Source: Bradyrhizobium sp. AZCC 2176
Lineage (GTDB): Bacteria; Pseudomonadota; Alphaproteobacteria; Rhizobiales; Xanthobacteraceae
Length of the DNA: 64,000 nucleotides
Direction: 5' to 3'
Assembly (NCBI RefSeq): GCF_036924645.1
Contig: NZ_JAZHRX010000001.1
Coordinates: 5,359,501-5,423,500 of the forward strand
The position numbers and the translations under genes were made by a program. Positions 1 through 64,000 of the stretch are shown here, in pieces. Below the pieces are notes generated by a model. The model was not told the origin of the DNA and did not search any database. It saw nothing but the letters and a program-made list of their open reading frames with translations. Positions within the stretch are counted from its first letter, which is position 1. Each line of letters starts with the position of its first letter.

Positions 1-53
1 GCAGCAGCGCGCCGCCGGTTACCAAGCGCCTTGAGACGGCGCCGAACATGGGC

Positions 54-1274
54 CTACCGCGCCGGCTTCATGTAATTTGCCAACAGATGGTCGGCGACCT
101 TGCGACCCATCGCATCTCCGACCTCCAGCGAATTGCGGAAATGAATGCCGCCCCAGACGCGCACCTCTTTTTGCTCCTGGGCCATCTGCGCAAAGCTGGT
201 GAATTTGCGTGAAAGGCGCGCGTCGGAAGTATCGGTCGCGACCAAGTCTTCCGTCCCGTTGCCGAAAACAGCTTCCAGAATGCTTCGCGCCGCACCCACG
301 TTGATCCCCGCCTGCGACGGGTATTCCGGATGCATCGGAGTGGTGTTCAGAGGCTGCCAGCCTGCGTCGCGTTCAGTCGCATCGTTGCCGTCCTGGTCGC
401 CGTTGCGGATCGCGGTGATCGGCCGCCAAAAATTGTATTGGAATTTGGCGTCCCAATCGAGGATGAAGCAATTGGCGAAAGCCATCGACATCAGTGCGAA
501 CACGCGCGCGCTTTCCGCCACGGCGAGGTTGTGACGAGCGGAAGCCTGCCTGGCCGCGTGGAACCATGCCGGCCCAAGGTTGGCTTGTGTCCAGAAGCGC
601 ACCGCGTCGGACTGGGCGTCGGTCCGCTTCGTACTTTTCACTCCGCCCATTTCCTTGGTTTCGTTGTAATCGCGCGCGTAAAGCGTGCTGTTGAGGGCCG
701 GGGGCGGAGCCGGACGGAACTGACTGGCGCTGTCCATACCCCACGGTTTGGCCGTCGCATATTGAGGGAAGAGCGGCGACGTGGTCGGCACCCACACGCC
801 AGCCGTGGTGAGCGGGCGATATGTGTCGGGCATGTTTGTCGCGTCGCTCTGACGTTCGGCGAAAATCGCGCCCGCAACTTTTTCGCCTAACTCAATTCCC
901 GCAGCCCGTGAGGGGTTGTCCGGAATGGTTTGCATCGTCTCTGCGAAGGCTACGTCAATCCGCGCCTTCTGGCCGGGATACTGGCGCATGAGAATTTCCC
1001 GGGCAGCCGCCGCTGCGGCGGCCTCGGCCGAGGCGTCCGGGTTAATTGGAGCCTCCGTCATGTAGCGCGAATATCGGTTCTGCACCGAGTTGATCGCGTC
1101 GGACATAGACACGTTGACCATGGCCATGCTGCGCGTCCACGGATTACCGCCCACGTTGACCGCCTTCATCACGTCCATTGCGGTGTTGTTCCAGTCGGTG
1201 ATGACGTCTGCGCGGACCAGTGTATTGGCTGAAATTAGGGTCAGGCCGACGATTGCAGCTTTCAATACGTTCAT
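54..1274 (-). CDS. Vanadium haloperoxidase/PAP2-fold secreted protein
   Basis: This 406-residue protein has a signal-like hydrophobic N-terminus (about residues 4-20) and the vanadium haloperoxidase/acid phosphatase fold in its C-terminal half. Lys and Arg six residues apart (K-x6-R, about residues 280-287, ending FWRP) match the first vanadate-binding pair, and R-x5-H in RVWGGIHF near residue 385 matches the last pair. The central motif, normally PSGH, reads EYPSQAG, so the acid-base His is Ala. I chose the ATG at 1274 because GGAGG lies five bases before it; the frame is open 13 codons further upstream. The fold family is fairly sure. Haloperoxidase activity is doubtful given the lost His. 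The substrate is unknown. Confidence 0.8.
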   Translation of the reverse strand: MNVLKAAIVGLTLISANTLVRADVITDWNNTAMDVMKAVNVGGNPWTRSMAMVNVSMSDAINSVQNRYSRYMTEAPINPDASAEAAAAAAAREILMRQYPGQKARIDVAFAETMQTIPDNPSRAAGIELGEKVAGAIFAERQSDATNMPDTYRPLTTAGVWVPTTSPLFPQYATAKPWGMDSASQFRPAPPPALNSTLYARDYNETKEMGGVKSTKRTDAQSDAVRFWTQANLGPAWFHAARQASARHNLAVAESARVFALMSMAFANCFILDWDAKFQYNFWRPITAIRNGDQDGNDATERDAGWQPLNTTPMHPEYPSQAGINVGAARSILEAVFGNGTEDLVATDTSDARLSRKFTSFAQMAQEQKEVRVWGGIHFRNSLEVGDAMGRKVADHLLANYMKPAR

Positions 1275-1416
1275 CGTTGCCTCCATCGAAAAATTGGATT
1301 TTCGAACTGCCAATGTGGTGTGAATGTACCTCCTTAATCATCTTGTCGTGCGCGCAGCCGCATCCGCGCCTCGTCACGCGAAAGTGTCGCCCAACTGCCA
1401 AGGGTCCATTACAATT

Positions 1417-1453
1417 TTCGCCAAGTAGTCCGACTGCGGCGGTACTTGGCGAA
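1417..1453 (-). terminator. Strong stem-loop after the small secreted-protein gene
   Basis: Perfect 11-bp inverted arms (TTCGCCAAGTA at 1417-1427 and TACTTGGCGAA at 1443-1453) enclose a 15-base loop, nine bases past the stop of the minus-strand gene at 1462-1686. There is no clear T-run, so it may be a factor-dependent terminator or an mRNA 3'-end stabiliser. Confidence 0.5.
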
Positions 1454-1461
1454 GGTCCAGC

Positions 1462-1686
1462 CTATCGCTCAGGCGTGTCCGTTGTCGAAGAAGACATTGC
1501 GGACCAGCGGTCGTCAAAACTCGCAGTCGGGAGCTCGTTCGCGTCGACCGTGAGGCCCTTCGACACAGTCGTGCCGGTGGAGACGACAATACCGTCGGGG
1601 GAGTGCGACCTCATGGTGACGGCGGTTGCGGCAACTGCGAGCAGAGCGACAGCCACGAACCCGGTAATCGTTCGATGCTTCGTCAT
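1462..1686 (-). CDS. Small secreted or membrane-anchored protein, unknown function
   Basis: This 74-residue protein has a basic N-terminus (MTKHR) and a hydrophobic stretch (about residues 8-25) consistent with a signal peptide or single membrane anchor, followed by a Ser/Thr-rich polar tail. A near-perfect Shine-Dalgarno (AGGAGGTCCTG) directly precedes the ATG at 1686, which is the main reason to call it real. It lies between the haloperoxidase-like gene and another small membrane protein, all on the minus strand. I recognise no domain. Confidence 0.6.
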   Translation of the reverse strand: MTKHRTITGFVAVALLAVAATAVTMRSHSPDGIVVSTGTTVSKGLTVDANELPTASFDDRWSAMSSSTTDTPER

Positions 1687-1793
1687 CAGGACCTCCTACT
1701 GTGGTCCCCGAAAAAAAGCCCCTTAGCGTAGGTCACGGGAACTTCGCGAAGGTTCAACAGCAAAACGAGAAGTATGGATTGCGCAAATCCAAA

Positions 1794-2063
1794 CTACTGC
1801 AAGGGAATAAGTTCAGTTGGTAGCGGTCTCTTGCCCTGGGGGCAGCCCGTTCGGCCCCTGAGGGACTGAATCGGAGCTGGAGGCTCGTTGGAATGGTTCG
1901 GATCAGATGCCGATGCCTCGGTTGCGCTCATAAATTCGGCCACGTTCGATGACCATTCCACGTAACTAACAACGGCGAACGCAAGTACGAGCAAGGTGAG
2001 AAGCACGACCGCCACCGTGGTGCCTATTCCCTGCCAATGGATTTGGCTATTGAATAATGGCAT
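1794..2063 (-). CDS. Small single-pass membrane protein, unknown function
   Basis: This 89-residue protein has one strong transmembrane segment (about residues 12-33, rich in V, L and A) and a polar, Pro/Ser-rich C-terminal tail. GGGAGA lies about six bases before the ATG at 2063. No family is recognised. It may belong with the neighbouring small minus-strand gene at 1462-1686, but the 107-base gap does not force an operon. Confidence 0.55.
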   Translation of the reverse strand: MPLFNSQIHWQGIGTTVAVVLLTLLVLAFAVVSYVEWSSNVAEFMSATEASASDPNHSNEPPAPIQSLRGRTGCPQGKRPLPTELIPLQ

Positions 2064-2330
2064 CGCTCGTCTCCCGAAACGGGGCTTGCGACGGCCTTAA
2101 ATCAACTCGCGATTTTCAAATGTGAACTGCCTCACGTCTCACGGTCACTTGAGACAGAACGACGACGTCTTTCTGCTTGGGGCCGTCGCACAATGAGCAA
2201 TCATTCGGGCGGACAAGCTTAATGACAATGCGGATCGCTTGTGCGCAGCCGGCTGACCGGACAGAGCAGCGTGGAAGACGTTTTCCAAAGCAACCGACAA
2301 GCTCGCTTGCAGAACATCCGCTTTGCGCCA

Positions 2331-3641
2331 CTACCGTTCGGCCGCGAACAATCTGACGCTCTCTGTGAGGCCCTTCAGGGAATGACTACCTTCGTCATGA
2401 AACCTGATGTTCGATCCTGCGACAAGATCACGGACTGTATTCGACACCAGAACCTGCCCGGGCTTTGCCATCGTTGCGACACGCGCTGCAATGTGGACCG
2501 CAATGCCGCTCAGATCATCATCGGTCATTTCGACCTCGCCGGTATGAAGGCCGGCCCTTACCTGCAGCCCAAGAGCTTCAACGCCTTCATTGATCGCCAG
2601 AGCGCACCGGATTGATCGAGCCGGCCCGTCAAAGGTTGCCAGGAAGCCGTCTCCCATTGTCCTCACCTCGTGGCCTCTATGTCGCGAAATCTCCCGCCGC
2701 ACGAGCGCGTTGTGCCGATCAAGCACGTCGTGCCATGCGCGATCTCCGATCGTCTCGGCACGCTTGGTTGAGTTCACAATGTCGGTGAACAGAACGGTAG
2801 CAAGCACGCGATCAGATTCGCTTGCGGACCGCGAGCCTGTCAGGAATTCTTCAACCTCATCCAGCACCCGTTCTGTTTCGCCAGTCCACAACATGTGATC
2901 ACTGCCGGGCAGTTCGAGATATTTCGCGTTTGGGATTTGCCGGGCCATGAACCGGCCGGCTTCAACGTTGACGCGAACGTCCCCTTGTCGATGAATAATG
3001 AACGTCGGCACCCGTATCGACGGAAGGATTGGACGAACATCGATTTCGCTGTTCATTCGCATAAGCGCGACGACTGCGGAAGGGCTTGCACCTAGACGTT
3101 CAAAACGGGCCCATGACAGCTTGAACGTCTCATCTGATGCCACGCTGGGAGCGAACAAACGGAGGCTCTCGCCGGTCCCCCAATTTTTTTCCATGCGATC
3201 CAGGGCGGCATCCAGCCTGTCCCGGGGCACAACCCACGAGCTGAAGTGGCCATAGGTACCGTACAGGACCAACGCTCGGGTACGTTCTGGGTAGGTGGCC
3301 GCGAACAAGATTGACATCGCGCCGCCTTCGGAGATGCCGAACAGGGCAGCCTGTTGCGAGCCAACGGCATCCATCACCGCGCGAACATCGTCCATGCGAT
3401 CTTCCAGGGTTGGCACACCAACCGTTCTGTCGGAAAGCCCGGTGCCGCGCTTGTCGAACATGATCAGGCGGGCGAAGGACGCCAATCGGGTCCAAACCCG
3501 CGCACGATAGGGCTCCTCCCAAGCGGCGTCGAGGTTGGAAATGAAACCAGGCACGAAGACGAGGTCGAAGGGCCCTTCGCCGACGACCTGATAGGCGATG
3601 CGAACATCACCGCTCTTTGCGTATTGGGTTTTCGGAACCAT
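2331..3641 (-). CDS. Alpha/beta hydrolase fused to class III adenylate/guanylate cyclase
   Basis: This 436-residue two-domain protein has an N-terminal alpha/beta hydrolase (about residues 10-265). It shows the FDKRGTGLSD segment, the nucleophile elbow GISEGG (Ser about residue 98) and a catalytic-His candidate in GSDHMLW (about residue 248). The C-terminus (about 278-436) is a class III nucleotide cyclase domain: VLFTDIVNST gives the first metal Asp and MGDGFLATF the second. The usual transition-state Asn (VNxAAR) is His (VHIAAR). No signal peptide or membrane segment is seen, so it is probably cytosolic. This architecture recurs in Bradyrhizobium. The expected role is making a cyclic nucleotide under control of ligand binding or hydrolysis in the first domain; neither ligand nor product can be read from the sequence. 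Confidence 0.88.
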   Translation of the reverse strand: MVPKTQYAKSGDVRIAYQVVGEGPFDLVFVPGFISNLDAAWEEPYRARVWTRLASFARLIMFDKRGTGLSDRTVGVPTLEDRMDDVRAVMDAVGSQQAALFGISEGGAMSILFAATYPERTRALVLYGTYGHFSSWVVPRDRLDAALDRMEKNWGTGESLRLFAPSVASDETFKLSWARFERLGASPSAVVALMRMNSEIDVRPILPSIRVPTFIIHRQGDVRVNVEAGRFMARQIPNAKYLELPGSDHMLWTGETERVLDEVEEFLTGSRSASESDRVLATVLFTDIVNSTKRAETIGDRAWHDVLDRHNALVRREISRHRGHEVRTMGDGFLATFDGPARSIRCALAINEGVEALGLQVRAGLHTGEVEMTDDDLSGIAVHIAARVATMAKPGQVLVSNTVRDLVAGSNIRFHDEGSHSLKGLTESVRLFAAER

Positions 3642-4063
3642 TGCACATCACTTCACGTAAAGTGCGTGGCGTGATCGGTGTCCTGGTGAGCAGCTTCGAT
3701 GTGATCTTACCAGTTTGCTGCAGTACGCGGAAGCCAAAACCGCGTAAGCCTGGCCTCAGCATGCGGTAATCGGCTGCTTGCTCAACCAGCTGCTACACAA
3801 GCCAAAACAGGCGACGTTTGCAAAAAAAGAAATCGGCCAGACTCGTGCGGTGCATGGCTCTTGATTCATGCCTTCCGCTAGTCGTGCAACTGATGTAGCC
3901 TAGTCATGAGCTGCCGAGCGGGACGTGCCGAAGTCCCCTTTTTTCTTAGCCGCAGCGTCCGTGCCGTCGGCAGGCGTGCATCGAAATTCAACCGACGTCT
4001 GCGTGTGCGGCCTCCCGTGTGGCTCCGCAGGGACTCCGTATACCAGCAGTTTCGGAGGCCGCG
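3642..4063. other. Divergent intergenic region, no gene seen
   Basis: This stretch of about 420 bases separates the minus-strand hydrolase-cyclase from the plus-strand Bug protein, so it should hold both promoters. Short open frames here lack ribosome binding sites and recognisable sequence. I see no convincing palindrome or repeat. Confidence 0.5.
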
Positions 4064-5032
4064 ATGAACGTTCCGCGCCGTCAATTCCTGCATCTGGCAG
4101 CGGCTGCTGCCACGCTTCCGGCATTATCCCATTTCGCTAGCGCGCAGAGCTACCCGACACGACCGGTGCACCTGCTCGAAGGCTTTGGCGCCGGCGGTGC
4201 ACCCGACATCGTCGCGCGATTGATCGGTCAATCGCTATCGGAGCGCCTTGGACAGTCATTTGTTATCGAGAACCGCAGTGGCGCTACCGGCAACATCGCC
4301 ACTGAGGCAGTCGTGCGGGCATCCCCGGACGGCTACACGCTGCTGTTGGTTGCCACGCCAAATGCGATAAATGCGACCCTGCTCAACCTCAGCTTCGACT
4401 TCATCCGTGATATCGCGCCGATCGCAGGTATCGTTCGCGTGCCCTTGGTCATGGAGGTCCATCCGTCGGTTCCCGCCAAGACAGTCGCGGAGTTCATCGC
4501 CTATGCGAAAGCCAATCCCGGCAAGGTCAATATGGCGTCAGCCGGGACCGGATCTACGACCCATTTGGCCGGCGAAATGTTCAAAACGATGGCCGGCGTC
4601 GATCTCTTTCACGTGCCTTATCGGGGCGCGCAGGTATTTCCTGCCCTTCTCACCGGCGAAGCGCATGTCTACTTTGGCCCGCTACTCTCATCGATCGAAT
4701 ATGTCAGGGCCGGCAATTTCCGCGCCTTGGCGGTAACGACGGTGGCGCGCTCGCCAATATTGCCGGACGTTCCAGCTCTGGGCGAAACGTTGCCCGGTTA
4801 CGAGGTAAGTGCATGGTTCGGCATCGGCGGTCCAAAGCGCACGCCGGAAGAAGTCATCGAAAAGCTGAACAAGGAAGTCAACGTAAGCATCGCCGATCCG
4901 AAACTCCAAGCGCGGCTTGCCAATCTGGGCGGCATGGCCCTTGGCGGATCGCCCGCCGACTTCGCCAAACTGATCTCCGACGAGGTCAAGAAATGGAGCA
5001 GGGTGGTTTTGGCGGCTAATATGAAACGGTGA
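4064..5032 (+). CDS. Bug/TctC-family tripartite tricarboxylate binding protein
   Basis: This 322-residue periplasmic binding protein of the Bug (TctC) family has an RR-type, probably Tat, signal (MNVPRRQFLHLAAAAA, cleaved near AQS). The family hallmarks follow: YPTRPVHL at the mature N-terminus, FGAGGAPDIVAR, ENRSGATGNIAT, PDGYTLL and GTGSTTHLAGEMF. The ATG at 4064 is preceded by GGAGG, so I prefer it to the longer frame opening at 4019. No TctA or TctB membrane subunits are adjacent, so it is an orphan receptor, which is common in this lineage. The ligand is probably a carboxylate but is unknown. Confidence 0.9.
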   Translation: MNVPRRQFLHLAAAAATLPALSHFASAQSYPTRPVHLLEGFGAGGAPDIVARLIGQSLSERLGQSFVIENRSGATGNIATEAVVRASPDGYTLLLVATPNAINATLLNLSFDFIRDIAPIAGIVRVPLVMEVHPSVPAKTVAEFIAYAKANPGKVNMASAGTGSTTHLAGEMFKTMAGVDLFHVPYRGAQVFPALLTGEAHVYFGPLLSSIEYVRAGNFRALAVTTVARSPILPDVPALGETLPGYEVSAWFGIGGPKRTPEEVIEKLNKEVNVSIADPKLQARLANLGGMALGGSPADFAKLISDEVKKWSRVVLAANMKR

Positions 5033-5070
5033 TGAGCAGGGGGGAGCTGCCGAACTACGGATTCGGCCGG

Positions 5071-5110
5071 CCGATGTCCGCTTCGGGGTTCTCTCAATAG
5101 CGGACATTGG
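5071..5110 (+). terminator. Hairpin between Bug protein and acetyltransferase genes
   Basis: ATGTCCGCT (5074-5082) and AGCGGACAT (5099-5107) form a perfect 9-bp stem that extends to about 12 bp with one G-U pair, around a 16-base loop. It sits 39 bases after the Bug gene stop and has no T-run. It could be a terminator or a member of a dispersed palindromic repeat family. Confidence 0.45.
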
Positions 5111-5144
5111 CTCGGCAGGTCCATTTGACTAGCTAGGGGCGCAG

Positions 5145-5600
5145 GTGACGATGGGGGCCGTTTACCGTCGAGCGATGGGCAAGGACGCCGGCGGTCTCTA
5201 CGACATTCGACGACGGTCTATCCTTGAACTCGCGCCTCCAACGATGGCTGCGGCCGAGGCGCAGGGGTGGGCGGCGCGGCTTACGCTCTCCGGAATGGCG
5301 CGAAAGCTGCGTGAACTGGAAATATGGGTTGCCGAGCTGGACGGCGAGATCGTCGGATGGGGGGCCATTCGCGGCGACAGGTTGGAGGGCTTGTATGCGG
5401 CGCCTGAATTCGCCGGGCAGGGCGTAGGCGTCGGATTGCTCGCCATGCTCGAAGGGCTGATGCGCGACCGCGGGTTCCCGTCGGTGCACGCAGAGGCAAG
5501 CACGAACGCCCGCGACTTCTACCTTCGTCGCGGCTACCGGGCGACCGGTCCTCAAACGCCGAAAGGCGCCTGGCCCATCGCGAAAGAACTTCTCGCCTGA
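5145..5600 (+). CDS. GNAT-family N-acetyltransferase
   Basis: This GNAT protein of about 151 residues should transfer acetyl from acetyl-CoA to an unknown amine. Motif A is clear: LEGLYAAPEFAGQGVGVGLLAMLE, split here as beta strand LYAAP and the Q-x-x-G-x-G/A acetyl-CoA loop GQGVGVG. Motif B follows in NARDFYLRRGYRATG. Translation could begin at GTG 5145, five bases after AGGGG, or at ATG 5151 two codons later; the sequence does not decide. It stands alone on the plus strand after a hairpin. Confidence 0.85.
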   Translation: MTMGAVYRRAMGKDAGGLYDIRRRSILELAPPTMAAAEAQGWAARLTLSGMARKLRELEIWVAELDGEIVGWGAIRGDRLEGLYAAPEFAGQGVGVGLLAMLEGLMRDRGFPSVHAEASTNARDFYLRRGYRATGPQTPKGAWPIAKELLA

Positions 5601-5757
5601 AAACAGGGGTCGCAGGAGAATAAGTGCGTCAGGCGGTGGCCAGTTTCGCTGCCCTTTAAGCCGTTCACGGCGCTTGATTTTCGTCGCGCCAGAGGCGACT
5701 TTGGCGCCCGCGCGGCGGGGCTGATCGGAGCCCTGCGCGGAACGGTTTCGGGAGGAT

Positions 5758-6090
5758 ATGTTGGCGGACCATCAGGTGCACGATTTGATGCCGGAAGACG
5801 TCTCCAAGGGGATAGCGGAAGGACGCTATCTTCTGGTCGACGTCCGCGAGCCCAATGAGGTGGCGGTGGAAGCCTACCCGGATGGCGTGGTCGTGCCGCT
5901 CCAAAGCTTCGATCCGGCGCAGATTCCGGATCCGCAGGGCAAGCAGGTGGTTTTCGCCTGCCGTTCAGGCAAGCGCTCGGTGACGGCGTCGCTGGCGGCC
6001 CAGGCGGCGGGCCTTCCCTATGACAAGCATCTGGCCGGCGGCATCATCGGGTGGAAGGCCGCAGGCTTGCCGACCAGAACCGGCGGCTGA
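5758..6090 (+). CDS. Single-domain rhodanese-like protein
   Basis: This 110-residue protein is one rhodanese domain. LLVDVREPNEV is the conserved CH2-like start, and the active-site loop CRSGKRS provides a persulfide-forming Cys at about residue 68, so a sulfurtransferase activity is plausible. No signal peptide is seen, so it is probably cytosolic. GGAGG lies immediately before the ATG. It ends eight bases before the aminotransferase, with which it is probably co-transcribed. The sulfur acceptor is unknown. Confidence 0.88.
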   Translation: MLADHQVHDLMPEDVSKGIAEGRYLLVDVREPNEVAVEAYPDGVVVPLQSFDPAQIPDPQGKQVVFACRSGKRSVTASLAAQAAGLPYDKHLAGGIIGWKAAGLPTRTGG

Positions 6091-6098
6091 TCTCCACC

Positions 6099-7271
6099 AT
6101 GACATCCATGAATAAGGTCTTTGCCGACCTTCCGGTCACCGTGTTCGAGGCCATGTCGCAGGCCGCGCGCGACAACAACGCCATCAATCTCGGCCAGGGC
6201 TTTCCCGACGATCCCGGGCCGGAGGACATCCGCCGCGCCGCGGCTGATGCCACGGTGAACGGCTACAACCAATACCCGTCGATGATGGGCATTCCCGAAC
6301 TGCGGCAGGCGATCGCCGCCCATTACGGACGCTGGCACAAGCTCAGCCTCGATCCGATGACCGAAGTGATGGTGACCTCGGGCGGTACCGAGGCGCTGAC
6401 CGCGTCCATCCTCGCCGTCGTCGAACCGGGCGACGAGGTCGTGGTGTTCCAGCCGGTCTATGACAGCTATCTGCCGATCATCCGCCAGGCTGGCGGCATT
6501 CCGCGCCTGCTGCGGCTCGAGCCGCCGGGCTGGCGGCTGACGGAGGAGATGCTGGCAAGCGTCTTCAATCCCAAGACCAAAGCGGTGCTGTTCAACAATC
6601 CGCTCAATCCGGCCGCCGTCGTCTATTCCCGCGAGGACCTCGAACTGCTGGCGCGGTTCTGCCAGAAGTTCGATACGATCGCGATCTGTGACGAGGTCTG
6701 GGAGCACGTGGTCTTCGACGGCCGCGAGCATATCCCGCTGATCACGGTCCCGGGCATGCGCGACCGAACCATCAAGGTCGGCAGTGCCGGCAAGATCTTT
6801 TCGCTGACGGGATGGAAGGTCGGCTTCGTCTGCGCCGCGCCGCCGCTGTTGCGCGTGGCTGCAAAAGTGCATCAGTTCCTGACCTTCACGACCGCGCCGA
6901 ACCTGCAGGCCGCGGTCGCCTATGGCCTCGGCAAGCCTGACGAATATTTTTACGACATGCGCAAGGAACTGGCGCGGAGCAGGGACCGTTTGACGAAGGG
7001 ATTGGAGAGCATCGGCTTTCCCGTGCTGAAGTCGCAGGGCACGTATTTTCTCACCGTCGACCTGTCGCCGCTCGGTCTCAACGAAACCGACGTCGAGTTC
7101 TGCAAGCGCATCGTGACCGATTATAAAGTCGCCGCGATCCCGGTGTCGGCGTTCTACGAACAGGACGCGGTGACGTCGGTGGTGCGGTTCTGTTTTTCCA
7201 AGAAGGACGAAACGCTGGATACCGCGCTGGAGCGCCTGTCGGACGCGGTGCGCGGCCGCCGCAAGAGGTAG
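6099..7271 (+). CDS. PLP-dependent class I/II aminotransferase
   Basis: This fold-type I aminotransferase of about 390 residues is of the methionine/kynurenine aminotransferase (YbdL/KAT) type. It shows NLGQGFPDDPGP near the start, TSGGTEALTA around residue 100, NNPLNPAAVV, and the PLP-binding Lys in SAGKIFSLTGWKVGF (about residue 230), with the phosphate-binding Arg region near the C-terminus. I use the ATG at 6099; ATG 6108 is equally possible and no strong ribosome binding site separates them. The rhodanese ends just before and the PotF-like gene starts three bases after, so the three probably form an operon. The amino-acid substrate cannot be named. Confidence 0.88.
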   Translation: MTSMNKVFADLPVTVFEAMSQAARDNNAINLGQGFPDDPGPEDIRRAAADATVNGYNQYPSMMGIPELRQAIAAHYGRWHKLSLDPMTEVMVTSGGTEALTASILAVVEPGDEVVVFQPVYDSYLPIIRQAGGIPRLLRLEPPGWRLTEEMLASVFNPKTKAVLFNNPLNPAAVVYSREDLELLARFCQKFDTIAICDEVWEHVVFDGREHIPLITVPGMRDRTIKVGSAGKIFSLTGWKVGFVCAAPPLLRVAAKVHQFLTFTTAPNLQAAVAYGLGKPDEYFYDMRKELARSRDRLTKGLESIGFPVLKSQGTYFLTVDLSPLGLNETDVEFCKRIVTDYKVAAIPVSAFYEQDAVTSVVRFCFSKKDETLDTALERLSDAVRGRRKR

Positions 7272-7274
7272 CAG

Positions 7275-8381
7275 ATGCGCGACCTTCTCCGACGTTCGCT
7301 TGGCCTGATCGGTGCAGCCGCCGTGGCGCTGTCGCTCTCGCCCGCGTGGGCGCAGGAGCGCACGGTGAACTTCTACAACTGGTCGAACTATATGGCACCG
7401 GGGGTGCTGGAAGACTTCACCAAGGAAACCGGCATCAAGGTGGTCTACGACACGTTCGACGCCAACGAGACGCTGGAGACGCGCCTGTTGGCAGGAAAGT
7501 CGGGCTACGACGTCGTGGTGCCAACAGGCTATTTCCTGCAGCGCCAGATCACGGCGAAAGTCTTCCTCAAGCTCGACAAGTCGAAGCTGCCGAACCTCGC
7601 CAACGCCTGGCCGGTGGTGACCAGCCAGCTCGCCACCTATGATCCCGGCAACAATTACGCCGCCAATTACATGTGGGGCACCACGGGCATCGGCTACAAC
7701 GTCAAAACCGCGCAAAAAATTCTCGGGCCGGATGCGAAGATCGATAGCTGGGATATCGTCTTCAAGCCGGAGAACCTCGCCAAGTTCAGGGATTGCGGCA
7801 TCCATATGCTGGACTCCGCCGACGACATTCTGCCCGCAGCGCTCGGCTATCTCGGGATCGATCCGAACTCGACCAAACAGGCCGATCTGGAAAAGGCCGC
7901 CGAGCTCGTCAGCAAGATCAGGCCCAATGTCCGCAAGTTTCATTCCTCGGAATATCTGGGCGCGCTGGCGTCGGGCGAAATCTGCTTCGTGGTCGGATGG
8001 TCGGGCGACGTGATGCAGGCGCGCAGCCGCGCGGCGGAAGCGAAAAACGGCATCGAGATCGGCTACACCATCCCGAAGGAGGGCGCGCAGATGTTCTTCG
8101 ACAATCTGGCGATCCCGGCGGATGCGAAGAATGTCGCGGAAGCCTATGAGCTGATCAACTATCTATACCGCCCGGACGTTGCGGCGAAGAATTCGGACTT
8201 TTTGTCCTACGCCAACGGTAATCTGGCAAGCCAGAAGCTGGTCGATCCGAAGATCCTCAACGACAGGAATATCTACCCGGACGAGGCGACGCAGAAAAAA
8301 CTGTTCGTCATCCAGGCCCGCGACCCGGCGACGCAGCGCATCATTAACCGGCTCTGGACCAGAGTGAAGACCGGGAGGTGA
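7275..8381 (+). CDS. PotF/PotD-like polyamine ABC transporter binding protein
   Basis: This 368-residue periplasmic binding protein has a signal peptide (cleaved after SPAWA, about residue 26). The mature start VNFYNWSNYMAPGVLEDF is characteristic of spermidine/putrescine receptors (PotD/PotF). YDVVVPTGYFLQRQI and MWGTTGIGYNVK are further family segments. The natural ligand is therefore expected to be putrescine or a related polyamine. No PotGHI permease or ATPase genes are nearby, so it must share a transporter encoded elsewhere. It follows the aminotransferase with only three bases between, which hints at a joint role in amine or amino-acid use. Confidence 0.9.
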   Translation: MRDLLRRSLGLIGAAAVALSLSPAWAQERTVNFYNWSNYMAPGVLEDFTKETGIKVVYDTFDANETLETRLLAGKSGYDVVVPTGYFLQRQITAKVFLKLDKSKLPNLANAWPVVTSQLATYDPGNNYAANYMWGTTGIGYNVKTAQKILGPDAKIDSWDIVFKPENLAKFRDCGIHMLDSADDILPAALGYLGIDPNSTKQADLEKAAELVSKIRPNVRKFHSSEYLGALASGEICFVVGWSGDVMQARSRAAEAKNGIEIGYTIPKEGAQMFFDNLAIPADAKNVAEAYELINYLYRPDVAAKNSDFLSYANGNLASQKLVDPKILNDRNIYPDEATQKKLFVIQARDPATQRIINRLWTRVKTGR

Positions 8382-8479
8382 CGGCGGGGCGGCGTCGGGC
8401 TCGCTTGCCACGTCGCTCCCAACAAACTTCTGTTGCCGAAACCCGACACAGAATCTATAGCTCCCTCCGGGAGCATCAC

Positions 8480-8593
8480 ATGACAACCATCCTCACGTTC
8501 TTTTCAACGCGCACGCTGCTGCAGATCATCTTCGTCCTGGGATCGGCTGTCGCGATGAAGGCGTGGAGCCTCGGCTTGCTGTTCGGCGGATAA
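8480..8593 (+). CDS. Possible 37-residue membrane protein
   Basis: This short frame (MTTILTFFSTRT...) is mostly hydrophobic (about residues 11-35) and could be a single-pass membrane peptide. GGGAG lies six bases upstream of the ATG. A palindromic repeat begins seven bases after the stop. The evidence is a plausible ribosome binding site and composition only. Confidence 0.4.
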   Translation: MTTILTFFSTRTLLQIIFVLGSAVAMKAWSLGLLFGG

Positions 8594-8599
8594 GCTTTC

Positions 8600-8687
8600 C
8601 GTAGCCCGGGCGGAGCGAAGCGCAACCCGGGAATGCGAGACAGCGCGAAAATAGTCCCGGATTGCTACTCGCTCCACCCAGGCTACG
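8600..8687. repeat. Palindromic intergenic repeat (GTAGCCCGGG type)
   Basis: The outer arms CGTAGCCCGGGCGGAGCG (8600-8617) and CGCTCCACCCAGGCTACG (8670-8687) pair at 16 of 18 positions, and inner CCCGGG/TCCCGG blocks add more pairing. It lies between convergent genes and could also serve as a bidirectional terminator. I recall similar elements scattered through Bradyrhizobium genomes; this was not checked. Confidence 0.7.
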
Positions 8688-8696
8688 CCCGCTTAA

Positions 8697-9632
8697 CTAC
8701 CGCCACCTTCTGTGCAGCCACAGCCACTGGTCCGGATATTCCCGCACCCAGCCTTCGACCACTGACGTCACCGCCTGCATCGTGCCCTGGATGTCGATCT
8801 GGCCTGAGGCGTCGCGCACCGGCTTGACCTCTTCGGACAATTCCGCGCGAAAACGGTGGTTGGGCAGGCGGACGATGCGGACGCCGTGCACGGGGCATTC
8901 GACCTGCCGCAACAGCCGCGCCAATGTCGGATTGGCCTTGGTCTTGCGGCCGAAGAACGTCACCTCGACGCCGTTGCCCATGTACTGATCGACCAGCATC
9001 GCGACATGCTGGCCGCGCTGCAGCGCCTCGGCGAGCTTGAGCGGCGCGTCGCGGCCGGCCGGCACCAGCGTGCCCATCTTGACGGCGCGGATCCGCTCGA
9101 TGGCGCGGTCGACGGCCTCGATGTTGGGCCGGCGGAACAGGATCGCGCAATCGAGGCCGTGCGCGACGGCGCCGAGCGCCGGGATTTCCCAATTGCCGAG
9201 ATGGCTCGCGAAGATGATCGCCGGTTTGCCGTCGTCGCGCAAAGAATCGAAGATTTCCTTGGTCCGCGGGGGGAACTCGATGCGGCTCGGCTTCTCCGGA
9301 TGATCGAGGTCGTAGTCCCAGATGTGATCGAGATGGGCGAACTCGGCGCCGATGCGGCCGAGATTGTCCCACACGCCGGACAGAATGGTCTCGATCTCTT
9401 CCGCCGATTTCTCGGGGAAGGCGGCCTTGAGATTCTCGCGCCCGATGCGGTCCTCGCGCAGCCGCCGGCCAATGAAGCGGGTGGCGCGGCCGAAGAAATT
9501 GGCGGTTTTGTCCGGATCGAAATAGCGCGTGGTGCGCAGCAAGGCGATCGTCAGCGCGCCGACGGCCAATTCCGCCACCGGCTTGGCGGCGTCGCGCAGG
9601 CGCGCCTTGGTACGTAGGAGCAGGCGGTTCAT
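8697..9632 (-). CDS. lpxXL: Lipid A very-long-chain acyltransferase LpxXL
   Basis: This 311-residue protein of the LpxL/HtrB lysophospholipid acyltransferase family has the HX4E catalytic motif in SHLGNWE (about residue 145) and the partner segment LFRRPNIEAVDRAIERIR. It acts at the inner membrane, adding an acyl chain to Kdo2-lipid A. As the last gene of the acpXL operon it is expected to transfer the C26-C30 (omega-1)-hydroxy acyl chain from AcpXL, as established for rhizobial LpxXL. It starts 20 bases after fabF1XL. The functional assignment rests mainly on operon position. Confidence 0.88.
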   Translation of the reverse strand: MNRLLLRTKARLRDAAKPVAELAVGALTIALLRTTRYFDPDKTANFFGRATRFIGRRLREDRIGRENLKAAFPEKSAEEIETILSGVWDNLGRIGAEFAHLDHIWDYDLDHPEKPSRIEFPPRTKEIFDSLRDDGKPAIIFASHLGNWEIPALGAVAHGLDCAILFRRPNIEAVDRAIERIRAVKMGTLVPAGRDAPLKLAEALQRGQHVAMLVDQYMGNGVEVTFFGRKTKANPTLARLLRQVECPVHGVRIVRLPNHRFRAELSEEVKPVRDASGQIDIQGTMQAVTSVVEGWVREYPDQWLWLHRRWR

Positions 9633-9652
9633 GTCAGCGAAGCAGCTACCTA

Positions 9653-10930
9653 CTACACCGGTTCGCGCGTCAGGATTAGCGAAGCATTTTGCCCGCCGAA
9701 ACCGAACGAATTCGACATCACGGCGGTGACCTTGGCATCGCGCGCGGTGTTGCCGACGACGTCGAACAGGATTGCCGGATCCGGAACCTCGTAGTTGATG
9801 GTCGGCGGAATCCGCTGATGCTCCAGCGTCAAGAGCGAGAACACCGCTTCGACCGCGCCGGCCGCCGAGATCGTATGCCCGACCATCGACTTGTTCGACG
9901 ACACCGGGATCTTCGGCAGATGCTCGCCGAACACGACGGCTGTGGTGTTGTACTCCATCTTATCGTTTTCCGGCGTCGCGGTGCCGTGCGCGTTGATGTG
10001 GTCGATCTGCTCCGGCTCGAGGCCGGCATCCGCCAGCGTCTTGCGCATGCAGCCGATGATCGGCTTGCCGTCCGGGCTGGAGCGGGTGCGGTGGAACGAG
10101 TCCGTCAGCTCGCCGCAGCCGGCGACCACGCCGAGGATTTTCGCGCCACGGGCGATAGCTGACTCATAGCTTTCCAGCACCATCGCGCCGGCGCCTTCCG
10201 CCATCACGAAACCGTCACGGTTCTTCGAGAACGGCTTTGAGGCGGCCTGCGGCGGATCGTTCTGCGTCGACAGCGCCGACAAGAGCGAGAACCGCACCAG
10301 GGCTTCCGTGTTGACCGAGCCGTCGGTCGCCACGCACAGCGCAGCATCCGCATCGCCGCGGCGGATCGCCTCGACGCCGAGCTGGATCGCGGTCGCGCCG
10401 GAGGCGCAGGCGGTGGAGAGCGAGATCGGCGAGCCCTTGGTGCCGAAGGCTTCGGCCAGATGGCTCGCCACCGAACCGAACATGAAGCGATGATGATATT
10501 TTGCGTACCGGCCGCCACCGCTGATGCGCAGCATGTCGTCATAGCCGAATTCGGTCTTGCCGATCGCGCGCCCGAGTTCGAGCCGTTGCGGCCATTCGAC
10601 CTCGACCGGCGCTACCGCAAGAAACAGCGGTCCGGGAAAATCGGCCTTGGCGCCGATCGCGGCCTGTTCGAGCGCTTCTTCGGTGGCCATTTCAGCGAGC
10701 CGCTCGGTCAGTCCCGTCGAGGTGACGGGATCGACGGTGACGAAATCGACCGTGCCCGCCATGGTCGACTTCAAGCCGTCGATCGGAAAGCGCGTCACCG
10801 TCTTGATGCCTGATACACCCGCAGTCAGCTTGCGCCAATTGTCCTGCTTGCCGGCGCCGAGCGACGTCACCACGCCCATGCCGGTGACGACGACGATCGG
10901 CCTGCCGAATTTATCGCGTGGTGCTGACAT
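9653..10930 (-). CDS. fabF1XL: Beta-ketoacyl-ACP synthase FabF1XL (catalytic)
   Basis: This 425-residue KAS II-type condensing enzyme has a complete active site: nucleophile Cys in STACASGA (about residue 180), first His in INAHGTATPEND (about 315), and Lys plus second His in SNKSMVGH (about 350). It should elongate AcpXL-bound acyl chains with malonyl-ACP during synthesis of the very-long-chain lipid A fatty acid. GGGGGAACC precedes its ATG. It follows fabF2XL by 35 bases; that gene encodes a related protein that has lost these residues. Confidence 0.92.
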   Translation of the reverse strand: MSAPRDKFGRPIVVVTGMGVVTSLGAGKQDNWRKLTAGVSGIKTVTRFPIDGLKSTMAGTVDFVTVDPVTSTGLTERLAEMATEEALEQAAIGAKADFPGPLFLAVAPVEVEWPQRLELGRAIGKTEFGYDDMLRISGGGRYAKYHHRFMFGSVASHLAEAFGTKGSPISLSTACASGATAIQLGVEAIRRGDADAALCVATDGSVNTEALVRFSLLSALSTQNDPPQAASKPFSKNRDGFVMAEGAGAMVLESYESAIARGAKILGVVAGCGELTDSFHRTRSSPDGKPIIGCMRKTLADAGLEPEQIDHINAHGTATPENDKMEYNTTAVVFGEHLPKIPVSSNKSMVGHTISAAGAVEAVFSLLTLEHQRIPPTINYEVPDPAILFDVVGNTARDAKVTAVMSNSFGFGGQNASLILTREPV

Positions 10931-10965
10931 GGTTCCCCCGATGTTGCGCCGTGACTGAATGCGCT

Positions 10966-12168
10966 CTACTTGACGGCCTCGACCAGGGCCATGCCTTCGC
11001 CTTGCCAGTGACCGGCCCCCACCACCACAATCTGGTTCGGGGCATCAGTCTTTTCAACCTCGAGCCCGGTCGGATCGTTGGGCGGAAACAGCGCGCCGCG
11101 CGAGAGCGAGAGCGCGGCCAGCGCCAGCCCCAGCGGAAACTGGGTTTCCAGCGTGTGGCCGAACATCGTTCCGGTGGCGCGCACCGCAAATCCCGGATGC
11201 TGGCGCAAGAACGCCTTTTCTTCCGAGGTCACCGGCTCGGCGCCGGTTGCGCCCGTGATCAGATTACCGCTGTCGCCGGCGACGCCGAGCTTCGGCCACA
11301 GCGCTTCCAGCGATCTGGTCACCGCGCCCGGCTGCTTGCGCTGGGCGAGGTCGGCCACCACCTTGGTCAGTTTTGCATACGGCTTGGCGCCGCGCGCTTC
11401 GGCATGCTCGCGCGATTCCAGCACCAGGAAACAGCCGGCGGAGCCGAGAGCAAAGCCGCTTCCAGCTTCGCGCTGCCAGACGGGGGCATACTTCTCTTTC
11501 AGATTGAAATCGCCGAATTCATAGAGGACCAGGAGGTCGGAGCGCTCGCCATTGTGGGCGGCGCCGACCAGCGCGATGTCGCTCTGCCCGGACTCGATAC
11601 GCGCGAGTGCGATCCGCGCCGCGTCGATGGAGGCGGCTTCCTCGCCCATGAAGGTGCGCGACGTTCCGCACACGCCGTGGACAATGGCAATGTTGCCGGC
11701 GAGCAGGTTGGAGAGCTGAGCCAGAAACAGCGTCGGCCGCAGATCGTTCATCAGCCGTTCGTTGAGAAAGGCGGGGCTCGAATTGCCCTTGGCGTCGGCG
11801 GTCATGATGGCGAGGTCGACCGCGAGGTCGCGCTCGCCGCCGCCGGCGGCGATAATCATGTCCGTCCGGCCGAGAATTTCCTTGTTGCCCTTGATGCCGG
11901 CCGAATCCAGCGCCAGCCCCGCGGCATAGGTGCCGATGCGCTGCCACGCCTCCATCTGGCGCTGATCGCCCTTTTTCGGGATCTGGGCGTCGAAGGTAAC
12001 CGGCGCCAGCGGATGCACGATGTAGGGCGCAAAGCGTTTGTCGTCGACGTTGATCTTCTTCTCGTTCAGCGCATCCCAATGCGCGTCCAGCCCTTCGCCG
12101 AGCGAGGAGACGATGCCGATGCCGGTGATCCAGACTTCCTTGGCGGCCGGGGACTTCTGATCAGTCAT
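10966..12168 (-). CDS. fabF2XL: FabF2XL, ketosynthase-fold protein without catalytic residues
   Basis: This 400-residue thiolase-fold protein occupies the fabF2XL position of the rhizobial acpXL cluster. Aligned to FabF without gaps through AGNIAIVHGVCGTS, the nucleophile Cys position is Glu (residue 177, in MGEEAAS). The first active-site His region reads GATGAEP instead of AHGTST, and the Lys of TKSMTGH is Gly (TGTMFGH). Only the second His remains. The one nearby Cys (167) aligns with a non-catalytic position. This resembles chain-length factors of type II polyketide synthases, which pair with an active ketosynthase. A heterodimer with FabF1XL is my inference. Its start overlaps the fabZXL stop by eight bases, suggesting translational coupling. 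Confidence 0.85.
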   Translation of the reverse strand: MTDQKSPAAKEVWITGIGIVSSLGEGLDAHWDALNEKKINVDDKRFAPYIVHPLAPVTFDAQIPKKGDQRQMEAWQRIGTYAAGLALDSAGIKGNKEILGRTDMIIAAGGGERDLAVDLAIMTADAKGNSSPAFLNERLMNDLRPTLFLAQLSNLLAGNIAIVHGVCGTSRTFMGEEAASIDAARIALARIESGQSDIALVGAAHNGERSDLLVLYEFGDFNLKEKYAPVWQREAGSGFALGSAGCFLVLESREHAEARGAKPYAKLTKVVADLAQRKQPGAVTRSLEALWPKLGVAGDSGNLITGATGAEPVTSEEKAFLRQHPGFAVRATGTMFGHTLETQFPLGLALAALSLSRGALFPPNDPTGLEVEKTDAPNQIVVVGAGHWQGEGMALVEAVK

Positions 12169-12634
12169 GCGTTATCGCCTGCAGTGGGAAGCCGATCTTG
12201 TTGGCCAACGCGTCCATGTGCACGCGCAAGGCCGGATCGGGGAAGGGGGCCAGGCCGAAGGTGAGCTCGGCGCTGCACTTCAATTCCTTGCCAACGCGCG
12301 CCTTTACCTTGGTGACGGCAAAACCGGAACCTTCATGCTCGAGCTTCGCCTCGATCGTCAGCAACTGGCCGGGACTGACGAAACCCCGCATCTTGGCTTC
12401 CTTCACGATGGCCAGGAACGGCATGCGCTCGAACTTCAGGGCGCCGAGTATCAGCCAGCCGGAACTTTGCGCCATCGCTTCGGTCAGCAGTACGCCGGGC
12501 ATGATCGGGAAACCGGGAAAATGCCCTTCGAAGATGGTATGCGACGCCGGAACCTGGGCCTCGACCGTGATCTTCCTTTCGTCGAGATTGAGGTCGACGA
12601 TGCGGTCGATCAGTAGGAAGTAATCAAGCTGCAT
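12161..12634 (-). CDS. fabZXL: 3-hydroxyacyl-ACP dehydratase FabZXL
   Basis: This 157-residue hot-dog fold dehydratase has the FabZ/FabA signature: catalytic His in GHFPGFPIMPGVL and acidic residue in TEAMAQ (about residues 33-50). It should dehydrate 3-hydroxyacyl-AcpXL in each elongation cycle of very-long-chain fatty acid synthesis. It begins nine bases after acpXL and overlaps fabF2XL by eight bases, so it is firmly within the operon. Confidence 0.9.
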   Translation of the reverse strand: MQLDYFLLIDRIVDLNLDERKITVEAQVPASHTIFEGHFPGFPIMPGVLLTEAMAQSSGWLILGALKFERMPFLAIVKEAKMRGFVSPGQLLTIEAKLEHEGSGFAVTKVKARVGKELKCSAELTFGLAPFPDPALRVHMDALANKIGFPLQAITHD

Positions 12635-12643
12635 GGCCGGCGA

Positions 12644-12940
12644 CTAGGCGCCCGGCGCTGCATTCTTGGCGGCGACCAGTTCGTCGATGCGATCGGCGAG
12701 ATTCTGCAGCACGAAATACTGCTCTGTCGTGGCCTTGCCGTCGTTGACCTCCTGGGTCCATTTTTCGAGCGGCATCTTGATCCCGAACGCCTTGTCGATG
12801 GCAAAGGCGATGTCGAGGAAGTCCAGGCTGTCGATTCCCAGATCGTCGATGGCGTGGCTCTCCGGCTTGATCGTGTCGCGCGGAATGTCGCAGGTCTCCG
12901 CGATAATGTTGGCGATCTGATCGAATGTGGAAGACATCAT
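12644..12940 (-). CDS. acpXL: Acyl carrier protein AcpXL
   Basis: This 98-residue acyl carrier protein has the phosphopantetheine attachment Ser in [10 protein letters not shown] (about residue 38) and is longer than the usual 78-residue AcpP. That, plus the C-terminal helix rich in Ala, Asp and Glu, fits AcpXL, the dedicated carrier for the C28-type lipid A acyl chain. Two adjacent ATG codons (12940 and 12937) follow AAAGGC; either could be used. It is the first gene of the five-gene minus-strand operon, whose promoter should lie in 12941-13140. Confidence 0.93.
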
Positions 12941-13140
12941 TAAGCCTTTGATATATTGGAGATAATCCGGAACGGCTTGAGGAGGCGGGTGAACGGCCCC
13001 GGAAGGCCCTGTTCCCTCGGCCGGAGTCGAGTGCCCGTATATCGGAGCGGGGCCCTGAGTTCAATGGACGCGGCCGTTCCCCTCACATTGGATTTGAGGG
13101 CAAACATGGCAGTTTCGGGGAGCGGGACCACCCCAGCGTT

Positions 13141-15057
13141 TTACCCCGCCCGCAGCATGAACCCGTCGAAGTAGGCCGCAAGCTCCGCGTAACCATCGAG
13201 CGGCAGCACGTGCGCGACATATTGGTCCGGCCGCACCACGACCATGCAGCCCTTATTCCGATCGATGCCGCGCATTGCAAAGATGTCGTGGCCGCCCCTG
13301 AGATCCGGGCAGAACATTTTTTCGTAGTCGCGAAGTCCGTAGCGGCCCTTTGGCGGGAGCAGGAGCGGGGGCATTGCCTCGATCGCGAGCTCGGGATGAG
13401 CCTGCTGGAATACGGCGCGGACGTCGATCACTGAATCGATATCGGTGCCCGCGGGCGTGTGTCTCCTCACGGGAGATTTTGGATTCTCGCTCAGGAAATC
13501 GCACAGCGAGCGAACAGGGGAGGTGGCGGCCGCGGGATCTTCAGCGCCGGCAAAGATGAAGAGCCGGAAGCGTCCGTCCGCCTTCGTGACGTGGCCGAGG
13601 TGAACCGGCTTGGCGTCCGAGAGGCGAACGACCGGCGCAGAGTGAAAACGCGTGCCGATCACAAAACCGTTGGCGAGATGCTGATGGTTTGGTTCGGCGG
13701 TGATGATGGACGGACGGTAGTGGGTCGCCGTTCCCGCGGTGTAGCGGCCGTGCCGGACGAAATAGTCCTGGGTTTTTGCGGCATCCGCGCCCTTGTTGTC
13801 GCCCTTGGCAGACGCCAGGATCGCGGCCCATTCGCGGTCGAAGTCGATCAACTCCTTCGCAACTGCCTGCCGTTCCGCCGAATAGCTATGCAAAAGATCC
13901 GGCGCGCTGCGCTGGCGCAGCACGGAAGCAAGTTTCCATCCGAGATTGAAGGCGTCCTGCATCGAGACGTTCATGCCCTGGCCAGCCTTAGGGCTGTGGG
14001 TGTGGCAGGCATCGCCCGCGATGAACACGCGGGGCAGGCGCGAGCCGACCTCTTCCGCCGGCACGTCGTCGAATTTGTCACACAACCGCTGGCCGATCTC
14101 ATAGACCGACCACCAGGCGATCTCCTTCACATCGAGCGTATGCGGATTGAGAATCCGCCGCGCCTTCGCGATCAGATCGTCCGGCGTGATGTTGCGGCTG
14201 GCGACCCGCTCGCCGGCGTCGAGATTGGCGAGCTCGACATAGAGCCGGACGAGATAGCCGCCTTCGCGCGGGATCACGATGATGCTGCCGTCGCTGGCCG
14301 ATTGGATCAGCACCTTGAAGCGGATGTCGGGGAAGTCGGTGACGGCAAGGATGTCCATCACGCCCCAGGCATGGTTGGCGGAATCGCCACGCAGCTCGCG
14401 CCCGATCGATTTGCGCACCGTGCTGCGCGCGCCGTCACAGCCCACGACGTAGCGGGCCCTGACGGTCTCGACCTCGCCCTCGTGCCCGGCATCGAGCCGC
14501 TCGAGGCTGACCGTGACCGCGTGGTCTGCCGCAGGCGAGGTCCGGACATCGATCAGGCGCCGCGCATAATATGGCTCGAGCTTGGCCTCCGATTTGCGCA
14601 TGACGTCGAGATAGCAATCATGCACGCGCGCCTGGTTCAGAATGACATGCGGAAATTCCGACAGCCCGTCCTCGACGTCCTGGACCCGGCCGCTGCGGAC
14701 GATGTTTTCAGCGTTGCCCTCATCCGGTTTCCAGAACGTCGTTTCATTGACCCAATACGCCTCCTTCAGCACGCGCTCACTGAAACCGAAGGCATGGAAC
14801 ATCTCCATGGTGCGGCAGGCGACGCCGTCGGCCTGGCCGCGTAACAGCCGGCTGGGTTTCTGCTCGACAATGCAGGTCTTGATATCCGGAAAGGTCGAAA
14901 GCTGCGCCGCCAGCGTCAAGCCCGCCGGTCCGCAGCCTATGATCAGGACGTCGACTTCCGCCGGAACCGGTCCTGACGTGCCCGAGGGCAAAACCCGCTC
15001 GACGGGATCGGTGATTTCGGGGTCGCCCGGCTCGAATCCGTTCAAATGAAACTGCAT
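13141..15057 (-). CDS. FAD-dependent aromatic hydroxylase, MobA/phenol 2-monooxygenase type
   Basis: This 638-residue group A flavin monooxygenase has the Rossmann FAD motif DVLIIGCGPAGLTLAAQL (about residues 36-53), the second FAD segment FIAGDACHTHSPKAGQGMN (GD motif, about 335-353) and a thioredoxin-like C-terminal domain. Length and layout match 3-hydroxybenzoate 4-hydroxylase (MobA) and phenol 2-monooxygenase. It should use NAD(P)H and O2 to add an ortho hydroxyl to a phenolic acid. The ATG at 15057 has GGGAGGAG upstream; the frame stays open further but without support. It is divergent from a MarR gene, the likely regulator. The exact substrate is inferred. Confidence 0.87.
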   Translation of the reverse strand: MQFHLNGFEPGDPEITDPVERVLPSGTSGPVPAEVDVLIIGCGPAGLTLAAQLSTFPDIKTCIVEQKPSRLLRGQADGVACRTMEMFHAFGFSERVLKEAYWVNETTFWKPDEGNAENIVRSGRVQDVEDGLSEFPHVILNQARVHDCYLDVMRKSEAKLEPYYARRLIDVRTSPAADHAVTVSLERLDAGHEGEVETVRARYVVGCDGARSTVRKSIGRELRGDSANHAWGVMDILAVTDFPDIRFKVLIQSASDGSIIVIPREGGYLVRLYVELANLDAGERVASRNITPDDLIAKARRILNPHTLDVKEIAWWSVYEIGQRLCDKFDDVPAEEVGSRLPRVFIAGDACHTHSPKAGQGMNVSMQDAFNLGWKLASVLRQRSAPDLLHSYSAERQAVAKELIDFDREWAAILASAKGDNKGADAAKTQDYFVRHGRYTAGTATHYRPSIITAEPNHQHLANGFVIGTRFHSAPVVRLSDAKPVHLGHVTKADGRFRLFIFAGAEDPAAATSPVRSLCDFLSENPKSPVRRHTPAGTDIDSVIDVRAVFQQAHPELAIEAMPPLLLPPKGRYGLRDYEKMFCPDLRGGHDIFAMRGIDRNKGCMVVVRPDQYVAHVLPLDGYAELAAYFDGFMLRAG

Positions 15058-15189
15058 GAGACCTGCTCCTCCCGCTCCTGGCCCCAACGTGATTTTGACC
15101 GATAGGTTGCCGTTCATCGATGGCGCCGGTCGCCGGACAGGCGGTGGACGCGGGTACCAAAAGGCCCATCGGCGATATTGCTCAGCATG

Positions 15190-15200
15190 CTGATTATCAG
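15190..15200. promoter_or_regulatory. Candidate MarR operator
   Basis: CTGATTATCAG is a perfect palindrome with a single central base, lying between the divergent starts of the hydroxylase (15057) and the MarR gene (15250). MarR proteins usually bind such sites in their own divergent promoter. The role is inferred from position and symmetry. Confidence 0.45.
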
Positions 15201-15249
15201 TACACTTGTCAATTCCAGATCTGACTTCCAACCTGCCTTGGAGCGTTCG

Positions 15250-15717
15250 GTGAGAGACAACAACGAGATGCCTGGCCATCTGGCACGCCGCTTCCAACAG
15301 ATCGCGGTGGCGGTGTTCTTGGCCGAGGTCGAGGAAGCAGGCTTCGACCTCACACCGGTTCAGTACGCAGCGCTGGCGGCGATCAAGCTCAACCCGGGGA
15401 TCGATCAGGTGACGCTGGCCGGCCTGATCGCCTATGACCGAACCACCATCACCGGCGTGGTCGACCGCCTCGTGCAAAAAGGCTTGCTGGTGCGCCACGC
15501 CAGCAGCCGCGACCGCCGCGCCCGCGAGTTGCAGATAACCGACGCGGGAAAGCGAACGCTGCGCGTCATCACGCCGGCCGTCGAAGCGGCCCAGCGGACC
15601 ATGTTGCGCGGTCTCACCGAAAAGGAGGGCGCGGAGTTGATGCGGCTGCTACGCAAGGCCATCGCCGCCGGCAACGAACTCAGCCGCGCGCCACTGCGGG
15701 ATGCGGAGTTGCGGTGA
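15250..15717 (+). CDS. MarR-family transcriptional regulator
   Basis: This regulator of about 155 residues has the MarR winged helix: helix-turn-helix IDQVTLAGLIAYDRTTITGVVDRL followed by the wing SSRDRRARELQITDAG (split here by the RLVQKGLL helix). I prefer the GTG at 15250, with GGAG six bases upstream. The frame opens at 15178, but starting there would place the palindrome at 15190 inside the coding region. It is divergent from the aromatic hydroxylase and probably represses it until a phenolic ligand binds. Confidence 0.88.
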   Translation: MRDNNEMPGHLARRFQQIAVAVFLAEVEEAGFDLTPVQYAALAAIKLNPGIDQVTLAGLIAYDRTTITGVVDRLVQKGLLVRHASSRDRRARELQITDAGKRTLRVITPAVEAAQRTMLRGLTEKEGAELMRLLRKAIAAGNELSRAPLRDAELR

Positions 15718-15966
15718 GGAAGGAAGGACGCGAATGAAGCAGCCCGTAGGTAGAGCGCACCGAAACCCATCGTCGAAACGGCGGATTACGCTGTCGGCTA
15801 ACGCCCGGTTCGATGTGATACAATGCCGATTGAAGAAGGGGCGAGGCCCTACGGGCGGGTGATCGAGGCTATTCGGGCGTGCGCGATGGGACGATTTTTC
15901 GTAACAACTTCAAGCTGATTTGCCCCGTCCAGCCTCGGTTGCAAAAATAATCCGCTTCGCCGTCAC

Positions 15967-16470
15967 CCCAAATCAGTCCTACAAACCCGCCATCCCGTCC
16001 TGAACAAGAGGGGCGTTGGCCATCGTCACGAACGTTGGGATGGGATGCGGTGGACGCGGCAGCGTCAGGCGCGCAGAGGAAGTCGCAGGGCAAGTTTATC
16101 TTGTGAGCGAAATCCGGCGCGCAGGACGTACGGCGCTGAAGCGTACGGCAAAACCGTGTGGTCCTGACGCCCGTGGCTGGTGCCAAGCTGCCGGTGGCGA
16201 ATTTGATCCAACCGGATCGATTGAGCCATCAAGCCGGCAGCGATGGAGGCAAGACGAATTCGTCTCCAGGGAGAGCGCGGCATAAGCCGTCAACCCATTG
16301 CGCAGGGAATGCCGGAGTGCTCCGGCTGTACCTGTATGCTCGTGTGCGCACTTCTACCTATATTGCACACGAGACCGCGGGTGCAGCAAGCACCCGGCAT
16401 TCCCTGCTCCCTCTTAGGGAGGGACAAGGTTCATGCAAACCTCGGGCACAGTGTGTCGCGAGAATGCGAA
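15967..16470. repeat. Dispersed non-coding repeat family, degenerate copy
   Basis: This roughly 500-base stretch has no convincing gene. It includes phrases I recall from many Bradyrhizobium and Rhodopseudomonas intergenic regions, such as GGCAAAACCGTGTGGTCCTG and GCGCAGGGAATGCCGG. The small frames crossing it (15869-16186 minus, 16016-16285 plus) lack ribosome binding sites and family similarity. Together with the palindrome at 16481-16595 it fills the 958-base gap between the MarR gene and the next gene. Its identity is recalled and unverified. Confidence 0.55.
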
Positions 16471-16480
16471 ACTGCATCAA

Positions 16481-16595
16481 CGTCATTGCGAGCCAACGGG
16501 TCGGCGCGAAGCGCCGGCCGATGACAGGCTCTGCGAAGCAATCCATCTCACCACACGAAGGAAGAATGGATTGCTTCGCTTCGCTCGCAATGACG
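16481..16595. repeat. Palindromic repeat (CGTCATTGCGAG type)
   Basis: The outer arms CGTCATTGCGAG (16481-16492) and CTCGCAATGACG (16584-16595) are perfect complements. The inner arms GCGAAGCAATCCAT (16533-16546) and ATGGATTGCTTCGC (16566-16579) are also perfect complements. The nested symmetry is typical of a mobile palindromic element family that I recall as common in Bradyrhizobium and Rhodopseudomonas. Confidence 0.8.
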
Positions 16596-16675
16596 CGGAT
16601 AGGCCGCGGCGTACTCGAAGGCGAGACCCGGTGGCGGATATGACGAGGTAATTTAGTGCGACGATCGTGCGCCGA

Positions 16676-17059
16676 CTACCCCGGCGGCGTCACCGAAATC
16701 CGGGCGCAGTCGCGGCGGCCCATCAGGACGCAATCCTGGGTCTTGCGGAGATCAGCGATGCTCACGGCGAGCCAGATGCCGATCGCGGTCAACGCCACCG
16801 TGAAGGCGAGCGCGGCGATATTGGCGAGCATCCGATGACGGAAATCATCGCCCTCGTCACGCGGCCGCTCGTAGCGGGACAGATCGTTCGCTGCAGGCGG
16901 CGTGTTAGTGTTGGGTGTGTTGGTGTTGGGCGTCTTGGCGTTGGGCGTCTTGGCCGGATCGGATTCGTCCCGCCGGGTCGGCGGGTGAGCGGAGGTGCGC
17001 GGCCGGAACTTGAGCACGATGTGCTCATCGTCCGAAATGATGGGCCGCTGGGTTTTCAC
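16676..17059 (-). CDS. Small single-pass membrane protein with TPNxx repeats
   Basis: This 127-residue protein of unknown function has a polar N-terminal half holding a Thr/Pro/Asn pentapeptide repeat (about residues 38-55), a conserved-looking RHRMLANIAALAF lead into one transmembrane segment (about 75-100), and a C-terminal tail with two Cys (DCVLMGRRDC). The start appears to be GTG at 17059 and the ribosome binding site is weak. Coding is supported by a single long frame with a clean membrane helix. No domain is recognised. Confidence 0.6.
   Translation of the reverse strand: MKTQRPIISDDEHIVLKFRPRTSAHPPTRRDESDPAKTPNAKTPNTNTPNTNTPPAANDLSRYERPRDEGDDFRHRMLANIAALAFTVALTAIGIWLAVSIADLRKTQDCVLMGRRDCARISVTPPG
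16901..16955. repeat. 15-base in-frame tandem repeat
   Basis: About three and a half copies of a 15-base unit (variants of TTGGGCGTCTTGGCG and TTGGGTGTGTTGGTG on the plus strand) encode TPNAK/TPNTN pentapeptides in the minus-strand membrane protein. The unit length keeps frame, so copy number could vary without breaking the gene. Confidence 0.75.
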
Positions 17060-17184
17060 TGCTGCCGGTCCGCGAGAATTCCTGCGCCTTTCTTAGCACG
17101 ACGGCAGCACTTCCAACATGAAATCTTGCCGCGGGGCAGCCATCCATCCGCGCAACGTCTGATGGAACCTGCTGTGCTCGGCGG

Positions 17185-17679
17185 CTACGTCGGGAGTTTG
17201 TCCGACGAGGAGCCAGCAGGCGGTTCCTGCTCGGTCTCGTCCTTGCCGCCAAGCTTCTTGTGTAACCACGGTTCAATTCGGCCGCCAACCGTCAGGACCG
17301 CGAAGGTCATGACCAACGCGATAATGACCAATCGCCATTGTCCGAGGCCGCAGACAATTCCGATGCAGGCTGCCAGCCAGGTGCAGGCGGCACTGGTGAG
17401 CCCGCGGACCCTGAAATGCCGTCCCGCATGGACAATGACTCCGGCGCCAAGAAAACCGATCCCGGTCAGGATTCCCTGCATCACCCGGCTGCCCGCGTCC
17501 GAAACGGTTCTGCTCTCGTCGGAATGGACCGGCACCAGGAGCATGGCGGTCGCCAGGCTGACGAGCGCGAGCGTCTTCAGCCCGATCGGCTTTCCCTGCA
17601 GATCGCGGTTGAGACCGATCAGGCCACCCGCCAGTGTGGCGACGCCAAGACGTACTATGATGTCGGTCCAGTCCAGCAA
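17185..17679 (-). CDS. MgtC/SapB-family membrane protein
   Basis: This 164-residue protein has several transmembrane helices and the MgtC/SapB signatures GGLIGLNRDLQGKPIGLKT near the N-terminus and GIGFLGAGVI (about residues 72-81) mid-protein. MgtC relatives are inner-membrane proteins linked to growth at low magnesium and, in some bacteria, to F-ATPase control. The start is probably TTG at 17679, eight bases after GGAGG. The protein is shorter than Salmonella MgtC and lacks the long C-terminal cytoplasmic domain, so it is closer to SapB-type members. Confidence 0.85.
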   Translation of the reverse strand: MLDWTDIIVRLGVATLAGGLIGLNRDLQGKPIGLKTLALVSLATAMLLVPVHSDESRTVSDAGSRVMQGILTGIGFLGAGVIVHAGRHFRVRGLTSAACTWLAACIGIVCGLGQWRLVIIALVMTFAVLTVGGRIEPWLHKKLGGKDETEQEPPAGSSSDKLPT

Positions 17680-17701
17680 CGCGAAAACCTCCGGCGTCGG
17701 C

Positions 17702-18280
17702 CTATTTCGGCAACCGCCCCATCATGTAGAACTCGTCGTTCGGGCGCATCGCGGTGACGTTGGCCAGCCGGTTCGACAGCGCAAAGAAGGCCGCGATCGC
17801 CGTGATGTCCCAGATGTCGTCGTCGCTGAAGCCGTGGCCGGCCATTTCCGCAAAATCCGCCTCCGAAACCGTGTTGGCTTCCTGGCTCACCTTCATGGCG
17901 AAGTCGAGCATGGCGCGCTGCCGCGGCGTGATGTCGGCCTTGCGGTAGTTAACCGCGATCTGGTCGGCGATCTGCGGGTTCTTGGCCCGGATGCGCAGGA
18001 TCGCGCCATGCGCGATCACGCAGTAATGGCACTGGTTGGCGGCGGAGGTCGCGACCACGATCATCTCGCGCTCGGCCTTGGTCAGCCCGCCATCCTTCTC
18101 CATCAACGCGTCGTGATAGGCAAAGAAGGCACGGAATTCGTCGGGACGATAGGCGAGCGTCAGGAAGACGTTCGGGACGAAGCCGGATTTCTCCTGCACC
18201 GCGAGGATCCGGGTGCGGATATCCTCCGGCAGCTTGTCGATGGCGGGCGGCTGAAATCGTTGGGTGGCGGGCTTGGTCAT
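17702..18280 (-). CDS. AhpD-like peroxidase-related protein
   Basis: This 192-residue carboxymuconolactone decarboxylase/AhpD-fold protein has the redox motif NQCHYCVIAHG (CxxC with following His, about residues 85-95). It resembles the 'uncharacterized peroxidase-related' group, expected to reduce peroxides using the Cys pair. I start at ATG 18280; the frame opens 16 codons earlier without support. It lies 22 bases before mgtC-like in the transcription direction, so the two may be co-transcribed. The substrate is unknown. Confidence 0.85.
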   Translation of the reverse strand: MTKPATQRFQPPAIDKLPEDIRTRILAVQEKSGFVPNVFLTLAYRPDEFRAFFAYHDALMEKDGGLTKAEREMIVVATSAANQCHYCVIAHGAILRIRAKNPQIADQIAVNYRKADITPRQRAMLDFAMKVSQEANTVSEADFAEMAGHGFSDDDIWDITAIAAFFALSNRLANVTAMRPNDEFYMMGRLPK

Positions 18281-18391
18281 GAAAGGTTCCGGCTTAAGGC
18301 TGCGCAAAGCGGCGTTGGCCGGAACCATATAGCGTTTTGGGCTGAGGTGGATACCGGCCCGCGCGAAGAAATCACGCGAGCCTCGCGGCTG

Positions 18392-20173
18392 CTAGCGCAG
18401 CGGCTTTTTCAGGAGCGAGAACCGGTCGGGATCCAGTCCCATCGAGGGCTGCAGCATCGGCGCTTCCACCGGCGTCATGATGCGGGCGGCAGGCCGGTCG
18501 CTGATCGAGGGATCGTTCGGCACGTCGCGATGCGAGGTGGCGCCGCGCCAGCGGTCCAGCACGGCGGAGACGAAATGCATGTCGTGGCCGGCGGTAACCG
18601 AGGGCACGGTCGCAATGGTGGCTTCGCTGCGCGGCAACTGATGGACCGGAACTTCCTTGAAGCGCAGGCGGGTCGGCAGCGCCACGCCTTCGCCGAAGGC
18701 CAGCACCTCGCGGGTGCCGAGCGAGGGCACGAACGACAGCAGGTTTGCAGCGGCGTCAGAGACCGCCGAGCGCAACAGCGCCTGGTCGCGGTCGTTGGCA
18801 AGGCGCATCGCAAACAGCGTGTTGCACTGGGAGATGATGGTGGCGTCGAGTTCGGCCGGACGCTGGGTGACGAGGCCGAGATAGACGCCGTATTTGCGGC
18901 CTTCCTTGGCGATGCGCGAGACCGCCTTGCGGGTCGGGCCGAAGCCGATGTTGCGATCGGCCGAGGCATAACGGTGCGCTTCCTCGCAGACGAACAACAG
19001 CGGCGATACGCCGTCGCTCCACAGGCCGAAATCGAACGCCATGCGGCACAACACCGACACCACGGAATCAACGACTTCGGCGGGGAAGCCGGCGAGCTGC
19101 ATGATGGTCATCGGCCGGCCGTTGGCAGGCAGGCGGAACAGATGGCTGATGACTTCCGCCATAGTGTCGCCGCCGACATTGGCGTTGTCGAACATGAAGG
19201 TGTAGCGCGGATCGTTGCGCACGGTTTCGATGCGCGAAATCAGCTTGTGATAAATGATGCGCGAGGAGCGGTTCTCCAGCTTGCCCATCCGTTCGTCGAT
19301 CAACGAGATCAGATCGACCAGCCGGTACGGCACCGGCGTATCGACGGTATAGACGCCGGACTTCGGGTCGATGCGCTTGAGCCCGAGCCGGTCGGAGTTC
19401 TGATACTGGGTGTAGATGCCCTTCGCCATCGGAATGACTTCGGCGAGGATGTCGAGCTCTTCGGGCACGCCCGGGCGGCCGCCGAACAGTACGTCGACGA
19501 TTTCTTCGAAATTGAACAGCCAGAACGGCAGTTTCAGGTTGCGCGGGTTGAGCACCAGCGCGCGGTCGCCGAAGCAGCGGCCATACTCGTTGTGGACGTC
19601 GAGCAGGAAAATCCGCAGGTTCGGCCGCGCTTTGAGAATCTCGTTGAGCAGCAGCGACACGCTGGTCGATTTGCCGACGCCGGTGGAGCCGAGGACGGCG
19701 AAATGCTTGGAGAGCATTTCCTCAACGTCGACATAGGCGATCACCGACCGGTCCTGCTGCAGGGTGCCGACATTGATCTGGTCCGAGCCGCTCGGCGCGT
19801 AGACCGTGCGAAGGTCCTGGGCGGTGACGAGGTCGACGGCGTCGCCGATGGTCGGATAGTTGGTGACGCCACGCTGGAATTTAGGGCGCTCGCCGCCGGA
19901 AATTTCGCCGAGCAGATCGACCGACGCGCTCGCGATATAGCTGTCCAGGTTCGGCAGATCCTCGCACGACACTTCGGTGATCATCGCGATGATGGTGGAA
20001 CCGGCGCAACGGATGCTGATGAAGCGGCCGACGGTGGCGCGCACTTCGGTGACGGGCATCGGGCCCGCGGCCAGAAGTCCGACCCGGGCGAGGGAGCCGC
20101 GCACGGAAATCACACGTCCGAAGGATGTCACGGTGTTGAACCTGGATCTCATGAATTGGGGTCTGACCTGCAT
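18392..20173 (-). CDS. HerA/DUF87-type ATPase
   Basis: This P-loop ATPase of about 593 residues has an N-terminal HAS-barrel-like beta domain (about 1-110), Walker A GSTGVGKST (about residue 155), Walker B LLFVCEEAH, and the late motif ITQRPAELD/VTQRPAELD region typical of HerA/FtsK hexameric translocases. HerA usually works with the NurA nuclease in DNA end resection; no NurA gene is adjacent, which is usual for bacterial HerA-like proteins of this type, so the partner is unknown. Three in-frame ATGs (20188, 20173, 20152) are possible; none has a strong ribosome binding site and I list the middle one. Confidence 0.82.
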   Translation of the reverse strand: MQVRPQFMRSRFNTVTSFGRVISVRGSLARVGLLAAGPMPVTEVRATVGRFISIRCAGSTIIAMITEVSCEDLPNLDSYIASASVDLLGEISGGERPKFQRGVTNYPTIGDAVDLVTAQDLRTVYAPSGSDQINVGTLQQDRSVIAYVDVEEMLSKHFAVLGSTGVGKSTSVSLLLNEILKARPNLRIFLLDVHNEYGRCFGDRALVLNPRNLKLPFWLFNFEEIVDVLFGGRPGVPEELDILAEVIPMAKGIYTQYQNSDRLGLKRIDPKSGVYTVDTPVPYRLVDLISLIDERMGKLENRSSRIIYHKLISRIETVRNDPRYTFMFDNANVGGDTMAEVISHLFRLPANGRPMTIMQLAGFPAEVVDSVVSVLCRMAFDFGLWSDGVSPLLFVCEEAHRYASADRNIGFGPTRKAVSRIAKEGRKYGVYLGLVTQRPAELDATIISQCNTLFAMRLANDRDQALLRSAVSDAAANLLSFVPSLGTREVLAFGEGVALPTRLRFKEVPVHQLPRSEATIATVPSVTAGHDMHFVSAVLDRWRGATSHRDVPNDPSISDRPAARIMTPVEAPMLQPSMGLDPDRFSLLKKPLR

Positions 20174-20581
20174 TATGGTCGGCCGCAAATAGCGAAACGG
20201 TTAAACAGGGGCGGTTTCGCATCGGCTAAATCTGCGGCATCTCGGTCAGGATTCGTTTTTGCGAAAGAGTCCCGTCAGCACCGTCGAGCCTCAGTTGCGC
20301 TGAAAAATAAGGGCTTTCTTGCATTCCCGGCCGCGCGCTGTGCCGGCTTCGAATTAATCATTCGTTTACCACTTCGGACGAGAGGAGCCGCCCTGGGGCC
20401 CCGGCTCGGTAACCTCCGATTCCGGATCGCGGATTGGCGCCAATGCGTGTGCAAGGTAACCGATTGCTAACCGCAAGTTGTAACGCGCCTTCCATCAGTG
20501 TTGCGTAATACTACCACGGGACGCGCGATCAGCAGTCTTACATTCGTACCGGACCGTTGTCGCATTCTAAAGGCACGTCGG
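20174..20581. other. Divergent intergenic region between HerA-like and GGDEF-EAL genes
   Basis: These roughly 400 bases should contain both promoters. They carry a direct repeat TAACCGATTGCTAACCG (two TAACC copies 10 bases apart, about 20456-20472) that could be a binding site for an unknown regulator. The GGDEF-EAL frame extends upstream to 20498, but that part has no ribosome binding site. Confidence 0.45.
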
Positions 20582-22492
20582 GTGAGCAACGAGGGTGGTC
20601 ATCAAATATCGGGCGGTTCGGTCGGTTCTGCGCAAGGGGGCGGAACGGTCAAACTGCTTGCGGTGTGCGGGGGGCTGCTCGCGGCGATCGTTGCGGCCGA
20701 CTTGGCGACATCGGCATGGAGTCTTCGCGAACGCGTGTTGCTTGCGATTGTCGCCGTGCTTGCCGTTGCCGCCGGACTGCTGCTGCGACGTGATCGATTG
20801 ACCGACCGGCGGCTGGCGGCGGAGCGGCGCCAGCTCTCGATTGCCGTGAACAACATCCCGCAAGGTCTTGTTCTCTATGATGCATCGGCGCGGATCATCA
20901 TTTGCAACCAACCCTATCTCGACATGTTCGGACTGTCGCCCGATGTGGCCAAGCCCGGCTGCACCATGCAGCGGCTGATCGCTCACCGGAAGGAAACCGG
21001 ATCGTTCGATGGCGACGTCGATGAATTCTGCAACGCGATCATCCAGACGGTGTCGCTCGGCGAGGCAACGCGCCAGTTGACGGAAGCGCCGGGTGGCCGG
21101 GCGATCGAAATCATCAACCGGCCGCTGAAGGGCGGCGGATGGGTCGCGACCATCGAGGACATCACCGAGCGCCGCCGCGCGGACGAGAAGATCGAGCATC
21201 TGGCGCACTACGACGGCTTGACCGACCTGCCGAACCGGATCCAGTTCAGCGAGCGGCTGGAACGCGCGCTCAGGGCGATACGGCCGGGCGAGCAACTGGC
21301 GGTGCTCTACATCGACGTCGACGAGTTCAAAAGCATCAACGACGCGCTCGGCCATCCGATTGGCGACGAGTTGCTCAAGGGCGTCGCCGAGCGGCTGCGC
21401 GGTTGCCTCAAGGAAACCGATGTTGCGGCCCGGCTCGGCGGCGATGAGTTCGCCGTCATTCAAACCGCTATCAAGGACCGGTCGGAAACTACTCGGCTCG
21501 TTGATGAAATCCATTCGGCGATCAGGCAGCCCCTGGCGTGCATGGGGCATCTGATCACCACCGATGCCAGCATCGGAATAGCGCTTGCGCCCGGTGACGG
21601 GGTGGACCTCGACCAGTTGTTGAGGAATGCGGACCTCGCGCTCTACGGCGCCAAGGCCGACGGACGGCGCACCTACCGCTTCTTCGAGGCCGGCATGGAT
21701 CAGCGCGCCAAAGCGCGGCGCAGCCTGGAGTTCGAGCTGCGTCAGGCGATCAACAACGGCGGCCTCGAGACCTACTATCAGCCGGTGGTCAACATCGAGG
21801 ACGGCAAGATCTCATCCTGCGAGGCGCTGTTGCGGTGGCGGCATGCCGAACGCGGCATGATCTCGCCGGCGGAATTCATTCCGGTTGCGGAAGACAGCGG
21901 CCTGATCAATCAGCTCGGCCTGTGGGTGCTCAATACCGCCTGCGCGGAGGCGGCCACCTGGCCGGACCATGTCCGCGTCGCGGTCAACGTCTCGCCGGTG
22001 CAGTTCAGGAGCCCGTCGCTGGCATTGAACGTGGCGGCGGTGCTCGCGGCGTGCGGCCTTCCGGCAAGCCGGCTGGAGCTCGAGATCACCGAGGCCGTGC
22101 TCATTCGCGACGACGAGGCGGCGCTCGACATGCTGCACCAGTTGCGCAAGCTCGGCGTCCGGATCGCGCTGGACGATTTCGGCACCGGCTATTCATCGCT
22201 CAGCTACCTGCAGCGTTTTCCATTCGACAAGATCAAGATCGATCGCTCCTTCATTCGGGATATCGCCGGTCCGGGCGCGTCCTCGACCATCGTCCAGGCG
22301 GTGGTGAACATCGCGGCGGCCAGCGACATGACGACGACGGCGGAGGGCGTCGAAACCGAGCAGCAGATGAACCTGCTGTACATTCTCGGCTGCACCGAGA
22401 TGCAGGGCTATTTGTTCAGCCCCGCGATACCGGCCGCCGAGGTGAGGCGGCTGTTGCACTCGCACCGCGGCAAGGCGATGTCGGCGGCTTGA
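20582..22492 (+). CDS. Membrane-anchored PAS-GGDEF-EAL cyclic-di-GMP protein
   Basis: This protein of about 636 residues has two N-terminal transmembrane helices (about 20-75), a PAS-like sensor (about 90-200, beginning LSIAVNNIPQGLVLYD), a GGDEF diguanylate cyclase domain with intact GGDEF (about 298), and an EAL phosphodiesterase domain with EALLRWRH, DDFGTGYSSL, KIDRSF and AEGVETE. The cyclase inhibitory site (RxxD) before GGDEF reads KETD, so product inhibition may be weak. Both catalytic sets look complete, so net activity cannot be predicted. GTG 20582 after AAAGG is my start. Confidence 0.88.
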   Translation: MSNEGGHQISGGSVGSAQGGGTVKLLAVCGGLLAAIVAADLATSAWSLRERVLLAIVAVLAVAAGLLLRRDRLTDRRLAAERRQLSIAVNNIPQGLVLYDASARIIICNQPYLDMFGLSPDVAKPGCTMQRLIAHRKETGSFDGDVDEFCNAIIQTVSLGEATRQLTEAPGGRAIEIINRPLKGGGWVATIEDITERRRADEKIEHLAHYDGLTDLPNRIQFSERLERALRAIRPGEQLAVLYIDVDEFKSINDALGHPIGDELLKGVAERLRGCLKETDVAARLGGDEFAVIQTAIKDRSETTRLVDEIHSAIRQPLACMGHLITTDASIGIALAPGDGVDLDQLLRNADLALYGAKADGRRTYRFFEAGMDQRAKARRSLEFELRQAINNGGLETYYQPVVNIEDGKISSCEALLRWRHAERGMISPAEFIPVAEDSGLINQLGLWVLNTACAEAATWPDHVRVAVNVSPVQFRSPSLALNVAAVLAACGLPASRLELEITEAVLIRDDEAALDMLHQLRKLGVRIALDDFGTGYSSLSYLQRFPFDKIKIDRSFIRDIAGPGASSTIVQAVVNIAAASDMTTTAEGVETEQQMNLLYILGCTEMQGYLFSPAIPAAEVRRLLHSHRGKAMSAA

Positions 22493-22546
22493 AACGCCGG
22501 GCGCGGCTTGCTATCGACGGTGAGGCAAAAATAAGAACAGGGCAGG

Positions 22547-23836
22547 GTGGACCGCGATGAATCGCGACAACGCATCTTGAGCGACCCGGCGCGACATTCC
22601 GCGCTCGCACCATTCCAGATCAGGAACTACCGCTTTCAATGGCCCGCCGATCTGCTCACCTCGTGGGCGTTCGAGATGGAGACGCTGATTCTCGGCTGGT
22701 ACGTGCTGGTCGAGACCGGTTCGGTGCTGTTGCTCACTCTGTTCGCCTCGCTCGGCTATGTCGGTACGTTGGTCGCGCCGATGTTCGGCGTCGTCGGCGA
22801 CCGGATCGGTCACCGCGATCTCTTAGGCATGATGCGCGCCACCTATGCGGTGCTGGCTACCGTGCTGATGACGCTGGTGCTGTCGGGCCAACTTGCACCG
22901 GTCTATGTCTTTATGGTCGCCGCCGTGATGGGGATCGTCCGGCCATCGGACCTCGGCGTGCGCGGCGCATTGGTCGCGACCATCATGCCGCATGGCCAGT
23001 TGGTCGGGGCGATCAGCATATCGCGCACGACGATGGATACCGCGCGCATCGCCGGCGCGCTGAGCGGCGCCGGCTTGTTTGCCGCACTCGGCATGGGCCC
23101 GGCCTATGTGGCGATCGTCTGCCTTTATATTACCGCTAGCGCGCTGACGCTGCGCATCGTGGCGCCGGTAAAGCCGAGTGCGGCGGGCGAGGCTGTCAGC
23201 GAGGCGTTGCAGCATTCGCCGCTGCGCGACCTCAAGGAGGGTGTTGCCTATTGCTGGACCACGCCGCGGATGCAGGCCGCGCTCTGGGTGGCGTTCCTGG
23301 CCAATTTGACGGCGTATCCGCTCTCCAACGGCTTGCTGCCGTACATCGCCAAGGCAATCTACGGCACCAACCAGACCGGGCTTGGATATCTGTCGGCGAG
23401 TTTCGCGATCGGTTCGCTGGCCGGCTCGATCGTGCTGAGCCTGATCCGCGATATCAGGGTGGCGCGGCTGATGATCGGCGCCACCGTCGTCTGGTACGCG
23501 ACGCTACTGATCTTCGTGCAGATGCAGACGGTGCCGACGGCAATCCTGTGCCTGGTGGTGGCGGGTTTCTCGCAAAGCCTCGCCATGATCTCGATTGCCG
23601 TCATCCTGATGCGGACCGCGAGCGAGAATTTCCGCGGCCGGGTGATGGGCGTGCGCATGATGGTGATCTATGGCCTGCCGATCGGCCTGTTGGCCGCCGG
23701 CAGCCTGATCGACGAGATCGGATTTGCGGCGACCGGCACGCTCTACGCGGCGGCCGGCCTCGCCTTGATGCTGGCGGTCGCGCTGCACTGGCGCGCCGAT
23801 CTATGGCACGTGCACGCGCCGGCGAATGCGCGGTGA
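22547..23836 (+). CDS. MFS transporter, EntS-like
   Basis: This 429-residue major facilitator protein has about 11-12 hydrophobic segments. NYRFQWPADLLTSWAFEME at the N-terminus and GDRIGHRDLL (loop 2-3 motif, about residue 85) match the EntS/DUF894 branch, whose known members export siderophores or drugs. The start appears to be GTG at 22547 after AGGGCAG; an ATG is not available in frame. It ends 27 bases before a convergent Bug-protein gene. The substrate is unknown, and no siderophore synthesis genes are near. Confidence 0.85.
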   Translation: MDRDESRQRILSDPARHSALAPFQIRNYRFQWPADLLTSWAFEMETLILGWYVLVETGSVLLLTLFASLGYVGTLVAPMFGVVGDRIGHRDLLGMMRATYAVLATVLMTLVLSGQLAPVYVFMVAAVMGIVRPSDLGVRGALVATIMPHGQLVGAISISRTTMDTARIAGALSGAGLFAALGMGPAYVAIVCLYITASALTLRIVAPVKPSAAGEAVSEALQHSPLRDLKEGVAYCWTTPRMQAALWVAFLANLTAYPLSNGLLPYIAKAIYGTNQTGLGYLSASFAIGSLAGSIVLSLIRDIRVARLMIGATVVWYATLLIFVQMQTVPTAILCLVVAGFSQSLAMISIAVILMRTASENFRGRVMGVRMMVIYGLPIGLLAAGSLIDEIGFAATGTLYAAAGLALMLAVALHWRADLWHVHAPANAR

Positions 23837-23863
23837 TCCGACTGGCGAAGTCCGCGTAATCGC

Positions 23864-24841
23864 TCACTGCACCTTGATATTCGCTTCTTTCAGTACCGGC
23901 TCCCACTTAGCGGCCTCGGCGCGCATGAAGGCGTCGAAATCCCCAGGCGCATTGCCGACCGACGTGGCGCCCATTTTTTCCAGCGCAGTCAGGACCACCG
24001 GATCTTTCAAGGCGGCGGCAAGGTCGGCGTGGATCTTGGCGACCAGCTCAGGCGCCATGCCGGCGGGGCCGAGAAAACCCCACCAGACCGAGGCGTCATA
24101 GCCGGGGATGCCGGCCTCCGCGACGGTTGGAACATCTGGCAATGCCTTCGAGCGCTGCGCCGTCGTCACCGCTAAGGCGCGGACCGCATTGCCTTCGAGC
24201 TGGCCGACCACCTCGGGCAGCGGATTGACGCTCATGGGAATCTCGCCGGCGATGACGGCGGTGAGCGCAGGGGCGCCGCCCTTGTAGGGGATCGACTGGA
24301 TCTTGACCTTGGCCATGTAGTTCAGAAGCTCGCCGGCGAGATGGGCCGAGGTGCCGTTGCCGGACATGCCGTACGATAATGACTCCGGCTTTTCGCGCGC
24401 AGTCGCCAGCAACTCCTGCAAATTCTTCACCGGACTGTTTTTGGACACCACGATCGCGAGCGGCGAATAGGCGATCTCGCTGATGGCGGTAAAGTCCTTG
24501 AAGGTGTCGTAGGGCAGTTTTGGATAGAAGAACTGGTTCAGCGGATGGCCGCTTGCGACCAGGATCAGCGTGTAGCCATCCGGCGCCGATTGCGTGAGCG
24601 CCTGCGACGCGATGATGCCGCCGGCACCCGGCCGATTTTCGATGACCGGCTGCTGCCCCCAGGTTTTCGACAGCGATTGCCCGAGCGTGCGCGCCAGTAC
24701 GTCGACGGCGCCGCCGGCGGCGTAGGGCACCAGGATGCGCACGGGCCTGGTCGGGAACGGCTCCGCATAGGCGTGCGTGGCCGCCAGCGAAAGCGTGGCG
24801 GCTGAGAATACGGTGCGCAGGATCTTGCTGAAAACGGACAT
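23864..24841 (-). CDS. Bug/TctC-family binding protein
   Basis: This 325-residue periplasmic receptor has a Sec-type signal (cleaved after THAYA, about residue 26), mature start EPFPTRPVRILVPYAAGGA, then ENRPGAGG, PDGYTLIL and a GTSAHLAGELL segment, all Bug-family hallmarks. AGAGGAAGG lies upstream of ATG 24841. It is divergent from a TetR gene that heads an aromatic catabolic cluster, and a palindrome lies between the two. It may therefore bind an aromatic or dicarboxylate substrate of that pathway. No TctAB permease genes are near. Confidence 0.9.
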   Translation of the reverse strand: MSVFSKILRTVFSAATLSLAATHAYAEPFPTRPVRILVPYAAGGAVDVLARTLGQSLSKTWGQQPVIENRPGAGGIIASQALTQSAPDGYTLILVASGHPLNQFFYPKLPYDTFKDFTAISEIAYSPLAIVVSKNSPVKNLQELLATAREKPESLSYGMSGNGTSAHLAGELLNYMAKVKIQSIPYKGGAPALTAVIAGEIPMSVNPLPEVVGQLEGNAVRALAVTTAQRSKALPDVPTVAEAGIPGYDASVWWGFLGPAGMAPELVAKIHADLAAALKDPVVLTALEKMGATSVGNAPGDFDAFMRAEAAKWEPVLKEANIKVQ

Positions 24842-24890
24842 GCGGGGCGCCTTCCTCTGGAATAGGATTTTTGTTGACTAGACCTTATCA

Positions 24891-24908
24891 TTTGTACAAA
24901 CGTACAAA
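24891..24908. promoter_or_regulatory. Candidate TetR operator
   Basis: TTTGTAC-AAAC-GTACAAA is a perfect 7-bp inverted repeat with a 4-base spacer. It lies between the divergent Bug-protein gene (24841) and TetR gene (24934), 26 bases before the latter's start. Symmetry and position suggest autoregulation and control of the divergent gene. Confidence 0.6.
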
Positions 24909-24933
24909 ACTCGAGAGCAGAAAGCAAATTGCC

Positions 24934-25659
24934 ATGACGCGAAATCCCAACATGCGGGAAGCCATCCTGAGCGCGGCCGAGCTGTTGTTCTCGACGCGCG
25001 GCTTCAATGCCGTGTCGATCCGCGACATCGCGCTGGAAGCCGGCGCCAACCCGGGCAGCATCACCTATCATTTCAAAAGCAAGGACGGGCTGCTGCTTGA
25101 AATCTACAAGCGCCATTGCGGGCCGATGAACAAGCGCCGCATCGAGTTGCTGGTGGCGGCACGGCGCGTGCGCGACGTTCGCGACCGGCTGGAAGCGATC
25201 GTGCGGGCCTATGTGCAGCCGGCGTTTTCATCCAGCAGCGATCTCGCCGGCGGCGGCGCTCGGTTCACGCGGCTGCGTGCCGTGATGTCGGCCGAAGGCA
25301 ACGCCGTGGTGGGCCGCATCATCGCCGAGATCTTTGACGACACCACCAACGCCTTCATCGAGGCCATCGAGGAAAGCCTGCCGCATCTGCCGCGGACGAC
25401 GATCGTGTGGCGGTCGCAATTCCTGCTCGGCGCACTCTATTATACCCTCGTCAGCCCGGAGCGGGTCACGAGGCTCTCTCGCGGCGAGGCCGACGGCGCC
25501 GACATGGCGGAAGCGATCGAGCAACTGGTCACCGCAACGGTGGCCTCGTTGCAGGCGTCCGACGTCGATCACATCGACACTGCATCCCTTCGGACGAAAC
25601 CAGCCCAGCCGCCGGCAAAAGGCGCCGCTGGCAAGCGGAAAGAAAATCCGGCTTCATGA
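24934..25659 (+). CDS. TetR-family regulator of the aromatic catabolic cluster
   Basis: This regulator of about 241 residues has an N-terminal TetR helix-turn-helix: FSTRGFNAVSIRDIALEAG then NPGSITYHFKSKDGLL (about residues 20-55). The C-terminal region (about 150-225) resembles the TetR_C domain of PsrA-like members. ATG 24934 is preferred because the upstream frame (from 24871) covers the operator palindrome. It is the first plus-strand gene of the cluster, 46 bases before the LigI-like gene, and it probably responds to an acid or CoA-linked intermediate; the ligand is unknown. Confidence 0.88.
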   Translation: MTRNPNMREAILSAAELLFSTRGFNAVSIRDIALEAGANPGSITYHFKSKDGLLLEIYKRHCGPMNKRRIELLVAARRVRDVRDRLEAIVRAYVQPAFSSSSDLAGGGARFTRLRAVMSAEGNAVVGRIIAEIFDDTTNAFIEAIEESLPHLPRTTIVWRSQFLLGALYYTLVSPERVTRLSRGEADGADMAEAIEQLVTATVASLQASDVDHIDTASLRTKPAQPPAKGAAGKRKENPAS

Positions 25660-25705
25660 CTATCGAGTTGCCGTGAAGCGCGACCAAAACACTGCAGAAG
25701 GCACC

Positions 25706-26575
25706 ATGCACAAGCCGACGATCCCCGGACCCGATCCCGATACGCGAACGCCGAAATTCAAGCTCCCGGCGCTGGCGTGCGACGCGCATACCCACATTTT
25801 CGGCCCCGGTGACAAATATCCGTATGCGCCGGGACGGCCCTATACACCGCCCGATGCGCCGCTCGAAGATTTCCGGGCGCTGCACAGGAAGATCGGGATC
25901 GGCCGCGCCGTCATCGTCAATGCCAGCGTGCACGGCACCGACAACCGGGTCGCACTCGACGCCATCGCCGTCAGCAACGGTACCTTTCGCGCCGTCGCCA
26001 ATATCGACGATACCATCACCGAGCGCGGCCTTCGCGAACTGCATGAGGGAGGCTTTCGCGGCTGCCGCTTCAACTTCGTGCGGCATCTCGGCGGGGTGCC
26101 CGACATGGCGGCCTTCCACCGCATTGTCGCGATGGTCGCGCCGCTTGGCTGGCACATCGATCTGCATTTCGACGCGATCGACCTGCCTGAATATGCCGAG
26201 ATGCTGGCAAGACTGCCGGTGCGCTACACCATCGATCACATGGGGCGCATCAAGGCCTCTGACGGCCTCGACCAGCTTCCGTTCAAGACGCTGATTGACC
26301 TGATGACGCGGGACGAGAAATGCTGGGTCAAGGTGTGCGGCTGCGAGCGGGTGTCATCCGGCGGTCCGCCATTCCACGACGCGGTGCCGTTTGCGCGGGG
26401 TATCATCGAGACGGCGCCGGACCGCGTGATCTGGGGGACCGACTGGCCGCACCCGAACGTCAAGGTGATGCCCAACGACGGCGATCTGGTCGACCTCATT
26501 CCCTTGTTTGCACCGGAGCCCGAGTTGCAGCAGAAGATCCTGGTCGACAATCCGGCGCGGCTGTTCGAGTTTTGA
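25706..26575 (+). CDS. LigI-like 2-pyrone-4,6-dicarboxylate hydrolase family protein
   Basis: This 289-residue amidohydrolase (TIM barrel, cytosolic) closely resembles LigI, which opens 2-pyrone-4,6-dicarboxylate to 4-oxalomesaconate. Visible features are DAHTHIFGP (metal or substrate HxH, about residue 28), NASVHGTDNR, GCRFNFVRHLGG, IDHMGR and the terminal IWGTDWPHPN with the catalytic Asp. GAAGG lies five bases before ATG 25706; the long upstream frame overlaps the TetR gene and is not real. The next genes encode the two enzymes that would process its product, which supports the call. Confidence 0.85.
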   Translation: MHKPTIPGPDPDTRTPKFKLPALACDAHTHIFGPGDKYPYAPGRPYTPPDAPLEDFRALHRKIGIGRAVIVNASVHGTDNRVALDAIAVSNGTFRAVANIDDTITERGLRELHEGGFRGCRFNFVRHLGGVPDMAAFHRIVAMVAPLGWHIDLHFDAIDLPEYAEMLARLPVRYTIDHMGRIKASDGLDQLPFKTLIDLMTRDEKCWVKVCGCERVSSGGPPFHDAVPFARGIIETAPDRVIWGTDWPHPNVKVMPNDGDLVDLIPLFAPEPELQQKILVDNPARLFEF

Positions 26576-26588
26576 TGGAGCGCGGGCG

Positions 26589-27593
26589 ATGGCGAACAAG
26601 CGCGAGCGATATTCCCTGAGCCGGCGCGGCGTGTCGTTCGCCGGGGTGGCTGCGCTGGCGGCGGCATTGTTGCTGCCGCAAGCTGCCGACGCACAGAATT
26701 ATCCGAACCGGCCGGTGCGGCTCATCCTGCCGTTTGGTGCCGGCGGCGTCGCCGACGTCACGGCGCGGCTTGTTACGGAAAAACTCGGCGAAAAGCTCGC
26801 CCAGCGCTTCGTCATCGAGAACATGGCGGGTGCCGGCGGCATCAACGCCGCGCGCGCCGTGCTGTCGGCACAAGCGGACGGCTACACGCTGGCGCTGCTG
26901 AGCAACGGCACCGCCATCTCGGTATCGTTGTTCAAGAGCCTTGGCTTCAATCCGGTGACTGACTTCGTTCCGGTGTCGAGCATGGGCTATTTCGACTTCA
27001 TCTTCGTGACGCAAGCCGGCTCGCCATATCCGACGCTGGCTGAATTCATCAAGGCGGCCAAGGCAAAACCCGGCACGCTCAATGTCGGCACCATCAATGT
27101 CGGGTCGACGCAGAATCTTGCGGCGCAATTGTTCAAATCGACCGCCGGTGTCGATGTCACCATCGTGCCGTTCCGCAGTTCACCCGATGTGCTGATCGCG
27201 CTGTTGCGCGGCGATATCCAGATGGCGATCGAGAACTACAGCGCGGTGCAGTCGCACGTTGCCGACAAGGCGGCCATTGCGGTGTCGTCTTCGGGTACGA
27301 TCCGCACCACATTCCTGCCTGACGTGCCGACGGTGAAGGAAGCGGGAGGCGGTGACTTCGAGGCGCGGTCCTGGAACGCGATCTTTGCGCCCAAGGGCAC
27401 GCCGCCGGAGGTGATCAAGACGCTCAACGCTGCACTGCGTGAGGTGCTCGAGATGCCGGAGTTAAAGAAGCGCGCGCTTGATCTCGGCATTGAGGCCAAG
27501 GCCAGCTCGCCCGAAGAAATCCTCGATCGGCTCAAGGCCGATATCGACAAATGGGCCCAAGTGATCGAGCGGGCACGAATTGCCAAACAGTAG
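26589..27593 (+). CDS. Bug/TctC-family binding protein within catabolic cluster
   Basis: This 334-residue receptor has a twin-Arg-like signal (SRRGVSFAGVAALAAALLL, cleaved near AQN), then NYPNRPVRLILPFGAGGVAD, ENMAGAGGINAAR and ADGYTLAL. GGAG eight bases before ATG 26589 fixes the start, 13 bases after the LigI-like gene. Being inside the operon, it probably delivers the aromatic acid or a dicarboxylic intermediate to a permease encoded elsewhere. No TctA or TctB gene is present in the window. Confidence 0.9.
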   Translation: MANKRERYSLSRRGVSFAGVAALAAALLLPQAADAQNYPNRPVRLILPFGAGGVADVTARLVTEKLGEKLAQRFVIENMAGAGGINAARAVLSAQADGYTLALLSNGTAISVSLFKSLGFNPVTDFVPVSSMGYFDFIFVTQAGSPYPTLAEFIKAAKAKPGTLNVGTINVGSTQNLAAQLFKSTAGVDVTIVPFRSSPDVLIALLRGDIQMAIENYSAVQSHVADKAAIAVSSSGTIRTTFLPDVPTVKEAGGGDFEARSWNAIFAPKGTPPEVIKTLNAALREVLEMPELKKRALDLGIEAKASSPEEILDRLKADIDKWAQVIERARIAKQ

Positions 27594-27648
27594 TCGCGCG
27601 GCCGGTGCGGCCGGCCACGTGCAACAAGCGAAGGAGGAAATCCCGATC

Positions 27649-28374
27649 ATGAGCAATGCTGGCAAAACGGGCCTGGTGGTCACGGCGCATCCCGGCGATT
27701 TCGTCTGGCGCGCGGGCGGCGCGATCGCACTGCATGTGAAGAAAGGTTATCGCGTCAAGATCGCCTGTCTGTCGTTCGGCGAGCGTGGCGAGAGCCAGTT
27801 CGCCTGGAAGGAGGCCGGCGCGACGATGGAGAAGGTCAAGGCGGGCCGGCGCGACGAGGCGCAGCGCGCGGCGGAGATGCTGGGCGCGGAAATCGAATTC
27901 TTCGACGCCGGCGATTATCCGCTGCGGCTGACGGATAAGCATTTCGACCGCATGGTCGATATCTACCGCGAGCTTAACCCGTCCTTCGTGCTCACCCACG
28001 CGCTGGAGGACCCCTATAATTTCGATCATCCGAACGCCGCCCACTTTGCCCAGGAAACCCGCGTGGTCGCGCAGGCGATGGGCCACAAGCCCGGCGCCAA
28101 ATATACCTACTCGGCGCCGCCGGTGTTCCTGTTCGAGCCACACCAGCCGGAGATGTGTAATTTCAAGCCGCAGGTGATCCTCAACATCGACGAGGTTTGG
28201 GAGATCAAGCGCAAGACGTTCGAAATTCTCGCCGCCCAAAAACATCTGTGGGCCTATTATGAGCGGGTCGCGCTGCAGCGGGGCGTGCAGGGCGGCCGCA
28301 ATACCGGCAAGCCGATGACCTATGGCGAGGCCTATCAGCGATTGTTCCCGATGGCGATGGAGGAATTGGCATGA
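27649..28374 (+). CDS. PIG-L/LmbE-family protein, GalB-like 4-oxalomesaconate hydratase
   Basis: This 241-residue zinc-dependent PIG-L/LmbE-fold protein has VVTAHPGDFVWRAGG (the usual AHPDD metal motif appears as AHPGD, about residues 14-18), SFGERGES and THALEDPYNFDHPNAA for later ligands. Pseudomonas GalB, a 4-oxalomesaconate hydratase, belongs to this family and shares the gene context with a LigK/GalC aldolase. AAGGAGG precedes ATG 27649. The stop overlaps the next start (ATGA), so hydratase and aldolase are translationally coupled. Confidence 0.82.
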   Translation: MSNAGKTGLVVTAHPGDFVWRAGGAIALHVKKGYRVKIACLSFGERGESQFAWKEAGATMEKVKAGRRDEAQRAAEMLGAEIEFFDAGDYPLRLTDKHFDRMVDIYRELNPSFVLTHALEDPYNFDHPNAAHFAQETRVVAQAMGHKPGAKYTYSAPPVFLFEPHQPEMCNFKPQVILNIDEVWEIKRKTFEILAAQKHLWAYYERVALQRGVQGGRNTGKPMTYGEAYQRLFPMAMEELA

Positions 28375-29063
28375 AGACGGTCGTCGTCCGTAACATCAAG
28401 CGAACCGATGCTGAACTGGTGAAGCGGCTGGGCGCGCTCGGCGTCGCGACCGCGCACGAGGCCTATGGCCGCTTCGGGCTGATGAAGCCCTATCTGCGTC
28501 CGGTCTGGAGCGGCGCCGAGACGTCGGGCACCGCCGTGACCGTGCTGGCGCAGCCCGGCGACAACTGGATGATCCATGTCGCGGTGGAACAGTGCCAGCC
28601 TGGCGACGTCCTCGTGGTCGGCTGCACCACCGACAACACTGACGGCATGTTCGGCGATCTGCTCGCGACCTCCCTGATGGCGCGCGGCGTCAGGGGGCTC
28701 GTCATCGACGCCGGCGTTCGCGACGCCAAATCGCTTCGCGAAATGGGCTTTCCAGTGTGGTCGAAGGCGATCTCGGCCAAGGGAACCGTCAAGGCGACGC
28801 TGGGTGCGGTCAACGTGCCCGTGGTCTGCGCCGGGATCAATGTGGTGCCCGGCGATGCGGTCGTTGCCGACGATGACGGCGTCGTGGTGATCGGGCGCAA
28901 GGACGCCGCTGATGTGGTGGCGAGGGGCGAGAAACGCGTTGCCGACGAAGACGGCAAGCGCAGGCAACTGGCTTCAGGCGTGCTGGGGCTCGACATGTAC
29001 AAGATGCGCGAGCCGCTGGCGAAAGCCGGCCTCGTCTATGTCGATAGACTGGAGGAAGACTGA
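28371..29063 (+). CDS. LigK/GalC-like 4-carboxy-4-hydroxy-2-oxoadipate aldolase
   Basis: This 230-residue RraA-fold class II aldolase should split 4-carboxy-4-hydroxy-2-oxoadipate into pyruvate and oxaloacetate. Diagnostic segments are AHEAYGRFGLMKPYLRP, QPGDNWMIHVAVEQCQPGDV and the GDLLAT...GLVIDAGVRD region, which carries the substrate Arg and metal Asp. It overlaps the GalB-like gene by four bases and is followed one base later by the decarboxylase-like gene, so it is inside one operon. Confidence 0.88.
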   Translation: MKTVVVRNIKRTDAELVKRLGALGVATAHEAYGRFGLMKPYLRPVWSGAETSGTAVTVLAQPGDNWMIHVAVEQCQPGDVLVVGCTTDNTDGMFGDLLATSLMARGVRGLVIDAGVRDAKSLREMGFPVWSKAISAKGTVKATLGAVNVPVVCAGINVVPGDAVVADDDGVVVIGRKDAADVVARGEKRVADEDGKRRQLASGVLGLDMYKMREPLAKAGLVYVDRLEED

Positions 29064-29064
29064 G

Positions 29065-29913
29065 GTGGCGATGCGCCTGCGCACCTTGCTCGGCGACCAT
29101 CCCGGCACATCGGCGCTGAAGAATGGGTCGATCAGATCCAATCTGGTTCAGTTCGACTTTGCGCAGTATTCGCCGACCAACAAGGGTTTCAAGCCAATGG
29201 TCCGCGAAGGGGCGTTCGACGTCTCGGAGATGGCGATCGTCACCTATCTGATGGCGAAGTCGTTCGGCAAGCCGATGGTGCTGCTGCCGGATGTCGTGCT
29301 GGCGCGGTTCCAGCACGGGCATGCGCTGTACAATGCGAAGGCGGGCAAGCTCGCGCCGCGTGACCTCAACGGCAAGCGCGTCGGCATTCGTTCCTTCACG
29401 ACCACGACCGGCGCATGGCTACGCGGTATCCTCGCCAATGACTATGGCGTCGATCTCGATTCGATCGACTGGGTGACGTTCGAGGATGCCCATGTCGCCG
29501 AATTCGTTGATACGACCAAGCGGGCAGGCGCCGGCAAGCAGATCGTGCAGATGCTGATCGACGACGAGCTCGATGCGGTGCTGGGCGAGAAATCGGACCA
29601 TCCGGATTTGAAACCGCTATTCGCCGACGTCGCCGCGGAGGAAAAAACCTGGTTCGAAAAGCACAAGGTGGTGCCGATCAATCATATGGTGGTGGTGAGC
29701 CGGACCCTGTCCGACCAGCATCCGGACGTGGTGCGGGAGGTTCATCGACTGCTCGCCTCGGCCGCCACTGCCTCGCCGGCGGCGCCGCATTTTGACCGAG
29801 ACGAGATGCAGCGCTCGCTGGAGCTGATCATCGATTACTCCGCGCAACAAAAGCTCATTCCGCGCGCATTTACCGTCGATGAGCTGTTCGACGACGTGAC
29901 GCGAGCGCTGTAA
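29065..29913 (+). CDS. 4,5-dihydroxyphthalate decarboxylase-like protein
   Basis: This protein of about 282 residues has the periplasmic-binding-protein-like fold used by 4,5-dihydroxyphthalate decarboxylase (Pht5) and has no signal peptide, so it acts in the cytosol. FKPMVREGAFDVSEMAIVTYL and the GKRVGIRSFTTTTGAWLRGIL segment are typical. GGAGG lies nine bases before GTG 29065, which I prefer over ATG 29071. In Pht5 the reaction yields protocatechuate from 4,5-dihydroxyphthalate; here the true substrate is uncertain, though a ring carboxylate fits the operon. Confidence 0.82.
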   Translation: MAMRLRTLLGDHPGTSALKNGSIRSNLVQFDFAQYSPTNKGFKPMVREGAFDVSEMAIVTYLMAKSFGKPMVLLPDVVLARFQHGHALYNAKAGKLAPRDLNGKRVGIRSFTTTTGAWLRGILANDYGVDLDSIDWVTFEDAHVAEFVDTTKRAGAGKQIVQMLIDDELDAVLGEKSDHPDLKPLFADVAAEEKTWFEKHKVVPINHMVVVSRTLSDQHPDVVREVHRLLASAATASPAAPHFDRDEMQRSLELIIDYSAQQKLIPRAFTVDELFDDVTRAL

Positions 29914-29915
29914 TT

Positions 29916-29995
29916 GTAGGGTGGGCAAAGGTGCATTGCGCCGTGCCCGCCATGTGGTTTGAACTGGTGGGCGCGTTGCGCTTTGCCCCATCTAC
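29916..29995. repeat. Palindromic repeat (GTAGGGTGGGCAAAG type)
   Basis: GTAGGGTGGGCAAAG at the left end pairs with CTTTGCCCCATCTAC at the right end with a few mismatches. A second copy of the same family is at 61910-61998. It fills the gap between the decarboxylase-like gene and the dioxygenase gene. I recall this as a very common repeat in Bradyrhizobium. Confidence 0.8.
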
Positions 29996-30009
29996 GAGAG
30001 AGACCGCCA

Positions 30010-30960
30010 ATGACATCAGAGCCGATTTTCGATCTCGCCCATCTCGGCCACATGGAACTGCTGACGCCGAGGCCCGACGAGAGCCTGAAATTTTTCGTCG
30101 ACGTCATGGGCATGACGGTCAGCGGACAGAAGGGCGAGTCGGTCTATTTGCGTGGCTGGGACGACTACGAGCGCTATTCGCTCAAGCTGACGGGCTCGAA
30201 AACATCAGGCATGGAACATATGGCGTTGCGCGCCCGCAGCCCGCAGGCGCTGGAGCGCCGTGTCACCGCACTGAAGGGATCAGGCTTCGATATCGGCTGG
30301 GTCGACGGGGATATGGGGCAGGGGCCGGCGTTCCGCTGCCGCGACCCTGATGGCCATATCGTTGAACTCTATTACGAGACCGAATGGTATCAGCCGCCGC
30401 CCGAGCTCAAGCCGGCGCTGAAGAACCAGGCGCAGCGGTTTCCGGCGCGCGGCGTCAATGTCCGCCGGCTCGATCACCTCAATTGCCTCGCCGTCGACAT
30501 CAAGGCGAACCGGCTGTTCTTCGAGAACTATCTGGGCCTGCGCACCACCGAGCAGATCGTGCTCAACGACGGCACGGAAGCCGCGATGTGGATGACGATG
30601 TCGAACAAGAGCTACGATTTCGCCTACACCCGCGATCATTACGGCAAGGCGGGACGCTTCCATCATGTCACCTACGCGCTCGACAGCCGCGAGGAGATTC
30701 TGCGCGCCGCCGATATCTTTCTCGAAAACGGAATCCATATCGAGACCGGCCCGCACAAGCACGCGATCCAGCAGACCTTCTTCCTCTATGTCTACGAGCC
30801 CGGCGGCAACCGTATCGAGGTCGCCAACGCCGGCGCCCGCCTGATCCTTGCGCCCGACTGGAAGCCTATCGTGTGGACCGAGGAAGAGCGCAAGAAGGGC
30901 CAGGCCTGGGGACTGAAAACGATCGAGTCGTTTCACACCCACGGCACGCCGCCGGTGTGA
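30010..30960 (+). CDS. Type I (VOC) extradiol ring-cleavage dioxygenase
   Basis: This 316-residue two-domain vicinal oxygen chelate protein resembles catechol 2,3-dioxygenases. The C-terminal domain supplies the Fe(II) triad: His in RRLDHLNCLAVD (about residue 155), His in GRFHHVTYALD (about 220) and Glu in GNRIEVANAG (about 273). It should cleave a catechol-type ring between a hydroxylated and an adjacent carbon. ATG 30010 follows a GAGAGA-type site. It is separated from the operon by an 80-base repeat but keeps the same direction, so it may be the ring-opening step of this cluster. Confidence 0.87.
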   Translation: MTSEPIFDLAHLGHMELLTPRPDESLKFFVDVMGMTVSGQKGESVYLRGWDDYERYSLKLTGSKTSGMEHMALRARSPQALERRVTALKGSGFDIGWVDGDMGQGPAFRCRDPDGHIVELYYETEWYQPPPELKPALKNQAQRFPARGVNVRRLDHLNCLAVDIKANRLFFENYLGLRTTEQIVLNDGTEAAMWMTMSNKSYDFAYTRDHYGKAGRFHHVTYALDSREEILRAADIFLENGIHIETGPHKHAIQQTFFLYVYEPGGNRIEVANAGARLILAPDWKPIVWTEEERKKGQAWGLKTIESFHTHGTPPV

Positions 30961-31089
30961 GGAAGATGGCGGCGGCTGTCATTTCATGGAAGCCCGGGAC
31001 GGAACTGCGACCGGCCGGATCCATCTTGCACCGCTGGCGCCGCGCACCATCTTGATGCGACGGCCGTGAACGGCGTTGCGAGGTGGTCG

Positions 31090-32298
31090 ATGGTGCAGCA
31101 TGTGGATTTCACCAGCGAGGCGTTTTTTCGCAACCCGGAAGCAGGCGTCGCGACCTTGCGCGCTGCCGGTCCCGTCGTCTTTACGAGGTTTCCGATCATC
31201 GGCCGCGTCTGGGTCACCACGACCTACGAGGCGGCCGCGCGGGTGCTGAAGGACAGCGCGCTCTTCACGCTGCGCAAGGAGGGCGGGGTGCTGGGCGGGG
31301 TGCCCTGGTGGATGCCGAAATTGATCGGAACGGTTGCCAACAACATGCTGACGATGGATGAGCCGGACCATACGCGGCTGCGCAACATCGTCGATGAAGC
31401 GTTCCGCCGCCGCGCCGTGCTCGATATGGAGCCGCATATCCGCGCCATCGCCGATCGCCTCGCCGATGAATTGTTCAGGGACGGCAGCCCGGCCGATCTG
31501 GTGCAGCGTTACGCGCGGATGCTGCCGCTTGCGGTAATCTGCGAGTTGCTCGGCCTGCCGACGGCCGACCGGCCGAAATTCATCGCCTGGGCCAATTCGA
31601 TGGCGCATCTCACCAATGCATTCGGCTTTCTGCGGTTGATCGGTGGCCTCATCAAGATGCGGCGCTATCTCCAGGAACGCCTGCAGCTCGCCCGCGAGAG
31701 GGGCGGCGAAGGATTAATCGCGGAACTCGTGCGCGTCGAGCAAGAGGGCGGGCGCATCACGCCGGACGAAATGGTCTCTATGGTGTTTCTGCTGCTCGGC
31801 GCCGGCTCCGAGACCACCACGCACCTGATCAGCGGATCGGTGTTCGAACTGCTGAAGGATCCGGCTCGGCGCGATTGGCTAACGGCGGACTGGAGCCGCG
31901 CCGGGCTCGCGGTCGAAGAATTCCTGCGCTTCGTCTCGCCGGTGCAATTCTCAAAGCCGCGCTACGTACGCCGGGACGTCGATCTCGAAGGCGTGAAGTT
32001 AAGGAAGGGCGACAGGGTGATGGCGATGATCGTCGCCGCCAATCTGGACCCCGACGCGAACGAGTGTCCCGAACGCCTCGATCTCGAGCGTCGGCCGAAC
32101 CGGCATCTCGCGTTCGGCACCGGAATTCATTTCTGCCTCGGCCACCAGCTCGCGCGGATCGAAGGGATCTGCGCGCTGCAGCCGCTGTTCACGCGCTGGC
32201 CCGGATTAAGGCTAGCGGTCGAGCCGTCACAGATTCATTGGCGGAAACGGCCCGGCATTCGCATGATTGCGGAGCTGCCGGTTGTGGCCGGTGCGTGA
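31090..32298 (+). CDS. Cytochrome P450
   Basis: This 402-residue soluble bacterial P450 has I-helix LLGAGSETTTH (about residue 242), the ExxR motif EEFLRF (about 282) and heme-Cys loop FGTGIHFCLGHQLA (Cys about 350). It needs ferredoxin and reductase partners, neither of which is adjacent. ATG 31090 follows GAGGTGG; a GTG at 31066 in frame is the alternative. It lies 129 bases after the extradiol dioxygenase and may share its pathway, for example by hydroxylating or demethylating an aromatic substrate. That link is inferred from position only. Confidence 0.9.
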   Translation: MVQHVDFTSEAFFRNPEAGVATLRAAGPVVFTRFPIIGRVWVTTTYEAAARVLKDSALFTLRKEGGVLGGVPWWMPKLIGTVANNMLTMDEPDHTRLRNIVDEAFRRRAVLDMEPHIRAIADRLADELFRDGSPADLVQRYARMLPLAVICELLGLPTADRPKFIAWANSMAHLTNAFGFLRLIGGLIKMRRYLQERLQLARERGGEGLIAELVRVEQEGGRITPDEMVSMVFLLLGAGSETTTHLISGSVFELLKDPARRDWLTADWSRAGLAVEEFLRFVSPVQFSKPRYVRRDVDLEGVKLRKGDRVMAMIVAANLDPDANECPERLDLERRPNRHLAFGTGIHFCLGHQLARIEGICALQPLFTRWPGLRLAVEPSQIHWRKRPGIRMIAELPVVAGA

Positions 32299-32331
32299 CG
32301 CGGGGCGTTAAGGGGACGGCCCCCGGAAGGC

Positions 32332-32405
32332 TGGCTGGGGAACTAGGATTCGAACCTAGACAAACAGAGTCAGAGTCTGTTGTGCTACCGTTACACCATT
32401 CCCCA
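32332..32405 (-). tRNA. tRNA-Gln (anticodon CTG)
   Basis: Read on the minus strand, the acceptor arms TGGGGAA and TTCCCCA pair perfectly. The D-arm carries AACGGTAG, the anticodon stem ACAGA/TCTGT holds loop CTCTGAC with anticodon CTG, and the T-arm has GGTTCGAATCC. Discriminator G is followed by an encoded CCA (32332-32334). The full length is 74 bases. Confidence 0.95.
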
Positions 32406-32406
32406 T

Positions 32407-32433
32407 AAGCGATTGATATTAAATCGCTTTTTT
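32407..32433 (+). terminator. Rho-independent terminator
   Basis: AAGCGATT (32407-32414) and AATCGCTT (32422-32429) form an 8-bp stem with a 7-base loop, followed on the plus strand by a T-run. It would stop plus-strand transcription coming from the P450 gene. On the minus strand it lies just upstream of the tRNA. Confidence 0.65.
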
Positions 32434-32771
32434 CCGAGAGCTTTAGCAAATCGCTTCGGAAAATCAGTGACGGTCATATAGCCGTACCGATTGTTTCGGT
32501 CTAGCCTTTGTTATCACCCGCGAACAGCCCTTCATCTAGTTGTTTTCTGAAGGGTTTCTGCTTTGCTCATCCGATTTGGTGCTGGTTTGCAAAAGCTACT
32601 CCTTTTTTCATTATCGGACTCTGAGCGAGTAGTGGCCCGTGCGGCCAAGCCGGTTCATGATTTGGCCGGCGGCACTCCGATGCTAGATGTTCGCTCAACC
32701 GCCGATAGCGGACTTCAATCGCCACCCTCGGCATGCCAAACTTGGGGGTCGCCACGACGCGACTTCCAGGT
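32434..32771. other. AT-richer intergenic stretch, no gene seen
   Basis: This gap of about 340 bases lies between the tRNA and the end of the exporter gene. Short frames cross it on both strands (for example 32567-32755 minus), without ribosome binding sites or recognisable sequence. I see no integrase, direct repeat of the tRNA end or other mobile-element sign. Confidence 0.5.
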
Positions 32772-33632
32772 TCAAATTGGTCGAGCGGTCGATCTCACTT
32801 GTGTAATGGCGACGCCGGAGATCGCGAGCAGCCCACCGACAATCAACTTTGGGGTCATGCGGTCGCCAAGGAACAACACGCTCGAAATCAAGGCGAACAC
32901 CGGAAGCAGCAGGCCGAATGGTGCGACGCGGCCCATGGAGCATCGGGCAATCAGCCAGAACCAAAGTCCGAATCCAATAATTCCTCCGATGAAAATTGTG
33001 TAGGCGAGTGCCAGCCAGCCACGTTCATCCGCCGTGACGAGACTTGCCAGTTGTCCATGTTCAATGAGTAACGACATCAACACGACCTGCGGCACCGTGA
33101 GTAGCGACGACCACCCCATCAACATCAAAGGATCAAAAGGGCCGTAGCGTTTCGTCAAGATGTTGGACACCGCGAAAGCGAAGGCTGCTCCGATCACAAG
33201 CAGCAGCGGAAGCGTGTTTGCCGACAGGCCAGGCTCGGCCGCCAACACGACCACGCCAACGAATGCAAGCAGCACTCCGGCGGACGTGGTGAGAGACGGT
33301 CTCTCCGCGAGCAGCGGCCAGGCTAACAGGACGGTGAAGGGCGTAGCGAGTTGATATGCGACGGCCGACATGCTCCCCGAGCCGAGCCCAAGGCCGATAT
33401 AGAAGAGCCCGAAGTTCAGTCCACCAAGGAAAATCGAAATAGCTGCGACAGGGCCGACCTGTTGACGCGCGGGCCTTTTGACGAACGGAACAAGCAGCAG
33501 CGCGATGGCCAGGAAGCGCAGTGCGAGGAAGAAGAGAGGCGGAAACTCCGTTACGCCCACTTTGATGGCCACGAACTGATAACCCCAGAGCAAGGGAACG
33601 GCCACCGCGCAGACGACCTGGATGGCAGACAT
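32772..33632 (-). CDS. EamA/DMT-family exporter
   Basis: This 286-residue inner-membrane protein has ten predicted hydrophobic segments in two EamA repeats (about 5-135 and 145-280), the RhaT/YdcZ-like drug/metabolite transporter layout. Typical markers are LLWGYQFVAIKVG at the start and LFLGDRMTPKLIVGGLLAISGV at the end of the second repeat. AAGGAAGG precedes the ATG. A palindromic site 17 bases upstream of the start matches the one before the TetR gene behind it, so expression is probably TetR-controlled. The substrate is unknown. Confidence 0.88.
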   Translation of the reverse strand: MSAIQVVCAVAVPLLWGYQFVAIKVGVTEFPPLFFLALRFLAIALLLVPFVKRPARQQVGPVAAISIFLGGLNFGLFYIGLGLGSGSMSAVAYQLATPFTVLLAWPLLAERPSLTTSAGVLLAFVGVVVLAAEPGLSANTLPLLLVIGAAFAFAVSNILTKRYGPFDPLMLMGWSSLLTVPQVVLMSLLIEHGQLASLVTADERGWLALAYTIFIGGIIGFGLWFWLIARCSMGRVAPFGLLLPVFALISSVLFLGDRMTPKLIVGGLLAISGVAITQVRSTARPI

Positions 33633-33648
33633 GGCATCCTTCCTTTCA

Positions 33649-33662
33649 AGACCGATCAGTCT
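33649..33662. promoter_or_regulatory. TetR operator before exporter gene
   Basis: AGACCGATCAGTCT has AGAC/GTCT outer symmetry and sits between promoter-like TATATA and the exporter start codon. It shares the AGAC-N6-GTCT form and the flanking ATATATAGAC with the site at 34330-34343. A repressor bound here would block transcription. Confidence 0.65.
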
Positions 33663-33703
33663 ATATATCAGCGCGCCAATGGCGGAGGTGTCCGTGGGTC
33701 GTT

Positions 33704-34318
33704 TTACCTAATGAAGCGGTCGAGAAGAGCGTCAACGGTGGCTTGCGATGTGATCCGTGGCGGCGCCGTTTTGCCGACCACTCGCAGCCCCTCAACGAAA
33801 CAGACGAGAATTCGGGCGGCACTTGAAGGCTCAACGTCATCGGCCAACTTGCCCGCCGTCTTCGCACGGGAAAGCGCATGGGCCACCCTGGCTTCCATGG
33901 CTTTGAAAAAGCTCGCGATGCGACGACCAACTTCAGCATCTTGGCCAGCAAGTTCCATGGCTGTGGCCACCAGCAGGCATCCGCGCCGACCATTAGCACC
34001 GCTCGTGCGGTCAACGTAGCCGGCAAGGTAGGCCCGCAGGCCGTCGACCGGCGCTCTGCGGGGATCGAGTTCGATATCCATCCGTATCAGGGCATCGGCA
34101 ATGTAGCGATCAAGCGCACGCAAGAAGAGCGAGTGCTTGTCACCGAAAGCGGCGTAAAGGCTGCCACGCGAGAGCTTCGTCGCACGAAGAAGGTCCGGAA
34201 GCGCCGTGGCGTGATAGCCGCGCGACCAAAACACACCCATCGCGCGTTCGACAGCGGCTTCCACGTCGAAACTTCGGGGGCGGCCACGGGGCAACTGCAC
34301 TGGGGTTTGGTGGCTCAT
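33704..34318 (-). CDS. TetR-family regulator
   Basis: This 204-residue repressor has the TetR helix-turn-helix at about residues 15-60 (FWSRGYHATALPDLLRATK then SRGSLYAAFGDKHSLFLRAL). The C-terminal half resembles TetR_C ligand domains with the GRRGCLLVATAMELA segment common in YcdC/AcrR-like efflux regulators. ATG 34318 is the best start; the frame opens 12 codons earlier across the operator. It is transcribed toward the DMT exporter 71 bases downstream, and both genes have the same palindrome in front. Confidence 0.9.
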   Translation of the reverse strand: MSHQTPVQLPRGRPRSFDVEAAVERAMGVFWSRGYHATALPDLLRATKLSRGSLYAAFGDKHSLFLRALDRYIADALIRMDIELDPRRAPVDGLRAYLAGYVDRTSGANGRRGCLLVATAMELAGQDAEVGRRIASFFKAMEARVAHALSRAKTAGKLADDVEPSSAARILVCFVEGLRVVGKTAPPRITSQATVDALLDRFIR

Positions 34319-34329
34319 TGCTAATATAT

Positions 34330-34343
34330 AGACCAATTGGTCT
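34330..34343. promoter_or_regulatory. TetR autoregulatory operator
   Basis: AGACCAATTGGTCT is a perfect 14-bp palindrome, 11 bases upstream of the TetR start. It matches the exporter operator at 33649-33662. Position and symmetry make autorepression likely. Confidence 0.7.
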
Positions 34344-34439
34344 TTAAATCGCAAGTGACCACTTTGGTTCGTTTATTTGAAATTTTCACTGACCGTCTCT
34401 GAAGAAAACTACACTTCGGTAGTGTCGGTCCCGCGCAAA

Positions 34440-37400
34440 TCATTCGGCCGCCTGCTTGACCGGGTCGTCAGTGTCCAGATGCGCATCACGGTTAGGATTG
34501 GACGAACGGCCCCACCGCGCAACCGCGTTCGAAAGCCGGTCGAGATAGAGATAGACCACCGGCGTCGTGAACAGTGTCAGCGCCTGGCTGACGACTAGGC
34601 CGCCGACCATGGCATAACCGAGCGGCTGGCGGATTTCCGATCCGGTGCCGGTGCCGAGCATCAGCGGCACGCCGCCGAGCAGCGCCGCCATCGTCGTCAT
34701 CATGATCGGGCGGAAGCGCAACAGCGCCGCCTTGCGGATCGCGGCCTCGGGCTCGAGTTGCTCGTCGCGCTCGGCCGTGATCGCGAAATCGATCATCATG
34801 ATGCCGTTCTTCTTGACGATGCCGATCAGAAGCACGATGCCGATCAATGCGATCAGGCTGAAATCGAACCCGAACACCATCAGGATGGCGAGCGCGCCGA
34901 CCCCGGCCGACGGCAGCGTGGACAGGATCGTGATCGGGTGGATGTAGCTTTCGTAGAGGATGCCGAGGATCAGGTATACCACGACGAGGGCTGCAAAGAT
35001 CAACAGCGGCACGGTGCCGAGCGACTGCTGAAATGCCTGCGCGGTGCCCTGGAAACTCGAATTGAGGGTTGCCGGCGCGCCGAGTTCGACCATCGCCTTC
35101 TGTACCGCGTCGGTTGCCTGTCCCAACGCCACGCCCTGCGCGAGGTTGAAGCTGATCGTGATCGCCGGAAACTGGCCCTGGTGGCTGATCGACAGCGGCC
35201 GTACCGGCACGCTGGTCCAGGTGGCAAAGGTCGACAGCGGGACCTGCTCGCCAGTGGCAGGCGATTTCACATAGATCTTGTTCAGCGTGTCGAGGCTGCC
35301 CTGCAGCTCCGGCAGCACCTCGAGCACCACCTTGTAGGTGTTGAGCTGGGTAAAATACTGCGTCACCTGGCGCTGGCCGAACGCGTCATAGAGCGTATCG
35401 TCGATCAATTGCGGCTGGATGCCATAGCGCGCGGCGGTGTCGCGGTTGATCTTGAGCTCCAGCGTGGTGCCGTTGGTCTGCTGGTCGGTGGCGACGTCGC
35501 GAAGCTCCGGCAGCGTCTGCATCTTCGCCAAAATCTTCGGCGCCCATTCGTTCAACTCGCCGAGGTCGGCGTCCTGCAGCGTGAATTCGAATTGGGTTCG
35601 CGTCGGCCGCCCGCCGAGCCGCACATCCTGTGCCGCTTGCATATAGAGGCGGGCGCCTTCGACCTTCTCCAACTGGGGACGGAGGCGGGCGATAATCTGT
35701 TGCGCGGTCGCCTTGCGTTCGTCGCGCGGCTTCAGCGTGATGAACAGATTGCCGTTGTTGCCGGCGCGTCCGCTGCCGCCGATCACCATCGCGACCGAGG
35801 CCACATCCGGGTCGGCCTGCACGATCTTGCCGAGTTCTTCCTGGTGCCGCTTCATGTCGGCAAAGGAAATGTCCTGGCTGGCCTCCGAGGTGGCCGTGAT
35901 CAGGCCGTTATCCTGCTGCGGAAAGAAGCCCTTCGGGATAACGACGAAGAGGTAGACCGACAGCCCCAGCGTAGCGAAGAAGATCATCAAGGTGGTGAAC
36001 TTCCAGCGCAGCGCGAGGTCGAGGCCGCGTTCGTAGAAGCGCAGCATCGCATCGAAACCGCGCTCGCTCCATTGGTAGAAACGGCCATGCCTGGTCTCGC
36101 CACGCGCGCGCAGGAAGCGCGAGGCCATCATCGGCGTCAGCGTCAGCGATACGACCATCGAGACGAAGATGGTCATCGCCAGCGTCACGGCGAATTCGCG
36201 GAACAGCCGCCCGATGATGCCGCCCATCAGCAATAGCGGGATCAGCACCGCGACCAGCGAGATACTGATCGACATGATGGTGAAGCCGATTTCGCTGGCG
36301 CCCTTGAACGCGGCGGCCATCGGCCTCTCGCCCTCCTCGATATAGCGGGTGATGTTCTCGAGCATCACGATCGCGTCGTCGACCACGAAGCCGACGGCGA
36401 TGGTGAGCGCCATCAGCGAGAGATTGTCGAGCGTGTAGCCGAACACCCACATCAGCGCGCAGGCGCCGAGCAGCGCCAGCGGCACGGTCACCGCCGGGAT
36501 CACGGTCGCCCAGAAACTGCGCAGGAAGATGAAGATCACCATAACGACCAGCGCAATGGTCAGCAGCAGGGTGAATTGCACGTCTTCCACCGCGGCGCGG
36601 ATGGTCTGGGTGCGGTCGCTGATGACCTCGATCTTGATCGCCGGTGGAATGGCTCCGACCAGCCGCGGCAGCGTCGCCTTGATCTTGTCGACGGTCTCGA
36701 TGACGTTGGCGCCGGGCTGCTTGAAGATCACCAGGAACACGCCGCGCTTGCCGTTGGCCCAGGCCGCCTGCTTGGCGTCTTCCGGGCCGGTGACGGCCTG
36801 GCCGATATCGCGGATCCGCAACGGGCCGCCGTTGCGGTAGGCAATGATGACGTCGTTCCAGTCCTTGGAATCCGGCAACTGGTCGTTGGCGTAAATGGTG
36901 TAGGAGCGGCGCTCGCCGTCGATATTGCCCTTCGGGCTGTCGACGGTCGTGATCGCGATCTGGCTGCGCACATCTTCGAGCGACAACCCCTTGGCGACGA
37001 GTTTCGCCGGGTCGATCTGGATGCGGATCGCCGGTTTCTGCTGACCGCCGATGATGACCTGGGCAACGCCCGAGATCTGGCTGATCTGCTGTGCGAGCTG
37101 GGCGTCGACGGCGTCGCTCACGGTCGTCAGCGGCAGCGTGTCCGAGGTCGCCGACAAAAGCACGATCGGCGAATCGGCCGGGTTGACCTTGCGATAGGTC
37201 GGCGGCGAAGGGAGGTTCTTCGGCAACTGGCCGCTGGCGGCGTTGATCGCGGCCTGTACGTCGTTGGCGGCGGCGTCGATCGGGCGGTTCAGATCGAACT
37301 GGATCGTGATCGCCGCGGTGCCAAGGTAGCTGGTCGAGGTCATCTGCGCGACGCCGGGAATCTGCGCGAACTGACGCTCCAGCGGCTGCGCCACCGACGA

Positions 37401-37586
37401 GGCCATGGTTTCCGGGCTGCCGCCGGGCAAGGAGGCCGAGACCTGAATGGTCGGAAAATCGACCTGCGGGAGGGGCGCGACCGGCAGCATCGGATAGGCA
37501 ACGAGGCCGACGAACATGATCCCGGCCATCATCAGGGACGTGCCGATCGGATAGCGAATGAAGGGGGCGGAGATTCCCGCGCTCAT
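34440..37586 (-). CDS. RND multidrug efflux permease, MdtB/MdtC-like
   Basis: This 1048-residue inner-membrane HAE1-family pump has the standard twelve-helix plan: N-terminal FIRYPIGTSLMMAGIMFVG, the large periplasmic loops, the helix-4 proton-relay motif VDDAIVMLENI (two Asp, about residues 405-406), and C-terminal IVKKNGIMMIDFA. Full length is normal. It exports drugs or lipophilic compounds by proton exchange together with an adaptor and a TolC-type channel. Its ATG overlaps the adaptor stop by four bases, so the two are translationally coupled. No outer-membrane channel gene is adjacent. Confidence 0.92.
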   Translation of the reverse strand: MSAGISAPFIRYPIGTSLMMAGIMFVGLVAYPMLPVAPLPQVDFPTIQVSASLPGGSPETMASSVAQPLERQFAQIPGVAQMTSTSYLGTAAITIQFDLNRPIDAAANDVQAAINAASGQLPKNLPSPPTYRKVNPADSPIVLLSATSDTLPLTTVSDAVDAQLAQQISQISGVAQVIIGGQQKPAIRIQIDPAKLVAKGLSLEDVRSQIAITTVDSPKGNIDGERRSYTIYANDQLPDSKDWNDVIIAYRNGGPLRIRDIGQAVTGPEDAKQAAWANGKRGVFLVIFKQPGANVIETVDKIKATLPRLVGAIPPAIKIEVISDRTQTIRAAVEDVQFTLLLTIALVVMVIFIFLRSFWATVIPAVTVPLALLGACALMWVFGYTLDNLSLMALTIAVGFVVDDAIVMLENITRYIEEGERPMAAAFKGASEIGFTIMSISISLVAVLIPLLLMGGIIGRLFREFAVTLAMTIFVSMVVSLTLTPMMASRFLRARGETRHGRFYQWSERGFDAMLRFYERGLDLALRWKFTTLMIFFATLGLSVYLFVVIPKGFFPQQDNGLITATSEASQDISFADMKRHQEELGKIVQADPDVASVAMVIGGSGRAGNNGNLFITLKPRDERKATAQQIIARLRPQLEKVEGARLYMQAAQDVRLGGRPTRTQFEFTLQDADLGELNEWAPKILAKMQTLPELRDVATDQQTNGTTLELKINRDTAARYGIQPQLIDDTLYDAFGQRQVTQYFTQLNTYKVVLEVLPELQGSLDTLNKIYVKSPATGEQVPLSTFATWTSVPVRPLSISHQGQFPAITISFNLAQGVALGQATDAVQKAMVELGAPATLNSSFQGTAQAFQQSLGTVPLLIFAALVVVYLILGILYESYIHPITILSTLPSAGVGALAILMVFGFDFSLIALIGIVLLIGIVKKNGIMMIDFAITAERDEQLEPEAAIRKAALLRFRPIMMTTMAALLGGVPLMLGTGTGSEIRQPLGYAMVGGLVVSQALTLFTTPVVYLYLDRLSNAVARWGRSSNPNRDAHLDTDDPVKQAAE

Positions 37587-38755
37587 TCGCTGCTCACCTT
37601 GGCCTGAGCCTGATCCGAGCTGGCGACCGCCGTCGTCACCAGCGTACCCGGCTGGACCTTGAACTGGCCCGCCGTAATCACCTGCTCGCCGGGCGAAAGG
37701 CCCTCATCGACCACGGAGCGACCGTCGATTGCGCGCGCCACCCTGATCTTGCGGAGTTCGGCCTTGTTCTCCTTGTTGACCACGTAGGCATACAGACCAT
37801 TGGGGCCATGCTGAACGGCATCGTCGGGAATGACGGTGGCATCCTTCAGCGTCGCAATGAGCAGCCGGGTCGAAACCGACTGGCCCGGCCACAGCGCGTG
37901 ATCCGCGTTGTCGAACACGGCCTTGAGCCTGACGGTGCCGCTCGACGTGTCGACCTGGTTGTTGATCAGCGAAAGCGTGCCGGTCGAAAGCACCCGCTTG
38001 CCGTCGGTGGAGAGCGCGATCGTTTTGGGAGAGCCAGCGGCGAGCGCGGCCTTGATAGAAGGCAACTGGTCTTCCGGCGCGGTAAAGATCACCGCGATCG
38101 GCTCGATCTGGGCGATGCTGACGATGCCGGTCTGGGTCGCGGCATTGACGATGTTGCCGACGTCGACCTGGCGCAGGCCGGCAATGCCGGAGAACGGCGC
38201 CTTGACGGTAGCGTAATCGAGTTGCGTCTGCGTGTTGGCGATTGCTGCATCGTCGCCGGCCACTTGCGCCGTCAGTTGTGCGACCAAAGCTCGCTGGGTA
38301 TCCGTTTGCTGGCGGGTCGCGAACTCACCAAGCCGGGTGGAGCGCTGCAGGTCGAGGTTGGCATTGGCGAGATTGGCTTGGTCCTGCGCCTTCTTCGCCT
38401 TGGCCTGATCGAGGGCTGCCTGGAACGGCCGCGGATCGATCTCGACCAGCGTATCGCCTTCCTTGACGAACTGCCCTTCCTGAAACGCGATCCGGTTGAT
38501 CTGACCGTCGACGCGGGTGCGGACCACGACGGTGTTGAAGCCTTGCACAGTGCCGAGGCCGGTCAGATAGACCGGAAAATCGGCCGTTTCGACCGCGGTA
38601 ATCCGCACGGGGACGGCGGCGCGGGCAGGAGCGCGCTTCTGAGCTTCAGCCTGCGCCTGATGATTCTCGCCGTGGAATCGCTGCCAGCCAAAAAGCCCGA
38701 GCGCGGCGATCGCTGCGACCAGCAAGACCCAACTGACGGTGCGTGACCTCGACAT
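37583..38755 (-). CDS. RND efflux periplasmic adaptor, MdtA-like
   Basis: This 390-residue membrane fusion protein has an N-terminal membrane anchor (about residues 7-22), a split lipoyl domain (GLGTVQGFNTVVVRTRVDG near 70 and VKAPFSGIAGL near 190), an alpha-hairpin between them (about 115-170) and beta-barrel and membrane-proximal domains. It links the RND permease to an outer-membrane channel. It is the first gene of a two-gene operon with the permease. Confidence 0.92.
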   Translation of the reverse strand: MSRSRTVSWVLLVAAIAALGLFGWQRFHGENHQAQAEAQKRAPARAAVPVRITAVETADFPVYLTGLGTVQGFNTVVVRTRVDGQINRIAFQEGQFVKEGDTLVEIDPRPFQAALDQAKAKKAQDQANLANANLDLQRSTRLGEFATRQQTDTQRALVAQLTAQVAGDDAAIANTQTQLDYATVKAPFSGIAGLRQVDVGNIVNAATQTGIVSIAQIEPIAVIFTAPEDQLPSIKAALAAGSPKTIALSTDGKRVLSTGTLSLINNQVDTSSGTVRLKAVFDNADHALWPGQSVSTRLLIATLKDATVIPDDAVQHGPNGLYAYVVNKENKAELRKIRVARAIDGRSVVDEGLSPGEQVITAGQFKVQPGTLVTTAVASSDQAQAKVSSE

Positions 38756-39024
38756 GCCGACCTACGCGTTAGGAAAAACAGGCAATAGTGCCCGGAACGG
38801 TTCCCAGCACACACAGATATAGTCTGCGCGCCCTCGGGACGTACACGCACGAGCGCTTGAGGAATCCTAAACAATTGGAAAGGTTCAAGCCGCCGCCTCA
38901 TGCGAGGATCGCCGGCAACCCCGATGCCGCCCGCGATTTCGTCCGCATCATCCGGCCGGTTGAAACCTGGATCGAAGTCGTCCATATCGCGCCCACCAAG
39001 GCTTGCGGAAACCGGGGGTGCAGG

Positions 39025-39267
39025 ATGGACGAGCTGAACGGACGCATAATGGCGTGCCAAATTCTGATCACGGGACTGATTGCGCGTGTCGCGAACGATT
39101 CGCCCGACCCCTTGCGATTCCTCACCGACTTTCGCGACGAGATCAAAGCTGTCGTGAAGGGCGTCAACATCGCCGGCATGGACAACACCGATCGAGTCCG
39201 CCAAGTCGCGCAATCGACGGTCGACGAATTGTTTTCGCTGATGAAGCCGCCGAGCAGCGATGAATAG
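39025..39267 (+). CDS. 80-residue protein of unknown function
   Basis: This small, probably helical cytosolic protein (MDELNGRIMACQILITGLIA...) has no membrane segment long enough to be convincing. GGGGGTG lies a few bases before ATG 39025; the longer frame opening at 38788 has no such support. It lies in the divergent space between the RND adaptor and the iron-uptake operon. I recognise no domain; similar short proteins are, as I recall, conserved in Bradyrhizobium. Confidence 0.6.
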   Translation: MDELNGRIMACQILITGLIARVANDSPDPLRFLTDFRDEIKAVVKGVNIAGMDNTDRVRQVAQSTVDELFSLMKPPSSDE

Positions 39268-39320
39268 TGTGAAAATGAAAATGCAACTTGTGCCTGATTT
39301 TAGGGCATTTCTTGCATCTC

Positions 39321-39337
39321 TTTAGAACGCTTACAAA
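39321..39337. promoter_or_regulatory. Irr box (ICE-like), upstream copy
   Basis: TTTAGAACGCTTACAAA matches the iron control element pattern TTTAGAA-N3-TTCTAAA at all but two positions. It lies upstream of the siderophore receptor gene. Irr, the iron- and heme-responsive regulator of Rhizobiales, binds such sites. Confidence 0.6.
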
Positions 39338-39343
39338 GTAAAT

Positions 39344-39360
39344 TTTAGAACCATTTCAAA
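39344..39360. promoter_or_regulatory. Irr box (ICE-like), downstream copy
   Basis: TTTAGAACCATTTCAAA repeats the left half-site TTTAGAA exactly and matches TTCTAAA less well on the right. Its start is 23 bases after that of the first copy, about two helical turns, so two Irr dimers could sit on the same face of the DNA. Confidence 0.55.
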
Positions 39361-39510
39361 CTATAGATTAGAATCGTTGTGATCTGCACGGATTCAACCG
39401 GAGTGTTGCCCCGATCGCGTTGACCCAAAAATTTTCGCTCGGTACTGACCGGGCGGGACCATTCGCCGCATGTCGATTTGCCGCGAATTGAAATGGATCA
39501 GGGGCACGTA

Positions 39511-42021
39511 ATGAATTTTGCAAAAGCGCCGAGGTCGCTTCGTCTTGAGGCGGCGGCTAGCTCGCTCGGCCACACGGTTGAAAACAATTCCGGCAAGAAG
39601 GTTTCCGCCGTTGCGGGCCTCATTGCGGTCGCGTCGTTTTCCGGCGCTGAAGCGCAGCAATCCAACCTTCCGCCGGTGACGGTCGATGCCCCGGTCGCTC
39701 GCCCACGTCCTGCTGCGTCAAAACCTTCGCCGGACCAGCTCCGCGCCCGCAGCGCGCTGCGTCGCGCCGCCCGCCGCGCACAGCCGGCGCAGGTCGCCGC
39801 GGTGCCGTTTCCCAATGCGGGGAGCCTTGCCGCCGATCGCAACCCGTATGCGGACGCCGCGGCGCCCTACAAGGTCGACCGCGTGCAGGCGTCAGGCAAG
39901 TTTCCCGAGCCGCTATTGAACACGCCGAAGACGGTGACGGTGCTGAGCAAAGAGGTGCTTGCCGACCAGAACGCCACTACGCTGAAGCAGGCGGTGTTGA
40001 ACACGGCCGGCGTCACGCTCGGTACAGGCGAGGGCGGCAATGCCTTTGGCGACCGCTTCTTCATACGCGGCTTCGACGCCCGCAACGACGTCTTCCTCGA
40101 TGGCGTCCGCGATGCCGGCGTCAGCGTTCGCGAGAATTTCTTCACCGAGCAAGTCGAAATTCTGCGCGGACCGGCCTCGTCCTTCGCGGGGCGCGGCACG
40201 ACCGGCGGCGCGATCAACATCGTAAGCAAGCAGGCGTCCACCGAGAAGAGCTTCTACAACATGGACACCACGTTCGGCACCGACCACACCAAGCGGGTCG
40301 TGCTCGACGTCAACCAGGTCATCAGCCCGACATTGGCGGTTCGCGCAGGCGGCCTATTCCAGGACGCGGGCGTCGCCGGTCGCAACTACATCAAGGACGA
40401 TCGCGACGGCGGATTTATCGCGGCGAAGTGGACGCCGCTCGATACCGTCAAGCTGTACGCGAACTACATTCACACCAATCTGCATGGTTTGCCTGATTTC
40501 GGTGTGCCGTATTACCGGCCAGGATCGCCTGCGCCTGGCAACCGGTACAGCAGCACGGCGGGCGGCCCGTACACCGATTTCGGCGTCAACCGGAATACGT
40601 TTTATGGACTGGTGAACCGCGACTACTACAGCATCAAGCAGGATATCGGCACCGTCGGCGGCGAGCTCGCGATCACCCCTGATCTGACGGTGAGCAACAA
40701 GACCCGCTTCCAGCGTTCGGTGCTCGACTACATCGGCACGCTGCCCGAGGGGCCGAACGCTGCGGCGGGCACGGTGAGCCTCAATCCGCAGAGCCGCTAT
40801 CAGGTGACCGAAAATATCGCCAACCAGACCGAGGCGACCTACAAGTTTGCTGTCGGTGGCTGGAAGAATACCGTGACAGGTGGTGTCGAGATTTCGCGCG
40901 AGATCGCCAGCATCGACAAGTATGCCGGGCTTAGTTCGGAACAGCTTACGGGCGGCATGGCCAGCGGCTCAATCACCGGCGCCAATGTATTCGCGCCGCA
41001 GTTTACGTTTGCCAATGTCGGCACAAATCCGACCTGGGCAGGGCTGCCGACCAAAATCGCCATCGACACCACGAGCGGCTATCTGATCGACACCGCCAAC
41101 TACAATGATCTCGTCATCCTGAACGGCGGCATTCGCTACGACGATTACAACATCAAGGCCGCCGGGTTTGGCACGCAGAATGGGGTGCCGAACGTCTGGA
41201 ACAACCAGGAACAGCATCACGGCCTGCCGAATTTCAACCTCGGTATTGTGCTCAAGCCGATGCCGATCGCGAGCGTCTATGCGGCGTACGCGACGTCTTC
41301 TAATCCGGTAGGCGCCGAATTCGACGGCACCAGCGTGCAGTATGGTGGACTGGCACCGTCGCTGAACGGCAATCCCAATCAGATCTTCGGACCGGAAAAG
41401 AACAAGGCAGCCGAAATCGGTACCAAATGGGAGCTGTTCGACCGGCACTTGTTGCTAACCGCGGCTCTGTTCCAGACTGAAAAGGATAACGCCCGGGAAT
41501 CGCGGACGGTAAGTGGCGTATCCCAGATCACGGCCGGCGCAGCCTACCGCATCCAGGGCATCGATCTCGGTGTTGGCGGCAAGATCACGGACAAATGGAG
41601 CGTGTTCGGTGGTCTGGTGCTGATGAAGTCGGAAGTGACGAAATCCCTCATTCCGTCGCCGCAGCCGTTGCTGTTCCCGACCAACGTCGGACTGAAGCTG
41701 GCCAACGTCGCGCACCAGTCGTTCAGCCTGTTGAGCAAATATCAGCTCACTGATGTCTGGGAGATCGGCGCGCAGGCGGTGTATCGCTCCAAGATGTATG
41801 GCGGCACCTTCCTTGCCGCCAACCAGGGGACGGAACTGCCGAGCTACTGGCGGTTCGACGCCTTCGTGGAAGCGAAGGTCGACAAGAACTGGACCGCCAA
41901 ACTGTTCGTCGCCAACATCACCAACAAGCTCTACTACGATGCGCTGTATCAGAGCGCGACCCCGTTCGTGTTCGTGGCGCCGGGGCGTAGCGTGAGCATG
42001 GTGCTCTCGGCCAGGTTCTGA
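39511..42021 (+). CDS. TonB-dependent ferric-siderophore receptor
   Basis: This outer-membrane receptor of about 836 residues has a signal region with a long N-terminal part (hydrophobic [13 protein letters not shown], about residues 34-48), a Pro/Ala/Arg-rich linker, the plug domain (about 115-240, with [29 protein letters not shown] and [23 protein letters not shown]), and a 22-strand barrel ending in aromatic F at ARF. It resembles the FhuE/FcuA hydroxamate or catecholate siderophore group. ATG 39511 has GGGG six bases before it. It heads an operon with piuC-like, exbB, exbD and tonB, behind two Irr-like boxes. Confidence 0.9.
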
Positions 42022-42044
42022 CCGAGCGAGCGAATGCGTATGAC

Positions 42045-42734
42045 ATGCTGATCTGCGTTCCCAACGTGCTGAGCAAAGATGATGTGGCGGATTTCCGCCA
42101 CATCATGGATGCCTCCGCCTGGGAGGACGGCCGCTCCACCGCGGGGGCGCAGTCGGCAATGGTCAAGCGCAACGAGCAGCTTCCGCCGGACAGCGAGGTT
42201 GCGCGCACGCTCGGCAACCGCGTGCTTTCGGCGCTGACCGCCAGCCCGAGATTCATCTCGGCTGCGATCCCGCTGCAGATATTCCCGCCGCTATTTAATC
42301 GCTACGTGGCCTCCGGCGGGCACCATTTCGGCCTCCATGTCGACAACGCGGTGAGGGGAGATCGTCTCACCGGCAAGCGGATCCGGACCGACCTGTCGGT
42401 GACGCTGTTTCTGTCGGAGCCGGACGAGTATGACGGGGGCGAGCTGGTGGTCGAGGATCTCTACGGTTCCCACGAAATCAAGCTCGCGGCCGGGGACCTC
42501 GTGCTTTATCCTGCGTCTAGTTTGCATCTGGTCACGCCGGTCACACGAGGTATGCGTGTGGCATCTTTTTTCTGGCTGCAGAGCATGGTACGGGATGCGC
42601 ACGCCCGCAGCCTGATCTTCGATCTCGATAGCTCGATTCAGGCCCTGGTGGAGCGGCTTGGGCGAGACGACCCTGAAACGGTCAAATTGACCGGTATCTA
42701 TCACAACCTGATCCGCTACTGGGCCGAAGTATGA
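42045..42734 (+). CDS. PiuC/YbiX-type Fe(II)/2-oxoglutarate dioxygenase
   Basis: This 229-residue PKHD-type hydroxylase has a 2-His-1-carboxylate iron site: HxD in [11 protein letters not shown] (about residues 97-99) and the distal His in [12 protein letters not shown] (about 160), with Arg for 2-oxoglutarate following. PiuC homologues sit beside TonB siderophore receptors in many bacteria and may modify the siderophore or receptor; the true substrate is not known. It overlaps exbB by four bases (ATGA). Confidence 0.9.
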
Positions 42735-43708
42735 AGAACATGTCTCTCTCTCGCGTGACGACATTTGCTGTGATTGCGGCGCTGGCGATGCTGTCGCTGG
42801 CGGCGCCGTCGTCGGCCCAACAGGGCACGGCTCCCGCAGCCCCAACCGTGGTCCAGCAGGCGCCTGCCGTTTCGCAAGCCCCAGCCGCGCCTAACCAGGT
42901 AACGCAGCCGGCCCAGCCGACCGCGACCGCTGCACCGGCGGCACCTTCGGACGTGGCCGCCGCGCCGGCTGAGCGCGAGGGTAAATTGCTGAAAACGGCG
43001 GCCGCCGAACTCAAGGAATTGTCGCCGTGGACGATGTTCAAGTCGGCCGACGTGGTGGTCAAGGCAGTCATGATCGGCCTTGCCTTTGCGTCGCTGGTGA
43101 CCTGGACCATCTTCATCGCCAAGATGATCGAGCTGACCGTCGTTCAGGGCAAGGTGCGCTCGGCGCTGGCCAAGATCGCCGACGCACGGTCACTGGCGGA
43201 AGCGCAGTTCGCGCTGGGCTCCAAGGGCAGTGTGCTGGCATCCTTCCTTGCGGCGGCGATGCGTGAGGCGCGGCTGTCGGCGGGCATATCGAGCGACGCC
43301 GGCATCAAGGAGCGCGCCGCGTCGAGCTTTAGCGAAATCGTGCGCGCCGAGGCGCGGCGGATCCGGCTCGGCATGGGCCTATTGGCAACCATCGGCGCGA
43401 CGTCGCCCTTTGTCGGACTGTTCGGCACCGTCTGGGGCATCATGAATAGTTTTATCGGCATTTCGAAATCGCAGACCACCAACCTCGCCGTGGTGGCGCC
43501 CGGCATCGCCGAGGCGCTGCTCGCCACCGCGATCGGTCTGGTTGCGGCAATCCCCGCCGTCATCATCTACAATCACTTCGCGCGGGTTACCAAAGGCTAC
43601 CTGGAACTGGTCAATCGTGCGTCGGGCGCCGCGGGGCGGCTATTGTCGCGCGATCTCGACCGCACCCATGTCAGCGGCGGGCAGCGCGCCCGCGGGGCAG
43701 CGGAGTAG
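42731..43708 (+). CDS. exbB: ExbB, TonB-system energiser
   Basis: This 325-residue inner-membrane MotA/TolQ/ExbB-family protein has a signal-like N-terminus, then a long Pro/Ala/Gln-rich periplasmic stretch (about residues 35-85), and the conserved core of three helices from about residue 105 with [23 protein letters not shown] and [23 protein letters not shown]. The Ala/Pro extension is typical of alphaproteobacterial ExbB. With ExbD it uses the proton gradient to drive TonB. It is coupled to the upstream piuC-like gene. Confidence 0.93.
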
Positions 43709-43711
43709 GCG

Positions 43712-44182
43712 ATGGGCGCATCGATCGCAGAAAATGATCTCGATGACGACGGCGATTTCGCAGAAGCGCACGAGATCAATGTCACGCCGTTCATCGACGT
43801 CATTCTCGTCCTGCTGATCATCTTCATGGTCGCGGCGCCGTTGTCGACTGTTGACCTGCCGATCGACCTGCCGACTTCGACCGCCACCCCGCAGAAGAAG
43901 CCGGACAAGCCGACCTATGTCAGCATCAAGCCGGATCTCTCGGTTGCGATCGGAGAGAACATGGTCAAGCGCGTCGACCTGGTGCGCTCGCTCGATGGGA
44001 TGGCCGATGCCAGCAAGGAGCGCCACATTTTCCTGCGCGCCGACCGCGCGGTACCCTATGGCGAGTTGATGGACGTTCTCGAAATCCTCCGCGCCGGCGG
44101 CTATTCCAAGATCAAGCTGGTGGCGCTCGAAGGCGTTCCAGATGGAGCGGCGTCGCAAGCGGCGGCGCCGGCAAAGCCTTGA
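43712..44182 (+). CDS. exbD: ExbD, TonB-system proton channel subunit
   Basis: This 156-residue protein has a short cytoplasmic start (EINVTPFIDVILVLLIIFMV, with the essential membrane Asp about residue 30), one transmembrane helix and a periplasmic domain. It partners ExbB. GGAG lies upstream of ATG 43712, three bases after exbB ends. Its TGA stop overlaps the TTG start of tonB. Confidence 0.93.
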   Translation: MGASIAENDLDDDGDFAEAHEINVTPFIDVILVLLIIFMVAAPLSTVDLPIDLPTSTATPQKKPDKPTYVSIKPDLSVAIGENMVKRVDLVRSLDGMADASKERHIFLRADRAVPYGELMDVLEILRAGGYSKIKLVALEGVPDGAASQAAAPAKP

Positions 44183-44970
44183 CCGGTCTCGACGAGCAAA
44201 AGCCATCCCGGCGGCTCTGGATCTCCGCCGCGGTGATCGCGCTCGCGCTTCACGTCGGCGGCGCGGCGCTGGCGATTGCGCATTTGCAGACCGAGGAAGC
44301 CGATGACGCCCTCGGCGCCACGGCGATCGAGATCGGGCTCGAGATGGCCTCCGTCCGTCGGGAGGTGACCGACCTTCCGCCGGGTCCGGACACCGATGCT
44401 TCCGCCGCGTCGCCTCAGCTCTCCGAGCAGAAGGCCGAGGTCAAGGAAACCGAGCTGCCGCAGGACAGGCCGACCGAGCCTGAAGAGGCCGATCGGGTGG
44501 TGACCGAGAACGAGTCGAACAAGCCGAAAGAGGACGACCCGAAGATCGCGGCGGTACAGACCTCGGCTTCCACCGAGTCGGTTGCCGCCGAAGCCACCGC
44601 GACGCCGAGTTCGGAGGCCATTCCGGAAGGGCAGCGCTCCGTCGCGCCGGTGATCGGCACCGGCGAGAGCGCGCGGCGCATACGCGCGACCTGGCAGAAA
44701 GAGCTGGTCGCGCATCTCGACAAGCACAAGCGGTACCCGAAGGAACGGCAGCAAAAATCCGCCGAGATCCAGATTCGCTTCACGCTCGACCGCATGGGCC
44801 ACGTGCTCTCGACCGATATCGAAAAGGGCTCGGGCGATACGGCCTTCGACGAAGCGGCGCTGGCGATGGTGCGGCGCTCCGATCCGGTGCCGATGCCGCC
44901 GCCTGTGATCGCCGACGAAGGGCTGACTTTCACCCTGCCGGTGATATTCCGCGTCAAGAGCAAGAGCTAA
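44179..44970 (+). CDS. tonB: TonB energy transducer
   Basis: This 263-residue protein has one N-terminal membrane anchor (about residues 13-32, containing the LHVGGAALA His-bearing segment), a long Glu/Pro/Lys-rich periplasmic spacer (about 60-165) and a C-terminal TonB domain (about 172-260, with YPKERQQKSAEIQIRFTLDR). It transmits ExbBD energy to the siderophore receptor. The start is apparently TTG 44179 overlapping the exbD stop (TTGA), which suggests translational coupling. Confidence 0.9.
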   Translation: MTGLDEQKPSRRLWISAAVIALALHVGGAALAIAHLQTEEADDALGATAIEIGLEMASVRREVTDLPPGPDTDASAASPQLSEQKAEVKETELPQDRPTEPEEADRVVTENESNKPKEDDPKIAAVQTSASTESVAAEATATPSSEAIPEGQRSVAPVIGTGESARRIRATWQKELVAHLDKHKRYPKERQQKSAEIQIRFTLDRMGHVLSTDIEKGSGDTAFDEAALAMVRRSDPVPMPPPVIADEGLTFTLPVIFRVKSKS

Positions 44971-44982
44971 GGCTGCGCAAGG

Positions 44983-44999
44983 CGGCTCCGATGGAGCCG
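44983..44999. terminator. Hairpin between convergent tonB and minus-strand gene
   Basis: CGGCTCC-GAT-GGAGCCG is a perfect 7-bp stem with a 3-base loop, 13 bases after the tonB stop and 22 bases before the end of the convergent gene. It lacks a long T-run but may stop transcription in both directions. Confidence 0.5.
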
Positions 45000-45020
45000 T
45001 ATTGCCAGAAGGCGCGTGCC

Positions 45021-45452
45021 TCAGCGCCAGTAGTAGCGGATGCCGACATAGACCACGGCAAGGCACGCAAAGATCAGCGCCACCGGCAGCCGTGGTTTCG
45101 TTGCCGGGCCGGACGCGGCGACTTTGGGCCGCGGAGGCGGTCGTCGGAATGCGGTGACGTTGCCGGTATCGGTGACGGGCTCGCTCGCGCGCGAGGGAAT
45201 CTCGGGTGGCGTTCCGGAGCCGCCCATCTCGGCATAATAGCTCTTGTACATGAGCTGGATGGTGGCCTCGGAGGCGTCCGCCTCGGTCATCCTCGCCAGC
45301 AACTGCCGGTAGCCTTCAAGAAAGCTCTGCGCCTCGGCGGGCAAGGCGGAAAATCCATTGAGCTTGGCCATCATTAGCCAGGTTGCAAAATCTGCCCTCG
45401 CGCGGGTATCGGCGCGTCGTGCAATCAACATATCGGCAGCTTTTGTCGCCAT
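45021..45452 (-). CDS. C-terminally anchored protein, unknown function
   Basis: This 143-residue protein has a helical, Ala-rich N-terminal domain (about 1-80), a Pro/Arg-rich linker (about 82-115) and a C-terminal transmembrane helix (about 122-140) ending in basic/aromatic RYYWR. The layout suggests a tail-anchored inner-membrane protein with its bulk in the cytosol. It ends convergently with tonB and is 41 bases downstream of the site-2 protease gene. No family is recognised and the ribosome binding site is weak. Confidence 0.6.
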   Translation of the reverse strand: MATKAADMLIARRADTRARADFATWLMMAKLNGFSALPAEAQSFLEGYRQLLARMTEADASEATIQLMYKSYYAEMGGSGTPPEIPSRASEPVTDTGNVTAFRRPPPRPKVAASGPATKPRLPVALIFACLAVVYVGIRYYWR

Positions 45453-45493
45453 GGCCCGGGGTCGGTTCTTCCCTGCGCTGTTTCTTCTGAAGC

Positions 45494-46174
45494 TTAAGCG
45501 TTGCCGGTGATGAAGAGAAGCGCGCTGATCACATATCCGGTCAGTGTCCGAAGTATTGACGAAATAACATCAAGATTTAGGCCGAGCTGCGCGCCGACGA
45601 CGGGAAGCAGGATCAGAAGTCCGAGCAGGATCAGCATTCCGTACGGTTCCAGCCGCGACAGCGGGTAAGCCAGCACCTGCGGCAAAAGCCCGACGGCGAC
45701 CCGGCCGCCGTCCAGCGGCGGGATCGGCATCATGTTGAAGATCGCCAGCACGATATTGATCAGGAAAGCGTTTTTGAGGTTGTCCGCGGTCCATTTCGCG
45801 GCATCTGCCGGCACTAAGGGCAGGGCATGGAAGGCTAACGCCACGATCGTCGCCAGCGCGATGTTGGTGACGGGGCCGGCCAGCGCCACCCAAACCATGT
45901 CGAGGCGAGGGTGGTTCAGGTTTCGGAAGTTCACCGGGACCGGCTTGGCGTAGCCGAACAGGAACGGCGAGTGCGACAGCAAAAGCAGGCCTGGAAGAAT
46001 GACCGTGCCGAACGGATCGATATGCTTGAGAGGGTTGAAGCTGACCCGGCCGAGCTGCCAGGCGGTGTTATCGCCGAGCTTGTATGCCACAAAGCCGTGC
46101 GCGGCCTCGTGGAAGGTGATGGCGATGAGGAGGGGAATCACCCAGACCGAAATGGCGTACAGTGAGATGTTCAC
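45494..46174 (-). CDS. Site-2 protease family (M50) membrane metalloprotease
   Basis: This 226-residue multi-pass membrane protein has the zinc HExxH motif in TFHEAAHGFVAYKLGD (about residue 22) within the first helix and the second zinc-ligand motif in NMMPIPPLDGGRV (about 150-162, Asp of PLDGG). It is a minimal S2P without a PDZ domain. Such proteases cut membrane-embedded substrates such as anti-sigma factors; no candidate substrate is adjacent. It lies 10 bases after the LysR gene stop on the same strand. Confidence 0.9.
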   Translation of the reverse strand: MNISLYAISVWVIPLLIAITFHEAAHGFVAYKLGDNTAWQLGRVSFNPLKHIDPFGTVILPGLLLLSHSPFLFGYAKPVPVNFRNLNHPRLDMVWVALAGPVTNIALATIVALAFHALPLVPADAAKWTADNLKNAFLINIVLAIFNMMPIPPLDGGRVAVGLLPQVLAYPLSRLEPYGMLILLGLLILLPVVGAQLGLNLDVISSILRTLTGYVISALLFITGNA

Positions 46175-46184
46175 GTGAACTCGC

Positions 46185-47096
46185 TCAGTTGAAGGCGATC
46201 GGGATAGCGTCGCGGGTTGCGCGCCTTACCGAGATTTCATCGAGATGGTTTGAGATGGTTGAGCGCAAGTGATCCGCGAGTAGCGCGCCCGCCCGTGACA
46301 GATTCGCGGTGCGATGCAGGCAAATGTCCGCAGCCGGTAGTCGCGGCATGCCGTCGCGCTCCGACAGGGGGCGCAGCTTCGGCGGAAATGTACCTGCCTT
46401 TACGACGGTCACCGCAAGCCCCTGCGCCGCGACCGACTCGACGGCTGCAAGGCTGTGGCTGACGAAAGCCAACCGCCACGGTCGCTTGACCGCATCGAGC
46501 GCCTCGATCGCCCATTTTCGGAACAGGCAGCCTTGCGGATAAAGCGCAAGCGGCAGCGGGTTCTGCTGCTCGACAGGGTGAAATGCGCCGGTTGCCCACG
46601 CAGCCTGTTCGCGCCGCAGGAATTCGCCCTCGCCACTTCCCTCTGGATGCATCGCAATGACGAGGTCATAGGCATTGCCGAGGCGCGAGGGCATGGAAGA
46701 TGTGAGTCCTGTCTCCATCTCGACATGGACCAGCGGATAGCAGGCGACAAAGCTTGCCAGCAAGGGCGGAACGATCAAGGTGCCGTAGTCGTCCATCACG
46801 CCCAGGCGCACAACACCTTCAATCTTGCGCTCCCGCAGCTTGCCGACGGCCTCGTCGTTGAGCGTGAGGATGCGCCTTGCGTATCCGAGCAGCCCTTCGC
46901 CCGCGGAGCTCAAGTCGACATTGGCCTTGGTGCGGTTGAACAGCTCGACGCCAAGGCGTTCCTCTAGGCGCTTGATCTGCATGCTTACGGCCGACTGGGT
47001 CCGGTTAAGCTGGCTAGCGGCCCGGGTGAAGGAGCGGCTGTCAGCCACCGCCACGAAAGCCTTCAACAGGTCTGGATCGAGGAGGGCTGCGCTCAT
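46185..47096 (-). CDS. LysR-family transcriptional regulator
   Basis: This 303-residue regulator has the LysR helix-turn-helix at residues 5-60 (LLKAFVAVADSRSFTRAA, then SAVSMQIKRLEERLGVELF) and a co-inducer domain from about 90. ATG 47096 is preferred over the TTG two codons upstream. It is divergent from an EamA transporter gene, with a dyad in the shared promoter, so it probably controls that transporter and itself. The effector is unknown. Confidence 0.9.
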   Translation of the reverse strand: MSAALLDPDLLKAFVAVADSRSFTRAASQLNRTQSAVSMQIKRLEERLGVELFNRTKANVDLSSAGEGLLGYARRILTLNDEAVGKLRERKIEGVVRLGVMDDYGTLIVPPLLASFVACYPLVHVEMETGLTSSMPSRLGNAYDLVIAMHPEGSGEGEFLRREQAAWATGAFHPVEQQNPLPLALYPQGCLFRKWAIEALDAVKRPWRLAFVSHSLAAVESVAAQGLAVTVVKAGTFPPKLRPLSERDGMPRLPAADICLHRTANLSRAGALLADHLRSTISNHLDEISVRRATRDAIPIAFN

Positions 47097-47107
47097 AACC
47101 AAACGTT

Positions 47108-47127
47108 ATTTCCTATATCATGGAAAT
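47108..47127. promoter_or_regulatory. Candidate LysR binding site
   Basis: ATTTCC (47108-47113) and GGAAAT (47122-47127) form an inverted repeat with an 8-base spacer in the divergent promoter between the LysR gene and the EamA transporter gene. The size and position suit a LysR recognition dyad. Confidence 0.5.
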
Positions 47128-47186
47128 TCCATTTCTTGATTGATAGCCCCGCCTTACTTTGTCTGCAAGTCGGTAAGGGGAATTGC

Positions 47187-48122
47187 ATGAACGAGGCGTG
47201 GGGCGTGCTTGCGGCGGTCCTGTCGAGCGGTGTGGGCGGAACTTCGGTTGCGGCAACCCGCTATCTGGTGAATGCGATTGATCCGTTGGCGATCGGTTCG
47301 TTCCGGTTTGGCATCGGGTTTCTGCTGTTGTTGCCGACGGCGCTTCTGCAAGGCGGCCGGTGGCCGCCGCGCCGCGAGTGGTCGGGCGTCGCCGGATTGG
47401 GCGTACTGTACTTCGCCCTGTTTCCGATCCTGTTCAATGCGTCTCTGATTTTCACGACGGCGGCGCGGGGCGCGCTCGCCTTGTCGACGCTTCCGCTGCT
47501 GACCATGGTCGTGGGAGCGCTGCTTGGCAGCGAAGCCCTTACGGTGCGCAAATCGATCGGTGTCGTAACCGCAACGCTCGGAGTTGCCCTGGCGCTGCTG
47601 TCGGGCCTTGCTTCCGCGCCGCCGGGAGCCTGGCGCGGCGATCTCCTGATGATCGCGGCAGCCCTGTGCATGGCGCTCTACAGCATCTGGTCCAAGCCAT
47701 TCATCGCCCGCTCTGGGCCTATTGCCTTCACGACGGTGTCCATGGGAGTGGGGGCCTTATGCCTTGTCCTGATCTCGCTCTGGCGCGGCAGTTTTACGCC
47801 CGTCGCGGCTTTCGAGGTCCCGCATTGGCTGGCGGCGCTCTATCTCGGCGCCTTCGGCAGTGCGCTGACGTTTTATCTGTGGGCATTCGCGCTGGAGCGC
47901 ACAACGCCGACCCGCGTCGCGATCTCGGTCACCGTCAATCCGATCACCGCATCGCTCGTTGGCGCGGCATTGCTGGACGAACCGCTGCGCTGGAATCTCG
48001 TTGGCGGCATCGTGACGGTCTTCGCCGGCATCTGGATCGCGACCACCGCAGGCCGGCGTCCTGCGCCGGCAACGTCATTGTCACGAGCGCCCCCGCGCCG
48101 CACAGGCATCCGCCTTCCTTGA
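47187..48122 (+). CDS. EamA/DMT-family transporter
   Basis: This 311-residue protein has ten hydrophobic segments in two EamA repeats (about 3-135 and 150-285), beginning WGVLAAVLSSGVGGTSVAATRYLV. AGGGG lies a few bases before ATG 47187; the frame opens 17 codons earlier at a TTG without support. It is probably an exporter of an amino acid or metabolite, controlled by the divergent LysR regulator. Confidence 0.87.
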   Translation: MNEAWGVLAAVLSSGVGGTSVAATRYLVNAIDPLAIGSFRFGIGFLLLLPTALLQGGRWPPRREWSGVAGLGVLYFALFPILFNASLIFTTAARGALALSTLPLLTMVVGALLGSEALTVRKSIGVVTATLGVALALLSGLASAPPGAWRGDLLMIAAALCMALYSIWSKPFIARSGPIAFTTVSMGVGALCLVLISLWRGSFTPVAAFEVPHWLAALYLGAFGSALTFYLWAFALERTTPTRVAISVTVNPITASLVGAALLDEPLRWNLVGGIVTVFAGIWIATTAGRRPAPATSLSRAPPRRTGIRLP

Positions 48123-48172
48123 TCATTTGACCCTCGCGACTGGATTCGACATTTTGGGCCACCAATTGCCTG

Positions 48173-48562
48173 TCATGCTTCGGCGATCGCTTCGATTTCC
48201 AACAGCCAGGCTTCGTCGAAAATGCCTGCAATGATGACTGTGAGCGCGGGAGCATGGTCTCCCAAGGCATCCTGTCGCGCTTGACGGTTTTCGAGCGCGT
48301 ATTTTCTGTCGGACAGGAAGATGGTGACCTTGACGAGGTTGACGATGGTCATGTCCGCGGCTTCGAGCTGCGCAAGGATATTAGTCCATGCAAGCTTCGC
48401 CTGTGCACTAAAGCTCTCCGGCACCGTGCCGTCGCGAGTCACGGGAATTTGGCCGCTGATGTAAAGCCGTCGGGTGCCGTTCGTTGTTTCCAAGGCTTGA
48501 GAATAACCACCAATGGCTTCAGGTGCAGATTTGGCGTCGATCGATCGAAGTTGAACGGGCAT
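48173..48562 (-). CDS. RidA-family enamine/imine deaminase
   Basis: This 129-residue YjgF/RidA fold protein has IGGYSQALE, LYISGQIP and the later LVKVTIFLSD segment. RidA proteins hydrolyse reactive enamine intermediates, with a conserved Arg that here lies in the variable C-terminal part; the usual terminal E-I-E-A-I-A sequence is present. It starts 34 bases after an SDR gene on the same strand and may be the last gene of the dehydratase operon. Confidence 0.87.
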   Translation of the reverse strand: MPVQLRSIDAKSAPEAIGGYSQALETTNGTRRLYISGQIPVTRDGTVPESFSAQAKLAWTNILAQLEAADMTIVNLVKVTIFLSDRKYALENRQARQDALGDHAPALTVIIAGIFDEAWLLEIEAIAEA

Positions 48563-48596
48563 CAGAGGTCTCGTCTCGGCGCTGAGTTTTTACGGA

Positions 48597-49343
48597 TTAG
48601 TACGTCGCCCGGCCGCCGGAAATGTCGAACACGGCGCCGGTCGAGAACGCGCAATCCTCCGATGCCAGCCACGCCACCATTGCCGCGAGTTCTTCGACGA
48701 GGACGAAGCGTCCTTTCGGAATCTTCGACAGCATGAAGTCGATGTGTTGCTGCGTGAGTTGGTCGAAGATCGCGGTTTTCGCCGCCGCTGGTGTCACCGC
48801 GTTGACAAGGATGTCATGCTGCGCGAGTTCCTTGCCGAGTGATTTGGTCAGCGCGATCAGGCCGGCCTTCGAGGCGGAATAGTGCGCGGCGTTGGGGTTG
48901 CCTTCCTTGCCGGCGATGGAAGCGATGTTGACGATGCGGCCATATTTCTGCGCCAGCATCGCCGGCACTACCGCCTTGCAGCAGATGAACGGGCCGTCGA
49001 GATTGATGCGCAGCACCTTGCGCCATTCGTCGAGGTCGGTTTCCCACACCGTCTTGTTGATGCCCGCAATGCCGGCATTGTTGACGAGGATGTCGATTTT
49101 GCCGAGCGCCTTCAACGTCTCGTCGCGAGTCTTCTCGACCGCGGCGAGATCGGAAACGTCGACCTTGACGGCCGACACCGCCGGGCCGATTTCCTTCGCA
49201 GTCTTTTCCGCATACGGCAGGTCATAATCCCAGATCGCGACCTTCGCGCCGGACGCAACGAAGCGCTCGGCGATGGCGCGCCCAAAACCCTGCGCCCCGC
49301 CGGTGACGACAGCGCAACGGCCATTCAGATCGATCTTGTTCAT
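48597..49343 (-). CDS. Short-chain dehydrogenase/reductase (sugar-acid operon)
   Basis: This 248-residue classical SDR has NAD(P) motif VTGGAQGFGRA (about residue 15), NNAGIAG, active-site Ser in NIASIAG (about 145) and YSASKAG (Tyr and Lys, about 157-161). Asp at the end of strand two (IWDYDL) favours NAD. It is translated from ATG 49343 after GGAGAAA, 15 bases after the previous SDR. In a dehydratase/aldolase module it could oxidise a sugar, lactone precursor or keto-deoxy acid; the substrate is unknown. Confidence 0.87.
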   Translation of the reverse strand: MNKIDLNGRCAVVTGGAQGFGRAIAERFVASGAKVAIWDYDLPYAEKTAKEIGPAVSAVKVDVSDLAAVEKTRDETLKALGKIDILVNNAGIAGINKTVWETDLDEWRKVLRINLDGPFICCKAVVPAMLAQKYGRIVNIASIAGKEGNPNAAHYSASKAGLIALTKSLGKELAQHDILVNAVTPAAAKTAIFDQLTQQHIDFMLSKIPKGRFVLVEELAAMVAWLASEDCAFSTGAVFDISGGRATY

Positions 49344-49358
49344 GGGATTTCTCCTGCG

Positions 49359-50093
49359 CTACAGCGTCCAGCCGCCGTCGATGACATGCGCGATACCGGT
49401 GGTGAACGCGCTTTCGTCGCTGGCGAGATAGACGGCAAGGGCTGCGATTTCCTCGGCGGTGCCGAGCCGGCCCATCGGTTGCCGCGAGACGAACATCTCG
49501 CGCCCGCCGGGGCCAGCAGCCTCCGCCCGTTGCAGCATCGAGGGCGTCTCGATGGTGCCGGGGCAGATGCAGTTGCAGCGGATGCCTTTGGCGACGAAGT
49601 CCACCGCCACCGACTTGGTCAGAGCCGCGACCGCGGCCTTGGTCGCGCCATAGACGTAGCGATTGGGCGCAGCCTTCACTACGCCGGCTGCCGAGGAGAT
49701 GTTGACGATTGTACCTTTGCCATTTTCCAGCATGCCCGGCAGGAACGAACGGATCGTGCGGTGCATCGACTTGACGTTGAGGTCGAACGAAAAATCCCAG
49801 TCTTCGTCGGAGCAGTCCAGCACGGTGCCGTGATGCACGAAGCCCGCGGCATTGAGCAGGATGTCGGTCTTGCCGGCACGCTTGGCCATGGCGGCGACCG
49901 CTGCGCTGTCGCGCGCATCAAGCCTGGCCACTTCCGCGATCCCTTCGCTCTTGAGGGCTTCGAGCTTGGCCTCGTCGATGTCGGTGGCGAACACAGTTGC
50001 CCCCTCGCGCGCAAAGGCCACCGCGCAGGCGCGGCCGATTCCGACGGCGGCGGCGGTGACGAAGGCGCGCTTGCCCTTCAGGCGGTCTGACAT
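49359..50093 (-). CDS. SDR of the BDH2/2-keto-3-deoxy-fuconate dehydrogenase group
   Basis: This 244-residue SDR has the unusual cofactor motif VTAAAVGIGRA (Ala replacing the first Gly, as in BDH2), NAAGFVHHGTVLDC, and active-site YGATKAA (about residues 147-151), ending in IDGGWTL. This subgroup includes cytosolic 3-hydroxybutyrate dehydrogenase and bacterial 2-keto-3-deoxy-L-fuconate dehydrogenase. The neighbouring dehydratase makes 2-keto-3-deoxy acids, so the second role fits better here. ATG 50093 follows AAGGAAG. Confidence 0.85.
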   Translation of the reverse strand: MSDRLKGKRAFVTAAAVGIGRACAVAFAREGATVFATDIDEAKLEALKSEGIAEVARLDARDSAAVAAMAKRAGKTDILLNAAGFVHHGTVLDCSDEDWDFSFDLNVKSMHRTIRSFLPGMLENGKGTIVNISSAAGVVKAAPNRYVYGATKAAVAALTKSVAVDFVAKGIRCNCICPGTIETPSMLQRAEAAGPGGREMFVSRQPMGRLGTAEEIAALAVYLASDESAFTTGIAHVIDGGWTL

Positions 50094-50133
50094 TTTTTCT
50101 TCCTTGAGCGATTGAGCATTGTTTCTCGACGCC

Positions 50134-50205
50134 ATACGCGGGCTTGACCCGCGTATCCATCTTCTTCGCAAAAGGATGGACTGCCGGGTCAAGCCCTGCA
50201 ATGAC
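50134..50205. repeat. Palindromic repeat within the dehydratase operon
   Basis: ATACGCGGG-CTTGA-CCCGCGTAT is a perfect 9-bp stem. A second inverted block, CCATCTTC...GGATGG, follows. It fills most of the 123-base gap between the dehydratase and SDR genes and could stabilise or attenuate the operon mRNA. Confidence 0.65.
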
Positions 50206-50216
50206 GGTCTTGTTGC

Positions 50217-52037
50217 CTAGTGATTGTCCCGCGCCACGCCGACCGTGCCGGCAATGTTTTGATAGCGTGTTGCAAGTTCCATGCAGGCACCGGTGGCCTG
50301 CTGTCCGACGGTCGAGCGATAGAGCTCCTGCCACGGCGTCTGGTTGGCCGGGTAGGCGAAGCCGCCCTTGTCCTTCAGCTCGGCACGACGCTTCTTCAAT
50401 TCGTCGCTGGTGATCAGGATGTTGGCGTCGCCTTTGTTGAGGTCGATGCGGACCTTGTCGCCGGTCCGCAAGATCGCAAGCCCGCCGTCGGCAGCGGCCT
50501 CCGGCGAGGCGTTGAGGATCGACGGCGAGCCTGAGGTACCTGACTGCCTTCCGTCGCCGATGCAGGGCAGCGAGAGGATACCGCGTTTGATCAACGCCGC
50601 CGGCGGCTGCATGTTCACCACCTCGGCGCCGCCGGGATAGCCGATCGGTCCGGCGCCGCGGATGAAGAGGACGCAGTGCTCGTCGATGTTAAGCGAGGGA
50701 TCGTCGATCCGGTTGTGATAATCCTCAGGCCCCTCGAATACGATGGCACGGCCTTCGAACGCATTCGGGTCTTTCGGATTGACCAGGTAGCGGTCGCGGA
50801 ATTCCTTCGAAATCACACTGGTCTTCATGATCGCGGAATCGAACAGGTTGCCGCGCAGCACCAGGAAGCCGGCGTCCTTCACCAGCGGCTTGTCGTAGCT
50901 CCAGATCACGTCGCCATCGGGCTTGGGCGCCTCGCGGCAGTTCTCGCCCATGGTGTGGCCGTTGACCGTCACCGCGTCCTCATGGATGCGCTTGTGCGCC
51001 ATCAGTTCGCGCACCACCGCCGGCACGCCGCCGGCGCGATGATATTCCTCGCCGAGATAGAAGCCGGCCGGCTGCATGTTCACTAACAGCGGGATGTCGT
51101 GGCCATGTTTCTGCCAGTCGTCGATCGAGAGCTCGACACCGATATGCCGCGCCAGCGCGTTGATGTGGATCGGCGCGTTGGTCGAGCCGCCGATCGCCGA
51201 ATTCACTGCGATGCAGTTCTCGAACGCCTTGCGGGTCAGAATGTCGGAGGGTTTGAGATCCTCCCAGACCATCTCGACGATGCGCTTTCCCGTTTCATAG
51301 GCGATCTGGCCGCGTTCGCGGTAGGGCGCGGGGATCGCCGCGCATCCCGGCAGCGACATGCCGAGCGCTTCCGCAAGCGAGTTCATGGTCGAGGCGGTGC
51401 CCATCGTGTTGCAGTGGCCGACCGAGGGGGCCGAGGACGCCACGATTTCGATGAACTCGTTGTAGCCGATCTCGCCGGCGGCAAGCCGTTCGCGTTGCTT
51501 CCAGACGATGGTGCCGGACCCGGTGCGCTCACCGTTGAACCAGCCGTTGAGCATCGGTCCACCGGAAAGCACGATCGCGGGCAGATTGACCGTCGCCGCC
51601 GCCATCATGCAGGCTGGCGTCGTCTTGTCGCAGCCGGTGGTCAGCACCACGCCGTCGAGCGGATAGCCGAACAGGATTTCGACGAGGCCGAGATAGGCGA
51701 GGTTGCGATCGAGCGCCGCGGTTGGACGCTTACCGGTTTCCTGGATCGGATGCGTCGGAAATTCCATCGCGATGCCGCCGGCCGCGCGGATGCCCTCGCG
51801 CACCCGGTGCGCCAGTTCGAGATGGTGGCGGTTGCACGGCGAGAGGTCGTTGCCGGTCTGGGCGATGCCGATGATCGGCTTGCCGGACTGCAATTCCTCG
51901 CGGGTCAGGCCGTAATTGAGATAGCGCTCGAGATAGAGCGCCGTCATTCCCGGATTATGCGGGTTATCGAACCATTCGAGGGAACGTAGCCTTCGGCCCT
52001 TGCCATTGGTGGGGGCCTTGTTGTCGGTTTTTTTCAT
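50217..52037 (-). CDS. IlvD/Edd-family sugar-acid dehydratase, xylonate dehydratase (XylD)-like
   Basis: This 606-residue dehydratase strongly resembles Caulobacter D-xylonate dehydratase in remembered sequence: [22 protein letters not shown] at the N-terminus (given here split), [23 protein letters not shown] and [13 protein letters not shown]. The Cys of these three motifs ligate the Fe-S cluster. The C-terminal [18 protein letters not shown] is typical of the family. It converts an aldonate to a 2-keto-3-deoxyaldonate. The actual acid (xylonate, arabonate, galactonate or gluconate) is not certain. GGGAGG lies before ATG 52037. A LacI-type operator is upstream, and it heads the operon with two SDRs and RidA. 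Confidence 0.87.
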
Positions 52038-52175
52038 TGATTCCTCCCGCACTGCAAACTGGTGGCGGCGCAAAGCATGGCAGCACTTGCACCATGCTGA
52101 AAATTTCATCCGCTGCAAACGCGGCTGCCGCGCCCAATTCAGATCTTCGCGAATTCGATCCTAATCCGGCCGAAA

Positions 52176-52190
52176 AGATAGCGCTACCAT
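52176..52190. promoter_or_regulatory. LacI-type operator upstream of dehydratase
   Basis: AGATAGCGCTACCAT contains the perfect palindrome TAGCGCTA (52179-52186). AGCGCTACCAT recurs before the ABC transporter operon at 53309-53319. GntR/LacI-family repressors typically bind such AGCGCT-centred dyads. It lies about 140 bases before the dehydratase start. Confidence 0.65.
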
Positions 52191-52230
52191 TTTCTGCCGC
52201 ACCGGACACGCGCGCCGTAAGCGTGGCGCA

Positions 52231-53262
52231 TCAGGTGCTCGACGGCATCGAGCTTTCGCGAACCATCAACTGAAAGCCAAGATCGATGACCGGCTCCTGC
52301 GGGCGACGGCCCTCGATCGCGTCGATCACCATGGTGACGGCGTGCCGGCCCATTTCATAGCGATTGGTGCGCACGCTGGTGAGCGCGGGGACCGCGGAGG
52401 CGGTGAATTCCAGGTCGTTGAAGCCGACAATAGCCAGATCGCGGGGAACCGATATCTGCCGGCGCTGGCATTCGAACAGGACGCCGAGTGCGAGGTCGTC
52501 GTTGACGCAGAAGACCGCATCGATATCGGGCGTCTGCGCAAGGAGGTCGGCGAACAGTGTGCCGCCGAGCGTGACGGTGGTCGGCACTGAAGTCGTGACG
52601 ACGAGGGCGGGGTCGAACAGCGCGGCGGCCTTCACGGCATCTCGATACCCCTCGAACCGCCGCTGCACGCGAGGGTCCATTCGCGCGCCGAGAAATCCGA
52701 TGCGGCGGCGTCCTTGCTCGAGGATGTGCGAAATCGCCGCAGAAGCAGCATCGTAATGCGAGAACCCGACCATCATGTCGACCGGACTGTCGCCGATTTC
52801 CATGATCTGCGTGACCGGACAATTCATGGATTCCAGGATCGTGCGCGATTCCGCGGTCTGGTTGATGCCGGTGACGATCAATCCCGCGGGCTTCTGCGCC
52901 CGGAACAGGCGCAGCACCTTTTCCTCTTGCAGGATGCTGTAGCGGGTATTAGCAAGCTGAATGGTGTAGCGGCTGCCTTCGGACGAATCGTAGATGCCGC
53001 GCAACACATCGGCGAACACGTTGTTGGTGAGGGAAGGGATCACGACACCGATGACTTCGGTGCGGTGCGAGGCGAGTGCACGCGCGGCGAGATTGGGGAC
53101 GTAACCCAGTTCCTTCACGGCGCTATCGACGCGTTCCCGCTTGCTCAACGACAGCGCTTCGGGGTTCCTGAAAAAACGCGATGCCGTGATGGGGCTGACG
53201 CCGGCGAGCTTGGCGACCTCGGTGAGGCGGATTTTGCCAGACTTTGTCTGTTTTCGTCCCAT
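52231..53262 (-). CDS. LacI/GntR-family transcriptional repressor
   Basis: This 343-residue regulator has the LacI DNA-binding head (about residues 10-60): LTEVAKLAGVSPITASRFFRNP, hinge AARALAS, and a periplasmic-binding-like effector domain (about 65-335). The recognition helix with SPITASR is of the GntR-like (gluconate) subgroup, whose ligands are sugar acids. It sits between the two operons it presumably controls, and both promoters share AGCGCTACCAT. It runs in the same direction as the dehydratase operon but is followed by its own gap, so it may be transcribed separately. Confidence 0.9.
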   Translation of the reverse strand: MGRKQTKSGKIRLTEVAKLAGVSPITASRFFRNPEALSLSKRERVDSAVKELGYVPNLAARALASHRTEVIGVVIPSLTNNVFADVLRGIYDSSEGSRYTIQLANTRYSILQEEKVLRLFRAQKPAGLIVTGINQTAESRTILESMNCPVTQIMEIGDSPVDMMVGFSHYDAASAAISHILEQGRRRIGFLGARMDPRVQRRFEGYRDAVKAAALFDPALVVTTSVPTTVTLGGTLFADLLAQTPDIDAVFCVNDDLALGVLFECQRRQISVPRDLAIVGFNDLEFTASAVPALTSVRTNRYEMGRHAVTMVIDAIEGRRPQEPVIDLGFQLMVRESSMPSST

Positions 53263-53303
53263 CTTGCGCTCATATCACAACAGATTAGACGTTTGAACAA
53301 TTA

Positions 53304-53319
53304 TTGACAGCGCTACCAT
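53304..53319 (+). promoter_or_regulatory. ABC-operon promoter -35 with overlapping LacI-type operator
   Basis: TTGACA (53304-53309) is a consensus -35. It overlaps ACAGCGCTACCAT (53307-53319), the operator element shared with the dehydratase promoter. A weak -10 (TGCTAA, 53325-53330) follows at short spacing. Binding here would block RNA polymerase. Confidence 0.6.
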
Positions 53320-53454
53320 CGGATTGCTAAAAACCGACAAACTGCAGATGATAATGACCGTTGAATTCGGCTTCCGGCATTAGAGTCGAAAAGACAGCAG
53401 GGCGCCGCCGTCCGTTTGCGGCGCCAAAAACAGAAAATGAGGGGAGAGAGTTCG

Positions 53455-54522
<1,068 letters not shown>

Positions 54523-54583
54523 GCGATAACTAACTAAAACGGCTGAGCAATAACCAAAAAATATTCAAACGGGAGGATGGACC

Positions 54584-55903
54584 ATGCATGACTTTACCCG
54601 CCGCTCTCTGCTTCAGGGTGGCACCGCGCTGGCGGCGGCCGGCGCGCTGACCGGATCGGCTCTGCTCGATTTCGCCAAGGCCTGGGCGCAAGCCTCGCCG
54701 TGGAAGGCTGAATCTGGCGCCAAGCTCACGGTGATGCGCTGGAAGCGCTTCGTGCCGGCGGAAGACGACGCCTTCAATGCCATGGTCGCCGCGTTCAAGG
54801 CCGCAACCGGCACCGAAATGAACGTCTTCTCGGAATCCTTCGAGGACGTGCAGCCAAAGGCCTCCGTTGCCGCCAACACCGGCTCGGGTCTCGACCTTGC
54901 CTGGGGCCTGCACACGCTGCCGCAACTATTCCCGGCGCAAGTGCTGCAACTGAACGACGTCGCCGACTATCTCGGCAAGAAATACGGCGGCTGGACCGAA
55001 GCAGCCGCGGTGACCTGCAAGCAGGGCAACAACTGGCTCGGCATCCCGGTCGCGACCATCGGCGGCTACATGACCTACCGCAAATCGTCGATGGAGAAGG
55101 CCGGTTTCAAGGATTTCCCGAAAGACTTCCCGGGCTTCCTCGAAATGTGCAAGGCGCTGAAGAAGAACAACACGCCAGCCGGTTTTCCGTTGGGCCATGC
55201 GTCGGGCGACGCCAACGCCTGGCTGCACTGGATCCTCTGGGGCCACGGGGCCTACACGGTCGACAAGGACAACAAGGTCATCATCAACTCGCCCGAGACC
55301 GTGAAGGCGCTCGAGTACTGCAAGGCGCTGTCCGACACCTTCATTCCCGGCGTCGCGTCGTGGAACGACTCGTCGAACAACAAGGCGTTTCTGTCGGGCG
55401 AACTGCATTGCACCGCCAACGGCATCTCGATCTATGTCGCGGCCAAGGATGATCCGACCAAGAAAGAACTCACCGAAGACACGTATCATGCGCTGTGGCC
55501 GGTCGGCCCGATCGGGAAGCCGACCGAACTGCAGCTCTGCGTGCCGATCCTGGCGTTCAAGTTCACCAAATATCCGAACGCCGCGAAGGCCTTCATCGCC
55601 TTCATGCTGGAGAAGGAAAACTACGACAAGTGGCTGTCGGGTGCGCGCGGCTATCTCACCCACACGCTCAATGCCTACGACAACTCGCCGGTCTGGACCG
55701 CGGATCCGAAGAACGCCGTATTCGCTCAGGCCAGCAAGCGCGCGCTGCCTGCGTCCGGCATCGGCACGCCGGGCGAGAAGGCGGCAACCGCGATCGCCGA
55801 CTTCCTGGTGGTCGACATGTTCGCCAACTACTGCACCGGCGCTAAGGATGCCAAGACCGCGATCGCGGAAACCGAGCGGCAGTTGAAGCGCATCTATCGC
55901 TAA
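54584..55903 (+). CDS. Tat-exported family 1 sugar-binding protein
   Basis: This 439-residue extracellular solute-binding protein has a Tat signal (FTRRSLLQGG, then the hydrophobic stretch LAAAGALTGSALLDFA, cleavage about residue 36). The mature part follows the family 1 maltose/glycerol-3-phosphate binding plan. ATG 54584 follows GGGAGGATGGACC. The ligand is unknown, but the LacI regulator and the linked dehydratase, kinase and aldolase point to a sugar acid or its parent sugar. Confidence 0.88.
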   Translation: MHDFTRRSLLQGGTALAAAGALTGSALLDFAKAWAQASPWKAESGAKLTVMRWKRFVPAEDDAFNAMVAAFKAATGTEMNVFSESFEDVQPKASVAANTGSGLDLAWGLHTLPQLFPAQVLQLNDVADYLGKKYGGWTEAAAVTCKQGNNWLGIPVATIGGYMTYRKSSMEKAGFKDFPKDFPGFLEMCKALKKNNTPAGFPLGHASGDANAWLHWILWGHGAYTVDKDNKVIINSPETVKALEYCKALSDTFIPGVASWNDSSNNKAFLSGELHCTANGISIYVAAKDDPTKKELTEDTYHALWPVGPIGKPTELQLCVPILAFKFTKYPNAAKAFIAFMLEKENYDKWLSGARGYLTHTLNAYDNSPVWTADPKNAVFAQASKRALPASGIGTPGEKAATAIADFLVVDMFANYCTGAKDAKTAIAETERQLKRIYR

Positions 55904-55968
55904 CGAGACCGGAGCGGATGGCGGGTGACCGCCGTCCGCTCCATTCATTTTTAATCGGGACATCGCCC

Positions 55969-56928
55969 ATGGCTGACATCGCAATCGCGCCACGACGCGC
56001 CAAGACGGAGATCCGCGAGGCCAACGCGTGGGACCAGCTCAAGCACAACCGTAACTGGCTGGGCTTCTGGTTCATGGTGCCTGCGCTGGCGTTCCTGATC
56101 TTCTTCCTGGCCTATCCGCTGGGCCTTGGCATCTGGCTGTCGTTCACCGACACCCGCATCGGTCGCGTCGGCGCCTATGTCGGGACCGAGAACTACGAGT
56201 GGCTGTGGGACGACGCGATCTTCTGGCTCTCGGTGTTCAACACGCTTTTGTACACGTTCGTCGCGAGCGCGATCAAATTCGGCATCGGGCTCTATCTCGC
56301 GCTGCTGCTGAACGAGAACATGCCGTTCAAGGCAATGCTGCGCGCGCTGGTGCTGATCCCCTTCATCGTGCCGACTGTGCTCTCGGCGCTGGCGTTCTGG
56401 TGGATCTTCGATTCCCAGTTCTCGATCATCTCGTGGTCCTTGAAGCAGATGGGCTTCATTACCCAGAACATCAATTTCCTCGGCGATACGACCTGGGCCC
56501 GTATCTGCGTGATCTTCGCCAATATCTGGCGCGGCGTTCCCTTTGTCGCGATCACGCTGCTGGCGGGCCTGCAGACGGTGTCGCCATCGCTTTACGAGGC
56601 GGCCATCCTCGATGGCGCGACCAGCTGGCAACGATTCCGCTTCATCACCTATCCGCTGCTGACGCCGATCATCGCCGTCGTGATGACGTTCTCGGTGCTG
56701 TTCACCTTCACCGACTTCCAGTTGATCTGGGCGATGACGCGGGGCGGTCCGGTCAACGCCACCCATCTGATGGCGACCCTGTCGTACCAGCGCGCGATCA
56801 TCGCCGGTCAGTTGGGTGAGGGCGCGGCGATCTCGAGCGCGATGATCCCGTTCCTGCTCGCCGCCATCATGGTGTCCTGGTTCGGGCTACAACGCCGCAA
56901 GTGGCAGCAGGGTGAAAACAATGACTGA
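55969..56928 (+). CDS. Sugar ABC transporter permease, UgpA/MalF type
   Basis: This 319-residue inner-membrane permease has six main helices and the ATPase-coupling EAA loop YEAAILDGATSWQRFRFITYPLL (split here as EAAILDGAT about residue 222). ATG 55969 is preferred over the earlier frame opening because GGGA lies just upstream. It overlaps the second permease gene by eight bases. It forms the membrane channel with that protein. Confidence 0.9.
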   Translation: MADIAIAPRRAKTEIREANAWDQLKHNRNWLGFWFMVPALAFLIFFLAYPLGLGIWLSFTDTRIGRVGAYVGTENYEWLWDDAIFWLSVFNTLLYTFVASAIKFGIGLYLALLLNENMPFKAMLRALVLIPFIVPTVLSALAFWWIFDSQFSIISWSLKQMGFITQNINFLGDTTWARICVIFANIWRGVPFVAITLLAGLQTVSPSLYEAAILDGATSWQRFRFITYPLLTPIIAVVMTFSVLFTFTDFQLIWAMTRGGPVNATHLMATLSYQRAIIAGQLGEGAAISSAMIPFLLAAIMVSWFGLQRRKWQQGENND

Positions 56929-57856
56929 TCTCCCCACCTCGCGGATCGATCTCAAGGCCGTCCTGCATGGCTCGGCGCCGACGGTTGCGAAGGACGACCA
57001 CAGCGAGGGCATGAGCTATCTGCAGTCGGTGCCGCGCCGGCTGGTGACGCTCTATCTGCCGCTGTCGATCATCGTCATCGTTCTGCTGTTCCCGTTCTAC
57101 TGGATGGGGCTGACGGCGATCAAACCGGACGAGCAACTGCTCGACCTCGACAAGTTCAACCCGTTCTGGACCTGGAATCCGACCTTCAAGCACTTTTACA
57201 AGCTCCTGTTCGAAAGCCACTATCCGATGTGGCTCTGGAACACGATGTATGTGGCGGTCTGCGCCACCGTCCTGTCGATCATTGCGAGCGTGCTCGCCGC
57301 CTATGCCATCGTTCGCCTCCGCTACAAGGGCGCCAACATGGTCGGCGGCCTGATCTTCCTCGCTTATCTGGTGCCGCCCTCGATCCTGTTCATTCCGCTT
57401 GCCACCGTCGTGTTCCAGTACGGCCTGTTCGACTCGCCGATGGCGCTGATCCTGACCTATCCGACCATCCTGATCCCGTTCTCGACCTGGCTGTTGATGG
57501 GTTACTTCAAGACCATTCCGTTCGAACTGGAGGAATGCGCGCTGATCGATGGCGCGAGCCGCTGGCAGATCCTGATCAAGATCGTGCTGCCGCTGGCGAT
57601 CCCGGGCCTGATCTCGGCGTTCATCTTCTGCTTCACGTTGTGCTGGAATGAGTTCATCTACGCGTTGACGTTCCTGCAATCGACCCACAACAAGACGGTG
57701 CCGGTTGCGATCGTCAACGAATTCGTCGACGGCGACATCTATCGCTGGGGCTCGCTAATGGCGGGCGCGCTGGCCGGCTCGCTGCCGCTGGTCATCCTTT
57801 ACGCCTTCTTCGTCGAGCATTATGTGTCGGCCATGACGGGAGCCGTGAAAGAGTGA
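56921..57856 (+). CDS. Sugar ABC transporter permease, UgpE/MalG type
   Basis: This permease of about 311 residues has a long N-terminal tail (about 1-38), six helices, and the coupling loop ECALIDGASRWQILIKIVLPL (split here as LIDGASRW about residue 208). ATG 56921 follows AGGG, overlapping the first permease stop; GTG 56912 is an alternative. It completes the ABC importer. Confidence 0.9.
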   Translation: MTDLPTSRIDLKAVLHGSAPTVAKDDHSEGMSYLQSVPRRLVTLYLPLSIIVIVLLFPFYWMGLTAIKPDEQLLDLDKFNPFWTWNPTFKHFYKLLFESHYPMWLWNTMYVAVCATVLSIIASVLAAYAIVRLRYKGANMVGGLIFLAYLVPPSILFIPLATVVFQYGLFDSPMALILTYPTILIPFSTWLLMGYFKTIPFELEECALIDGASRWQILIKIVLPLAIPGLISAFIFCFTLCWNEFIYALTFLQSTHNKTVPVAIVNEFVDGDIYRWGSLMAGALAGSLPLVILYAFFVEHYVSAMTGAVKE

Positions 57857-57896
57857 GCGCTTAAGGCCCGCATCAAGAAATAGCAAAACTATCGCT

Positions 57897-58019
57897 GTCG
57901 TCCCTGCGAAAGCAGGGACCCATAACCACCGGCGGCAATTGTTGAGACGAAGCCGTCAACCATCCCATCTTGATTGCATCGGCCGCGGCGTATGGGTCCC
58001 GGCTCAAGGCCGGGACGAC
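57897..58019. repeat. Palindromic repeat (GTCGTCCCTGCGAAAG type)
   Basis: GTCGTCCCTGCGAAAGCAGGG at the left end folds locally (CCCTGC...GCAGGG). CCCGGCTCAAGGCCGGGACGAC closes the right end (both given only as markers). A sister copy lies at 62241-62360. It separates the ABC transporter operon from the DenD-like gene in the same direction. Confidence 0.8.
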
Positions 58020-58044
58020 CAAGTATGAATAGGGAGTAGGGGTC

Positions 58045-59031
58045 TTGCACATTCTGATTCTCGGCGCCGCCGGCATGGTGGGCCGCAAGCTGACCGACCG
58101 GCTGTTGAGTGACGGCCGCCTTGGCAAGCACGAAATCACCCGCATGACGCTGCAGGACGTGGTGGCGCCCGCCAAGCCCGCCAATGCGCCGATCCCGATC
58201 CAGGTCGTGGCGTCCGATTTTGCCGATCCCGGCGCGGCGGAGCCGCTGATGGCGCATCGGCCGGACGTGATCTTTCATCTCGCCGCAATCGTCTCCGGCG
58301 AGGCCGAGGCCGAATTCGACAAGGGCTACCGGATCAATCTTGACGGCACGCGCTACCTGATCGACGCCATCCGACATGCTGACGGCGGCTACAAGCCGCG
58401 GCTGGTGTTTACGTCCTCGATAGCGGTGTTTGGCGCGCCGTTCCCGGAAAAGATCGGCGACGAGTTCTTCCATACGCCGCTGACGAGCTACGGCACGCAA
58501 AAGTCGATCTGCGAACTCCTGATCAACGACTACACCCGCAAGGGCCTGCTCGACGGCATCTCGATCCGCCTGCCGACGATCTGTGTGCGGCCTGGCAAAC
58601 CGAACAAGGCGGCCTCCGGCTTCTTCTCCAACATCATCCGCGAGCCGCTGGCGGGCGAGGAGGCGGTGCTGCCGGTCTCCGAAGACGTACGGCACTGGCA
58701 CGCCTCGCCGAAATCGGCGGTCGGCTTTCTGGTCCATGCCGGCACCATGGATCTCAACGCGATGGGGCCGCGGCGCAACCTCAGCATGCCCGGCATGTCG
58801 GTGACCGTCGGCGAACAGATCGCCGCGCTGGACCGTGTCGCCGGCAAGAACGTCACCGCGCGCATCAAGCGCGTGCCCGACCCGACCATCATCGGCATCG
58901 TCTCCGGCTGGCCGCGCGACTTCGTCGCCGACCGCGCGCTCAAGCTCGGCTTCACCACCGCCGAGAAGACGTTTGACGACATCATCCGGATCCACATCGA
59001 GGATGAGCTCGGCGGCAAGTTTGCGGCGTGA
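58045..59031 (+). CDS. DenD-like NAD-dependent sugar-acid dehydrogenase
   Basis: This 328-residue extended SDR has the Rossmann motif ILGAAGMVGRKL (about residues 5-16), active-site SSIAVFG and Tyr/Lys in SYGTQKS (about 152-156). Its closest remembered family is D-erythronate dehydrogenase (DenD), which oxidises C2 of four-carbon sugar acids; related members act on other aldonates. The start is apparently TTG 58045 with AGGGG just upstream. It follows the ABC importer and precedes the KDG kinase, which supports a sugar-acid role. Confidence 0.85.
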   Translation: MHILILGAAGMVGRKLTDRLLSDGRLGKHEITRMTLQDVVAPAKPANAPIPIQVVASDFADPGAAEPLMAHRPDVIFHLAAIVSGEAEAEFDKGYRINLDGTRYLIDAIRHADGGYKPRLVFTSSIAVFGAPFPEKIGDEFFHTPLTSYGTQKSICELLINDYTRKGLLDGISIRLPTICVRPGKPNKAASGFFSNIIREPLAGEEAVLPVSEDVRHWHASPKSAVGFLVHAGTMDLNAMGPRRNLSMPGMSVTVGEQIAALDRVAGKNVTARIKRVPDPTIIGIVSGWPRDFVADRALKLGFTTAEKTFDDIIRIHIEDELGGKFAA

Positions 59032-59064
59032 GGTGATCTCACGCAAATTCGCACGGATGCGGTC

Positions 59065-60009
59065 ATGAGCAAGGTAGCCTGCATCGGCGAGTGCATGGTC
59101 GAGTTGAAGCAGGCTGACAGCGGCCTGTTTTCGCGCGGCTACGGCGGCGACACGCTCAATACCGCCGTCTATCTCGCCCGGCTCGGCGCCGGCGCCGACT
59201 ATATCACCGCGCTTGGCGACGACCCCCTCAGCGACGAGATGATTGCCGGCTGGGCAGCGGAGGGAGTCGGGACCAGGCGGGTGGTGCGGCTGCCGGGCAA
59301 GCTTCCGGGTCTCTACATGATCCAGACCGACGCCAAGGGCGAGCGGCGGTTCTTCCATTGGCGCGACAGCGCAGCGGCGCGCAGCCTGATGGACTTGCCG
59401 GAGACGCCGGAGATACTGAATTCGCTGGCTGGCTATGACGTGATCTATCTCTCGGCGATCACGCTCTCGCTTTATGGCGCGGAGGGAGGGGCGCGGCTGT
59501 TCGCGGCGCTGAGGCGCGCTCGCGAAAATGGCGCACGTTTCGCTTTCGATACCAACTTCCGGGCCCGTGGCTGGCCCGATCTCGACGTTGCGCGCGCCGC
59601 TTTTCAGGAGGCCTTCGCCACGGCCGATATCGTGCTGGCTTCCACCGAGGATCTGCTGCCGCTCTATCCGGGCGCAACCAATGAAGCCTTGCTGGCGCGG
59701 GTTCCAGGCGCCGAGGTGGTGCTGAAGCTCTCGGAGCCGGCGAGCATCCTGCGTCTGGAAGGCGTTTCTTATCCAATCAAGGCCAAGCCGGTGGAGGCGC
59801 CGGTTGTCGATACCACGGCAGCCGGCGACAGTTTCGCGGCTGCCTACGTGGCCGCGCGCCTCGTGGGCGCGGATCCGCTGGAAGCCGCGCGGGCGGGGCA
59901 TCGTCTGGCCGGCGTTGTGGTATGTCACCCCGGGGCGATCATCCCGCGCGCGGCGATGCCGTCCGGCCTCGTCCCGAACCACGTCAATTCTCGCAAGGCA
60001 CCGCCATGA
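59065..60009 (+). CDS. kdgK: 2-keto-3-deoxygluconate kinase (KdgK-like)
   Basis: This 314-residue PfkB-family sugar kinase has an N-terminal GECMVEL start, GGDTLNTAVYLARL substrate region (about residues 28-41) and the catalytic DTTAAGDSFAAAY (Asp about residue 252). In KdgK it phosphorylates 2-keto-3-deoxygluconate at O6 using ATP. The next gene, overlapping by four bases (ATGA), encodes the aldolase that cleaves the product, which supports the call. Confidence 0.88.
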   Translation: MSKVACIGECMVELKQADSGLFSRGYGGDTLNTAVYLARLGAGADYITALGDDPLSDEMIAGWAAEGVGTRRVVRLPGKLPGLYMIQTDAKGERRFFHWRDSAAARSLMDLPETPEILNSLAGYDVIYLSAITLSLYGAEGGARLFAALRRARENGARFAFDTNFRARGWPDLDVARAAFQEAFATADIVLASTEDLLPLYPGATNEALLARVPGAEVVLKLSEPASILRLEGVSYPIKAKPVEAPVVDTTAAGDSFAAAYVAARLVGADPLEAARAGHRLAGVVVCHPGAIIPRAAMPSGLVPNHVNSRKAPP

Positions 60010-60659
60010 CCGCAGCAGCCACCAGGCAGGAACAACTCGCAGCCATCTTCAAGTCCGCGACGGTGATTCCGGTCCTCACGATCGAACGACTGGAAGATGC
60101 CGTGCCGCTGGCCCGCGCGCTGGTTGCAGGCGGCGTACGTGTGCTGGAAGTTACCCTGCGGACGCCGGTGGCGGTCGAGGCCGCCAAGGCCATGATCGCG
60201 GCGGTGCCGGAAGCCATTGTCGGCATCGGCACAATCCTGAACGCCGACGATCTGGCACGGGCGAGGGGGCTCGGCGCCAAATTCGGCATCAGCCCCGGCG
60301 CGACGCCGGAGCTCTTGAAGGCTGCCGCCGCAGGCGACCTGCCGTTTGCGCCGGGGATCGCGACCGCCTCCGAGCTGATGCAGGCGTTGGCGGCCGGCTT
60401 CGATCTGGTGAAATTCTTTCCCGCCGAGCAGGTCGGCGGGATCAAGGCACTTCGGGCGCTGGCCGGGCCGTTTCCGAACATCAGGGTTTGCCCGACCGGC
60501 GGCATTGGCGAGGCCAATGCCGCGACCTGGCTGGCCGAGCCGAATGTCGTGGCAGTGGGCGGTTCCTGGCTCTGCCCAGCGGCCGATATCCGGTCCGGCA
60601 ACTGGGCCGGCATAACCGCCATGTGCGCGCGGGCCCTGAAATCCCTGAAACCAGCGTGA
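60006..60659 (+). CDS. eda: KDPG/KHG aldolase
   Basis: This 217-residue class I aldolase (TIM barrel) has Schiff-base Lys in LVKFFPAEQVGG (about residue 137), catalytic Glu in LEVTLRTPVA (about 45) and GIGTILN. It cleaves 2-keto-3-deoxy-6-phosphogluconate to pyruvate and glyceraldehyde 3-phosphate and may accept related substrates. ATG 60006 overlaps the kinase stop, so the two are translationally coupled. It closes the Entner-Doudoroff-like branch of this module. Confidence 0.92.
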   Translation: MTAAATRQEQLAAIFKSATVIPVLTIERLEDAVPLARALVAGGVRVLEVTLRTPVAVEAAKAMIAAVPEAIVGIGTILNADDLARARGLGAKFGISPGATPELLKAAAAGDLPFAPGIATASELMQALAAGFDLVKFFPAEQVGGIKALRALAGPFPNIRVCPTGGIGEANAATWLAEPNVVAVGGSWLCPAADIRSGNWAGITAMCARALKSLKPA

Positions 60660-60714
60660 AGTCTTTTTCCCGATAGGGTACAAGGGCTTCAGAACCGAAA
60701 CAGGGAGAACGACC

Positions 60715-61884
60715 ATGACTGCCAGCATCGTCGGATGGGCGCACACGCCATTCGGCAAGTTCGACGCGGAAACCGTCGAGAGCCTTGTGGTGAAGGTTGC
60801 GACCGATGCGCTGGCGGATGCCGGCATATCAGCCGAAGACGTCGACGAGATCGTGCTGGGGCATTTCAATGCCGGCTTCTCGCCGCAGGATTTTACGGCC
60901 TCGCTGGTGCTGCAGGCCGATCCCAAACTGCGCTTCAAGCCGGCCACACGGGTGGAAAACGCCTGCGCCACCGGTTCGGCGGCGGTACACCAGGGCATCC
61001 GCGCGATAGCCTCGGGCGCGGCCAAAATCGTGCTGGTGGTCGGCGTCGAGCAGATGACGCGGACGCCGTCGGCCGATATCGGGCGATACCTCCTGAAGGC
61101 CTCCTATCTGCCGGAGGACAGCGAAACCGTCGGCGGCTTTGCCGGCGTGTTCGGCAAGATCGCGCAGGGCTATTTCCAGAAATATGGCGATCAGTCGGAT
61201 GCGCTGGCGCTGATCGCGGCCAAGAACCACAAGAACGGCGTCGCCAACCCCTATGCGCAGATGCGCAAGGATTTTGGCTTCGAGTTCTGCCGCTCCGAGA
61301 GCGAGAAGAACCCGTACGTCGCCGGCCCGCTGAAGCGCACGGACTGTTCGCTGGTGTCGGACGGCGCGGCGGCGCTGGTACTGACCGATAGCGAGACCGC
61401 GAAGACCATGGGCAAGGCGGTGAACTTCCGTGCCACCGCCCACGCGCAGGATTTCCTGCCGATGTCCAAGCGCGACATCCTGCAGTTCGAAGGCTGCACG
61501 GTTGCGTGGCAGCGCGCGCTGGCGCAGGCCGGCGTGCAGCTCTCCGATCTCTCCTTTGTCGAAACCCATGACTGCTTCACGGTCGCCGAGCTGATCGAAT
61601 ATGAAGCGATGGGCCTGACGCCGCGCGGGCAGGGCGCCCGCGCCATCAAGGAAGGCTGGACCCAGAAGGACGGCAAGCTGCCGGTCAATCCGTCCGGCGG
61701 GTTGAAGGCCAAGGGCCACCCGATCGGCGCCACCGGCGTCTCGATGCATGTAATGAGCGCGATGCAGCTCGTCGGCCAGGCGCCCGAGGGTATGCAGCTC
61801 AAGAACGCAAAACTCGCCGGCATCTTCAACATGGGCGGCGCGGCGGTGGCAAACTACGTCTCCGTGCTGGAAGCTGCGAAGTAA
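60715..61884 (+). CDS. SCP2-type thiolase/acetyl-CoA acetyltransferase family
   Basis: This 389-residue thiolase has nucleophile Cys in ENACATGSAAV (about residue 85), second Cys in the SCP2-type motif THDCFTVAE (about 288) and catalytic His in AKGHPIGATG (about 337). The usual C-terminal CxG is absent, consistent with the SCP2 branch. It should cleave or form 3-ketoacyl-CoA. AGGGAG precedes ATG 60715. It stands 55 bases after the aldolase, so it could be cotranscribed, but the pathway differs; the acyl-CoA genes further on are more likely partners. Confidence 0.88.
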   Translation: MTASIVGWAHTPFGKFDAETVESLVVKVATDALADAGISAEDVDEIVLGHFNAGFSPQDFTASLVLQADPKLRFKPATRVENACATGSAAVHQGIRAIASGAAKIVLVVGVEQMTRTPSADIGRYLLKASYLPEDSETVGGFAGVFGKIAQGYFQKYGDQSDALALIAAKNHKNGVANPYAQMRKDFGFEFCRSESEKNPYVAGPLKRTDCSLVSDGAAALVLTDSETAKTMGKAVNFRATAHAQDFLPMSKRDILQFEGCTVAWQRALAQAGVQLSDLSFVETHDCFTVAELIEYEAMGLTPRGQGARAIKEGWTQKDGKLPVNPSGGLKAKGHPIGATGVSMHVMSAMQLVGQAPEGMQLKNAKLAGIFNMGGAAVANYVSVLEAAK

Positions 61885-61909
61885 CCGCAAAAGTGCTATC
61901 GTAGCTACC

Positions 61910-61998
61910 GTAGGGTGGGCACAGGCGCGCTGGCGCCGTGCCCACCCTGAGTGCCGCGCGATGAGGCTGGTGGGCACGCTTCGCTTTGCCCACCCTAC
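61910..61998. repeat. Palindromic repeat (GTAGGGTGGGC type), second copy
   Basis: The left arm GTAGGGTGGGCACAGGCG and right arm CGCTTTGCCCACCCTAC are nearly complementary, and the middle has GTGCCCACC/GGTGGGCAC. It is the same family as 29916-29995. It lies between the thiolase gene and a small coiled-coil gene. Confidence 0.85.
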
Positions 61999-62018
61999 AA
62001 TTTTCCGGAGCGTGCATC

Positions 62019-62219
62019 ATGGGTAACGAGAGTTCGTTGTCATCGACCGAACTGAACAACCGGATCAGGATTCTGGAAGACAATATCCGGCAGTTGATCG
62101 AACAGGCGGCTGCCGCCTCCGGCGAACAGAACGAAGCGCGTATCGCCGACCGCCTCAGCCAGCAGAATGAAGAGTTGGAGCGCCTGACCCGGGAACGCGA
62201 CGCCAGGTCCAAAAAATAG
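62019..62219 (+). CDS. 66-residue coiled-coil protein
   Basis: This small, charged, all-helical protein (LNNRIRILEDNIRQLIEQ and following) has heptad-like Leu/Ile spacing through about residues 12-60 and no membrane segment. CGGAG lies eight bases before ATG 62019. It is predicted to form a short coiled coil in the cytosol. It lies between two palindromic repeats. The function is unknown. Confidence 0.7.
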   Translation: MGNESSLSSTELNNRIRILEDNIRQLIEQAAAASGEQNEARIADRLSQQNEELERLTRERDARSKK

Positions 62220-62240
62220 CAGTCACAGGCATCGACCATC

Positions 62241-62360
62241 GTCGTCCCTGCGAAACGCAGGGACCCATAACCACAGGCATTAATTGTCTTGGTAGGTGAC
62301 TACTCCATCGCTCAACGGACGGGCCGCGGCGTAGGGGTCCCTGCGTTTCGCAGGGACGAC
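62241..62360. repeat. Palindromic repeat (GTCGTCCCTGCG type), second copy
   Basis: GTCGTCCCTGCGAAACGCAG at the left and CTGCGTTTCGCAGGGACGAC at the right are perfect reverse complements. Each also folds on itself around the GCGAAACGC or GCGTTTCGC core. It is the same family as 57897-58019. Confidence 0.9.
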
Positions 62361-62467
62361 ATCGGTTGTTGGTCTCCAGCGCATACGTCCATACGCTCGG
62401 CGCGCTTGATCTTCCGAACCCGCTGCCGTTACTTGGCCGGAACGACAATCCAGGAGCGAATTGACCC

Positions 62468-63670
62468 ATGGGACCATTGCAGGGCATCAAGGTCATCGAC
62501 ATGACGACCGTGCTGATGGGGCCCTATGCCACCCAGATGCTCGGCGATTACGGCGCCGACGTCATCAAGGTTGAATCGCACGATGGCGACGTGACGCGGC
62601 AAATCGGTCCGACCCGTCATCCCGGCATGGGGCCGGTGTTCCTCAACACCAACCGCAACAAGCGCTCAATTTGTCTCGATTTGAAGAAGCCGGCCGGGCG
62701 CGAGGCCGTGTTGCGGCTGGTCAAATCCGCCGACGTGCTGGTCTATAATGTGCGCCCGCAGGCAATGGCGCGGCTGAACCTCGGCTACGACGCCGTGTCA
62801 AAAACCAACCCGCGCCTGATCTATGCCGGCGTGTTTGGTTTCGGGCAGGACGGGCCCTATGCGGCGAAGCCCGCCTATGACGATCTGATCCAGGGCGCCA
62901 CCGCCTTGCCGGCGCTGATGGCGCAGACCGCCGACGGCGTGCCGCGCTATGTCCCCAATGCGCTGGTCGATCGTATCGTCGGGCTGACAGCGGTGGGCGC
63001 GATCTGCGCCAGCCTCGTCGATCGTAACCGCACCGGCCGCGGCCAGCGCGTCGATATCCCGATGTTCGAAACCATGGCTGGTTTCGTGATGGGCGATCAC
63101 ATGGGCGGTCTCACCTATGAGCCGCCACTCGACAAGGGCGGCTATGCGCGTCACCTGTCGCCGGACCGGCGGCCCTACAAGACCTCGGACGGCTATATCT
63201 GCGTGATCGTCTATAACGACAAGCAGTGGCAGAATTTCTTCGATGCGACCGGGCGTGACGATCTTCGCGTCCATACGAAGTTTGCGACCTTCGCCGGCCG
63301 CGCCGTCAATATCGACGCTGTTTATGCCGAACTGGCGCGCATTCTCGAGACCAAGACCACCGCCGAGTGGACCGCTATCCTCGAGAAGGCCGACGTGCCC
63401 GTCATGCCGATGCACGACCTCGAAAGCCTGCTCGGCGATCCCCACATCGTCGCGACCGATTTCTTTCCGGTCGTCGATCATCCAACCGAGGGCCGCATCC
63501 GCAACATGCGGCCTTCGGCGCGATTTTCAGAAACGCCGGTTGAAACGAAACGGCTGGCGCCGCGCCTGAGCGAGCACAGCGCGGAAATCCTCGAGGAAGC
63601 CGGCTTTTCGCCGGATGAGATCGCAGCGCTGGTCCGCGATGGCGTCACCAGGGTCGCGTCAAGCAAATAG
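62468..63670 (+). CDS. CaiB/BaiF-family (class III) CoA-transferase
   Basis: This 400-residue CoA-transferase has the N-terminal MTTVLMGPYATQMLGDYGAD (residues about 12-31), FLNTNRNKRSICLDLK, and the catalytic Asp in PAYDDLIQGAT (about residue 138-139). Class III enzymes move CoA between carboxylic acids, for example formyl-CoA or succinyl-CoA donors; the pair here is unknown. AGGAG precedes ATG 62468. An acyl-CoA dehydrogenase gene starts 10 bases after its stop, which suggests an acid-activation and oxidation pathway. Confidence 0.9.
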   Translation: MGPLQGIKVIDMTTVLMGPYATQMLGDYGADVIKVESHDGDVTRQIGPTRHPGMGPVFLNTNRNKRSICLDLKKPAGREAVLRLVKSADVLVYNVRPQAMARLNLGYDAVSKTNPRLIYAGVFGFGQDGPYAAKPAYDDLIQGATALPALMAQTADGVPRYVPNALVDRIVGLTAVGAICASLVDRNRTGRGQRVDIPMFETMAGFVMGDHMGGLTYEPPLDKGGYARHLSPDRRPYKTSDGYICVIVYNDKQWQNFFDATGRDDLRVHTKFATFAGRAVNIDAVYAELARILETKTTAEWTAILEKADVPVMPMHDLESLLGDPHIVATDFFPVVDHPTEGRIRNMRPSARFSETPVETKRLAPRLSEHSAEILEEAGFSPDEIAALVRDGVTRVASSK

Positions 63671-63680
63671 GACGAGATAG

Positions 63681-64000
63681 ATGGATTTTGCGCTGTCGGC
63701 CAACCAGGAATCGATCCGCGACGCGGTCGCAAAGATCTGCTCGCGCTTCGACGATGCCTATTGGCTGAAAAAGGACAAGGAGGGCGGCTACCCCGCCGAC
63801 TTCCACCGCGCGCTGGCGGATGCCGGCTGGCTCGGCATCTGCATCCCCGAGGAATATGGCGGGTCGGGGCTCGGCATCACTGACGCCGCGATCATGATGC
63901 GGACAATTTCGGAATCCGGTGCCGGCATGTCCGGCGCGTCTGCCGTCCACATGAACGTGTTCGGTCTCAACCCCGTCGTCGTGTTCGGCACCAAGCAGCA
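63681..64000 (+). CDS. Acyl-CoA dehydrogenase, N-terminal part (cut by window end)
   Basis: The frame opens at ATG 63681 (MDFALSANQESIRDAV...) and runs off the window after 106 codons. The visible part is the all-helical ACAD N-terminal domain, with ADAGWLGICIPEEYGGSG, the classical segment before the FAD domain. It oxidises an acyl-CoA to the enoyl-CoA, passing electrons to ETF. It follows the CoA-transferase by 10 bases, so the two are almost certainly one operon. Confidence 0.88.
   Translation, partial: MDFALSANQESIRDAVAKICSRFDDAYWLKKDKEGGYPADFHRALADAGWLGICIPEEYGGSGLGITDAAIMMRTISESGAGMSGASAVHMNVFGLNPVVVFGTKQ

Follow-up and report, generated by a model that had tools for sequence, protein, structure and literature searches.

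FabF2XL, a ketosynthase homologue without a catalytic centre, is probably the partner subunit of FabF1XL in a rhizobial acpXL cluster

Why do the very-long-chain fatty acids (VLCFA) of lipid A in rhizobia and their relatives stop at C26-C30? Annotating two like ketosynthases in the cluster leaves this stop unexplained, and the locus described here raises the question of what the less typical of the two contributes. In the window, by which we mean the whole stretch of 64,000 nucleotides that was analysed, the cluster is read on the minus strand. It comprises acpXL (12644..12940), encoding a special acyl carrier protein of 98 amino acids (NF005079, 175.4 bits, cut-off 83); fabZXL (12161..12634), encoding a 3-hydroxyacyl-ACP dehydratase-like protein of 157 amino acids whose NF000582 score of 97.3 bits falls below the cut-off of 113; fabF2XL (10966..12168, 400 amino acids), which overlaps fabZXL by eight bases; fabF1XL (9653..10930, 425 amino acids); and lpxXL (8697..9632), the cluster's lipid A acyltransferase gene (NF005120, 457.1 bits, cut-off 273), which directly follows fabF1XL, adh2XL being absent between them. 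FabF1XL is assigned to NCBIfam NF005076 (758.3 bits against a cut-off of 629) and FabF2XL to NF005084 (PRK06519; 620.9 bits against 320). The original prediction took FabF2XL for a dead ketosynthase that, paired with FabF1XL, helps to set product length. We consider it likely that the two form a heterodimer of the kind known from ketosynthases and chain-length factors (KS-CLF), which elongates acyl-AcpXL to the C26-C30 lipid A acid and to which FabF2XL lends the AcpXL dock and a tunnel wall. In the literature searched, we found no earlier proposal of FabF1XL and FabF2XL as a KS-CLF-like pair.

An important part of this reading is that FabF2XL carries Glu177 (codon 11638..11640, minus strand) at the position of the ketosynthase Cys and has lost the first His and the Lys, and the alignments bear this out. 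The stretch from AGNIAIV to GEE had been said to fit the FabF active-site region without gaps; it does so in four of the five listed single-sequence alignments and in all five listed profile alignments, with the second Glu of GEE on Cys163 of FabF, which by numbering is Glu177. The best-scoring single-sequence row (4jrh) aligned the stretch otherwise, with a gap, and placed Cys167 of HGVCG on the nucleophile. We rejected Cys167 as a conserved nucleophile, since just 26 of 207 relatives have a Cys there.

The losses of Cys, first His and Lys recur in every sequence sampled, and the claim of a dead subunit is supported in all of them. Across 207 FabF2XL frames (206 distinct), the nucleophile position is Glu in 206, Asp in one and Cys in none, and neither did a Cys occur there in any of the 354 FabF2XL database proteins among the matches listed (the window's own included). 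While 80 of these frames were found via DNA patterns that contain SRTFMGEE and are therefore biased towards the motif, the 126 found via a profile gave Glu in 125 and Asp in one. None of the 207 frames has a Lys at residue 333 or 334, or a His at residue 306 or 307. In a joint alignment in E. coli FabF numbering with 74 diverse FabF2XL rows, 73 carry Glu at position 163 and the other Asp, position 303 is Gly, Ala or Ser in all 74, and the four commonest residues at position 335 (Gly, Ala, Ser, Thr) make up 69. The second His stands apart: it is kept in the window (His338), yet no more than 179 of 207 relatives share it (one of the other 28 is a gap), and His occupies position 340 in 62 of the 74 joint rows. 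FabF2XL thus lacks the Cys-His-Lys-His set of an active KAS II (FabF), and the NF005084 name 'beta-ketoacyl-ACP synthase' implies a condensing activity that its sequence does not support.

What else could a ketosynthase fold with a Glu in place of its Cys be doing? Both KSQ domains and FabF C163Q have an acidic or amide residue in place of the Cys, and with Glu177 almost invariant one could picture FabF2XL as a KSQ-like malonyl-AcpXL decarboxylase that makes starter units, Glu standing for Gln. We regard this as very improbable. Such a decarboxylase needs its His pair, but, leaving gaps out of account, none of the 207 frames has an equivalent of His303 or Lys335, and 28 lack the second His (one through a gap), so that the KSQ combination of Gln with a retained His pair is not what FabF2XL shows; it would also leave unexplained why FabF1XL has lost conservation in the very segment discussed below. 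That FabF2XL is a decaying paralogue without a function of its own is hardly credible at all. Its catalytic residues are lost, and with a mean identity of 0.51 (FabF1XL: 0.62) it diverges more than its neighbour, but Arg171 and Glu176 are invariant in 207 of 207 frames, which argues against decay, and Arg113, Asp114 and Arg144-Pro145-Thr146 are invariant too. In addition, loss of fabF2XL abolishes VLCFA in Agrobacterium fabrum (PMC11901934, considered below), and mutants were reportedly unobtainable in Bradyrhizobium ORS278 (PMC5613085).

FabF1XL, on the other hand, keeps all four catalytic residues, both in the window (Cys175, codon 10406..10408, minus strand; His315; Lys347; His352) and among its relatives. 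The Cys is present in 204 of 205 frames, the remaining one being unreadable, and in the joint alignment in 73 of 74 rows (one X), where H303, K335 and H340 are each found in 74 of 74. Of 397 genomes in the order, 112 have FabF2XL and exactly these have FabF1XL, and FabF1XL lies next downstream on the same strand for 205 of the 207 FabF2XL frames. One of the two unadjacent FabF2XL genes sits at a contig end (L220); the other, a true exception (L198), has unrelated genes downstream and comes from a fragmented genome (G333), in which a second FabF1XL (L309) lies on another contig. There is also a lone FabF1XL with an intact active site on plasmid pRPC1 of Rhizobium sp. BG4, with no FabF2XL within 7 kb. 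Two pairs are present at each of six loci, where every FabF2XL has a FabF1XL to itself (three of these loci have a shortened second FabF2XL), and on one plasmid the pair occurs alone. FabF2XL could instead be a homodimeric or free scaffold, for example for AcpXL with FabZXL or LpxXL, that is not paired with FabF1XL; its surfaces are strongly conserved, and loci L198 and L266 show that each gene is able to stand apart. We nevertheless find this unlikely: in most cases the two genes travel and are duplicated together, once without acpXL and fabZXL nearby, and a FabF1XL homodimer would depend on the very surface whose conservation FabF1XL has lost and FabF2XL has kept.

This surface includes the segment that matches FabF 129-139, and its reciprocal conservation may be counted as new evidence for a heterodimer. 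In FabF2XL it corresponds to the near-invariant residues 143-153 (LRPTLFLAQLS; 11710..11742, minus strand), the proposed AcpXL dock and partner acyl-pocket wall, and in FabF1XL to the hypervariable residues 141-151 (10478..10510, minus strand). Few stretches of FabF2XL are more conserved than this segment, and few of FabF1XL more variable: 0.5% of the alignment windows in FabF2XL equal it in conservation, versus 99% in FabF1XL. The FabF2XL rank is not blind because the segment was picked after its invariance had been noticed in 14 FabF2XL rows, the FabF1XL variability and the controls not being known beforehand. By the same measure the next helix (FabF 140-150) gives 0.3% versus 84%. In the joint alignment with controls, the values for the 129-139 segment are 0.005 in FabF2XL, 0.010 in polyketide CLF, 0.087 in homodimeric FabF, 0.709 in polyketide KS and 0.969 in FabF1XL (the CLF and KS controls have 12 rows each, from actinomycete plasmids). 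Polyketide CLF and KS therefore share the split of FabF2XL and FabF1XL, and homodimeric FabF does not. Column by column, the difference FabF1XL minus FabF2XL follows KS minus CLF with a Spearman coefficient of 0.20 over 361 columns, and 1 of 331 circular shifts was as high.

According to PMC7138838, the segment is in FabF partly a carrier-protein dock and is lent mainly to the other subunit's site; the carrier contacts include Arg68, Ile129, Ser130, Pro131 and Phe132, and the uncrosslinked monomer provides most of them. The assignment of single contact residues to one monomer or the other is ours. At positions 68 and 129-132 FabF2XL is near-invariant (Arg in 73, Leu in 73, Arg in 74, Pro in 74 and Thr in 74 of 74 rows) and FabF1XL is variable. 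Some other docking residues of FabF are changed: position 69 of FabF2XL is Gln or Ala, position 127 mostly Asn, Thr or Ser, and position 128 Asp or Glu in 59 of 74 rows, position 206 of FabF1XL is Ser in 73 of 74, and the alignment at FabF position 65 is uncertain. AcpXL docking would accordingly differ in detail.

Given that the catalytic centre is lost in all FabF2XL copies sampled, yet the surfaces that help a partner are kept, FabF1XL and FabF2XL are probably one mixed pair. The heterodimer of the original prediction is well supported by indirect evidence: the two genes occur in the same genomes, lie side by side and are duplicated together, and their reciprocal conservation split is KS/CLF-like and not FabF-like. 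We infer a physical heterodimer, docking of AcpXL on FabF2XL, and a FabF2XL wall that helps to set chain length. FabF1XL would perform all the chemistry in cis, with its Cys-His-Lys-His set and gating residues; FabF2XL would perform none and would contribute in trans the functions for which a ketosynthase dimer ordinarily relies on its second subunit. Its surface would dock AcpXL to give access to the FabF1XL active site, and at the dimer interface it would form the far wall of the acyl pocket.

The putative setting of chain length by FabF2XL is plausible, though only compatible with the data. The heterodimer could also be real with FabF2XL as an activity or carrier-selectivity subunit only, docking AcpXL and stabilising FabF1XL while length is determined by the FabF1XL pocket, LpxXL selectivity or FabZXL, and to this we give somewhat less than an even chance. 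In PMC11901934, an insertion in A. fabrum fabF2XL abolished all C28/C30 acids with no shift in length, and the fabF2XL gene alone partly restored VLCFA. With VLCFA abolished rather than shortened, an essential subunit is no worse an explanation than a ruler; fabF1XL is located downstream of the insertion in the same operon, so polarity may contribute to what was described. The highly conserved stretch of FabF2XL partly matches the FabF carrier-docking patch, as a dock alone would have it, but it extends through FabF 133-138, and Phe133 of FabF is a wall of the partner's pocket. Moreover, Gly is the commonest FabF2XL residue (62 of 74 rows) at the position of FabF Ile108, an acyl-pocket gating residue (PMC7138838), as a longer tunnel would want.

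The predicted model of FabF2XL has a mean pLDDT of 93.2, and its lowest ten-residue block is 141-150 (56), as might be expected of a part that needs a partner. Mean-field direct coupling analysis of 204 distinct paired rows (effective number 61) gave inter-protein contacts that were not separable from noise, and hence no usable contact map.

A separate observation concerns covariation on the interface strand. FabF2XL Lys174 (mostly Met) coincides with FabF1XL Cys172 (mostly Ser or Thr) in six of six adjacent pairs with Lys, and Cys172 occurs in 1 of 199 adjacent pairs without it; on trees this amounts to one to three independent contrasts, so the covariation is unable to reach significance and may serve as a lead only. 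Genome G333 breaks the rule by position, with Lys174 in the lone FabF2XL (L198), Ser in the lone FabF1XL (L309), and Met with Cys in the adjacent pair (L184). Its partners may be swapped, or the assembly may mix organisms.

If FabF1XL and FabF2XL do form a KS-CLF-like pair, this would offer a concrete and testable ruler or dock, explain the joint retention of both genes, and correct the product name that NF005084 gives FabF2XL. The reciprocal-conservation test could furthermore be applied to other neighbouring ketosynthase genes from sequence alone.

How, then, does the pair compare with known systems? The polyketide KS/CLF pairs of actinorhodin (1tqy) and ishigamide (6kxd) likewise have adjacent genes for one subunit with and one without Cys and His, and in polyketide CLF/KS as in FabF2XL/FabF1XL the dead subunit conserves the partner-facing segment tightly and the live one loosely. 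Both dead subunits have an acidic residue just before the lost Cys (Glu or Asp in all 12 CLF rows, Glu in all 74 FabF2XL rows), whereas the live groups have Ala or Gly. FabF2XL thus combines a ketosynthase fold lacking the catalytic Cys, a gene beside an active ketosynthase and split conservation, as type II CLFs do, but not their Gln at the Cys position: there it has Glu in 73 and Asp in one of 74 rows, while the CLF rows have Gln in ten, His in one and Glu in one. Lys at 335 is present in 12 of 12 CLF rows and absent from FabF2XL. Unlike in the polyketide systems, the dead gene comes first, and the pathway yields a lipid A acid that is fully reduced.

The best tree joins CLF with polyketide KS (82/91) and FabF2XL with FabF1XL (77/88), although a clade of FabF2XL with CLF is not rejected by the AU test (p-AU 0.325). 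Profile comparisons of FabF2XL score 124.9 against FabF1XL, 116.0 against CLF and 115.3 against polyketide KS, values so nearly equal that similarity cannot decide CLF descent. A structure search with the FabF2XL model did not favour CLF over FabF: the top matches listed were tied, and the actinorhodin CLF chain (1tqy_B) was rank 12 in Foldseek. Homodimeric FabF (KAS II) differs in that a single chain carries both the catalytic residues and a partner-facing segment that is conserved. ApeO/ApeC of aryl polyene synthesis likewise belong to a Gram-negative lipid pathway, and PMC8253772 reports ApeC as a chain length factor complexed with ApeO. Their cluster and product are other ones, however, the gene for ApeC is distant from the majority of the core genes in its cluster, and the likeness is one by description. 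Overall, we give an even chance to the view that FabF2XL is a CLF whose origin from ketosynthases was independent of that of the polyketide CLFs but led to an equal division of labour. The live subunit would have retained all that its own site requires and shed the partner surface, and the dead one would have kept only that surface, docking AcpXL and walling the C26-C30 tunnel, with the Arg171/Glu176/Glu177 belt on the interface strand as a lock against homodimers.

FabF2XL was originally predicted to be a dead ketosynthase and a possible chain-length factor in a heterodimer with FabF1XL, and the loss of its catalytic residues was borne out. C163, H303 and K335 (E. coli FabF numbering) are missing from FabF2XL and present in FabF1XL, while the second catalytic His is retained in the window protein and in 179 of 207 frames. 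The predicted placement of Glu177, the second Glu of SRTFMGEE, at the nucleophile position was reproduced in 4/5 single-sequence and 5/5 profile alignments shown; the remaining single-sequence alignment used a gap to put Cys167 there, a residue carried by just 26/207 relatives and so not a conserved nucleophile. The frames (207 FabF2XL and 205 FabF1XL, of which 206 and 204 are distinct) came from 200 loci plus the window, counted once. Residue 177 is Glu in 206 FabF2XL frames and Asp in one, Arg171 and Glu176 are invariant, and the FabF1XL nucleophile is Cys in 204/205 frames, the last being unreadable. Because the search patterns that found 80 of the loci contain the SRTFMGEE motif, these loci are biased; the motif-independent subset of 126 FabF2XL frames found by profile has 125 Glu and one Asp. 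Glu also occupies this position in 354/354 FabF2XL proteins (the window's own counted) among the matches listed in three database searches. Homologues with an intact catalytic set, the main objection foreseen, were sought, and none was found in the 207 frames or the 354 listed proteins.

The genes lie on the minus strand in a cluster of acpXL (12644-12940), fabZXL (12161-12634), fabF2XL (10966-12168; NCBIfam NF005084), fabF1XL (9653-10930; NCBIfam NF005076) and lpxXL (8697-9632). The very-long-chain fatty acid cluster reported for Bradyrhizobium ORS278 has the same gene set, adhA2XL being absent there too (PMC5613085). FabF1XL has a strongly conserved motif of its own at residues 108-117 (window 10580-10609), P108-x-E110-x-[ED]-W113-x-x-R116, where FabF has GSGIGG. 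The FabF2XL family exceeded the cut-off in 111/397 genomes of the order, 15/289 of the class and 35/398 of the phylum, and all 35 positives of the phylum sample belong to the class. Both families are present in the same 112/397 order genomes, the two genome lists being identical, and FabF1XL is the next gene downstream on the same strand for 205/207 FabF2XL.

One of the two remaining FabF2XL genes stops at a contig end (locus L220); the other (L198:4192-5484), followed by unrelated genes, is a true exception to pairing. Its fragmented genome, G333, holds this lone FabF2XL, a lone FabF1XL on a separate contig (L309:465-2240) and an adjacent pair (L184), and the partners may have been rearranged. 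The lone FabF2XL has Lys174, and the lone FabF1XL has Ser before TAC. Six loci carry two pairs each (L177, L183, L186, L171, L172, L178), one pair type combining Lys174 in FabF2XL with Cys172 in FabF1XL, both at FabF position 160. At L186 the two FabF2XL copies appear partly homogenised, unlike the two of FabF1XL. At L171:13445-14296, L172:1444-2619 and L178:2588-3574 the second FabF2XL has a shortened or diverged C-terminal half, with the GEE motif and the active site of the matching FabF1XL still intact. A diverged pair (L264:4004-6525; 65% and 72% identical) on plasmid NZ_CP100605 of Bradyrhizobium sp. Ash2021 has no recognisable acpXL, fabZXL or lpxXL within the 9.2 kb examined; its neighbours include genes for a SAM-dependent methyltransferase and a response regulator. 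Plasmid pRPC1 of Rhizobium sp. BG4 encodes a FabF1XL relative that stands alone, its active site intact (L266:7001-8281) and no FabF2XL within 7 kb, which speaks against a strict unit; it comes after HlyD- and MFS-like efflux genes.

Pfam matches FabF1XL with both ketosynthase halves and FabF2XL with the N-terminal half only. Because the FabF2XL model (105-row alignment, mean pLDDT 93.2) has a complete ketosynthase fold, the absent C-terminal match reflects divergence, not loss. In the model the helix at the nucleophile starts at Glu177, and the lowest-pLDDT ten-residue block is 141-150 (56). The closest solved structures, among the matches listed, were FabF chains tied with an ishigamide KS-CLF (ketosynthase and chain-length factor) entry, and Foldseek placed the actinorhodin CLF at rank 12. 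In a 49-row tree a single branch separates each of the five groups from all other rows. The tree pairs FabF2XL with FabF1XL (77/88) and CLF with polyketide KS (82/91), both without firm support, and a topology that unites FabF2XL and CLF is not rejected (p-AU 0.325). We file FabF2XL as having a proposed CLF-like way of working, not as a CLF family member.

In a ketosynthase homodimer each chain serves its own active site and lends surfaces to that of the other. If FabF1XL and FabF2XL form a pair, FabF1XL may therefore shed the lent surfaces and FabF2XL must retain them, and the expected split was observed. The segment matching FabF 129-139, which was picked for its invariance in the first 14 FabF2XL rows and for Phe133, which we take to line the partner subunit's pocket, and was thus not blind for FabF2XL, has a mean entropy of 0.29 bits in FabF2XL, where 0.5% of windows reach that conservation, against 2.95 bits in FabF1XL, where 99% do. 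The FabF1XL variability, the controls and the published docking list were obtained only after this choice. The following helix has 0.28 bits in FabF2XL versus 1.87 in FabF1XL, and the catalytic motifs reverse (first His, 1.65 versus 0.27; FGFGG region, 1.29 versus 0.17).

The joint alignment comprised 74 FabF2XL, 74 FabF1XL, 30 FabF (the top scorers from 117 genomes that had a match), 12 KS and 12 CLF rows. The conservation rank of the segment is 0.005 in FabF2XL, 0.010 in CLF, 0.087 in FabF, 0.709 in KS and 0.969 in FabF1XL, the KS/CLF control being limited to 12 pairs, all from actinomycete plasmids, and the FabF control to those 30 top-scoring rows; in homodimeric FabF a single chain has to serve both functions. 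A plasmid of Streptomyces sp. NBC_01003 carries three consecutive ketosynthase genes (L262:2198-7204), by eye one without Cys at the nucleophile and one a fusion of two ketosynthase units. Over 361 columns, the FabF1XL-minus-FabF2XL and KS-minus-CLF differences correlate (Spearman 0.20; 1/331 circular shifts as high). Of the 25 columns in which conservation leans furthest toward the dead subunit, 7 are common to both systems (FabF 66, 68, 70, 104, 110, 131, 132), as are 5 of those leaning toward the live subunit (202, 207, 271, 307, 309); column 79 runs in opposite directions.

Most likely, AcpXL would dock onto FabF2XL and hand its chain to FabF1XL Cys175, the chain most likely extending into a pocket whose wall FabF2XL supplies. 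The FabF residues touching the carrier protein are 65, 68, 69, 270; 127, 128, 206; and 129-132, 205, with contacts mostly from the non-crosslinked monomer (PMC7138838). FabF2XL lacks basic side chains at 127 and 128, and position 206 is Ser in FabF1XL, substitutions that weigh against the docking reading. Where FabF has Ile108, the commonest residue of FabF2XL is Gly (62/74), and in FabF1XL, where the alignment is uncertain, Ile is not among the commonest residues; such residues would suit a longer tunnel. A fabF2XL insertion in A. fabrum wholly removed C28 and C30 acids, with partial restoration by fabF2XL alone (PMC11901934), and a fabF2XL mutant of ORS278 was unobtainable (PMC5613085). Both results fit an essential subunit and are not proof of a ruler.

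Within the titles, abstract openings and passages of the open-licence PMC literature, we found no dead-subunit or KS-CLF proposal for FabF2XL/FabF1XL, and papers naming FabF2XL there regard it as an elongation enzyme or merely list it. Aryl polyene synthesis is already known to involve a chain length factor (PMC8253772), and polyunsaturated fatty acid synthases to contain KS-CLF didomains. Polyketide CLFs carry an acidic residue directly before the lost Cys (E in 7 and D in 5 of 12), as FabF2XL does (E in 74/74), whereas the live groups, unlike both dead subunits, have Ala or Gly directly before Cys.
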